In this document: piece after piece, positions 1 to 38,486 of the stretch
Layout of the letters: each line of letters begins with the position of its first letter
How positions within the stretch are numbered: the stretch's first letter is position 1
Assembly (NCBI GenBank): GCA_000375685.1
Contig: AQVQ01000003.1
Coordinates: forward strand, 1 to 38,486
Source of the DNA: a crenarchaeote SCGC AAA261-N23
Lineage (GTDB): Archaea > Thermoproteota > Thermoprotei > Gearchaeales > Gearchaeaceae
Length of the DNA: 38,486 nucleotides
Direction of reading: 5' to 3'
Notes under the pieces: model-generated
What the model saw: the letters and a program-made list of their open reading frames with translations, nothing else
What the model was told of the DNA's origin: nothing
Database searches by the model: none
Translations under genes and position numbers: made by a program

Positions 1-405
1 AACGCTTAAAGCAGAAAAAACTGAAGACAAAAATTGTGGAAGAGTAGCTAAGTAAAAAGTTGGATAATATGAAATGTAAATAAATTCAACAGTGATGCTT
101 GGAAGAAAATATTGTGTAATATTTATTATTTGCTTGTAAAAAATTAAAGGAAAATAGTACGTGATAGTTATAGGTAGAATGATAAATGCGATCGTAAAAA
201 TATAGGGGAAATAACTTTTTTTGAACAAATTAGAATAGTTCCTAATAAAGATTATAAAGGAAATCAATATCAAAATTAAAGACGATAAAGAAGTTATGCT
301 GTAAGTAAGAATGAAACCTACTCTTACAACGTTTAGACAGTAAAAGTAAGTTAACAAATGCATCAATGACAAATGCACTATGACCGTTGTATTGAAAAGC
401 TTCAT
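1..405 (-). CDS. Partial integral membrane protein, N-terminal 135 aa, runs off the window start (MKLFNTTVIVHLSLMHLLTYFYCLNVVRVGF...)
   Basis: Own minus-strand translation from ATG at 405-403; open to base 1 with no stop; several hydrophobic segments. Not in the ORF track. Confidence 0.6.
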   Translation of the reverse strand, partial: MKLFNTTVIVHLSLMHLLTYFYCLNVVRVGFILTYSITSLSSLILILISFIIFIRNYSNLFKKSYFPYIFTIAFIILPITITYYFPLIFYKQIINITQYFLPSITVEFIYISYYPTFYLATLPQFLSSVFSALSV

Positions 406-463
406 ATTTTAAGCTAAATATGTGTCATTTATATATAAACTATACAACTTTATTTGATAATCC

Positions 464-1240
464 ATGAACATAGCGATCCTTGATAATATCTTAAATTTTT
501 ATAAATTTGCGGTAACACTAGCGATTTTCATTTTTGCATCCTATTTCGATTTGAAGTTCAGAGAAGTGTCTGATTTATTATGGATTTTACTAACTGTGCT
601 AACTTTGCCAGTAACCATATTTCAGGTTATTTTTATTAATACTATAAACCTCTTTTCCTTTTTGTTTATAATATTAATTAATTCAATAATAGCTGGAGTG
701 ATTTATTATTTAGCTCATTTTGGCCCAGCTGACAGTATTGCAATTATTGTTTTATCTCTAGCTTTACCTTTCCCTCCAAATTTTGGTTTCGGCACATTAC
801 TTATTAAGCCGCTTGATTATCCTTTAGCAGTTGTTTTGAACGGGATAATACTTTCAGTTTTTTATGTAATGGTTAATTTGATTAAAAATATTCGAATGTT
901 CCTTAAAGAAGGAAAATTGTTTGATGAAAATTATACCCTTAAGGATAAAATAGCCCTTTTATTCCTTTCTGAAAAGATTAAGAAAGATAAAATGGAGAGA
1001 GAGAAATTCTATATTTCCTTGATAGTTAATAGGAATGGCAATAAAAAGTTGGAACTTTTTAGAAATGTAAACGAAATGAATTTTGAAGATATTGAATCAA
1101 GAAAGGGTTATTACGAAAGTGATTACTATTGGGCTGAAAATGTTCAGCCTTTTTTGGTTTATTTAACGATTTCACTCGTTTTTACTATAATAGTTGGAGA
1201 TTTGATAACAAGTTTTGTGCTAAGTTTAATTCAATTATAA
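464..1240 (+). CDS. Archaeal class III prepilin peptidase (A24 aspartic protease family, FlaK/PibD-like)
   Basis: N-terminal 'ASYFDLKFREVSDLLW' (Asp motif in first cytosolic loop) and 'GPADSIAI' (GxxD-type motif) in a polytopic membrane protein. Confidence 0.85.
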   Translation: MNIAILDNILNFYKFAVTLAIFIFASYFDLKFREVSDLLWILLTVLTLPVTIFQVIFINTINLFSFLFIILINSIIAGVIYYLAHFGPADSIAIIVLSLALPFPPNFGFGTLLIKPLDYPLAVVLNGIILSVFYVMVNLIKNIRMFLKEGKLFDENYTLKDKIALLFLSEKIKKDKMEREKFYISLIVNRNGNKKLELFRNVNEMNFEDIESRKGYYESDYYWAENVQPFLVYLTISLVFTIIVGDLITSFVLSLIQL

Positions 1241-1271
1241 ATATTTCTACAATGAAATTGATAAAGTAAAC

Positions 1272-1583
1272 ATGGAAGGGAAGAAAATCATCGCTGTAGT
1301 TGCGGATTGGGAAGAATCTTCTAAATATATAAAAAGAGTTGTAGAGGAAGTCTCAAAAGAAACCAATACAAGCCTAGAAATAAAGAACGAAGATTGGGAT
1401 TTCTTGGTAACTTACGGCGTCAAAGATGAATATGGCGGTGTTGAAGTCCCACAGGTTTTCATACAAGATGAAAAGGATAAGATTAGATTTGTAATGGGTC
1501 GTGTACCTTTAGATGAAAACGGTAAGCCTGATTTAAAAAAAGCTAAAGAGATTTTAAAGTCTGCACTTCAATCTACTTCATAA
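1272..1583 (+). CDS. Conserved archaeal hypothetical protein (103 aa, possibly thioredoxin-like fold)
   Basis: ORF with ATG start; no firm motif. Converges on and overlaps polB by 11 bp. Confidence 0.5.
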   Translation: MEGKKIIAVVADWEESSKYIKRVVEEVSKETNTSLEIKNEDWDFLVTYGVKDEYGGVEVPQVFIQDEKDKIRFVMGRVPLDENGKPDLKKAKEILKSALQSTS

Positions 1584-4158
1584 AAACTCCCAAGTTATTT
1601 GAACCAAGTATAGATTCAAAATCTATTTCTGCAGGCTCAAGCAACTGCTCTAAGCTGCTTTTCATCATTTCAACATATTTGCCGATGTCTATTTCGTCTA
1701 ATCTAGCAAGTTGTACAGGCTTAACCCCCTCTTGAGTCCTTACTTTTACATAAGCCACACTTTGCCCTGCCTTAACTTCTAAGCCAAAGTTCCTCAATTG
1801 AATTGCTGCCTTTACATGTTGCGGAGTAGTTTTTGAATAATCTTCTATACTTTTATTCATTGTTACCTTAATAGCAAGTTCTGAAAGCGAAATACGTCCT
1901 GTTTTTAATAACCTATACTGTTCGTATGTTAAATTCCTTATTTTCTCCTTTGCCTTTATAAAATCTTCAGGTTTATTCACCTCTTTAAGGATTTCCACTA
2001 TGTTGTAAAAGGTTTTTTTAACAAATTCAGGTATATGTCTTTTCTTTCCCATCAAGCCTTTTATATCAACATTGCCATTTTGCGTTACACCAAAATAGTT
2101 CTTCTTTCTTTGTGAAAATACGACGTATTTATACACTTTATCAACATCTATATCTATTTTTAATTCACTCTCAACAATATCAACGAATTTATGGAGAATT
2201 TCTTTCGGTGGATTCTTTATAAATAATGAATCAGTATCGCCATATAAGATCATTAGATTTAAGCTTCTTGCAATTTCGATGGTTTTATCAATATTGTAGC
2301 GTCCTATAGCTGTTATGCTTTCAGCCGCTGCAGGTGAATATAGATCCGATGTCTCTGCTCCTAATACACCATAAGCTGCATTTAGGATGACCTTCATTGA
2401 GGCTTGTATAACATCGTATTGGAACCTTGTTTGTGGATCTAAACTTTGATCCTTTGATTTGACTTTGTAATAACTAACCCTTAAATCCCTTAGGCTACCT
2501 ATTAAAAGACTTAAAATTCCTCTTCTTTTCTTACATACCCAATGCGAAATACCTGGTAATTTATTACTTTTACATTCTTCATGAACACAATCGATCGTTT
2601 CATATGAAATATTCCAAACTTTTATTATGGAAGGATACAGAGAAGCAAAATCAACGACTACAACATCGAAATGTATTCCTGGAATTGGATCAATTACTTT
2701 AGCGCCCTGATATTTCTTCCCTTTTATGATAGCAGTAGTAGCAAGTGTACCTTTTGCAGCTACAATCTCTTCTTTATTAGGTATAAGCTCTCCTCTATTC
2801 CTTAATTTAAAAGCTACAATACTTTTAATCCAATTTGAAACACCTATCCGTGTAACATCTTCTATAGGAAGTTTAGTTATTCGCATTAGAATTATTATCA
2901 GATTAAGGATTAGCCTATTATTGAAGTTTACCAAATTGTAAGTTATCCAAGCATCATTAAAACAATATAAAGCTAATTCATAAAGAGGTACTAAATTTAT
3001 AAAATCCTTTAGTACCTTTTTCTCGGTTCCAAGCAACGCTTTAGCTATCGAGTTTAAATCCGTTTCATCATATCTTCTTGCAAATGCATAAATCTGAATT
3101 ACTTTGTTATGAAAAAATTTATACAAATCAACATGCACCCCTGGAAGAACCATAGCAATTTCCTTACCCAATGCTATAGGTATTTTTTCCTTAGGTATGC
3201 CAAGTTTCAGAGCTCTATTATATAAATATGGCAAATCGAAATTATCACCATTGAAAGTAAAAATTATTGGATATGATGCGATTATACTAAAAGCTTTCTG
3301 CAAAAGAGCTAATTCATCATCCACAAATTCAACATCGACATCTTTAAGTTCAGCAGGCCTTTCTCCTATTTCAACGTTCCTTTTAAGTATGAGAACTTTT
3401 TTGAATCCTTCGCTTCCTACAAAAGAAATTGCGATGACTTTAGATGCTGCCTTTTTAGGTGAAGGTAAAAGAGTAGGGGATTCCATCTCAACCTCTATAT
3501 CCATTGCAGCATGTTTTATTGTATAAATAGGCTGATTCAAAATTGTAATCCACTCCTTAACTGCTTGAAGATACTCAGGATCTTCGTTTTTATAGAGCTC
3601 TTCTATTTCAGAAAATTTTACATCTTTAAAATCCCTTAAAAGCTCCCCGTTAACTATTTTATAAGGAGCGCCTGGTATAAGAGCTAAATCAAATATGTAT
3701 GATGAATGATATTTTATGTTAGCTTCCCACTTGCTCTTTAAGTATTCTCTAAGAGAATTTTTCTGTCCACCTACTGATAATGGATCTTTAGCGATTATTT
3801 TAGTTAGTTTTACCTTTTTATCAAATATAGGATGATAACGTTCAACTCTATCGAATCCAAGAAATCCTGGATGAAGAGTTATAGATGGATTATTTCTTAA
3901 ATCTTCCTCAGGAATGTCGGTATAGAAATATGGTTTATGACCAGTATTATCGTACCAATAATATACTTTGCCATCTTCAGGATTATATAGCTTAACTAAA
4001 GCTTTCCCATACTTGCCACTGTAGGTCACTGATAGTAGTATACTAGTGCTTAAGTTCTTAGGAGTTTCCGCCTCATATGCTGAAGATTCAATTCTTAATT
4101 CTTCTTGTTCAGCTTCATATTCTTCTTCAGATTCTTCTAAATGATCCAATTTTTGCAT
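1573..4158 (-). CDS. polB1: Family B DNA polymerase, crenarchaeal PolB1/Dpo1 type
   Basis: ExoI 'AAMDIEVEME', ExoII 'FTFNGDNFDLPY', motif A 'DFASLYPSII', motif B 'KVILNAAYGVLGAE', motif C 'YGDTDSLF'; N-terminus resembles Sulfolobus Dpo1 ('YDNTGHKPYF'). Confidence 0.95.
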   Translation of the reverse strand: MQKLDHLEESEEEYEAEQEELRIESSAYEAETPKNLSTSILLSVTYSGKYGKALVKLYNPEDGKVYYWYDNTGHKPYFYTDIPEEDLRNNPSITLHPGFLGFDRVERYHPIFDKKVKLTKIIAKDPLSVGGQKNSLREYLKSKWEANIKYHSSYIFDLALIPGAPYKIVNGELLRDFKDVKFSEIEELYKNEDPEYLQAVKEWITILNQPIYTIKHAAMDIEVEMESPTLLPSPKKAASKVIAISFVGSEGFKKVLILKRNVEIGERPAELKDVDVEFVDDELALLQKAFSIIASYPIIFTFNGDNFDLPYLYNRALKLGIPKEKIPIALGKEIAMVLPGVHVDLYKFFHNKVIQIYAFARRYDETDLNSIAKALLGTEKKVLKDFINLVPLYELALYCFNDAWITYNLVNFNNRLILNLIIILMRITKLPIEDVTRIGVSNWIKSIVAFKLRNRGELIPNKEEIVAAKGTLATTAIIKGKKYQGAKVIDPIPGIHFDVVVVDFASLYPSIIKVWNISYETIDCVHEECKSNKLPGISHWVCKKRRGILSLLIGSLRDLRVSYYKVKSKDQSLDPQTRFQYDVIQASMKVILNAAYGVLGAETSDLYSPAAAESITAIGRYNIDKTIEIARSLNLMILYGDTDSLFIKNPPKEILHKFVDIVESELKIDIDVDKVYKYVVFSQRKKNYFGVTQNGNVDIKGLMGKKRHIPEFVKKTFYNIVEILKEVNKPEDFIKAKEKIRNLTYEQYRLLKTGRISLSELAIKVTMNKSIEDYSKTTPQHVKAAIQLRNFGLEVKAGQSVAYVKVRTQEGVKPVQLARLDEIDIGKYVEMMKSSLEQLLEPAEIDFESILGSNNLGVFMK

Positions 4159-4196
4159 AATAATAAAGACTAAAATAGATTACTTCTAAGAATATA

Positions 4197-6035
4197 TTAA
4201 CTTAACTTATTATGCTTATTTATTATTCTCTTAAGTTTTCCGAAATTCCAAGCAATTGCGACTTTCTTCTCTTTATACCACCACGGTAAATAATTCATTA
4301 CATATTCTTCACTGAATCTTGAATCCAAAAAAATTACTATCCCACTATCTGAAGGGCCTCGAAATGCTCTTCCTAAAGATTGAATAGCCTTTCTCACAGC
4401 AGGCAATACAGAACCGTACAACCAGCCTTTGAGTGGAAATAAATTATCGTAATATTCTATACGCTCATTCAGTGAAGGCGAAGGAGGATCATAAGCTAAC
4501 CCTACTACTGCAACCACATCAATTATTCCAGGATAAAAATCTTCTCCTTCTGAAAACTTCCCTCCTTGAACAGCCAAAAGAACTTTATTTTTTCCCTCTT
4601 TGAATTCAGTCATTATTTTTTCTTCTTCATGTTCACCCATGTTTTTTTGCTCAATATACAGTGTTTTCTTTACTTTATTCATGAGATCCGATTTCAGGAT
4701 GGATTCTAAAACATTGTATGAAGGAAAAAATATTATTGTGTTTTTCTTTGAAGCTTCAATTATTTCACAGACCATTTCACAGTATTTATTAAACGTTTCA
4801 TCATTCCTTTCCACATATCTTGTACTTGTAGAAACTTCGAAAATGCTAAATATTTTACTTTCCTTAAAAGGATTTGCTTCAATTATATCTACATCTTTAA
4901 TATTAAGCATTTTTATGAAAAAGTCGTGTGGCTTTATAGTTGCTGAAACAAATATTTTAGAGGTAAAAGGCTTGAATATTGTCTCAAAGTAATTTGAAAA
5001 ATCCAACGTTAATAAGCGAACAATCAAGGATCCATTTTTTCTTTCAATTAATATTTTAGAGCTTGAGTTTAAGTATGCTAAATTTCTAATAAAGTTATAT
5101 AGATTATATAAAATATTGGATAAATTCTTTTGATCTTTAGCTATTAAATTTATTATTTCTTTATTCATAATTTTTAATAATTCATGAAACTCAACCTTCC
5201 CACCAAATGTTTCTATAAATTCTGAAAAAGTTAGCTTCAAACGATTTTTTGATGACTGTTCTTCAAAAAATTTTATGATAAAATAAGTAAAGTCTCTTAA
5301 TTCTGTATTAATCAACTTATCTACAATTTTGCTTATCTCACCAATATCTACATCCTGATTGAAGAGATTGCTTACAAAATCTAGAATATTATGTGCCTCA
5401 TCGATTACTAGTATTTTAGTTTCGTATTTTCTGTTTAATATATTAAAGTCAAGCAGAATGTCTGGGGATAAAAAGTAATTATAGGTAGATAATATAACTT
5501 TAGCTTTACTAATCAGAACTCTTTGGATTTCATAAGGGCAACAACTAACATTTATACCTAGATCACGTATTGTTGATCCAAGCATTGGAAAATATATTGT
5601 TTCTATATTGAGAAATTTTTGTTTTATTTTAAAAAAATTTTTAAAATATATACATTTATTATTAGAAATTAACATATTACACATACTGTTAAAGCTACCA
5701 TGATCATAGATGTTTAATCTAAGTAAATTTTCATTAACACAACTATCTTTTTTGTTTTTTATTGAAATAGCAGGTATTGGAAATTTAGATGATATCAATA
5801 GAATTTCATCTTCGACCCTTTTTACCTCTCTGTTTGTCCTTGTAAGATAAAACACAATACCGTTTTCATGTATAAAAGGTAAAGTTGATATTAGTACTGC
5901 TAAGGTTTTGCCAAATCCATTTGGAGCATCTACTATCGCATTCCTTTTATTCTGTATAGCTGTATAAACTTTGCTTACTATTTCAAACTGCTTTGGCCTG
6001 AAATCATCATAGGGCAAGTACTTTTTAAAGTCCAA
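4197..6035 (-). CDS. XPD/Rad3-like superfamily 2 DNA helicase with candidate Fe-S cluster cysteines
   Basis: Walker A 'DAPNGFGKTLA', DEAH box 'VIDEAHNI', cysteines between them, C-terminal 'QSLGRAFRGPSDSGIVIFLDSRF'. Confidence 0.88.
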   Translation of the reverse strand: MDFKKYLPYDDFRPKQFEIVSKVYTAIQNKRNAIVDAPNGFGKTLAVLISTLPFIHENGIVFYLTRTNREVKRVEDEILLISSKFPIPAISIKNKKDSCVNENLLRLNIYDHGSFNSMCNMLISNNKCIYFKNFFKIKQKFLNIETIYFPMLGSTIRDLGINVSCCPYEIQRVLISKAKVILSTYNYFLSPDILLDFNILNRKYETKILVIDEAHNILDFVSNLFNQDVDIGEISKIVDKLINTELRDFTYFIIKFFEEQSSKNRLKLTFSEFIETFGGKVEFHELLKIMNKEIINLIAKDQKNLSNILYNLYNFIRNLAYLNSSSKILIERKNGSLIVRLLTLDFSNYFETIFKPFTSKIFVSATIKPHDFFIKMLNIKDVDIIEANPFKESKIFSIFEVSTSTRYVERNDETFNKYCEMVCEIIEASKKNTIIFFPSYNVLESILKSDLMNKVKKTLYIEQKNMGEHEEEKIMTEFKEGKNKVLLAVQGGKFSEGEDFYPGIIDVVAVVGLAYDPPSPSLNERIEYYDNLFPLKGWLYGSVLPAVRKAIQSLGRAFRGPSDSGIVIFLDSRFSEEYVMNYLPWWYKEKKVAIAWNFGKLKRIINKHNKLS

Positions 6036-6067
6036 CTCATAAATACTTAGTTTTTAACTATAAAATC

Positions 6068-7411
6068 GTGGAATACACAAATAATTTAAAGAGTTATCTT
6101 AATCAAGTAAAAAAAGAGATTGTAACTATCAAAGCAAGTATAAAAAAAGATTATGAAATATCCGCCGTATTAAAGAAACTCGATGATGGACCAATAGTTT
6201 TATTTGAAAACGTAGAAGGATATAAATTAAAAGTTGTGGGAAATCTATGCTCTAAAAGGCAAAGATTATTAGAATCATTTGGAGCTAATGATAAAAACTA
6301 CCATGATAAAATTTACAGCGCGATTGAAAATCCTTTACCCTGTGATTTAATAAGCGGACCCTATTTTAAACCCGACCCCAACATGAGAATATCCGACTTA
6401 CCGATTCCAAAGCATTATGAGAGTGAGAAAAGCGATTATATAACATCAGGAATTGTAATAGGAAGGTTAGAAGAAGAAAAGATTCAGAATTCATCTGTTC
6501 ATAGACTTATGAAAATAGATGATGAGACTTTTGGAATAAGGGTTGTTCCTAGACATCTTTATTCAATGATCCAAGAATCAAAGAAAAAAGGTAAAGTATT
6601 AAACATAGCTATATGTATAGGAGCCCACCCAGCTGTATATCTTTCCGCAGGTTTATCTCCAAGGTATGGATATGATCATATTCATGTAGCAAATAGGTTG
6701 TTAAATGGTTCTCTTCATCAATTTAAATGTGCAAACGGAGTTTATGCATTAAGTGAAAGTGAAATAATAATGGAAGGTTACATTGATCCGTCAGAAGAAC
6801 TTGAAGAAGGTCCTTTTACAGATCTCACTGGAACTCCGGATATCATAAGAAAGCAGCCTGTTGTTCATATTACTAAAATTTACGTAAATAAAGATTCAAT
6901 CTACCAAGATATTCTTCCTGCAGGGAACGAGCATTATCTGCTAATGGGATTAGGTAGAGAAGTGCTAATTCATAGATATGTCGAAAGAATAACACCTTTC
7001 GTTAGAAAGGTAAGGCTCATAAAAGGAGGCTGTGGCTGGCTCATTGCAGTAGTATCTGTTAGGAAAATCAGGGAAGGAGATGCAAAAAACGTAATAGCAG
7101 CGTGTTTTGCAGCACATCCTTCATTGAAAATTGCTATAGTCGTAGATGAGGATATAGATCCAGATAATCCTGAAGAAGTACATTGGGCCTTGGCTACAAG
7201 GTTAAATCCATCAAAGGGGATAATAGTAATTAACGATGCTACTGTTTCATCATTGGATCCCTCTGCAGACCAAGATCTTGCTTTAGGAAGTAAGCTGGGA
7301 ATCGATGCCACAATTAGCTTCAAAAAACCAATTAGTAAGTATATGAGATCAAAAATCCCTGTAAATGAAGATAGATTGAATGAGATCTTGAAATATATCC
7401 AGCCTTACTAA
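6068..7411 (+). CDS. UbiD-family decarboxylase (GTG start)
   Basis: Full-length similarity to archaeal UbiD family ('NLCSKRQRLLESFG', 'EGPFTDLTGTPDIIRKQPVVHITKIY', 'NEHYLLMGLGREVLI'). Confidence 0.88.
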   Translation: MEYTNNLKSYLNQVKKEIVTIKASIKKDYEISAVLKKLDDGPIVLFENVEGYKLKVVGNLCSKRQRLLESFGANDKNYHDKIYSAIENPLPCDLISGPYFKPDPNMRISDLPIPKHYESEKSDYITSGIVIGRLEEEKIQNSSVHRLMKIDDETFGIRVVPRHLYSMIQESKKKGKVLNIAICIGAHPAVYLSAGLSPRYGYDHIHVANRLLNGSLHQFKCANGVYALSESEIIMEGYIDPSEELEEGPFTDLTGTPDIIRKQPVVHITKIYVNKDSIYQDILPAGNEHYLLMGLGREVLIHRYVERITPFVRKVRLIKGGCGWLIAVVSVRKIREGDAKNVIAACFAAHPSLKIAIVVDEDIDPDNPEEVHWALATRLNPSKGIIVINDATVSSLDPSADQDLALGSKLGIDATISFKKPISKYMRSKIPVNEDRLNEILKYIQPY

Positions 7412-7493
7412 AAAATAAATATTTCATTAGTTTGTGAGATAGATTTTTATTTAGCTAAGATGATTAAAAATAAACTTCTGAAAAGAGACATAT

Positions 7494-8756
7494 TCAGTAA
7501 ATAGATTCTTCAAAAATTTCATAATTTTCTAGTATTTTTTTGCCCACTTCAGCAACTTTTGTTCTATGTTCTTTTTCAGTATATATTCTAAAAATGTTAA
7601 TAACTGGTTTAAGTTCCCTTATCCAGCTACTAACTTCTGATAATTTATAAACTCTTTTATCTCCGTCATTTTTTACTACAGGAATCTCGTAAGGGTCATG
7701 GGTATAGGCATTATGATAAGGAACCGAAGGTAAAGAAGATAAATCGAATTCTATGTTTTCTTTATCTATGCCTACTCTCTTTGAAATGTCTTCCTTAATC
7801 TCATTTAATATCTTATTTAAATTCTCTTGAATAATGTTGCCAACTATTTTTACTTCAAGAGCGCATTTTATTAAATTTCTGCTTTCTATTCTTGATAAAT
7901 ATTTACTACCTTGTTTGCTTTGAGAAATAAGATGCCATAATTTAAAATCGTCCAGATTGAGATATTCATCCACATTAAATTTGTTTAAAAATCCAAACTC
8001 ATCAAGTGTAAATCGGATAGCCTTCAATAAAAGGATTTGAGCTGCTCTCAATGTTTTATGAAAATATATAGCTTCAAAACTCTTTATTCGGCTCAAAATA
8101 AAAATCTCAAAAGTATATAGTGCAGTCATGTTGACTGATAATTCATCATTCCATATTTCCATTGTTGTAACAAGTCTTTCTATATCTATGTTTCCATATC
8201 CTGCTCCACTATGGAAATTATCCCTTTTTATAAAATCAAGCTTATCTGCATCTAATCCGCTTTTAATGATTTGACCTAAATATTTCTTTACAGATTTTGC
8301 CTCCCCAGTTATAATCTCTCCAATTTCTTTTGGATTTATTCCTGCATCTTTAAGCTTGTCTGCGACTTCACTTCTTATTATAATTTCTTTTCCTACATGT
8401 TCATGATCGAGTTTGAAATTTTCAAGCAAAATAGGTTCAAATAAATGGGAAAAAGGTCCATGACCGATATCGTGCAATAACGAAGAAAACCTTATTTTTT
8501 TACTTTCTTCATAACTAACTTCAATAGGCAAGCTAGATAGATATAAGTTTGCTAAGTGCATAGCACCTAGACAGTGTTCAAATCTAGTATGAACTGCTGC
8601 AGGATAAACTATATCAGCAAGAGGTAATTGTCTAACTCTGTGAAGGCGTTGAAATGCCTTAGTATCTATTGCCTCTTTTTCTTCTTCGGTTATATGTATA
8701 TATCCGTAAATTGGATCTTTGATAAACCCCCAATACTTCAGCTGAAAATTAATCAT
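7494..8756 (-). CDS. HD-domain phosphohydrolase (dGTPase/SAMHD1-like, COG1078-type)
   Basis: 'VHTRFEHCLGAMHLA' and 'LLHDIGHGPFSHLFE' HD motifs. Confidence 0.88.
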   Translation of the reverse strand: MINFQLKYWGFIKDPIYGYIHITEEEKEAIDTKAFQRLHRVRQLPLADIVYPAAVHTRFEHCLGAMHLANLYLSSLPIEVSYEESKKIRFSSLLHDIGHGPFSHLFEPILLENFKLDHEHVGKEIIIRSEVADKLKDAGINPKEIGEIITGEAKSVKKYLGQIIKSGLDADKLDFIKRDNFHSGAGYGNIDIERLVTTMEIWNDELSVNMTALYTFEIFILSRIKSFEAIYFHKTLRAAQILLLKAIRFTLDEFGFLNKFNVDEYLNLDDFKLWHLISQSKQGSKYLSRIESRNLIKCALEVKIVGNIIQENLNKILNEIKEDISKRVGIDKENIEFDLSSLPSVPYHNAYTHDPYEIPVVKNDGDKRVYKLSEVSSWIRELKPVINIFRIYTEKEHRTKVAEVGKKILENYEIFEESIY

Positions 8757-9373
8757 TTTCTTTCCAAAATTTCATCGATTAAATAGTTTGTGACTTTTCT
8801 TATCTTATTTTGAACAGTTTCTAAATTTTCGTTTGAAGATATAACAACAAAATTGAAATCTGAGGCCATTTCTAAAAATTTTTTTCTTATATCATTTAAA
8901 AAATCTAAATTTTCATAAAATTCCTTATCACCGTGCTTCCTTTTTATAGCTGTTTCTGGTTTTACATCTAATAATAGTACCAAGTTGGGTTGAGGAAAAT
9001 TCTTATTCATCTTATAAATTAAATTAAAGTCAACACCATGAACTGATTGATACGCTAAGGTAGAGTAGAAATATCTATCACATACTATTATCTTTCCTAA
9101 TTCTAAATTAGGAAAGATAAAGTTTTTAACATGTAGCGATCTGTCTGCAGTGAAAAGTAAAGCCATTAAGTATGGATCCAGATCCGAACTTGATTTCAAA
9201 TACCCCCTTATCAACTTACCTATTGGGCTGTCGGTAGGCTCTTTAGTATACAAAGCATTAAATTGATTTTCATTTAACCAATCAACCAACAATCTGCTGT
9301 TTGTAGTTATTCCAGCTCCATCTATTCCCTCAATAACAATGAAAATTCCTTTCTTTAAATCCCCATTTTTCAT
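8753..9373 (-). CDS. tmk: Thymidylate kinase-like protein with non-canonical P-loop (GIDGAGITT)
   Basis: 'IVIEGIDGAGITTNSRLL', 'KEPTDSPIGKLIRGYL', 'DRYFYSTLAYQ', 'VLLLDVKPETAIKRK'. Confidence 0.85.
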   Translation of the reverse strand: MKNGDLKKGIFIVIEGIDGAGITTNSRLLVDWLNENQFNALYTKEPTDSPIGKLIRGYLKSSSDLDPYLMALLFTADRSLHVKNFIFPNLELGKIIVCDRYFYSTLAYQSVHGVDFNLIYKMNKNFPQPNLVLLLDVKPETAIKRKHGDKEFYENLDFLNDIRKKFLEMASDFNFVVISSNENLETVQNKIRKVTNYLIDEILERK

Positions 9374-9744
9374 TATTCTTTTTCCTTCTTAAGTTTCACA
9401 AGCCTATCATAGGCTTCTAAAATGCTGTTTAAAACTTTCATTTTTTCATTTAATTTTAAAATATCATCTTCGTTAGCAATCGATACATTAAGCTCTATTA
9501 ATTTATTAGTTATTGTATTCATTATTTCTTCGATTGCTTGATATCTTTTTACCATATATTCTTCACCATGCTTCACATAAATTACTACCCTTTCACATGA
9601 AGGACAAATTATTTTTCCATCGCGAAGTTTAAATAATGGAACTTTACAATCAGGACAAGAATCACTCAACATTACATTCCCTCCTTTTAACAGTTCAGCC
9701 ATCTTTTTTGTGACATAATCCTTATCACGTTTCTCCATAACCAC
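9373..9744 (-). CDS. Sjogren's syndrome/scleroderma autoantigen 1 (ZNRD2/SSSCA1) family zinc-ribbon protein
   Basis: 'MAELLKGGNVMLSDSCPDCKVPLFKLRDGKIICPSC' two-CxxC pattern. Confidence 0.8.
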   Translation of the reverse strand: MVMEKRDKDYVTKKMAELLKGGNVMLSDSCPDCKVPLFKLRDGKIICPSCERVVIYVKHGEEYMVKRYQAIEEIMNTITNKLIELNVSIANEDDILKLNEKMKVLNSILEAYDRLVKLKKEKE

Positions 9745-9800
9745 TTTAAACTAATATTAAATAACTTTAATAATTATTTATACAGTCAAAAAAAGTAAGA

Positions 9801-10064
9801 ATGTCTACCAACGAGGAGAAAATAAGGCAGGCAATTGAGATATTGAACAATTTACTTAAGGATATAGGTGTTGCTAGACAAGTTAAAGAGGCATGTAAAG
9901 ATGCTATTAGCTACTTAAACGACAAAAAGATAACCTCCTATGGAATCAGAGCTGCTAATAGCATTAGCAGAATAGAAGAAGTCACACAGGACCCAACGGT
10001 ACCGCCCTATATAAGGACGACACTTTGGAAAGTAATAAGCATATTAGAACAGGTAAAAGATTAA
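9801..10064 (+). CDS. UPF0147 family protein
   Basis: 'VARQVKEACKDAISYLN', 'RAANSISRIEEVTQDPTVPPYIRTTLWKVISILEQVK' typical of the family. Confidence 0.85.
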   Translation: MSTNEEKIRQAIEILNNLLKDIGVARQVKEACKDAISYLNDKKITSYGIRAANSISRIEEVTQDPTVPPYIRTTLWKVISILEQVKD

Positions 10065-11446
10065 TCCAAAATTGGAGTTTGAATATGGAAAATTCCTGGC
10101 TTATCTATTCTTTGGAAACCGTGGCCTCCGAAGTAATCCCTCAGTGCTTGAGTTAAATTTGCATGAAGATTTTCAGTGAACAAGTACAAGATGTAATTCA
10201 AATTGGCTGCCAAAGTCATGCATGGCATGCTTGATTTCAAAGCCGTTGAAACTGTTTTAATCAATCCTCCAATATTTTCTCTTATTGTTTTAATAATAAA
10301 CGTTTCTTCAAAAAGATTGTTATTTTTTTCGCTAATTAAAAACAAATTATTAAGAAAACTACTTCTTATTATACTTCCAGCTCTCCACACCTTTAAGCAA
10401 TCCTTATACTTGAAATCGTAGGAAAAGGTGTTGCATTTTTCTAGAAGTTTAATTCCCTGTAAATAAGACACACAATAAGATAAAGATAATGCGCATTTTA
10501 AATCATCCCTTGTTAAAACGTTTGCATCCCTTTCTTGTTTAAGAGAAAAGAATTTCGATAATTTAACTCTTTCTTCCTTCTTGCTTGATAACATTCTAGC
10601 TATTACTGCAGATTGTATACTAGGTATCGGTTCCTCGGCTTCAAGAGAAGTTTGAACAGTCCATATGCCTGTTCCTTTTTGTTCGGCCTTATCAAGAATA
10701 AAATCCAATAGGTATCCTTTATCTTCTTTGATTTTTAAAATTTCACTTGCAGCGTTAAGAAGAAATGAATTTAATTCACCTTTATTCCATTCACCAAAAA
10801 TATCTGATATTTCTTCATTTGTTTTACCTAGAAGATTTTTAAGTATATAATAAGTTTCAGAAATGCTTTCTATTAAGGAATATTCTATTCCATTATGAAC
10901 CATTTTCACAAAATGTCCTGCACCTCCTTCACCAAAGTATTCGTTACAAAAGTAACCATTATATTTTGCAGAAATATTGTTTAAAATTTCTCTAATTAAA
11001 TAATAACCTTCTTTACTACCCCCTGCCATTATACTTAGCCCATATCTGGCTCCTTCTATCCCCCCGCTTATTCCTAATCCTAAAAATTCAACCCCCCTTT
11101 CTTTTAATACTTTATATCTCCTATCTGTGTCTTTAAAATAAGAATTACCTGCATCAATAATCATATCACCTTTTTCCACTTCCTTGGATAAATTATCTAT
11201 CGATTCATCAACTGGCTTACCTGGTTTAACAAGCATTATTATTATTCTTGGTCTTTTTAGAGATCTGACAAACTCCCCAATAGAGAATGTAGCCTGAACA
11301 TTTTTAGGCTTAACGCTTTTAATGAATAATTCAGTTTTTTCCTTTGTTCTATTGTATATGCTCACTTTATAACCTTTTTCTGAAAACTGTAAGGCCAAAT
11401 TTGCTCCCATTGTGCCTAAACCGAAAATACCTAAATCCGAGACCAC
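10061..11446 (-). CDS. gnd: 6-phosphogluconate dehydrogenase, decarboxylating (full-length homodimeric type; GTG start)
   Basis: 'GLGTMGANLAL', 'GISGGIEGARYGLSIMAGG', 'GHFVKMVHNGIEY', 'LDKAEQKGTGIWTVQ', 'ALRDYFGGHGFQRID'. Confidence 0.88.
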   Translation of the reverse strand: MVSDLGIFGLGTMGANLALQFSEKGYKVSIYNRTKEKTELFIKSVKPKNVQATFSIGEFVRSLKRPRIIIMLVKPGKPVDESIDNLSKEVEKGDMIIDAGNSYFKDTDRRYKVLKERGVEFLGLGISGGIEGARYGLSIMAGGSKEGYYLIREILNNISAKYNGYFCNEYFGEGGAGHFVKMVHNGIEYSLIESISETYYILKNLLGKTNEEISDIFGEWNKGELNSFLLNAASEILKIKEDKGYLLDFILDKAEQKGTGIWTVQTSLEAEEPIPSIQSAVIARMLSSKKEERVKLSKFFSLKQERDANVLTRDDLKCALSLSYCVSYLQGIKLLEKCNTFSYDFKYKDCLKVWRAGSIIRSSFLNNLFLISEKNNNLFEETFIIKTIRENIGGLIKTVSTALKSSMPCMTLAANLNYILYLFTENLHANLTQALRDYFGGHGFQRIDKPGIFHIQTPILD

Positions 11447-11477
11447 GACTTTAAAACTATTTTGACATTTATAAATT

Positions 11478-11550
11478 AGCCTCGGGTGGGATTCGAACCC
11501 ACGACCTTCCGCTTACAAGGCGGATGCTATACCAGCTTAGCTACCGAGGC
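11478..11550 (-). tRNA. tRNA-Thr(TGT)
   Basis: Cloverleaf: acceptor GCCTCGG/CCGAGGC, anticodon loop CTTGTAA, T-loop GGTTCGAATCC, U73. Confidence 0.93.
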
Positions 11551-11629
11551 TTTTCTATTTTATAATTTTACTTGAGAAACTATAAATTGGTTTTCATAAT
11601 GAACCAAAAGGAAAGCATTAAATGTATTA

Positions 11630-11714
11630 TGCGGGGGGTGGGATTTGAACCCACGCAGCGCTTACGCACAAGCGCCTCAGGCTTGCCCCTTTGACCTGGC
11701 TCGGGAACCCCCGC
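11630..11714 (-). tRNA. tRNA-Leu(GAG)
   Basis: Acceptor GCGGGGG/CCCCCGC, anticodon stem CAAGC/GCTTG with loop CTGAGGC, long variable arm, T-loop GGTTCAAATCC, A73. Confidence 0.92.
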
Positions 11715-11843
11715 AATACATGTATATTAAGATTCAAAACAAATTTACTTTTAGGATTTTTTATATTTTTCCCTAAAAAATTGATGAAATGAGTATTAAA
11801 CTGCTAGCTTTATTCAACAATTCATTTAGAGAAGGAAGAAATC

Positions 11844-14336
11844 ATGAGGAAGATTAATAAAGCCTCACCTAAGCTATTTAGCGATATACAAGTAAATTTT
11901 AAATGTTTATCAGTTAATGAAACCAACTTAGATATAATAGAGAACTATAAAATAGGATTATCTTACGTAATTATTACATCAGATGGAAGATACCTTATAA
12001 AAGACCCAACAATAGCTCAAAACGAAATTGAAACTTTAAACAACATAATAAACGATCTTGTATACAAACTCCCAAGTATTCAAGTAGATGACAGAAACAA
12101 ATTTAGAGAAGTATTAGAGAAGTTTGGAATATACGAAAATAAACTCATTTATTATTTAGAAAGAGAACTTTTTGGATACGGTGTTTTAGAGCCTTTAATG
12201 AAAGACCAAAAAATTGAGGATATTCAAATTCCTTCACCGAATGTTCCTGCAAGAGTTGTGCACTCTGATTATGGTAAAATGGTAACAAATGTAATTCTAG
12301 ATGAGAATGAGCTGGACCTCTACATAGAGAAACTTGTTTATAAAAGTGGGAAAAGCGTGAGCATGTTTAAACCAATGCTTTCAATTAAATCTTCTGATAC
12401 AGCAAGAATAACTGTAACTTATAAAAAAGAAGTAGGTTATAAAGGAAGTAGCGTAACTATAAGAAAATTTCCTGAAAATCCTTGGAGTATAACACGCATA
12501 TTATGCAAGAATACGATAGATGTGGTAAGTGCCGCATACCTAATGAAATTGATAGAGAATAAAAAAGCAGTTTTAGTAATCGGTGGAATGGGTGATGGTA
12601 AAACGAGCCTAATAAACTCCCTGACAAACTTCATACCGCATAATTCTACTGTCATAACAGTTGAAGACTCAGTTTGCGGAGATGCATACATTTTATGTAT
12701 ATTAGAAAATGAATTAAAATTTATAAAAATTGGCGAGTTGATTGAAAGTTTATTCTTAATGAATAATAAAGAAAAAGAAGGATTCTTAAAAGTTGATAAT
12801 CTATATGTCTTAACAATTGATGAAAATAATAATATAAATTGGAAAAAATGTGATTATGTTTATAAACATACTGTTTTTAAAGAATTCGTCAAAATTATTA
12901 CAGAATCAGGAAAAGAGATAGAAGTAACAGCTGATCATTCACTATTTAAATTCGATGAAAACAGTAAAACTCTGATACCTGTTAAATGTTCTCTATTAGA
13001 AGTAGGTGATACGATTGCCGTATTGGCTAATTTAAATTTAGAAGATTTAATCCTTAATTCTAATTCACTAGCGATTCGGTGTCAAGATCCAAACATTATA
13101 TCAAGTTTTAAATCATCAAGCTACTCAGGTTCTGTAAACACTGAATTCAATAGCGCATATGAAATCTTACAAACGAATATAAACGAGGCAAAAGCAACAA
13201 GACTTTTTGAAAAGCTGATTTATAGCGGAAAGGAGGCAAGAGAAGAAATCCTAAACAATTTGGTGGAGGAAAAAGCAGATAACAAATACAAATTTATCAG
13301 AGTGAAAAGCAGGGATGAAATGATAGCTATCCAGACTTTACTGCTTTTACTTGGAATAGAAAGCATTGCGATCAAGAAAAGTAAAGGGAATGACGAATAT
13401 TATGAAATTATAATTAATGACCATAGTTTAATAGATAAAATTGCATTTTATCATAATTACCATATAAATAAAAATATAAAACACAATTGTATAAAAAATG
13501 AAAAAATTATAAATGTTGAAAAATCATTTAAAAGAGAAACAGTATATGATTTAACAGTATTAGATACAGGAAAATTTATTGCCAACAACTTCATTTGTCA
13601 CAACACACCTGAGCTAAGATTAGCGCATCAATATTGGATACCATTGGTAACGAGGGAAAGCATAACCTTAGATGAAAAAGGGAACATAGATATGTTCTCT
13701 TTAGTCAAGCACGCATTAAGAATGAGTGGAGATTACTTGATCGTAGGTGAAGTTAGAGGAGAAGAAGGCAGAGTATGGGCGCAAGCGATAATGACAGGCC
13801 ATGGAGGTATTACTAGTCTTCATGCTGAATCACCAAGCTCTGCAATTGAAAGATTATTAAGCGATCCAATAAAGGTTGAAGCTGGAAGTTTAAGTTCATT
13901 ACATTCAATAGTTGATATACGTAAAGTATCGCAATACAAGGAAAATAGTAAAGGCAAAAAAATTGTCACATATCATAGAAGAGTGACAGGCTTATACGAT
14001 TTAAATTTTTCCACATCCACTAAAGAAGCAAAATTCTATAAAGTAACTTCTTACGATGGTGAAAATGATACATTTAAGACTATTTCTCTAGAAGAAATCA
14101 TCAAACTTCCTACAATGATCCAAATTATGGAAGAAAAAGGTATCGATGAGAAGAAATTACTGAAAGACCTTGAAACTAAAGTAAAATTCCTCAACAAAGT
14201 TAAAGAAATAGCTTTAAGCAATAATGAATACTTAGATTACAGCAATATTTGTAGAGTTATTTGGGAGTTTTACAAAGATCCTGATACTTTCAAGTTTGAT
14301 GAAATTCCCAAGAGAACCGAGATAGTTCTCGAATAA
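11844..14336 (+). CDS. Type II/IV secretion (archaeal pilus assembly) ATPase precursor containing an in-frame intein
   Basis: Walker A 'IGGMGDGKTSL'; host sequence 'TVED' joins 'TPELRLAHQYWIPLVTRES' once the intein is removed; 'DYLIVGEVRGEEGRVWAQAIMTGHGGITSLHAESP' Walker B/His box. Confidence 0.93.
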   Translation: MRKINKASPKLFSDIQVNFKCLSVNETNLDIIENYKIGLSYVIITSDGRYLIKDPTIAQNEIETLNNIINDLVYKLPSIQVDDRNKFREVLEKFGIYENKLIYYLERELFGYGVLEPLMKDQKIEDIQIPSPNVPARVVHSDYGKMVTNVILDENELDLYIEKLVYKSGKSVSMFKPMLSIKSSDTARITVTYKKEVGYKGSSVTIRKFPENPWSITRILCKNTIDVVSAAYLMKLIENKKAVLVIGGMGDGKTSLINSLTNFIPHNSTVITVEDSVCGDAYILCILENELKFIKIGELIESLFLMNNKEKEGFLKVDNLYVLTIDENNNINWKKCDYVYKHTVFKEFVKIITESGKEIEVTADHSLFKFDENSKTLIPVKCSLLEVGDTIAVLANLNLEDLILNSNSLAIRCQDPNIISSFKSSSYSGSVNTEFNSAYEILQTNINEAKATRLFEKLIYSGKEAREEILNNLVEEKADNKYKFIRVKSRDEMIAIQTLLLLLGIESIAIKKSKGNDEYYEIIINDHSLIDKIAFYHNYHINKNIKHNCIKNEKIINVEKSFKRETVYDLTVLDTGKFIANNFICHNTPELRLAHQYWIPLVTRESITLDEKGNIDMFSLVKHALRMSGDYLIVGEVRGEEGRVWAQAIMTGHGGITSLHAESPSSAIERLLSDPIKVEAGSLSSLHSIVDIRKVSQYKENSKGKKIVTYHRRVTGLYDLNFSTSTKEAKFYKVTSYDGENDTFKTISLEEIIKLPTMIQIMEEKGIDEKKLLKDLETKVKFLNKVKEIALSNNEYLDYSNICRVIWEFYKDPDTFKFDEIPKRTEIVLE
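12669..13604 (+). mobile_element. Intein (312 aa, Ser1, +1 Thr) inside the secretion ATPase, with degenerate LAGLIDADG endonuclease remnant
   Basis: Block A 'SVCGDAYIL', block B 'GKEIEVTADHSLFKF', block F/G 'ETVYDLTVLDTGKFIANNFICHN' followed by Thr; excision restores the contiguous motif VITVED|TPELRLAH. Confidence 0.93.
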
Positions 14337-16171
14337 TGCTTACAAAGAGAAAATACGAGTTCTTAAGCACTAAAATATTTTCAAATATTCCATTTTTGAA
14401 TATATGTGTTCCACTAATTATTTTAGTATCAGTGATAACTGTTAGCTTTCTTAACGGTATAACATTAATGCATATTATACTTTTAATCGTTTTCTTATTT
14501 TCCATAATTCTAGTAAATAAAAGAATAGAAACAATATTCAATTTTTTTAATAAGAAATTTAACTTAATAGAAAATTACAAAACAAAGTTATTTTATTCTG
14601 AGATAAATGAGAATCCGTTTGAATATAGCAAAAAGATGGTATTATATTTACTATTATATACTATATCTTCAATTCTTTCTTTATTCATGATTCTTTATTT
14701 TAAGTTAAGTTTTTGGTTCGTAATAATCGTTATTTTAGGCAACGCTTATTTAGTGTTCATATTATTTTATCCTTCGATAAAAACTAACCAAATTAGTAGT
14801 GGAGTTGAAAAAGAAATCCAAATGCTTTATGCACTGCTATCATCATTTCTAACAGTAGGTATCAACCCTTACCTTACTTTATCAGTGATTAATGAAAATC
14901 CATTCTTTAGCTTTTTTAAAAAAGTCTTCAATCAGATTGAAAAAATAAAGATTCTTTACATTCTTAATCCGATGGATGCAATTGCAAAGTATTCTAGAAT
15001 CGCTCAAAGTGATCAATTGCGAGACTTATTACAAACAATTTCTGCGAGCGAGACTATAGAATTGCATAAATTAATCAAGAATAAAATGATAGATAGCTTT
15101 AAACTTCTAGAAAAGAGAATTGAGAACTTACTTGAGAAGTTTAATATTCTACTAGCTTCCCAACTTTTGGTGTTTATATTGGTTCCAATTACAATGATCG
15201 TCACAGCTATTTTTACTGGATTAGATTTGGGTTTAGCTTTGGTCATTTTCATTTTGGTTCCTATCTTATTTTTTGTAGCATTCTTCTTTATGCTTAGAAC
15301 AAGCATACCTTCACATTTAAGTCTTCAAATAAGCCTTGATTATAAGTATGGGGGGATTTTGCTTATAGCTATTACACCCTTACTTGGAATTTTTTATCTA
15401 AAAGGAATTATAGGATTGGATAATCTAGTGTTTATAGCTTTAATGTCCTTCCTACTTTGCATGTTTTATTTTAATTATAAAAAACAGAGTATATACGAGA
15501 TTCTAATCAGTTCAATACCTAAAGTATTTCGAGAAATTGCTGAGGAAACAAAAAAAGGTATAAGTCCTTCGCAAGCATTGGAAAAAGTAATAGAAAGAGT
15601 TGAAGAAATCGTCAAGTTATTCATAAAAAAGCTGCTATTCTCTAAAAGATTGGGTTTAAGCATTACTTCAATTTTGACAAAGGAAAATCTTCCATTACTG
15701 TTTAAGCAATTATTCAGCATACTTGAATACACAGATCAGGTAGGTGCTGATCCATCTATTTATAATGATTTGGCAGATTTTGTTGAAAGATTAGATAATA
15801 GTAGAAGAGTCTATAAAATTAGAACCAGATTTTTCAAATATTCTAGCTACTTTGTTACAGCATTATTAGGAGTTTCAATTTCGATATCAATATCAGTCTT
15901 AGGAAGTTTAATTAATGCATTCGGTTCTATTGTCACAATATACACAATTTCCTCTTTTTTGTCCTTCAACACTGCTCCTTATTGGATTTACTTAATAGCA
16001 AACATATCAGCTTATATCAACTCTGCAATGTTAGGCTATTTAGGTGGATCATTAGGATATGACCATGTAGAAGGATTTAAGAATGCGATGATATGCATGT
16101 TAATTGCCTTTTTTGTTTTACAAACTTTCAATCTGATTGGTATCTGGGGAAGTAATGGAAAGTTCTATTGA
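14336..16171 (+). CDS. Pilus assembly platform membrane protein (TadC/ArlJ/GspF-like, probable two T2SSF units)
   Basis: Polytopic; overlaps the ATPase stop; 'KVFREIAEETKKGISPSQALEKVIERV' and 'YKIRTRFFKYSSYFVTALLGVSISISI' resemble archaeal pilus platform proteins. Confidence 0.8.
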   Translation: MLTKRKYEFLSTKIFSNIPFLNICVPLIILVSVITVSFLNGITLMHIILLIVFLFSIILVNKRIETIFNFFNKKFNLIENYKTKLFYSEINENPFEYSKKMVLYLLLYTISSILSLFMILYFKLSFWFVIIVILGNAYLVFILFYPSIKTNQISSGVEKEIQMLYALLSSFLTVGINPYLTLSVINENPFFSFFKKVFNQIEKIKILYILNPMDAIAKYSRIAQSDQLRDLLQTISASETIELHKLIKNKMIDSFKLLEKRIENLLEKFNILLASQLLVFILVPITMIVTAIFTGLDLGLALVIFILVPILFFVAFFFMLRTSIPSHLSLQISLDYKYGGILLIAITPLLGIFYLKGIIGLDNLVFIALMSFLLCMFYFNYKKQSIYEILISSIPKVFREIAEETKKGISPSQALEKVIERVEEIVKLFIKKLLFSKRLGLSITSILTKENLPLLFKQLFSILEYTDQVGADPSIYNDLADFVERLDNSRRVYKIRTRFFKYSSYFVTALLGVSISISISVLGSLINAFGSIVTIYTISSFLSFNTAPYWIYLIANISAYINSAMLGYLGGSLGYDHVEGFKNAMICMLIAFFVLQTFNLIGIWGSNGKFY

Positions 16172-16553
16172 GACCGTTGTAAGTGCTTTCATAATAATAG
16201 TGATCATAACATGGTCTTTAAGCAGCGTAACATATTTATTACATATCTACCAACAGCAAGAAATTACATTATTCTTGAATAGTTGTGCAAAGAATATTGC
16301 TTTAGCCTATTTAAACACAAAACCATACAATAATGTAAATCTTACGGGTTTCTGCGAAGGAAAAATAGGTAAAGGACTAATGTACTTTATTAAAATTAGT
16401 TTGTTCTATATAGTTAACGGTGACGTAAATGTCAAGGTTATATATCAAAATGGAAGTGAACCCAGCAACTTTGTAAACAAGGCGGTTTATTATGCATGCT
16501 TGTTGAAAGGTAATTTAACCTGCGTTGAAGTTTACGTATATGGCGAAACTTAG
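16155..16553 (+). CDS. Small pilin-like/pilus accessory membrane protein (ATG at 16155; ORF track starts at TTG 16137)
   Basis: Single N-terminal hydrophobic helix 'VVSAFIIIVIITWSL', overlaps the preceding gene in the operon. Confidence 0.6.
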   Translation: MESSIETVVSAFIIIVIITWSLSSVTYLLHIYQQQEITLFLNSCAKNIALAYLNTKPYNNVNLTGFCEGKIGKGLMYFIKISLFYIVNGDVNVKVIYQNGSEPSNFVNKAVYYACLLKGNLTCVEVYVYGET

Positions 16554-16950
16554 ATCACAAGCAAGAATAATAGAAGCACTCCTTTCTTCTCTCATCATAA
16601 TTGGAGCTGTAACGATTTCTTATACGTTCTACACGCCTTTTTCCAGTTACAGCATAAGTACCGAATATGGAATACCTAGTAATGTAATAGGATTCATAGT
16701 AGAGAATGGTTACCTTAAATATGTGTTTGAAAATCCAAGTGTGTTGATAAGCGTTTGTAATGAAATAATACCCCAAGATTTCGGTTTCAAGATTACCTTA
16801 TATGATGAAAACTGGAATATTATATGGTCATATCAAACTGCTGATTTTACTTCACAAAATGAAATATCCGCTTATCTTATAATTAATGGTTTTTATGAAG
16901 AAAATTCAACTGGTTTCTTTATTTTTGTTGTTTCCATAAGTAAGGCATGA
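16540..16950 (+). CDS. Minor pilin-like protein (ATG at 16540)
   Basis: 'MAKLRSQARIIEALLSSLIIIGAVTISY': basic residues then hydrophobic stretch, class III signal peptide-like; overlapping operon gene. Confidence 0.6.
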   Translation: MAKLRSQARIIEALLSSLIIIGAVTISYTFYTPFSSYSISTEYGIPSNVIGFIVENGYLKYVFENPSVLISVCNEIIPQDFGFKITLYDENWNIIWSYQTADFTSQNEISAYLIINGFYEENSTGFFIFVVSISKA

Positions 16951-17678
16951 GAAAAGCACAAGTATTGATTCCTATAGTTGCGATACTAGCTATAATGTTG
17001 ATATTATTCTCGTTATCTCTAAGGGAAATCGGTGTTGATTATATTATACAAGGTTCTGAACCAACTAGCAAATATATCCAACTTTTTTATTTCATTGAAG
17101 AATCTTTAGCTAATGGCACTCAAACAGGCTTCAAATACATCAATATGAATTACAATAAAAGCGATTTTAATCCTAAAACCAACATATTAGCGATTTATTT
17201 AACCAAAATTTTTGCACTGCATTACTACAACTACACCCTCAATAAGGCTTCTGCAATAATAGGCCAAACTGATATGAAATTTTACATCAATTCTACAAGT
17301 AATCCATATTTGCTTTACTTGAATGGAAGTTTAAATAAAGGCAAAGGTTCGTATTTCAATCTGACATTTTTCAAGAATGGTATATTTAGACTTAATTTTT
17401 ACATGATAGTTAGCGAAGCAAAAATTGTGATCTCCAATTCTAGCATATATAATTATTATTTAGTTATCTTGAACTATAAATATGAAGTTTATTTTGGAAA
17501 CGAAAGAATTAACATTACAAATCAATTTGAGACTTTAGTTAACGGAAGTGAAAATGGCAATTTTGCTTATCTAAGAGGCCAAACATATTTAGAATTTATA
17601 CTACCTGCAAACTGCATAGGAAAAACGATCATAGGCTTAAAGGATTCCTATGGAATTATTGGCTGGGTGCTAGTGTAA
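16947..17678 (+). CDS. Minor pilin-like secreted protein
   Basis: 'MRKAQVLIPIVAILAIMLILFSL' class III signal peptide-like N-terminus; many potential N-glycosylation sequons; ATGA-type overlap. Confidence 0.6.
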   Translation: MRKAQVLIPIVAILAIMLILFSLSLREIGVDYIIQGSEPTSKYIQLFYFIEESLANGTQTGFKYINMNYNKSDFNPKTNILAIYLTKIFALHYYNYTLNKASAIIGQTDMKFYINSTSNPYLLYLNGSLNKGKGSYFNLTFFKNGIFRLNFYMIVSEAKIVISNSSIYNYYLVILNYKYEVYFGNERINITNQFETLVNGSENGNFAYLRGQTYLEFILPANCIGKTIIGLKDSYGIIGWVLV

Positions 17679-18127
17679 TGCCATCAATTATATTATCAAA
17701 CATAGTGGTAACGGTAAGTTTGATCATTTTAATATCAATATCTTTCTCTCTTAGTTACGCTGAATTGCTTAACTATTACAGTTATTTGGATCAAGATGTT
17801 TTAATTAAAGATTTAGTCAAAATTAATAATGCAATAAATTATATATACGGAAAAATTCAAACATCCATAAACATCGAGTTAATACTAACGCCCGGAAGCA
17901 GAATAGACTTCTATCTAAACGGAACAATTATGTTTTACCCTTCAGTAGATAGCAGAACTTTGAAGTCTTTTATTCTTGATCCTAACAATCTAATTGTCAA
18001 TATCGGTTCAAATTTTATATATTATAAAGTAACCTTCTCTGGAGAGAGAGTTGTAGCAACACAAATGAGCCATATAAGTTTACTTTATAGTAAGCCAAAC
18101 GAGATTGAAGTTTTCTTATCTAATTAG
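17678..18127 (+). CDS. Small membrane-anchored pilus-locus protein
   Basis: N-terminal hydrophobic helix, short extracytoplasmic domain, overlaps preceding stop. Confidence 0.55.
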   Translation: MPSIILSNIVVTVSLIILISISFSLSYAELLNYYSYLDQDVLIKDLVKINNAINYIYGKIQTSINIELILTPGSRIDFYLNGTIMFYPSVDSRTLKSFILDPNNLIVNIGSNFIYYKVTFSGERVVATQMSHISLLYSKPNEIEVFLSN

Positions 18128-18338
18128 AAATACAGTTTAATTGGTGAAATGAGAAAGTTAAGTATTGTTAATAGCTAATATCCTTTATTCAATTGATTCA
18201 ATGAGTCGTTGAAAGGAAGATTAACGGCTTAATATTTCCATCTAATATGCTTTGATTTGATCAATTAAATCTTTTTAATTCGCAAAAAAGAGAATCAAAA
18301 GACTAGTCGTTTTTATAAAAACTTTTAAAAAAATTTTG

Positions 18339-20333
18339 ATGAACTTAAGCAACTTCAGGACAAAGTTATTGATATTACTAACATTATCCTTGCTTATAGC
18401 AGCTACGATAAACATCCCAACCGTTTTTTCAAACCTAAATGGTCCTTTACTATGTTTTAGAGGATATCTCATAACGCCTATAGGTACGGAGCAATCTTAT
18501 GGCCAAGGGGCAATTATTAACTTCGATGGTAGCACTTATGTTTTAAACTCATGTACAGATTACAAAGTTGGGATTTTCAATCTGATTGCATACGTTGATT
18601 TGGATTACATATTTGTTAAATGGAGTTCAAGCTCAAATATAGTAATAAAAAATCCGTATAATTCTTCTACTTCAGTTCAGCTTTTATCACAAACTTCTGA
18701 TAGATCATACATAAATTTATATATTAGGAAACCTTGGCTGTATTTTCATACATATCTCATTACATCAGTAGGATATGAAGTAGCAAAAGATGCTCAAATA
18801 ATTTTCAATGGGGGTATTTACAATGACAACGGAGTAACTGCTTACGTTCCTGGAACATATACCATAAAAGCTAATTATCCAAGTAATTATAAGTTTGACC
18901 ACTGGGCAAGTTCAAGCACAATCTTAATAAATGACGTTCTAAGTCCTTCAACAACTGCAACACTAAGAATACAGAGTTTAGCAAAAGATCAGCAAATCTC
19001 GCTATATATTAAAGGTAGACTTTTTAATGTGACTTTCTTTCAAAAAGGAGTCCCAAGCAATCTAATATGGAAAGTATCAATAGGAAATATAACAAAGTCT
19101 GCGCTAGGTAGCAACGGTATAAGCTTTAATCTACTTGAAGGAGATTATCAGTTTAAAGTAACACCAATTGCTTTTGATAACAATTTATATTATCCTAACC
19201 CTGATAGTGGAGTTATATATGTTAGAGATAACATGGTTGTAAATATAACATTCTACATGATACCTGAAAATAATGGTAATCCTTCTCAAATTAGCAATTT
19301 AAACAAAGTTCAAGCTAAGTTATTTATTATAGACCCTAATCGAAATAGTTCAAATCTAACTAAAAATGATTACTTTATTGGCATAGTTGGAGAGAAAATT
19401 AAATTTGTACTTTATTTGAATATTCAAGGAATAACTTTATCTCTTTTATCTCCAATAAAGATTCTAATTGAAAATATAATTATTAAAGCAACTCCAAGCA
19501 ATGCTTTTTTAGTTAACAACTATAATTCAACTGAAATACAAACTATAATAAAAATACCAAACATAACTTTAAATAATACGTTAAGCGGTTCTACATCTTT
19601 ATACATAATTCTTAATAACCAAAATAATATTGCGCTAAGCTTTAACAAAGGAAATTACACTGTGGACCTTACTGCGAATCTTGCTATTTATTACAATAAA
19701 ATCTCATCTATAATTCTACCAATTCAAGCATCTACAAACTTAATAATCGATGAAGCAAAAATAGCATTAAATGATTCACTATATTTCAACGATCAATTAA
19801 TTTTGATATTTAGATATTATTGGAAAACACTGAATTATCCTATTTACAATAAAAGTGGATTACTAAGCGTTATTATACTACCTTTTGGCGTAGAAGGAAA
19901 TTTCATAGATAACCGTGGTTATCTTAAGGTAACAATTAATGAAAACGTTGTGAAAAACTTGGTTAACGAAATCACTGGTCAAATCGAAATTGTAGGCATA
20001 TTTTTCGATGGAGCAAATGTTTATAACAGTATTAGCTACATCAATTACTCCACCGTCGCAATTAGCATGATAAATTCAGATAAAAGCTACGGTGTAAAAA
20101 TTAAGGTTGTTAATTTTGCTAATTTAAGGCCTATAAGTGATGCGGAAGTAATGGTAGTTATTAATGACATAATTTTTGGAATTTACAAAACAGATATGAA
20201 CGGGGAGATAAATATTATTTACGGTGGTTCAATTTATTCCCTACGTGTAGCAATATATTATTTACATTCCAATAACTTTATACTGCTACCCTCTAAGTAC
20301 TCTAACGTAACACTTTTGGTATCTGGTTTATAG
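18339..20333 (+). CDS. Large secreted/surface protein with repeated beta domains, candidate pilus-associated adhesin (ATG at 18339)
   Basis: N-terminal signal-like hydrophobic segment; two related units ending 'FVKWSSSSNIVIKNPYNSSTS' and 'FDHWASSSTILINDVLSPSTT'; then 'FNVTFFQKGVPSNLIWKVSIGN' domain common in archaeal surface proteins. Confidence 0.6.
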   Translation: MNLSNFRTKLLILLTLSLLIAATINIPTVFSNLNGPLLCFRGYLITPIGTEQSYGQGAIINFDGSTYVLNSCTDYKVGIFNLIAYVDLDYIFVKWSSSSNIVIKNPYNSSTSVQLLSQTSDRSYINLYIRKPWLYFHTYLITSVGYEVAKDAQIIFNGGIYNDNGVTAYVPGTYTIKANYPSNYKFDHWASSSTILINDVLSPSTTATLRIQSLAKDQQISLYIKGRLFNVTFFQKGVPSNLIWKVSIGNITKSALGSNGISFNLLEGDYQFKVTPIAFDNNLYYPNPDSGVIYVRDNMVVNITFYMIPENNGNPSQISNLNKVQAKLFIIDPNRNSSNLTKNDYFIGIVGEKIKFVLYLNIQGITLSLLSPIKILIENIIIKATPSNAFLVNNYNSTEIQTIIKIPNITLNNTLSGSTSLYIILNNQNNIALSFNKGNYTVDLTANLAIYYNKISSIILPIQASTNLIIDEAKIALNDSLYFNDQLILIFRYYWKTLNYPIYNKSGLLSVIILPFGVEGNFIDNRGYLKVTINENVVKNLVNEITGQIEIVGIFFDGANVYNSISYINYSTVAISMINSDKSYGVKIKVVNFANLRPISDAEVMVVINDIIFGIYKTDMNGEINIIYGGSIYSLRVAIYYLHSNNFILLPSKYSNVTLLVSGL

Positions 20334-20364
20334 AAGGTTAAATAATAAAGCAAAAAATTTTTTT

Positions 20365-21057
20365 GTGAATGTATCAGATTTATTAACTAAAGCATTAATC
20401 ATTGTATTTGTTTTATCGTTTGCCACAATATCGGTTTATTACTTCTATTCTTCAAACTATTATATAATTTACCATAAATCGCCACAGTTTAATAAACAGG
20501 ATATTCTTAATTATCTTGCAAGAACAATTTATAGTGCATACTTCAACAATTTGTACGAATTCTCTGTACTAGTTAATCTAGGAAACAGTACATTATATTT
20601 AGATAATTTGCTTAATACCAGCTTAACCTGTGAAACTAGATTTCAATACATGCAAATACCTTTATCTTATATAATAATAGGATTTGCGAGCAACTTTTCA
20701 GCAATATCTAATGTTTTAGTATCGAATAAAACTGTTTATTTGATTAATGGAGATTTTTTGATTCCATTGGTATTTTATAATATCAATGTTACAAAGTTGC
20801 CCAATAACCGTACTTTATATTATATACAAGTAATTTATCTCACTTCAAATTCTTCATACTTAATTCAAAACGAAAATGAAATAACCTTTGATTTCATTAA
20901 AAAAGTGGCACAAGTTACTTGGATTATATTAGATAACGATATCCTTGTTTGCAAAATAAACAATAACGTTGTCTTCAATATCATCATTTTTAAAGGAGAT
21001 GTTGTTCAATTCAGTTTTACTAAGATAGAAATCAATATCCTAAAAGCAACTGTATAA
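20365..21057 (+). CDS. Pilus-locus secreted protein with N-terminal membrane helix (GTG start)
   Basis: 'MNVSDLLTKALIIVFVLSFATISVYYF'; overlaps next gene (TAATGG). Confidence 0.5.
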   Translation: MNVSDLLTKALIIVFVLSFATISVYYFYSSNYYIIYHKSPQFNKQDILNYLARTIYSAYFNNLYEFSVLVNLGNSTLYLDNLLNTSLTCETRFQYMQIPLSYIIIGFASNFSAISNVLVSNKTVYLINGDFLIPLVFYNINVTKLPNNRTLYYIQVIYLTSNSSYLIQNENEITFDFIKKVAQVTWIILDNDILVCKINNNVVFNIIIFKGDVVQFSFTKIEINILKATV

Positions 21058-21455
21058 TGGATAAAGCTGTAATAGAGATAATTAATACATTCGCGTTGAT
21101 ATTTTTAGGGGCGATTTTGTTAACGTCTTCTTTTATAATGTTCTATAACTTTCAAAATGTAAATTATTCAATTTTTCTGAAAAACTATAAAGAAAAAGTG
21201 GAAAACATTTTGAACGAAATATATTTTTATAAAAAATACTATAACTCGAATATCAGCTTTGAAATTTACTCTGAATACCTTGTCTTGATAAATGTTGTTA
21301 ATTCTACATTAATAAGAATATCGGTAGCAAGTTATTCAGAAAATGTTACTTCTATATTACCTGTAATAGGTGGAGGAATAGGATATTACTTTATCTTCTC
21401 ATATTCAAATAACGAAATAAAAATATTTCCAATTAACAATACGGTAGCGGCTTAA
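21057..21455 (+). CDS. Small pilin-like membrane protein
   Basis: 'MDKAVIEIINTFALIFLGAILLTSSFIMFYNF' N-terminal helix. Confidence 0.5.
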   Translation: MDKAVIEIINTFALIFLGAILLTSSFIMFYNFQNVNYSIFLKNYKEKVENILNEIYFYKKYYNSNISFEIYSEYLVLINVVNSTLIRISVASYSENVTSILPVIGGGIGYYFIFSYSNNEIKIFPINNTVAA

Positions 21456-21482
21456 ATATTAAAATAAAAAGACGAAGTAGCG

Positions 21483-21914
21483 ATGAGAAAAGTTATTAAG
21501 AAAAGACGAGGAGATATATCTGGTCCAATAGTTGCAGTATTATTAATAATCGCCTCTATTGCAATCGCAAGCGTAGTAATTACTTGGATGTATAGTTTAG
21601 GCACATCAGCTAGCAAACAAGGTGCGCTGCTTGTTGTTGGTACTCCTGTGATCGCAAAGAATGGAAATAATTATACATTATATATAACAGTTAAAAATTC
21701 TGGTAACGTTCCTGTAAACGTAACAGGAGTTATAGTCAATGGAGTACCTTGGACAATCATTTCTAATACACCAAATTTAGTAACTGTAGGGGTGGGCGCT
21801 GTGGTATCCTTTAGCGCTTCTTACAGCACTAGCATAACCTTAAATACCAATGTTAACGGGGTATTACAAACAACTGCAGGTACTATACCTTTTGTAGCAA
21901 TAGTACAAAGTTAA
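21483..21914 (+). CDS. Archaeal type IV pilin (class III signal peptide), probable major pilin
   Basis: 'MRKVIKKRRG|DISGPIVAVLLIIASIAIASVVITWMY' canonical charged n-region/cleavage/H-domain; C-terminal beta-rich Ser/Thr/Asn/Val domain. Confidence 0.85.
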   Translation: MRKVIKKRRGDISGPIVAVLLIIASIAIASVVITWMYSLGTSASKQGALLVVGTPVIAKNGNNYTLYITVKNSGNVPVNVTGVIVNGVPWTIISNTPNLVTVGVGAVVSFSASYSTSITLNTNVNGVLQTTAGTIPFVAIVQS

Positions 21915-21932
21915 TTTTTTTATTTAATTTTT

Positions 21933-22018
21933 TGCAGGGGGTGGGATTTGAACCCACGAAGGCCTTTAGCCACTGGATCTTGAGTCCAGCCCCTTAGACC
22001 ACGCTCGGGCACCCCTGC
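21933..22018 (-). tRNA. tRNA-Leu(CAA)
   Basis: Acceptor GCAGGGG/CCCCTGC, anticodon stem CTGGA/TCCAG with loop CTCAAGA, long variable arm, A73. Confidence 0.92.
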
Positions 22019-22019
22019 A

Positions 22020-22691
22020 TTAGGGTGTAATTATTGTTCCAATATCATCATTTTCTAAAGCTCTTTTTATATTTTCCTCTTTTTTTCCGTTAAATACTCT
22101 TACAACTATTTTTGACCTCCTAATTATATGTAAAGATTGTGGATCAAAAAGCTTGTATTCTCCTGCAGAAATGGATATGGATTTCTCTAGAATTTTTGCT
22201 AATTCATCAATACTTAATTTTTTGATAAAAACAGCATCTTTGTATAAATTAGGATCCTTATCATAAACACCCTCGACATTAGTTGCATATAACAAAGATG
22301 CCCTACTTAATTCAGAAACTAAACATGCTACAGTAGTTGTCGATATTGAAGGAAATAAACCGCCGCATATTATCCTTTTCCCCTCGTTTATTTTTTCGAC
22401 CAATTCATCAAAAGTTTTTACGAAAGAGAAATCTGATTTATTGCTTAAACTTTCATGGATTATCTGCGCGTTAATTTGACTTATATGTATACCAATAAAA
22501 TCTAAATACGATTCGGGTAAACTTAAAGATCTTCCGATATTTATATAGCTTCTAGCCCATTTGCCTCCTCCTATTACGATATGAAAATTCTTGTATTTTG
22601 AAGAAAGTTTGTCAAGAATTCTTGCGTAGCTTATAAAAGTTTCTTCACTTTCTGTTATCAGATGGCCGCCTATTTTTAAAACCCACTGCAT
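22020..22691 (-). CDS. pyrH: UMP kinase
   Basis: 'VLKIGGHLI', 'VIGGGKWARSYI', 'YATNVEGVYDKDPNLYKDA'. Confidence 0.88.
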   Translation of the reverse strand: MQWVLKIGGHLITESEETFISYARILDKLSSKYKNFHIVIGGGKWARSYINIGRSLSLPESYLDFIGIHISQINAQIIHESLSNKSDFSFVKTFDELVEKINEGKRIICGGLFPSISTTTVACLVSELSRASLLYATNVEGVYDKDPNLYKDAVFIKKLSIDELAKILEKSISISAGEYKLFDPQSLHIIRRSKIVVRVFNGKKEENIKRALENDDIGTIITP

Positions 22692-22736
22692 ATAACGACA
22701 ATATAAAATATGATGAATAGTTTAAAAAGAAACCTT

Positions 22737-23972
22737 TCAGTATTTCAATATTCCTATTATTCCTTGGAAATTAGACTTTATGGATTCACTTTCTCCTATA
22801 TTTTTACTTAAATATATTACATCAGCACCTATTTCCATAGACTTATCGACCAATTCATCGGTTATATCTGTTTGTGAAATAATTTTCACATTCTCAGAGC
22901 CACAATAATTGCATTTTAAACTTTGCTTAATTTTCAATAGAGGCTCATTTCCCGAAACTAATTGATTCATGTTATTGCAATTTAAACATAAATATTCTAT
23001 CTTTGTTATAGAAACATCTTCCACAATGATCAACTTGGATAAATTCTTTTGATTTATAGCTTCGATAACCTCCTTAACTCCTATTGCTAACCTCTTTGGA
23101 TCTTCGTTTAACAATTTCAAGAAATTATCTACCTCTTCTCTTTGCTTAACTAATTCTACTTTTTGGAATAATTCTCTACCTTTTTGCAAAAGTTCATATA
23201 CACCTTCTTCTCCTGAATAGCCCAAATCGACTACGCCTACTATTAATTTTTTTAAATCTCCAGGAATGTAATCACCATCTAAAAAATCATTTTTTGTAGG
23301 ACCAGGTCCTCCTACAACTAATCCGTCAACCTTGTTATCTTGAAGATAATACTTAACCATCCTTTCTCCTATTCTTTTATAAAACTCATGGGCCATTATT
23401 TCAATAACCCTTTCGAACCTCCTTGCAGATTGGCCCCCAGCTCTATGCTTTCCTGGGATACCTGATGTGATGGTTTCTATAATATTTAGATTGCTTCCTT
23501 CAAGAATAGCAAATGAAGCTTCTTCCCTATCTATAACAACTAAGCCATACTTATTACCAACTTTTAACATTTCTTCCAATATTTCAACATGAAATCTTGA
23601 ATCGCATCTGTATAAGTATGTTGAAATAGGCTTTGGAGGTTCAATTAAGTATATTTCAAATTTCTCATTTCCTGGAGCGTCGCCTGCGACATAACCTGCA
23701 AATACTATTAATCCGTTTCCTGAAGCCTTATTAAAGAATTTCAATCGTTGCATTATACTTACTAGAGATTCTTGCACATGATGGCGCGTAGTTCTGTCCT
23801 TTATGTTACCAGCTTGTGAATATTCGCTTTTTAATACGTCCATTATATCAGCAATTTGCCTCCCTGCAGGAATGTAAAGAGAAATTAGCTCGGTACCTCT
23901 GCCCTCTTTACTCTTCAATTCTTTTATTAACCTCCTTAACTTTATTAGTTCACCTGAACTGAGATCGGACAT
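22737..23972 (-). CDS. prf1: Archaeal peptide chain release factor aRF1
   Basis: 'NIKDRTTRHHVQESL' (NIKS region), 'HRAGGQSARRFERV' GGQ motif, C-terminal two-CxxC mini-domain. Confidence 0.95.
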   Translation of the reverse strand: MSDLSSGELIKLRRLIKELKSKEGRGTELISLYIPAGRQIADIMDVLKSEYSQAGNIKDRTTRHHVQESLVSIMQRLKFFNKASGNGLIVFAGYVAGDAPGNEKFEIYLIEPPKPISTYLYRCDSRFHVEILEEMLKVGNKYGLVVIDREEASFAILEGSNLNIIETITSGIPGKHRAGGQSARRFERVIEIMAHEFYKRIGERMVKYYLQDNKVDGLVVGGPGPTKNDFLDGDYIPGDLKKLIVGVVDLGYSGEEGVYELLQKGRELFQKVELVKQREEVDNFLKLLNEDPKRLAIGVKEVIEAINQKNLSKLIIVEDVSITKIEYLCLNCNNMNQLVSGNEPLLKIKQSLKCNYCGSENVKIISQTDITDELVDKSMEIGADVIYLSKNIGESESIKSNFQGIIGILKY

Positions 23973-24055
23973 TAAACTAAAACTAAAATAAATTCAAGCA
24001 CATAATTTATAAACATAACTTTGCTTTCAATACTAATTATTTTTAATGAATGAAA

Positions 24056-24127
24056 TGGACCGGGTGGGATTCGAACCCACGACCTTCCGCGTGCGAAGCG
24101 GACATTCTACCACTGAACTACCGGCCC
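24056..24127 (-). tRNA. tRNA-Ala(CGC)
   Basis: Acceptor GGGCCGG/CCGGTCC including the G3:U70 alanine identity pair, A73, anticodon loop TTCGCAC. Confidence 0.93.
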
Positions 24128-24136
24128 TAAAGAAAG

Positions 24137-24208
24137 GGCCCAGGATGGGATTCGAACCCATGCAATAGGCTCCACAGGCCTACGAGCTGCCACTACTCAA
24201 CCTGGGCC
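24137..24208 (-). tRNA. tRNA-His(GTG)
   Basis: Extra G-1 opposite C73, anticodon stem TAGGC/GCCTA with loop CTGTGGA. Confidence 0.92.
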
Positions 24209-24264
24209 ATTACATTATTTTTATCTAAAAATCTAGATAAATAATTTGCAGTGATATATGAAGA

Positions 24265-24603
24265 ATGATTAGAAAGAACAAAAAAATAAAACAAAAAGAT
24301 CTAGCTTACCAAAGATTGAAAATTCTAATCGGATTGGCCTTAAAAAAATATAAGGAGGATTACCAATTTGCTATAAACTGCATAAGAATAGCCATCAGAA
24401 TTAAAAGAAAATTTAATTTAAGATTACCGGAAAATTTGAGGAAGCTTTACTGTAAAAGTTGCTTCAATCTTCTTATTCCTCCCCATGGCGTAAAGATTAG
24501 AGTTCATGGGAAAGGTGCAAAAATAAAAATTGTGAAAATTTGTACAAACTGTGGAAGAGTAATAAGAGAAGAAAAGGAAAAAAAATTAGTTACCCTTATA
24601 TAA
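24265..24603 (+). CDS. rnp4: Ribonuclease P protein component 4 (Rpp21/Rpr2 family)
   Basis: 'LYCKSCFNLLIPPHGVKIRV...KICTNCGRVIR' zinc ribbon of archaeal Rpp21. Confidence 0.88.
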   Translation: MIRKNKKIKQKDLAYQRLKILIGLALKKYKEDYQFAINCIRIAIRIKRKFNLRLPENLRKLYCKSCFNLLIPPHGVKIRVHGKGAKIKIVKICTNCGRVIREEKEKKLVTLI

Positions 24604-24628
24604 ATGGTAAGAATAAAAGTATCTACAT

Positions 24629-25144
24629 ATGACTGATCCTAGATACGTCCCAGCAGATATGCTCATCAATGAGATAACAAATTATCTAAAAGAGAATGTA
24701 AAAGAGATTAAGCCGCCTGAATGGGCGGCCTTCGTTAAGACCTCAACCGGAAAAGAAAGATTACCTATACAAAACGACTGGTGGTATAGAAGAAGCGCCT
24801 CAATCTTGAGAAAACTATACTTAATAGGACCTGCGAGTGTGAAAACTTTTAGAACAATTTATGGAACTAGAAAAAGATACGGCCAAAGAATGGAACACCA
24901 TGTAAAGGGTAGTGGAAGTATAATAAGAGAGATCTTACAACAGCTAGAAAAGGCTGGCTTGGTGGAAAAAACAAAAGAGGGAAGAATTTTGACTAAACAA
25001 GGAAGGTCAATAATAAATAAGTTATCAACTAAAATATTTAATGAATTAATAAAGATTAGACCAGAATTAATTAAATATAAGCCTGGGGGTGGTAAAGTTG
25101 GAGGAGGACCAAGAACTGGAAGAGCTAAGGAGAAGAAAACTTGA
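24629..25144 (+). CDS. rps19e: Ribosomal protein eS19
   Basis: 'PPEWAAFVKTSTGKERLPIQNDWWYRRSASILRKLYLIGPASVKTFRTIYG'. Confidence 0.95.
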   Translation: MTDPRYVPADMLINEITNYLKENVKEIKPPEWAAFVKTSTGKERLPIQNDWWYRRSASILRKLYLIGPASVKTFRTIYGTRKRYGQRMEHHVKGSGSIIREILQQLEKAGLVEKTKEGRILTKQGRSIINKLSTKIFNELIKIRPELIKYKPGGGKVGGGPRTGRAKEKKT

Positions 25145-25436
25145 AGAATATCAAAGAAGGATAGAAGAAGCATACATTAGGGAACAACAGAAAAAAGAAC
25201 TGGAAGAAAGGAAAGCACAAATACTTAGGAAAATACTTACTCCCGAAGCAAGAAGCAGGATGGAAACATTAAAGCTTGTTAAAAAAGATCTTGTTGAACA
25301 GCTTGAAGCACAACTTATACAGCTTGCACTTAATGGGAGGATTAAAGCTCCAATTACGGATGAGCAATTAAAGGCTATGCTGAAAAGTTTGCAGCAACCT
25401 TCAGAAACAAAAATTAGAATAATAAGAAGAGAATAA
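25089..25436 (+). CDS. DNA-binding PDCD5/TFAR19 family protein (GTG 25089 or TTG 25098 start)
   Basis: 'ELEELRRRKLEEYQRR', 'ILTPEARSRMETLKLVKKDLVEQLEAQLIQLALNGRI'. Confidence 0.9.
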   Translation: MVKLEEDQELEELRRRKLEEYQRRIEEAYIREQQKKELEERKAQILRKILTPEARSRMETLKLVKKDLVEQLEAQLIQLALNGRIKAPITDEQLKAMLKSLQQPSETKIRIIRRE

Positions 25437-25600
25437 TGGCCAAAAACAAAACACTTTATAAAAAGAAAAAACTGGCCAAAGAGAATAAGTTATCTAAGCC
25501 TGTTCCAATTTGGGTCACAGCCAAAACAAGACCTGGAGGAAAAAGATTAAGAAGGACCAATCGTAGAAGGACCTGGAGAACATCATCAATTAAACCATGA
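25436..25600 (+). CDS. rpl39e: Ribosomal protein eL39 (54 aa, absent from supplied ORF track)
   Basis: Own translation: MAKNKTLYKKKKLAKENKLSKPVPIWVTAKTRPGGKRLRRTNRRRTWRTSSIKP*; overlaps PDCD5 stop (TAATG) and eL31 start (ATGA). Confidence 0.95.
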   Translation: MAKNKTLYKKKKLAKENKLSKPVPIWVTAKTRPGGKRLRRTNRRRTWRTSSIKP

Positions 25601-25932
25601 GTAAAGAAGAGAAAGTTGAAGAAAAGGTTGAGACAAAGAAAGAAGAAATCTATGAGGAATTTCTAGAAGAGGGCGAAAAAGTTAAAGAAGAAAAAGTTAT
25701 AACTATCAACCTTAGAAATTCCAAAAAAGCACCACAATTAAAAAGAGCTAAAAGAGCTATTAACGAGCTGAAAAATAGAATAGCTCAATATACGAAACTA
25801 AACGAAGTGATAATTCATAATAATGTTAACATGATTGTGTGGCAAAGAGGGGCAAAAAAGCCACCTTCAAGAATAAAGGTTAGGTTGGTTTTAACAGATA
25901 AAAATAAAGCATTAGTTTTACCATTACAGTAG
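25597..25932 (+). CDS. rpl31e: Ribosomal protein eL31
   Basis: 'ITINLRNSKKAPQLKRAKRAINELK...VIIHNNVNMIVWQRGAKKPPSRIKVRL'. Confidence 0.93.
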   Translation: MSKEEKVEEKVETKKEEIYEEFLEEGEKVKEEKVITINLRNSKKAPQLKRAKRAINELKNRIAQYTKLNEVIIHNNVNMIVWQRGAKKPPSRIKVRLVLTDKNKALVLPLQ

Positions 25933-26609
25933 TGGCTGGAACATCAAGAGGCTTTATTTATAACTCAGAAATAGTAGGTGCTTATGCATTTGCTACAGAT
26001 GATGTTTGTTTTTTACCAAAAGGCATAGATAACAAAATTAAAAAGCTTTTCATAGAAACACTCGAAACTGAAATTGTTGAAATAAATATTTCAAACAGCC
26101 CATTGATCGGTGTATTCATAGTCGCTAATGAAAATGGCGCATTACTGCCTTGGACTTCTACCAAAGAGGAAATAGAGATATTGAAATCATATTTTAAAAA
26201 CGTAGAAATTTTACAATCTAAATATAATGCGTTGGGAAATCTAATCAGTGTTAATTCATATGGCGCAATATTACACATAAGTTTTGATAAAGAAGAAATC
26301 GAGACTGTAAAAAATACTCTAAAGATAAAAAAATTAGCTTATCTGAACAAGGGGAAACCTTTAGCAAGCTATATTTTTGTAGATAATAATGGTTTTCTTG
26401 CGTCCCCTTGCTTTGACGATAATGATCTAAAATTATTTGAGGAAGTTTTTTCAGTAAAAGGCGACATAGGAACAGTAAATAGGGGAAGTAATATTATTAA
26501 GCTAGGTATAATTAAGAATAATAAAGGAATAATTGTAGGGGGGTTGACCACAGGTGCAGAGATTGCGAAAATTGAACAAATCCTTGGATTCGCAAAAAAG
26601 CCTAAATAA
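25932..26609 (+). CDS. eif6: Translation initiation factor aIF6 (GTG start)
   Basis: Pentein repeats ('NGALLPW', 'NSYGAILHI', 'DNNGFLASP', 'NKGIIVGGLTTGAEIAKIEQILGF'). Confidence 0.92.
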   Translation: MAGTSRGFIYNSEIVGAYAFATDDVCFLPKGIDNKIKKLFIETLETEIVEINISNSPLIGVFIVANENGALLPWTSTKEEIEILKSYFKNVEILQSKYNALGNLISVNSYGAILHISFDKEEIETVKNTLKIKKLAYLNKGKPLASYIFVDNNGFLASPCFDDNDLKLFEEVFSVKGDIGTVNRGSNIIKLGIIKNNKGIIVGGLTTGAEIAKIEQILGFAKKPK

Positions 26610-26805
26610 ATACGAAGCCAAGGGTATAGTAAAAAAAGGTAAAGATTTCAAGCTATCTTTTAGAACTTATGTATACGCATATTCTTTGAAACATGCTATA
26701 GATGTTCTATTATCTAGACTAGGAAGTAATTATAAAGCTAAAAGAAGCAACATTGAAATTGAATATATAGTAGAGGTTAAAGAAGATGAGCAGCAAGGAA
26801 AGTGA
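26554..26805 (+). CDS. rplX: Ribosomal protein eL20 (LX/L18a); true start may be TTG 26584
   Basis: 'KYEAKGIVKKGKDFKLSFRTYVYAYSLKHAIDVLLSRLGSNYKAKRSNIEIEYIVEV'. Confidence 0.85.
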   Translation: MQRLRKLNKSLDSQKSLNKYEAKGIVKKGKDFKLSFRTYVYAYSLKHAIDVLLSRLGSNYKAKRSNIEIEYIVEVKEDEQQGK

Positions 26806-27208
26806 AATAAATAGAAAAGTTTTAGAGTATGAGTATTATAAGCAACTTTTAGATAATTATCAGAATGAATTCACAGCTATAACTGCTTTATTAAATGAAG
26901 TAGATACCACTCTTTCCACAATCAACGAATTATATAAATTAAAGAGTGAGCAAACGGAAATTTATGCTTCACTTGGAAGCGGTTCTTATCTTAAAGTTAA
27001 TCTTACAAAAGAGAATAAAATTTTACTAAATGTGGGCGCTAAGATATTCATTGAGTATACTTTAGAACAAGCTACTGATTTCTTAAATAGAAGGAAACAA
27101 AAAATAACAGAATCATTGGAGAACACAAGTAAAATAATAAGGGAATTAAGTTTAATAGTTTCAAGATTAGAGTCTGAAATAGCTAAATTAACTGAAACAA
27201 AACGGTAA
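26786..27208 (+). CDS. pfdA: Prefoldin alpha subunit
   Basis: Coiled-coil with 'EIYASLGSGSYLKVNLTKENKILLNVGAKIFIEYTLEQATDFLNRRKQKI'. Confidence 0.9.
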   Translation: MSSKESEINRKVLEYEYYKQLLDNYQNEFTAITALLNEVDTTLSTINELYKLKSEQTEIYASLGSGSYLKVNLTKENKILLNVGAKIFIEYTLEQATDFLNRRKQKITESLENTSKIIRELSLIVSRLESEIAKLTETKR

Positions 27209-28104
27209 TGTTTTCCGGTCTGAAGAAAGTTTTCAATTCGCTTAAAGAGAAAATTTTAACAACTGAACTAAGCAAAGAGGACTTAAAGGAAGAATTATGG
27301 CGATTTGAATTAAAGCTGGTAGAAAATAATGTAGCTGCAGAAATAGCCCATACGATAGTCGATGAAATTGCTAGTAAATTAGAAACAAAAAAATTTTCTA
27401 GATTTGAAGGAACAGATAAAATAATTAATTCAATTTATAGAGAATCACTTGAAAATTTATTGGAAGAGGTTCCTGAATATGATCTAATCAACGAAATTAA
27501 GAAAAATAAGCCCTACATAATTCTTTTTGTAGGAATAAACGGTACAGGTAAAACAACTTCTATAGCGAAGATTTGTAATTTTCTAAAAAATAAGTATGGG
27601 TTTAAATGTCTGCTAGCTTGTGCTGATACTTTCAGGGCAGGTGCAATAGAACAGTTAGAGAGTCATGCAAAAGTTTTGAATGTTATGATGATAAAGCACA
27701 AATATGGCTCTTCTCCTACAGCTGTAGCCTATGATGCTGTAATGTATGCGAAAAAGTATGATGTTGACGTCGTATTAATAGATACGGCTGGTAGAATGGA
27801 TACCGATATTAATTTAATCAATGAAATGAAAAAGTTAGTAAGAGTGATTAAACCAAATGCAATTTTACTTGTTGTGGACAGCTTGTCAGGAAATGATGCT
27901 TACTATCAAGCAGAAATTTTCAACAAAGAATTAAACATCACAGGCTATATACTAACCAAGGTAGATGCAGATGAAAGGGGCGGTACAATTTTATCTTTGA
28001 TATATTCTACAAAAAAACCAATCTTATTTGTAGGTACCGGAACAAGTTATGAAGATATTATACCTATTAATAAGGAATGGATAATAAGTAAATTGTTAGA
28101 ATAA
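27208..28104 (+). CDS. ftsY: Signal recognition particle receptor FtsY
   Basis: 'FVGINGTGKTTSIAKI', 'ADTFRAGAIEQLE', 'DTAGRMDTDINLINEMKKL', 'TKVDADERGGTILS'. Confidence 0.95.
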   Translation: MFSGLKKVFNSLKEKILTTELSKEDLKEELWRFELKLVENNVAAEIAHTIVDEIASKLETKKFSRFEGTDKIINSIYRESLENLLEEVPEYDLINEIKKNKPYIILFVGINGTGKTTSIAKICNFLKNKYGFKCLLACADTFRAGAIEQLESHAKVLNVMMIKHKYGSSPTAVAYDAVMYAKKYDVDVVLIDTAGRMDTDINLINEMKKLVRVIKPNAILLVVDSLSGNDAYYQAEIFNKELNITGYILTKVDADERGGTILSLIYSTKKPILFVGTGTSYEDIIPINKEWIISKLLE

Positions 28105-29057
28105 TGGATCATTTTATGGAAATAATAAAGGGACTCAGGGGAAGAGATTTGCTTTCTATCACTGATCTATCTAGGCAAGAAATACTGGCTTTAATAGATT
28201 TAACAGAAATGCTTAAAAAATTGGCAAAAATAGGTGTAAAAGAGACAAAGTATTTGACCGGTAAAAAAATTGTAATGATATTTCAAAAACACTCTACGAG
28301 AACTAGATCCTCTTTTTCTGTTGCATTACAAGAACTAGGCTCATATGCGTACTACTTTGGATGGAATGAACTACAGCTAGCAAGAGGAGAGACAATAAAA
28401 GATACTGCCTTGATGCTCAATAGATACTTTGATGGTGCTATATTGAGGGTGTATAAACATTCTGATCTTGAAGAGTTTGCAAAATTTTTTGATGGACCTG
28501 TAATTAATGCATTAAGCGACTTGGAGCACCCTTGTCAAATTATTGCAGATTTCTATACTATTCGTGAAAAGATAGGAAATTTGAATAAAGTTAAAATTGC
28601 TTACTTGGGCGATGGAGGTAATAATGTTGCAAATAGCTTAATTTTAGGTTCTGCTATAATAGGAATAAACATTTTTATAGCTTCCCCAAAAAAATATCAA
28701 CCGTTACCAGTGATTCTACAGAAAGCAGAAAGATTCGCTGAAAAATCGGGTTCTATAATAAAGGTAACAGAAAACATTAAAGAGGCAATATCCGACGCTG
28801 ACATAATATATACTGATACTTTTGTCTCAATGGGCATGGAAAATGAGAGAGAAATTAGATTAAAAGAATTAAGAGATTACCAAGTTAATGAGAAAATATT
28901 CGAAATGAATCCAAATGCTTACTTTATGCATTGTGCTCCATGGCATGTGGGAGAGGAAGTAACAGAAAGCGTGGTCTATGGAAAAAATTCTATAGTTTTT
29001 GACCAAGCAGAAAATAGATTACATTCAAGCAAATCTATTTTGATAACCCTATTTTGA
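28104..29057 (+). CDS. argF: Ornithine carbamoyltransferase-like protein
   Basis: 'KHSTRTRSSFSVALQELG', 'LSDLEHPCQIIADFYTI', 'YTDTFVSMG', 'MHCAPWHVGEEVT'. Confidence 0.85.
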   Translation: MDHFMEIIKGLRGRDLLSITDLSRQEILALIDLTEMLKKLAKIGVKETKYLTGKKIVMIFQKHSTRTRSSFSVALQELGSYAYYFGWNELQLARGETIKDTALMLNRYFDGAILRVYKHSDLEEFAKFFDGPVINALSDLEHPCQIIADFYTIREKIGNLNKVKIAYLGDGGNNVANSLILGSAIIGINIFIASPKKYQPLPVILQKAERFAEKSGSIIKVTENIKEAISDADIIYTDTFVSMGMENEREIRLKELRDYQVNEKIFEMNPNAYFMHCAPWHVGEEVTESVVYGKNSIVFDQAENRLHSSKSILITLF

Positions 29058-29104
29058 ATAAAGTTTATTAAAATGAAAGCGAGTAATATCACACATCGTC
29101 AGGT

Positions 29105-29380
29105 TTGTCAGAAAAATTAAAATCGATTTGGAACTCTGTTAGAAACATTTTATCTTTAGCAGTCAAACCTACGAAAAGTGAATTTAATTTAATGTTTAAA
29201 ATTGTAGGGGTCGGATTTTTAATAATTGGAACCTACAGTTTTGTAATTAGCATGTTAGGTTTTGGTTTGCAGAGTTTGAACATTTCAAGCATACCACAAA
29301 TAGTTATATTAATATTTACAGCTATAATTGGTTTAGTATTATTATTATATTACTATGGTTCAAGAAGAAAGCTCTGGTAA
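29105..29380 (+). CDS. secE: Preprotein translocase subunit SecE/Sec61-gamma (TTG start)
   Basis: 'AVKPTKSEFNLMFKIVGVGFLIIGTYSFVI'; position between ftsY and spt5. Confidence 0.85.
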   Translation: MSEKLKSIWNSVRNILSLAVKPTKSEFNLMFKIVGVGFLIIGTYSFVISMLGFGLQSLNISSIPQIVILIFTAIIGLVLLLYYYGSRRKLW

Positions 29381-29834
29381 GCAAGTAGATACTAAAATAT
29401 TCGCTGTTAGAGTAACAACTGGTTACGAAAACACAACGGCCTTTATAATAAATGAAAGATATAAGGCTGTAGCAGATAAAACAACCGTAGTTTCTGCGTT
29501 AGTACTGGATGAAATGAGATCATATGTAATGATAGAAGCTAAAAACATGGGTGATGTGCTTACCTTGATTTACGGCTTAAAACATGTTAAAGGACAAATA
29601 AAAGGAATGATAGACATTAAAGAAATAGAACACCTAATAGTGCCTAAGGAGGTTATTAAAGAACTTAAGGAAGGTTACGAGGTAGAAATAACTTTTGGTC
29701 CCTTTAAGGGAAGTATTGCAGAAATAATCGGTGTGGATAAAAGTAAAAATGAAGTTAGAGTAATTTTAAAAGATGCTCCAACTCAAATTCCTATACAGCT
29801 TTCTGCGGATTACATAAAAGTTATAAAGAAGTAG
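29355..29834 (+). CDS. spt5: Transcription elongation factor Spt5 (NusG NGN-KOW)
   Basis: 'FAVRVTTGYENTTAFIINER' NGN domain and 'GYEVEITFGPFKGSIAEIIGVDKSKNEVRVIL' KOW. Confidence 0.93.
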   Translation: MVQEESSGKQVDTKIFAVRVTTGYENTTAFIINERYKAVADKTTVVSALVLDEMRSYVMIEAKNMGDVLTLIYGLKHVKGQIKGMIDIKEIEHLIVPKEVIKELKEGYEVEITFGPFKGSIAEIIGVDKSKNEVRVILKDAPTQIPIQLSADYIKVIKK

Positions 29835-29850
29835 AAAGTAGGAATAAATT

Positions 29851-30339
29851 ATGCCCAAATCAAAATCGTTCAACTTTACCATTGAGGGCGGTAAAGCTAC
29901 AGGTGGACCGCCAATTGGTCCAGCCTTAACACCCTTAGGTATTAATGTGATGGATGTAGTTAAGAAAATAAATGATTTGACCAAAGAGTTTGCTGGTATG
30001 CGAGTACCGGTAACTGTTAAAGTCGATGAAGAAACTAAGGAATTTGAAATCGAAATAGGCACACCTTCAACAGCTGCGCTCTTATTACACGAGCTTAAAG
30101 TTGAAAAAGGGTCGTCTTCGCCTGCAAAACAAAAAGCTGGAAATTTGACCATAAATCAAGTTGTAAAGATTGCAAAGCTTAAAATGAAAGACTTATTAGC
30201 AAAAGACTTAAAAGCGGCAACTAAAGAGATTCTTGGTACGTGTCTTAGTTTTGGCATCACAGTAGAAAATAAAGATCCTAGAGAAGTTCAAAAAGAAATA
30301 GATAAAGGTCTTTATGATGATTTATTTAAAGAAGTATAA
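29851..30339 (+). CDS. rpl11: Ribosomal protein uL11
   Basis: 'FTIEGGKATGGPPIGPALTPLGINVMDVVKKINDLTKEFAGMRVPV'. Confidence 0.96.
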   Translation: MPKSKSFNFTIEGGKATGGPPIGPALTPLGINVMDVVKKINDLTKEFAGMRVPVTVKVDEETKEFEIEIGTPSTAALLLHELKVEKGSSSPAKQKAGNLTINQVVKIAKLKMKDLLAKDLKAATKEILGTCLSFGITVENKDPREVQKEIDKGLYDDLFKEV

Positions 30340-30341
30340 CA

Positions 30342-31004
30342 ATGTCAAAAGCTTTACAAAAATCTGAAACCGACATTGAGGTAATAAGAGACGCTTTAAA
30401 AAAGCTAGAAAATACTAAAAAGAGGAAGTTTACTCAATCATACGAATTGATTATAAACTTATCAGATGTTGATGTTAAGAAAATTGCAAACAAATTTAAT
30501 CTTATACTTAAATTGCCAAATAAAATATCTAAGGATATCAAGGTTTGTGTTTTTGCAGAGAAGGATATAGCAAAATTAGCAGAAGAAGCGAGTGCAGATT
30601 TGATAATGAGAAGGACAGATTTAGAAAAACTTCAGGGAAATAAGAGAGAATTAAAGAAAATTGCCAAGAAATTTAACTTTTTTTTGTCACAACCAGACTT
30701 GATGCCCTTGGTAGGAAAATTACTTGGGCCATATTTAGGATCAAGAGGTAAGTTGCCCCAGGTGATTTATCCAAACTCAGATGTTGCAGGCATAATCAAA
30801 GATTTAAAGCAAAGTGTTAAAATTAGAGTCAAAAATCAACCTACTATAAGTTGTATTATAGGTAAAGAAAATGATGGTATTGAAAAAGTGGCTGAAAACG
30901 CATTATATATAATAAACGAGGTTCAAAAAATTCTAGCTGGAGAAGGTAGAATTAAAAGTGTTTATATTAAAAAAACTATGTCTGATCCTGTAAGAATAAA
31001 GTAA
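30342..31004 (+). CDS. rpl1: Ribosomal protein uL1
   Basis: 'LMPLVGKLLGPYLGSRGKLPQVI'. Confidence 0.95.
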   Translation: MSKALQKSETDIEVIRDALKKLENTKKRKFTQSYELIINLSDVDVKKIANKFNLILKLPNKISKDIKVCVFAEKDIAKLAEEASADLIMRRTDLEKLQGNKRELKKIAKKFNFFLSQPDLMPLVGKLLGPYLGSRGKLPQVIYPNSDVAGIIKDLKQSVKIRVKNQPTISCIIGKENDGIEKVAENALYIINEVQKILAGEGRIKSVYIKKTMSDPVRIK

Positions 31005-31005
31005 A

Positions 31006-31881
31006 ATGTCATTGCGTTATAGAGCTACTAAAAAAGTTACAAGAGCTAGAAAAGCACAATATATCAACGAATTGTTAGATTACTTTAGTAAATACAAGTA
31101 TCTAATAGTAGGAAATTTGGTCGGATTAGGTAGTAGTGAAATACAGGAATTGAGAAAAATAATAAGAAATTATGGAATATTAAAAGTTGCAAAAAACAGT
31201 TTAGTAAGGATTGCGCTAGAAAAAAAGTTCGGATCCGAACTTAAAGAAAAATTGGAGAAAAAGTTGGTTAACCAGAATTGCTTTATATTTACTAACTTAA
31301 ATCCTTACGAGTTTTACTTATTACTAGAAAAGAATAAAATATATACGGCTGCTCAACCTGGAATGAAAGCTCCTGTAGATATTGTTATCCCTTCAGGTAA
31401 TACTGGGCTGACGCCTGGACCATTACTGAGCAAATTTAGTAAGCTGAAGATACCGACTAAAATAGAAGAAGGGTCTGTTTGGATAACAAAAGATACAGTA
31501 GTAACTAAACAAGGTTCAGAAATAACTAAAGAAGTTGTTGAATTACTAAACCTTTTAAATATAAAGCCAATTGCCAAAACTCTTCAAATCAAATTCTTTT
31601 TCGACGGAAGGAGTATAGTCGAAGGTATTACTTTGGATGTTGAAGCAATAAGAAAAGATGTGATAGATGCGTATAGTAACGCAGTTAAATTAGCAATTAA
31701 CGCAACTTTACCTGTACCTGAAATATTGCACATAATACTTTCTAATGCGCAAGCAAATGCTATTAAAATACTTCAGAGTGTTGTTTTGCCCGAGAAAGAG
31801 AGCTTAAAATACAATGTAATTAAGGCGCATGCATTAGCTAAATCAATACTAGGTAGGATTGAGACCACAAAAAATGAATAA
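31006..31881 (+). CDS. rpl10: Ribosomal protein uL10 (P0), no acidic C-terminal tail
   Basis: 'LIVGNLVGLGSSEIQELRKIIRNYGILKVAKNSLVRIALEK', 'PSGNTGLTPGPLLSKFSKLKIPTKIEEGSVWITKDTVV'. Confidence 0.95.
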   Translation: MSLRYRATKKVTRARKAQYINELLDYFSKYKYLIVGNLVGLGSSEIQELRKIIRNYGILKVAKNSLVRIALEKKFGSELKEKLEKKLVNQNCFIFTNLNPYEFYLLLEKNKIYTAAQPGMKAPVDIVIPSGNTGLTPGPLLSKFSKLKIPTKIEEGSVWITKDTVVTKQGSEITKEVVELLNLLNIKPIAKTLQIKFFFDGRSIVEGITLDVEAIRKDVIDAYSNAVKLAINATLPVPEILHIILSNAQANAIKILQSVVLPEKESLKYNVIKAHALAKSILGRIETTKNE

Positions 31882-31920
31882 AAATATTTTTATTTTAGAA
31901 TAAAGATATAGTTTATTAAC

Positions 31921-32247
31921 ATGGAATACGTATATGCTGGTTTGTTATTGCATTTCGCGAAGAAAGAAATCAACGAAGATAATTTAACCAAAATATTCCA
32001 GTCTGCAGGAATACCTTACGACGAAAATAAAATTAGAATGTTTGCTGCTGCTTTAAAAGAAATAAATATAGAAGAAGTTTTAAAGAGTTCTACAGTTGTT
32101 CCAGCAGCTGTAACAGCAACGCCTACACAAGCTGCTCCAGCTACTGAAGTAAAGAAAGAAGAAAAGAAGAAAGAAGAAGAGAAGAAGAAAGAAGAAGAAG
32201 TATCTGAAGAAACGTTATCTGCTGGTCTTTCAGCTTTATTCGGGTAA
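31921..32247 (+). CDS. rpl12: Ribosomal protein P1/L12
   Basis: '[25 protein letters not shown]', charged Lys/Glu linker, C-terminal 'GLSALFG'. Confidence 0.95.
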
Positions 32248-33548
32248 AGTTAATAGTCCAACATCTTGAGACTGTTTTCTTATGGAATTTGGTAAAGAGG
32301 AATATGATCTAAAATATTTTTATGAAAATAATTTCATAAGGAAGCAATGTAAAAGCTGTAAAAGGTTTTTCTGGACTCTTAATAAGGATTTTGAATATTG
32401 TCAAAGCGCTCCATGTGTAACTTATAATTTCTTAGGAAATAAAATAATGGAAGCTGACACGAATTTCGTTAGAAAAGAATTCATAAACTTTTTTAAGGGT
32501 AAAGGTCATACAGAAATAAGTCCAAGACCTGTTTTAGCTAGATGGAGAGAAGATATATTTTTGACAATAGCTAGCATAGCTGTTTTTCAACCATTCGTTA
32601 CTAAAGGAATAACAAATCCACCCGCCAATCCTCTGGTAATTTCACAACCTTGTATAAGACTTAAGGATATAGATCTTGTAGGAAAAACTGCAGGTAGACA
32701 CCTTACTATATTTGAAATGATGGCTCATCATGCATTCAATACCAAAGAAAAGATAATTTATTGGAAAGATGAAACTGTTGAATATTGTCAAGAATTCTCA
32801 GCATCGCGTATGAAGATTGACCCATACTCTATATGTTATATTGAGGATTCTTGGATGGGAGGTGGAGATGCTGGACCTTGTTTTGAAGTAGCTACTAATG
32901 GTTTAGAAATAGCTACCCTTGTATTCATGAAATATGAGATTGATGGAAATAAATTAAAGGATTTACCTCTATTCATTGTAGATACTGGATACGGGCTTGA
33001 AAGATACGTTTGGTATTTATCAGGGAAACCTTCAGCGTTCCATGCAATATATGGAGATTTAGCTGAAAAAGTTCTAAATAAAGCAAGAATTTCCTCGGAT
33101 TTAAAAGATTTACTTTTTATTCATTCTTCTAAATCTCTGTTTTATTTAGAAAATAAGGATCCTACCCATGAAATAAGTAGAGAAGTCGGAATAAATGAAA
33201 TTGAAACTAAAGAATTAATCAAAAGAATAGAGGGATCGTATGCTATACTAGATCATTCAAAGTGTGTACTTTTTATGCTTGCAGATGGTTTAGTCCCTTC
33301 TAACATGGGCGAAGGTTACTTAGGGAGACTGGTCATTAGGAAATTGCTTAAGACTTTAAAATCATTAAATATAGATTTAACCCTCGAAGAATTATTTAAA
33401 GAGCAAATAAAATTATGGGGCAGGATTTTTCCTCGTCTTGTTGAAAACAAAGAAAGAATCTTTGAGGTAATTGAATTAGAAAGTGAAAAATATGAACAAC
33501 TCTTAAGGAAAGCCGACATAATGCTCGAAAATATGATTAAGGAAAAGA

Positions 33549-33643
33549 TCAATAAAAAAGAAAAGTTTAATATTGATGAGTTAATAGAATTATATGATTC
33601 ACATGGAATTAGCCCTGAATTTGTAGAAGAAAAAGCCGCTAAA
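33549..33643 (+). repeat. Left arm of exact 95-bp inverted repeat (alaS internal)
   Basis: Base-by-base match to the reverse complement of 38392-38486; diverges at 33644 (A versus T). Confidence 0.97.
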
Positions 33644-33883
33644 AGACACATTAATTCTATAAAATTACTTATTTTCATATCTCCATTTAAAGCTTTAAGA
33701 ATTATTAGAAATTATATTAGTAATAATTTTCCTTTGTCTATTTTTATATTTCTTTTTATTACAGTTTTAGAAAGTATTTCGACGATTACTGGTTATATAA
33801 AATTTATATTAGGTGAAGATTTTTTAAAATGGAGAATTGCTTACACAACAAAAGAAATTCATAAGTATATACCAAGTGATTAA
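33644..33883 (+). pseudogene. C-terminal fragment of a membrane protein (possibly glycosyltransferase family 2 tail), lacking its own start
   Basis: 'RHINSIKLLIFISPFKALRIIRNYISNNFPLSIFIFLFITVLESISTITGYIKFILGEDFLKWRIAYTTKEIHKYIPSD*' has no AlaRS counterpart and contains a TM segment. Confidence 0.6.
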
Positions 33884-33909
33884 AGCTCTTATAAATAGAA
33901 TTAAGTAAT

Positions 33910-33983
33910 CGCCCTGGCCGGGATTTGAACCCGGGTCGCAAGGGTGACAGCCTCACATTCTAACCGGGCTAAACTACCAGGGC
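33910..33983 (-). tRNA. tRNA-Asp(GTC)
   Basis: Acceptor GCCCTGG/CCAGGGC, G73, anticodon loop CTGTCAC. Confidence 0.9.
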
Positions 33984-34031
33984 TTTACATCATTAATTAG
34001 TAATATATTTCCGTTAAAAATTTTTACTTAT

Positions 34032-34106
34032 CGCCCCGGACGGGAATTGAACCCGTGACCTCTGGCTTAGAAGGCCAGCGCTATGTCCATGCTAAGCTAC
34101 CGGGGC
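34032..34106 (-). tRNA. tRNA-Arg(TCT)
   Basis: Acceptor GCCCCGG/CCGGGGC, anticodon stem CTGGC/GCCAG with loop CTTCTAA. Confidence 0.92.
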
Positions 34107-34151
34107 TTATTCATACAGCCAAATCTTTCTACTAAATAATAAATTTTTAAT

Positions 34152-37025
34152 TTATTCTATATACAGTCCTATTTTAAAAGGTAGGGATCTTTTTGCCTTA
34201 TTCAGTGGATCGTAAATTACTTTCTCATCTTCTTTATATACTTTTACTTTTATTCCTTCTTTGCTATAGTATCTTTCCAACTCTTCAATAACCGCTTTAT
34301 CTATTTCTTCAGCATGATCAATGGTTTTCCTTAAAAGCTGATCCAAAGTATAGTAGTATTCAGCTAGTGTAGAAATTATCTGTTTCTGATTTTCTATTTT
34401 AAATTTTGAATTTATGATGCCCAAGACTTCTTTTTGTCCCTTGCCTTTCTTAGCTAGAAAATTAATTTCTTTTAAAATTTCGTATTTGACTTCCGAGGGT
34501 TCGTAAATTATTATGCTTTTAATCTGTTCTTTTTTAGCCATTATATTTTGTATATCGCTAAGGATTTTTACAAATAGCAACTCTCTTGCTTCTTCTTTTT
34601 CATTTATCAGATTTTCATTAGCTGAAGGCCAATTTGCCAAGGAAACAAATCCGGTTTTTCCCAATCTTTCCCATAGTTCTTCGCACGTATGCGGAATTAT
34701 GGGAGTAAGTAGTTTAATCCATGTTTCTAGTACCATCCTTATCACTGAAATGTTGGGTTTTTCTACCCTTTTCAAATACCATTTTACATCAGACCATATC
34801 TCGTATAACGCTATGTTGGTTGCACTTCTAATTTTCAGTTCTTCAAAAAATTCGGTAACTTGTTTTATTCTCTTTTGTAGAACACTTAAGATCCATTTAT
34901 CCAAGGATGTATTTTCGTTAGTTCCTTCAATAGTAATTAGCTTAGAAATAAAATTAAAAAGCGAGTTAAGAGTATTTTTAGTTTGATTCAAACCCTTGGA
35001 AGTCCATTCTACATCGTCCAAACCTTCCGCAGCCAAAGCCAGAAATAATCTTATTGTATCTGCGCCGTATGTATCCACGGCTTCCTGAATAGAAATTATA
35101 TTTCCTTTAGATTTTGAAAGTTTCTCTCCTTCCAAATTCATAAGGCCGTTAATACCTATTGCTACTGGCCATTTGTCTTCTGGAAATATTGCTACATGAT
35201 GGTAAATGAAAAAAGTCAAATGATTATAAATTAATTCTTTTGCTGAGTTTCGTAAATCTACTGGATACCAATACTCAAATTCTTCTTTAATTTCATTAAG
35301 AAGATGTTCATCTATACCACATCTTTGACTCACTTGTGCTGGATCACCTTTTCCTAAAAAGATATAATCAAAAAATTCGTGCAGCATATTCTTTTCGGTT
35401 ATAAGGCCTTGGTTTACATATTTCGCTATGATATAATAAGCCATGTAAATTGTAGAATCACTAAGAGGTTCGATTATCCAGCTTTTATCCCATGGCAAAT
35501 TAGTACCTAAACCAGATTTTCTTGTGCAAGCTTTATCTTCAAGCCATTCAACAGTATCTATAAACATTTTCCTTGCTTCATTGGGGTAGAATTTCATCCG
35601 ATCAATAGCTTTTCTGACCAAAGATTTCCAATTTTCATCTGAGTACTTTAAAAACCATTGATCTTTAAAAATCGCTACTATACATCTTGTACCGCATCTG
35701 CAAATAACTGGAGAAGGTGTATCATAAAGCTTATCTAGCATTGACTTGCTTGCTAATTCTTCAATGATTTTTTTTCTAGCTTCACTCACATTCATTCCTG
35801 AATAGTTTAAGCAATTTTCCTTGAGTTTGCCTTTTTTAAATTCTTCTGAATATACCAATTTCGTAGCTTCCTCAAGTTTTGGATCATTTTGGTTTTTTAT
35901 CTTCATCTTTTTTACCACTTCTATTGCAGAATAATCACCGAATTCGTCTGTGTGTATAATTGAAATAGGTTTGATTTTTATAATATCTTCTTTATTCAAA
36001 TTAAATCTCCTTAGCATCTCTTCATTATTTAGTAGATCAATCAATCCAACATAGTCATACGGAGCATGAGCCGGAACACTATATACTATTCCTGTTCCAA
36101 GTTTAGGATCGATAAAAGTAGCAGGGAGTATAGGTATTTCCTTATTAAACACAGGTTCATAGGCTTTCTTACCTATGAAGTATTCAGCACTTTTAATTTC
36201 TATGATTTCTGGTTCGAAATCTTGTTCCTTTAACTTTGTAATTGTGGGTTTTGATACAAACCAGATTTCTCCTTTTACTTTAACTTTTGAATATTCTTCA
36301 TCCGGTTTAATCCAAATGTTAGTTACACCGAAAATAGTTTCAGGTCTTAAAGTTGCTGCAACTAAAAATCCATCTTCGAATTTAAATTTAATTAAGTAAA
36401 ATATATCAGGCGAAACACCTTCCCCTTCTAATCTATCATGATCTCCTGTTGGAGATTTGTCATTCGGACACCATATCACAGGATGAGTACCTTTCGTAAC
36501 GTAACCCTTATCTCTTAAAACCTTATATTGCCAGCCTACAAATGCACTGTATTCCTTATTAAGTGACGTGGTATAAAATTCTCTTCTCCAATCAACTAAA
36601 TATCCTAATCTCATTATTGCAGGTTTAGCCCTTTCTGTATAGTATTTAGCTATGTAAATTGGATCTACAAAATTCTTTATATCATCGTCTGAAATCTTAT
36701 CTATTCTTTTCAATAGATTAATCAATTTCTCGTCGCCTTTCGCTATTCTTTTTGCCGTTCCAGCTATAGGTTCACCTGTCCAATGCCAAGCCATTGGAAA
36801 AAGTACATTGAATCCCTGCATTCTTTTATATCTACCATAAAATTCTCCTCTTGAAGAGGTAAATGCAAATCCTATATGTAAATGGCCATTCATATATGGA
36901 TACGGAATAGTTATAAAGATTTTTTTCTTATTTTTTATGGGATCAGCTTCATTAATTTTAGCTTTATACCATCTTTCTTGCCACTTCTTTTCTATCTCAA
37001 AAAAATTAATTTCTTGTTCGGACAT
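34152..37025 (-). CDS. leuS: Leucyl-tRNA synthetase
   Basis: 'PYPYMNGHLHIGFAF' (HIGH), 'MAWHWTGEPIAGTAKRI', 'KLSKSKGNIIS' (KMSKS), archaeal-type C-terminus. Confidence 0.96.
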   Translation of the reverse strand: MSEQEINFFEIEKKWQERWYKAKINEADPIKNKKKIFITIPYPYMNGHLHIGFAFTSSRGEFYGRYKRMQGFNVLFPMAWHWTGEPIAGTAKRIAKGDEKLINLLKRIDKISDDDIKNFVDPIYIAKYYTERAKPAIMRLGYLVDWRREFYTTSLNKEYSAFVGWQYKVLRDKGYVTKGTHPVIWCPNDKSPTGDHDRLEGEGVSPDIFYLIKFKFEDGFLVAATLRPETIFGVTNIWIKPDEEYSKVKVKGEIWFVSKPTITKLKEQDFEPEIIEIKSAEYFIGKKAYEPVFNKEIPILPATFIDPKLGTGIVYSVPAHAPYDYVGLIDLLNNEEMLRRFNLNKEDIIKIKPISIIHTDEFGDYSAIEVVKKMKIKNQNDPKLEEATKLVYSEEFKKGKLKENCLNYSGMNVSEARKKIIEELASKSMLDKLYDTPSPVICRCGTRCIVAIFKDQWFLKYSDENWKSLVRKAIDRMKFYPNEARKMFIDTVEWLEDKACTRKSGLGTNLPWDKSWIIEPLSDSTIYMAYYIIAKYVNQGLITEKNMLHEFFDYIFLGKGDPAQVSQRCGIDEHLLNEIKEEFEYWYPVDLRNSAKELIYNHLTFFIYHHVAIFPEDKWPVAIGINGLMNLEGEKLSKSKGNIISIQEAVDTYGADTIRLFLALAAEGLDDVEWTSKGLNQTKNTLNSLFNFISKLITIEGTNENTSLDKWILSVLQKRIKQVTEFFEELKIRSATNIALYEIWSDVKWYLKRVEKPNISVIRMVLETWIKLLTPIIPHTCEELWERLGKTGFVSLANWPSANENLINEKEEARELLFVKILSDIQNIMAKKEQIKSIIIYEPSEVKYEILKEINFLAKKGKGQKEVLGIINSKFKIENQKQIISTLAEYYYTLDQLLRKTIDHAEEIDKAVIEELERYYSKEGIKVKVYKEDEKVIYDPLNKAKRSLPFKIGLYIE

Positions 37026-37026
37026 T

Positions 37027-38486
37027 TCAAGTTAATTTGCTATTCAAATAGTTTATAGTTTCTTTAATCACTTTATCTGATTCAAATTTACTACTCAGAT
37101 ATACTCTAGAAAATTTATTATCACCGCCTCCCTTTCCTTCAGTAACGTTAATAATATTTTTCGCAATCTCATTTGCTCTAATACCTTTATTTATAGCATC
37201 ATCTCCTGCAAATATCATAACAAACGTTTGATCTTTCTTTTGTGAATAAACTAATAATACAGAATCTTTACTTTCTTTACGGAATATTTCCCCTAGACTT
37301 ATAATATCCTCTTCACTTAAGTTTTGCGAATCAATAAAATAAAATTTGACTTCCTTAGAATATACAGGGTTATCTTTAATATTTTCATAAATCTCGGTAG
37401 CTAAACTCTTTCTTAACCTTTCCATCTCTTTTTTAAGCAATTTATTTTCTGTGACCACTTTATTTATTCCCTCAAGTATTTTATTTAGAGGAGCATTTAG
37501 GGTTGTAGATATACTTTTCAACAAATCCTCACTATTTTCAATATATTCTAATGTTTTTATTCCTGCTGTATAAACTATTCTTTCTATACCGTCTTGTATG
37601 CGCTCAGCTTTGATTATCTTAATCAATCCTACCTCACCTGTACTTTTAACATGAGTGCCACCACAGGCTTGATGATCATAATCTCCAATACTAACAACTC
37701 TAATTATTCCTCCTTCATATACACCTCCTTGATACAATCCGAAACCATATTTTTCTTCTGCCTCCCTTCTATCCATGAACTTAGCAGTAACAGGTATGTT
37801 CATAAGAACTAGTCTATTAGCCTCTTTTTCTATTAATTTCAATTCCTCGTCGCTTATTCTTCTATAATGTGTAATATCTAGTCTTCCTTTTTCTTCGTCT
37901 TTATGTGATCCAGCTTGCCATACATGATTTCCTAAAATTTTTCTTAGAGAATAAAGTATTATATGTGTAGCTGTATGATGCCTCATTATATTAATTCTTC
38001 GTTCAAAATTAACTTCACCTACAATTTCCTTCCCTTCAACATCTTCTAAATTGCCTTTAACTTTATGCAGTATTACATTACCTGACTTATAAACTTCTAC
38101 AACTTCTAGAACTTTATTTTTGTAATATATTTTCCCAGTATCATAAATTTGACCGCCTCCTTCTGGATAAAATGCGGTTTTATCCAAGATTATCCAAGAT
38201 GGTTCAATCGCTTTTATAACTTTTGCCTCAAATGTGCTGAGATACGGATTTTCGTAATATATAGGGTAAGTTGCTGGTATATTTGGAACATTTGGTATTT
38301 CGGCTTTTTGAGAAACCTTGGGCATCGTAGCCTCATGTTTCTCAACAATTCTTGTTAGAAAATCTTGTGGAACAGTTATACTGATATTATATTTAGCGGC
38401 TTTTTCTTCTACAAATTCAGGGCTAATTCCATGTGAATCATATAATTCTATTAACTCATCAATATTAAACTTTTCTTTTTTATTGA
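37027..38486 (-). CDS. alaS: Alanyl-tRNA synthetase C-terminal half (editing and C-Ala regions), open at window end
   Basis: Frame is open from 38484 (…NKKEKFNIDELIELYDSHGISPEFVEEKAAKYNISITVPQDFLTRIVEKHEATMPKVSQ…); 'MRHHTATHIILYSLRKILGNHVWQAGS', 'DHQACGGTHVKSTGEVGLIKI', 'GKGGGDN'. Confidence 0.92.
   Translation of the reverse strand, partial: NKKEKFNIDELIELYDSHGISPEFVEEKAAKYNISITVPQDFLTRIVEKHEATMPKVSQKAEIPNVPNIPATYPIYYENPYLSTFEAKVIKAIEPSWIILDKTAFYPEGGGQIYDTGKIYYKNKVLEVVEVYKSGNVILHKVKGNLEDVEGKEIVGEVNFERRINIMRHHTATHIILYSLRKILGNHVWQAGSHKDEEKGRLDITHYRRISDEELKLIEKEANRLVLMNIPVTAKFMDRREAEEKYGFGLYQGGVYEGGIIRVVSIGDYDHQACGGTHVKSTGEVGLIKIIKAERIQDGIERIVYTAGIKTLEYIENSEDLLKSISTTLNAPLNKILEGINKVVTENKLLKKEMERLRKSLATEIYENIKDNPVYSKEVKFYFIDSQNLSEEDIISLGEIFRKESKDSVLLVYSQKKDQTFVMIFAGDDAINKGIRANEIAKNIINVTEGKGGGDNKFSRVYLSSKFESDKVIKETINYLNSKLT
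38392..38486 (-). repeat. Right arm of exact 95-bp inverted repeat, ending exactly at the window end
   Basis: Reverse complement identical to 33549-33643. Confidence 0.97.

Follow-up and report, generated by a model that had tools for sequence, protein, structure and literature searches.

The window, i.e., the entire stretch of 38,486 nucleotides analyzed here, very probably encodes, within the Asp box of an archaeal FlaI/GspE2-like type-4-filament ATPase, a class 1 intein whose homing-endonuclease domain has decayed and which would be removed by protein splicing. The open reading frame concerned (11844–14336, + strand, as all features given below) codes for 830 amino acids, and its translation contains a single uninterrupted in-frame segment of 312 amino acids at 12669–13604. 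The encoded precursor, an archaeal secretion (type 4 filament) ATPase with an intein, was matched by T2SSE (PF00437, E = 1e-20), by the FlaI model NF058587 (E = 2.6e-71) and by Intein_splicing (PF14890).

An Intein Between the Two Halves of the Asp Box

The N-extein (275 aa, 11844–12668), as delimited by alignment with an intein-free orthologue, comprises the N-terminal domain and the Walker A motif GGMGDGKTS (12582–12608, assigned from translation and motif spacing) and ends with ...ITVED. Its last three residues, VED (12660–12668), form the first half of the Asp box, the second half of which, TPE (13605–13613), opens the C-extein; both halves were assigned by alignment with "IEDTPE" of FlaI (4II7) and "CEDAAE" of CpaF (8RKD). 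The C-extein (243 aa, 13605–14336) starts at Thr+1 with TPELRLAH and continues with the Walker B region GEVRGEE and the His box TGHGGITSLHAE.

The intein itself (12669–13604), recognized by translation, profiles and empty site, starts with Ser1 (codon TCA, 12669–12671) and ends with His-Asn (Asn codon AAC, 13602–13604), followed by Thr+1 (ACA, 13605–13607). Block A (SVCGDAYIL, 12669–12695) forms the N-terminal splice junction with Ser1 as the nucleophile, and block B (TADHSLF, 12927–12947) contains Thr B:7 and His B:10 (residue roles from PMC4031507). A decayed homing-endonuclease remnant occupies intein residues about 126–273 (13044–13487), as indicated by a weak LAGLIDADG_3 match and by low interspecies identity. 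Blocks F and G (VYDLTVLDTGKFIANNFICHN, 13542–13604) include Asp F:4, the penultimate His and the terminal Asn, with a Gly in place of the usual F:13 His. Intein_splicing covers intein residues 11–312 with 63.8 bits (E = 2e-17, cut-off 35.8), and TIGR01445 (intein_Nterm) matches the N-terminal part with 42.7 bits (cut-off 24.5). The agreement with an in-frame intein at 12669–13604 is far beyond chance.

The Empty Site in Related Genomes

Crenarchaeota archaeon Centralia_MAG_457 (JAJPJK01, hereafter G002), which belongs to the same family, has an orthologue without intein that reads ITVEDTPEIRLAH. Its alignment with the window breaks exactly between Asp275 and Thr588, and the empty site is ITVED|TPEIRLAH. 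From Walker A to Walker B there are 380 residues in the window vs. 68 in G002, and the difference of 312 equals the length of the intein. Among the homologues examined, about 57 lack the insertion, and in these the Asp box always follows 19 residues after Walker A. In a congeneric species, Thermoprotei archaeon CPBay_Spr30G08_23 (JAFMCU01, hereafter G001), this site is occupied by the same intein, again with Ser1, HN and Thr+1. As G001 is an independent MAG, an assembly artefact is very unlikely.

Among the matches listed from a sweep of 398 Thermoproteota genomes, the Asp-box site was confined to this genus, with no such insertion outside it. When the intein served as query, only distant inteins were returned elsewhere. 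Viral contigs yielded no relatives of the precursor, and neither plasmids nor phages contained relatives of the intein.

An earlier note on this DNA had proposed a Ser1/+1Thr intein at 12669–13604. Its coordinates are correct to the base, every block that it quoted was found, and both intein profiles exceed their cut-offs. Motifs and alignments also agree with its placing of the intein between Walker A and Walker B, within the Asp box, of a pilus/archaellum-type secretion ATPase. The exact restoration that it expected upon removal is borne out, with ITVED|TPELRLAH corresponding to a contiguous sequence in the intein-free same-family orthologue. The search for intein-less alleles in related genomes that it had suggested found them in G002 and in the about 57 homologues. 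The condition under which it would have been refuted, a native domain shared by every orthologue, is thereby contradicted.

Intein Class and Splicing Residues

In both the window and G001, position 1 is a Ser, block B has the T..H pair of Thr B:7 and His B:10 (TADH in the window, TGDH in G001), and block F reads VYDLTV with Asp F:4. The window intein ends in a C-terminal His-Asn with Thr at +1 (ICHN|T). Together with the exact empty site in the intein-free alleles (G002 and the about 57 homologues), these are the features of a class 1 intein. The His at F:13 is absent from both species (DTGKF and NNGKF, with Gly at this position). This residue is common, less conserved and assisting (Asn cyclization), and it is neither obligatory nor class-defining (PMC4031507). 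Three cysteines of the intein, Cys 61, 107 and 310, are common to the window and G001, and C310 adjoins the penultimate His. Class 3 is ruled out by the presence of Ser1. KlbA inteins belong to class 2, with Ala1, Ser G:6 and Cys+1 (PMC4031507), a type that is excluded here by Ser1, His G:6 and Thr+1. This confirms the contrast with Ala-starting KlbA inteins that the earlier note had drawn.

A PDB search with the intein returned solved inteins as the sole credible relatives, the best being that of TFIIB (5O9I, profile E = 8e-16). Of the solved inteins, the TFIIB mini-inteins 5O9I and 5O9J come closest in the sequence of the N-splicing domain (E about 1e-12 to 1e-15), and by our reading of the alignment 5O9I apparently lacks the F:13 His as well, having a Glu there. 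In contrast to the window intein, their host is a transcription factor and they are devoid of an endonuclease remnant of comparable size. The KlbA intein of Methanocaldococcus jannaschii (MJ0781, PDB 2JMZ) likewise resides in the same ATPase superfamily and its Hint domain matches the window intein (E = 7.5e-4). However, KlbA inteins with Ala1, Ser G:6 and Cys+1 follow another splicing route, and the window host is not a KlbA protein, as it reached 21.4 bits against the KlbA ATPase model NF010335 (cut-off 340 bits). An AlphaFold model of the intein, based on a two-row alignment, was of low confidence (pLDDT 41) and carries no weight in the argument.

The Host ATPase and Its Gene Neighborhood

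Once the intein is removed, Walker A, Asp box, Walker B and His box follow each other in this order, as in FlaI/GspE2-like ATPases, and the intein-free G002 orthologue matched 2OAP (E = 4e-57) and FlaI 4II7 (E = 7e-48). Because this uninterrupted orthologue scored 247 bits against the archaellum FlaI equivalog NF058587 and missed the cut-off of 550 bits, the host is termed FlaI-like here and is probably of the pilus/Ups type.

The ATPase likely serves a pilus-like filament system, as suggested by the genes that neighbor it. Its stop codon is overlapped by the gene of a T2SSF/UpsF-like membrane platform protein (14336–16171), which NF046075 (UpsF) matched with E = 1.8e-25 but without reaching the curated threshold of the model. 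Four small, overlapping ORFs on the same strand (16137–18127) are, judging by position and hydrophobic N-termini, membrane-anchored and possible minor pilins; the three of them that were scanned gave no NCBIfam match. Further downstream, at 21483–21914, a pilin-like protein (MRKVIKKRRGDISGPIVAVLLIIAS...) with a class III signal peptide-like start was recognized by eye, and an ORF resembling it adjoins the ATPase of G002. A surface-type protein of 665 aa with weak InlB-repeat-like similarity, assigned to no family, lies in the middle of this pilus-like cluster (18336–20333).

The same genome, which is partial (67% complete), contains other intein-free ATPases of the superfamily, namely those of C7 and C12 plus the C25 gene resembling KlbA, which reached 593.6 bits against NF010335. 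The claim of the earlier note that splicing would be required for any pilus assembly was therefore overstated. Of its overall reading, the structure of the intein and the contrast with KlbA stand, and this generalization does not. The KlbA-like PIN/ATPase gene (G000:C25:12167–13699, L047) is apparently without intein, and a single TAA lies within the region matched by the profile. Directly upstream of a TnpB-like gene there is a truncated homologue of the secretion ATPase, with a 184-aa frame and an intact NEDTPEL Asp box (G000:C28:4600–5170, L044).

Predicted Consequences for the Active Site and Proposed Splicing Route

In CpaF, the Asp-box residue E312 contacts Mg2+ (PMC11300603). It aligns without gaps to the Glu of EDTPE, and by this alignment the intein is positioned three residues upstream of that Glu. 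Since the intein parts Walker A from the putatively Mg2+-contacting Glu, the precursor should be inactive before splicing. After translation, an ester would form between Ser1 and Asp275, and attack of Thr+1 on this ester would lead to a branched intermediate. Cyclization of the C-terminal Asn, assisted by the penultimate His, would then release the intein, and an O–N shift would join ...ITVED to TPELRLAH... to give an ATPase of 518 aa.

Further Inteins in Secretion ATPases and in the Same Genome

Among the matches listed, secretion ATPases of Thermoproteota carried inteins at three further catalytic-motif sites: the Walker A site GK^T (G005, G347, G052:C92), a pre-His-box site of the QAM^TGH type (G052, G193, G196, G347, and FlaI-like genes in G272, G383 and G106) and the His-box site GGL^TSFHA, with Cys1 (G059). 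At all these sites, the +1 residue is the catalytic-motif Thr of the host itself. The pre-His-box inteins share the host family, Ser1, Thr+1 and the location in a catalytic motif with the window intein, and that of G196 is among its nearest relatives by profile (E = 2.6e-14). Yet, they are inserted past Walker B and ahead of the His box instead of in the Asp box, and most are much longer, with large middle domains. Inteins are thus recurrent in this ATPase family, and within the sample the Asp-box site was the rarer one. In the open-access papers covered by literature searches, there was no report of an intein in a secretion/FlaI/GspE ATPase.

Several of these genes have features of their own. 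Those of G347:C65 (L087) and G052:C92 (L100) contain two inteins each, at GK^T in Walker A and at QAM^TGH ahead of the His box, and the frame of G347:C65 extends over 1470 aa. In G272, G383 and G106 (L111, L114, L115), FlaI-like motors of the archaellum type are interrupted at QAMQ^TGH ahead of the His box, and the Cys1 intein of G059:C190 (L040) sits inside the His box (GHGGL^TSFHA). In the genome of the window, an intein cut by the contig end was found in the replication factor C small subunit (G000:C57:1–543, L045/L006; LELNA^S...), and an intein in G003 (L099) appears to be its allele. A candidate relic of an intein C-terminus at G000:C47:914–1060 was discarded: it overlaps the beginning of an MFS transporter gene in another reading frame and probably matched by chance.

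Decay of the Endonuclease and Retention of the Intein

Between the window and G001, identity amounts to 71% for the exteins, 52% for the N-splicing part, 63% for the C-splicing part and 25%, with indels, for the middle. The corresponding dN values are 0.20, 0.39, 0.20 and 0.92, with dS near or beyond saturation, which makes estimates of selection rough. The LAGLIDADG_3 match (intein residues 207–254, E = 0.0086) is below the cut-off, partial and without the catalytic motif region. An active LAGLIDADG homing endonuclease, an optional feature of inteins, was accordingly not recognized in this poorly conserved middle. As the splicing halves are conserved while the LAGLIDADG remnant is not, the intein is regarded as fixed and probably non-homing, its endonuclease having decayed. 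The picture is one of a splicing function apparently still under selection beside a dead endonuclease. In the simplest account, a formerly mobile intein would have invaded a highly conserved stretch of target DNA. With its endonuclease lost, it would since have been inherited vertically, retained by the need to splice and by the rarity of precise deletion.

Retention could also mean that the intein serves as a post-translational switch, with slow or conditional splicing, responding to temperature, to redox via C61, C107 and C310 or to ATP/extein contacts, gating filament assembly. The insertion in the catalytic center, by which unspliced protein should be inactive, would fit such a role, as would the persistence of the intein beyond its endonuclease in two diverged species and the shared state of the three cysteines and of F:13 in both. 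However, an intein would also persist for long under neutrality, as nothing short of its precise deletion restores the gene, and insertion in conserved active-site regions is the general rule for inteins (PMC2814812; PMC5790916). Location in ATP-binding proteins is likewise the rule and not the exception (more than 70%; PMC5790916). Three common cysteines in two species of one genus are weak evidence, and the other intein-free superfamily ATPases of the host also argue against a gate. The cysteines and the missing F:13 His are leads on splicing rate and not evidence of regulation.

The one point that would speak for regulation, which the earlier note had put forward as a gate on surface structures, is the analogy with the RadA intein of P. 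horikoshii, for which conditional splicing under a vestigial endonuclease loop was shown experimentally (PMC5790916). Like that of the window, this intein is archaeal, lies in an ATP-binding core and has a vestigial endonuclease loop. However, it occupies the P-loop and not the Asp box, and conditional splicing of the window intein is hypothetical. On balance, we consider a retained switch unlikely. Its more specific form appears quite improbable; here the intein, domesticated, with a dead endonuclease and fixed in a single archaeal genus, would keep the Asp box of a surface-filament motor split until conditions permit splicing and would thereby gate filament assembly.

A dead or dying intein, with the gene being a pseudogene or yielding cleaved halves only, would be in line with the decayed middle, the missing F:13 His and the low G+C content of the intein (0.27 vs. 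0.33 for the extein). Yet, all core catalytic residues are in place and conserved, as are both exteins (dN 0.20 for the extein), which is unexpected for a pseudogene and renders this explanation very unlikely. The segment is in frame and shared by two species, as would also be the case for a native ATPase accessory domain that does not splice. This reading is extremely unlikely and was rejected as far as sequence can tell, since the segment is absent from orthologues (G002) and dozens of homologues with an exactly restored Asp box, is matched over its full length by intein profiles and would destroy the active site.

Significance

The splicing class 1 intein favored here is well-formed but conventional; its site is unusual. 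It adds an apparently rare insertion site to the inteins of secretion/pilus ATPases. Together with the loci at the three other sites, it suggests that archaeal type-4-filament ATPases are repeatedly targeted by inteins, at four catalytic motifs and outside replication and repair. If splicing were conditional, it would offer a post-translational route to control surface structures.

Follow-up and report, generated by a model that had tools for sequence, protein, structure and literature searches.

The last 4.8 kb of the contig analysed here are a fold-back artefact, which most likely arose when the whole genome was amplified and the product was then assembled with 95-letter words. The window, 38,486 nucleotides in all, is a complete contig (C3) of a 1.20 Mb assembly (G000; 176 contigs, 67% complete), and near its end the alanyl-tRNA synthetase gene (alaS) is printed in two pieces on opposite strands, with an exact inverted repeat at the break. 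We are highly confident that this arrangement stems from an inverted amplification chimera that a de Bruijn assembler with K = 95 traversed in the wrong direction. The genome contains no such 95-bp repeat element, the inversion has no biological basis, and biological novelty is absent from this contig end.

A divided alaS gene and its order in relatives

The original prediction described an exact 95-bp inverted repeat at 33549–33643 and 38392–38486, and these coordinates are correct: the two arms match exactly over 95 nt, are 100% complementary, and enclose 4748 nt. A 95-nt exact match within the contig is not chance, and the same length recurs throughout the assembly. Because the window is the whole of C3, the outer arm is the end of the contig rather than one arm of a repeat flanked on both sides. 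From alaS onward, the features are read as follows:

32282–33643, plus strand: N-terminal half of alaS, 454 codons (Pfam tRNA-synt_2c), in genuine order with rpl12 upstream and collinear in the same-genus locus L004
33549–33643, plus strand: inner 95-bp arm, the shared 95-mer and genuine alaS sequence (repeat search)
33643–33644, no strand: putative chimeric junction, at which the open frame ceases to match AlaRS and from whose next base the two copies differ (AGACAC versus TATAAT)
33644–33883, plus strand: 3′ end of a gene unrelated to alaS, which the junction places in frame with it (distantly similar to the C-terminal end of a G001 protein)
33910–33983, minus strand: tRNA-Asp(gtc) (ARAGORN)
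34032–34106, minus strand: tRNA-Arg(tct) (ARAGORN)
34152–37025, minus strand: leuS, 957 aa, in reversed orientation (Pfam matches to class I synthetase and Anticodon_1)
37027–38391, minus strand: C-terminal alaS half with the editing part, likewise reversed (frames, Pfam, joining)
38392–38486, minus strand: outer 95-bp arm, a second printing of the shared 95-mer, stopping exactly at the contig end

The proposed division of alaS into an N-terminal part on the plus strand and a C-terminal part on the minus strand is seen directly in the frame translations. The plus-strand frame opens at 32282, runs through ...SPEFVEEKAAK up to 33643, and then enters about 80 unrelated codons before a stop at 33883; the same peptide occurs on the minus strand in the frame at 38484–37027, where it runs on into the remainder of AlaRS to its C-terminus. 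The Pfam model tRNA-synt_2c is divided accordingly, with model positions 2–406 in the plus-strand part and positions 378–549, together with tRNA_SAD, in the minus-strand part. The suggestion that the pieces join into one intact AlaRS also holds: 32282–33643 followed by the reverse complement of 38391–37027 gives 2727 nt free of internal stops, encoding 908 aa that are 64% identical to the AlaRS of a same-genus relative in a gap-free alignment of 884 residues. The alaS stop (37029–37027) and the leuS ATG (37025–37023) lie 1 bp apart, as had been noted.

Comparison of gene order in related genomes, a check proposed with the original prediction, gave a consistent answer at three distances. In a Thermoprotei archaeon MAG of the same genus (L004, G001:C38), ribosomal proteins, rpl12, the N-terminal and C-terminal parts of alaS, and leuS follow one another in one unbroken direction. 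A genome of the same family (G002) encodes an intact alaS (906 aa), leuS, tRNA-Arg, and tRNA-Asp, all in one direction, and the rpl12, alaS, leuS order of a more distant relative (L005) agrees with that of L004. The collinear rpl12-alaS-leuS order therefore indicates that the segment of C3 is inverted with respect to its relatives, in which alaS is intact. An alaS search of 60 relatives placed the best match within an open frame of about 900 aa in most of them. Within the assembly itself no second intact alaS was found; the only further match, at C17:13287–13982, was an AlaX-like homologue that stands alone and corresponds to the editing part of AlaRS (35% identity), and similar matches occur in most relatives. 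The description of alaS as broken is thus accurate for the contig but, on this evidence, not for the organism.

The stub at 33644–33883 is similar to the C-terminal end of a protein from G001 (37% identity, E 1.8e-9) that matches Pfam glycosyltransferase family 2 (GT2) models; the stub itself (77 aa) has no Pfam match. Placed in the native order, the stub would form the 3′ end of a gene convergent with leuS and the tRNAs. Neither a native continuation past 33644 nor the rest of the stub gene was found in the other contigs of the assembly. The tRNA-Asp gene has the direction of leuS here and in G002, and the opposite direction in same-genus L004 (15757–15830, minus strand).

Exact 95-bp repeats at contig ends

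If the repeat were a genomic element, its arm length would be an accident of this locus, whereas a graph vertex printed twice should leave the same length at contig ends elsewhere. All maximal exact repeats of at least 31 bp were therefore surveyed in 94 contigs of the same assembly (822 kb), a sample that takes in a minority of the contigs numbered C89 and higher and, for C4–C14 and C16, their first 10 kb. Repeats of exactly 95 bp number 29, all of which touch a contig terminus, and every other length from 80 to 110 bp is represented by zero to two repeats in these contigs. Inverted repeats with one arm at a contig terminus and the other inside the same contig account for 24 of the 29; they correspond to 23 termini in 19 contigs, C3 included, since two pairs in C50 share one terminus, and contigs 15, 19, 23, and 30 fold back at both ends. 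The other five comprise end overlaps between C59 and C64 and between C34 and C72, an inverted contig-to-contig overlap between C57 and C13, and direct repeats in C58 (start to end) and C27 (start to interior). The interiors of 22 fold-back pairs span 956–9132 bp, all under 10 kb. A 95-bp length that recurs at contig ends in this way is what a single 95-mer graph vertex leaves behind when it is printed on both sides of an inverted chimera.

Terminal fold-backs of at least 31 bp are found in 25 of the 94 contigs, compared with none of 66 loci from other genomes, of which roughly 50 include a true contig end by hand count. Fold-backs of 36, 44, 71, 78, 87, 151, 268, and 651 bp were also seen. These lengths count against the preferred explanation, which has to assume for such cases that the switch involved more or less overlap, or that processing followed.

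Exact repeats longer than 95 bp with one arm at a contig end occur in C50 (2257–4930/5007–7680), C53 (1–651/2739–3389), C29 (7463–7730/15644–15911), and C31 (1–151/1421–1571), and are probably related artefacts. C18 (L116) is a palindrome over nearly the whole contig, with exactly matching inverted arms of at least 8661 bp (773–9433/11340–20000); it is probably another fold-back product, assembled at full length.

The open frames that cross the arms were also compared between orientations. The longer frame belongs to the assembled orientation in C27, C30-end, C23-end, and C19-end, and to the flipped orientation in C3, C14, C23-start, C12, and C30-start. Such a mixture is predicted by the arbitrary reading of a loop whose ends meet one vertex. 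As a one-sided proof of wrong orientation the test was set aside, since results that fit arbitrary loop reading prove little for any single contig.

For users of this assembly, this means that many contigs may have an inverted outer part of 1–9 kb. Fusions of genes at fold-back points are false (here alaS with the glycosyltransferase-like stub), and claims of gene order or split genes near contig ends are unreliable. An easy automatic filter for such artefacts is offered by inverted repeats at contig termini that share one exact length.

Origin of the junction and competing explanations

The organism's order would be rpl12-alaS-leuS-tRNA-Arg-tRNA-Asp, followed by the 3′ end of the convergent gene. 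The chimera would have formed while the whole genome was being amplified, probably by MDA from one or few cells: a displaced 3′ end would have been extended on the opposite strand several kb away, and this strand switch would have joined 33643 to 33644. The 95-mer ending at 33643 would then have two continuations in the graph, the genuine TATAATATC... leading into the C-terminal part of alaS and the chimeric AGACACATT..., so that both ends of the 4748-bp segment would attach to one vertex and form a loop readable either way. The assembler would have followed the loop in the reverse direction and placed the vertex a second time at the contig end. That MDA was the source and that SPAdes was used for assembly is our inference; an MDA-amplified single-cell or low-input genome is suggested by the combination of K = 95, a fragmented assembly that is 67% complete, and inverted joins that are both abundant and short-range. 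An inverted chimera or misassembly stood first, unranked, among the options of the original prediction, and it is this option that the collinear relatives and the 95-bp length at 22 other terminal fold-backs favour.

A pure assembler or scaffolding error, in which no chimeric molecule existed, is very unlikely. The arm length equals the apparent K, which indicates that the assembler shapes how the contig is printed, but without read words spanning 33643/33644 a de Bruijn assembler would not make the join, and no repeat in the genome accounts for it. The preference for inverted joins over distances below 10 kb matches that of MDA chimeras.

Less probable still, and given almost no weight here, is a real inversion of the chromosome, fixed or reversible, that took place between two genuine inverted repeats of 95 bp, one of them inside alaS. 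C3 as printed does present an inverted segment flanked by exact inverted repeats. However, such an inversion would abolish the one alaS that was found in the assembly, the relatives are collinear, the 95-bp length is also found at unrelated contig ends, and no sequence lies past the outer arm. A genuine alaS-splitting inversion carried by some cells of the population, alongside the intact arrangement, is just as improbable. Equally far-fetched is a partial duplication that placed a second, inverted piece of alaS beside an intact copy, which would account for the 95 bp of alaS present twice in C3 but leaves the other 95-bp fold-backs unexplained and finds no further alaS copy in the assembly except the AlaX-like editing homologue in C17. 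Real inversion and partial duplication were both rejected on the collinear relatives and the assembly-wide 95-bp pattern, and neither is needed.

Comparison with known systems

The amplification chimera that we favour has close parallels in the literature. Lasken and Stockwell (2007; PMC1855051) report that inverted joins make up more than 85% of MDA chimeras, and 337 of 406 inverted chimeras tabulated in that study join segments less than 10 kb apart. The fold-backs described here are alike in that the segments of C3 are joined inverted with respect to the native order of relatives, in that the joined segments lie under 10 kb apart (4748 bp in C3; 956–9132 bp in the 22 pairs), and in that many independent events are seen (24 same-contig 95-bp terminal fold-backs in 19 contigs). 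Unlike those chimeras, the join in C3 is known through the assembly and not from single reads.

A published JGI single-cell protocol uses SPAdes with the --sc option and a final K of 95 (PMC7490370). The k-mer overlaps left by de Bruijn assembly likewise have one exact, fixed length at contig ends, here 29 repeats of 95 bp. In this assembly, unlike in ordinary overlaps, they are mostly inverted and within one contig, because the graph branch comes from a fold-back. Contig ends also appear to be untrimmed here and short contigs to have been kept, unlike in the published protocol.

Invertible DNA segments are similar to C3 as printed, with its segment between exact inverted repeats. Nevertheless, inversion in C3 would disrupt an essential gene, the arms have the assembler's word length and recur assembly-wide, and where an invertible segment would have sequence beyond both arms, the outer arm of C3 is the end of the contig.
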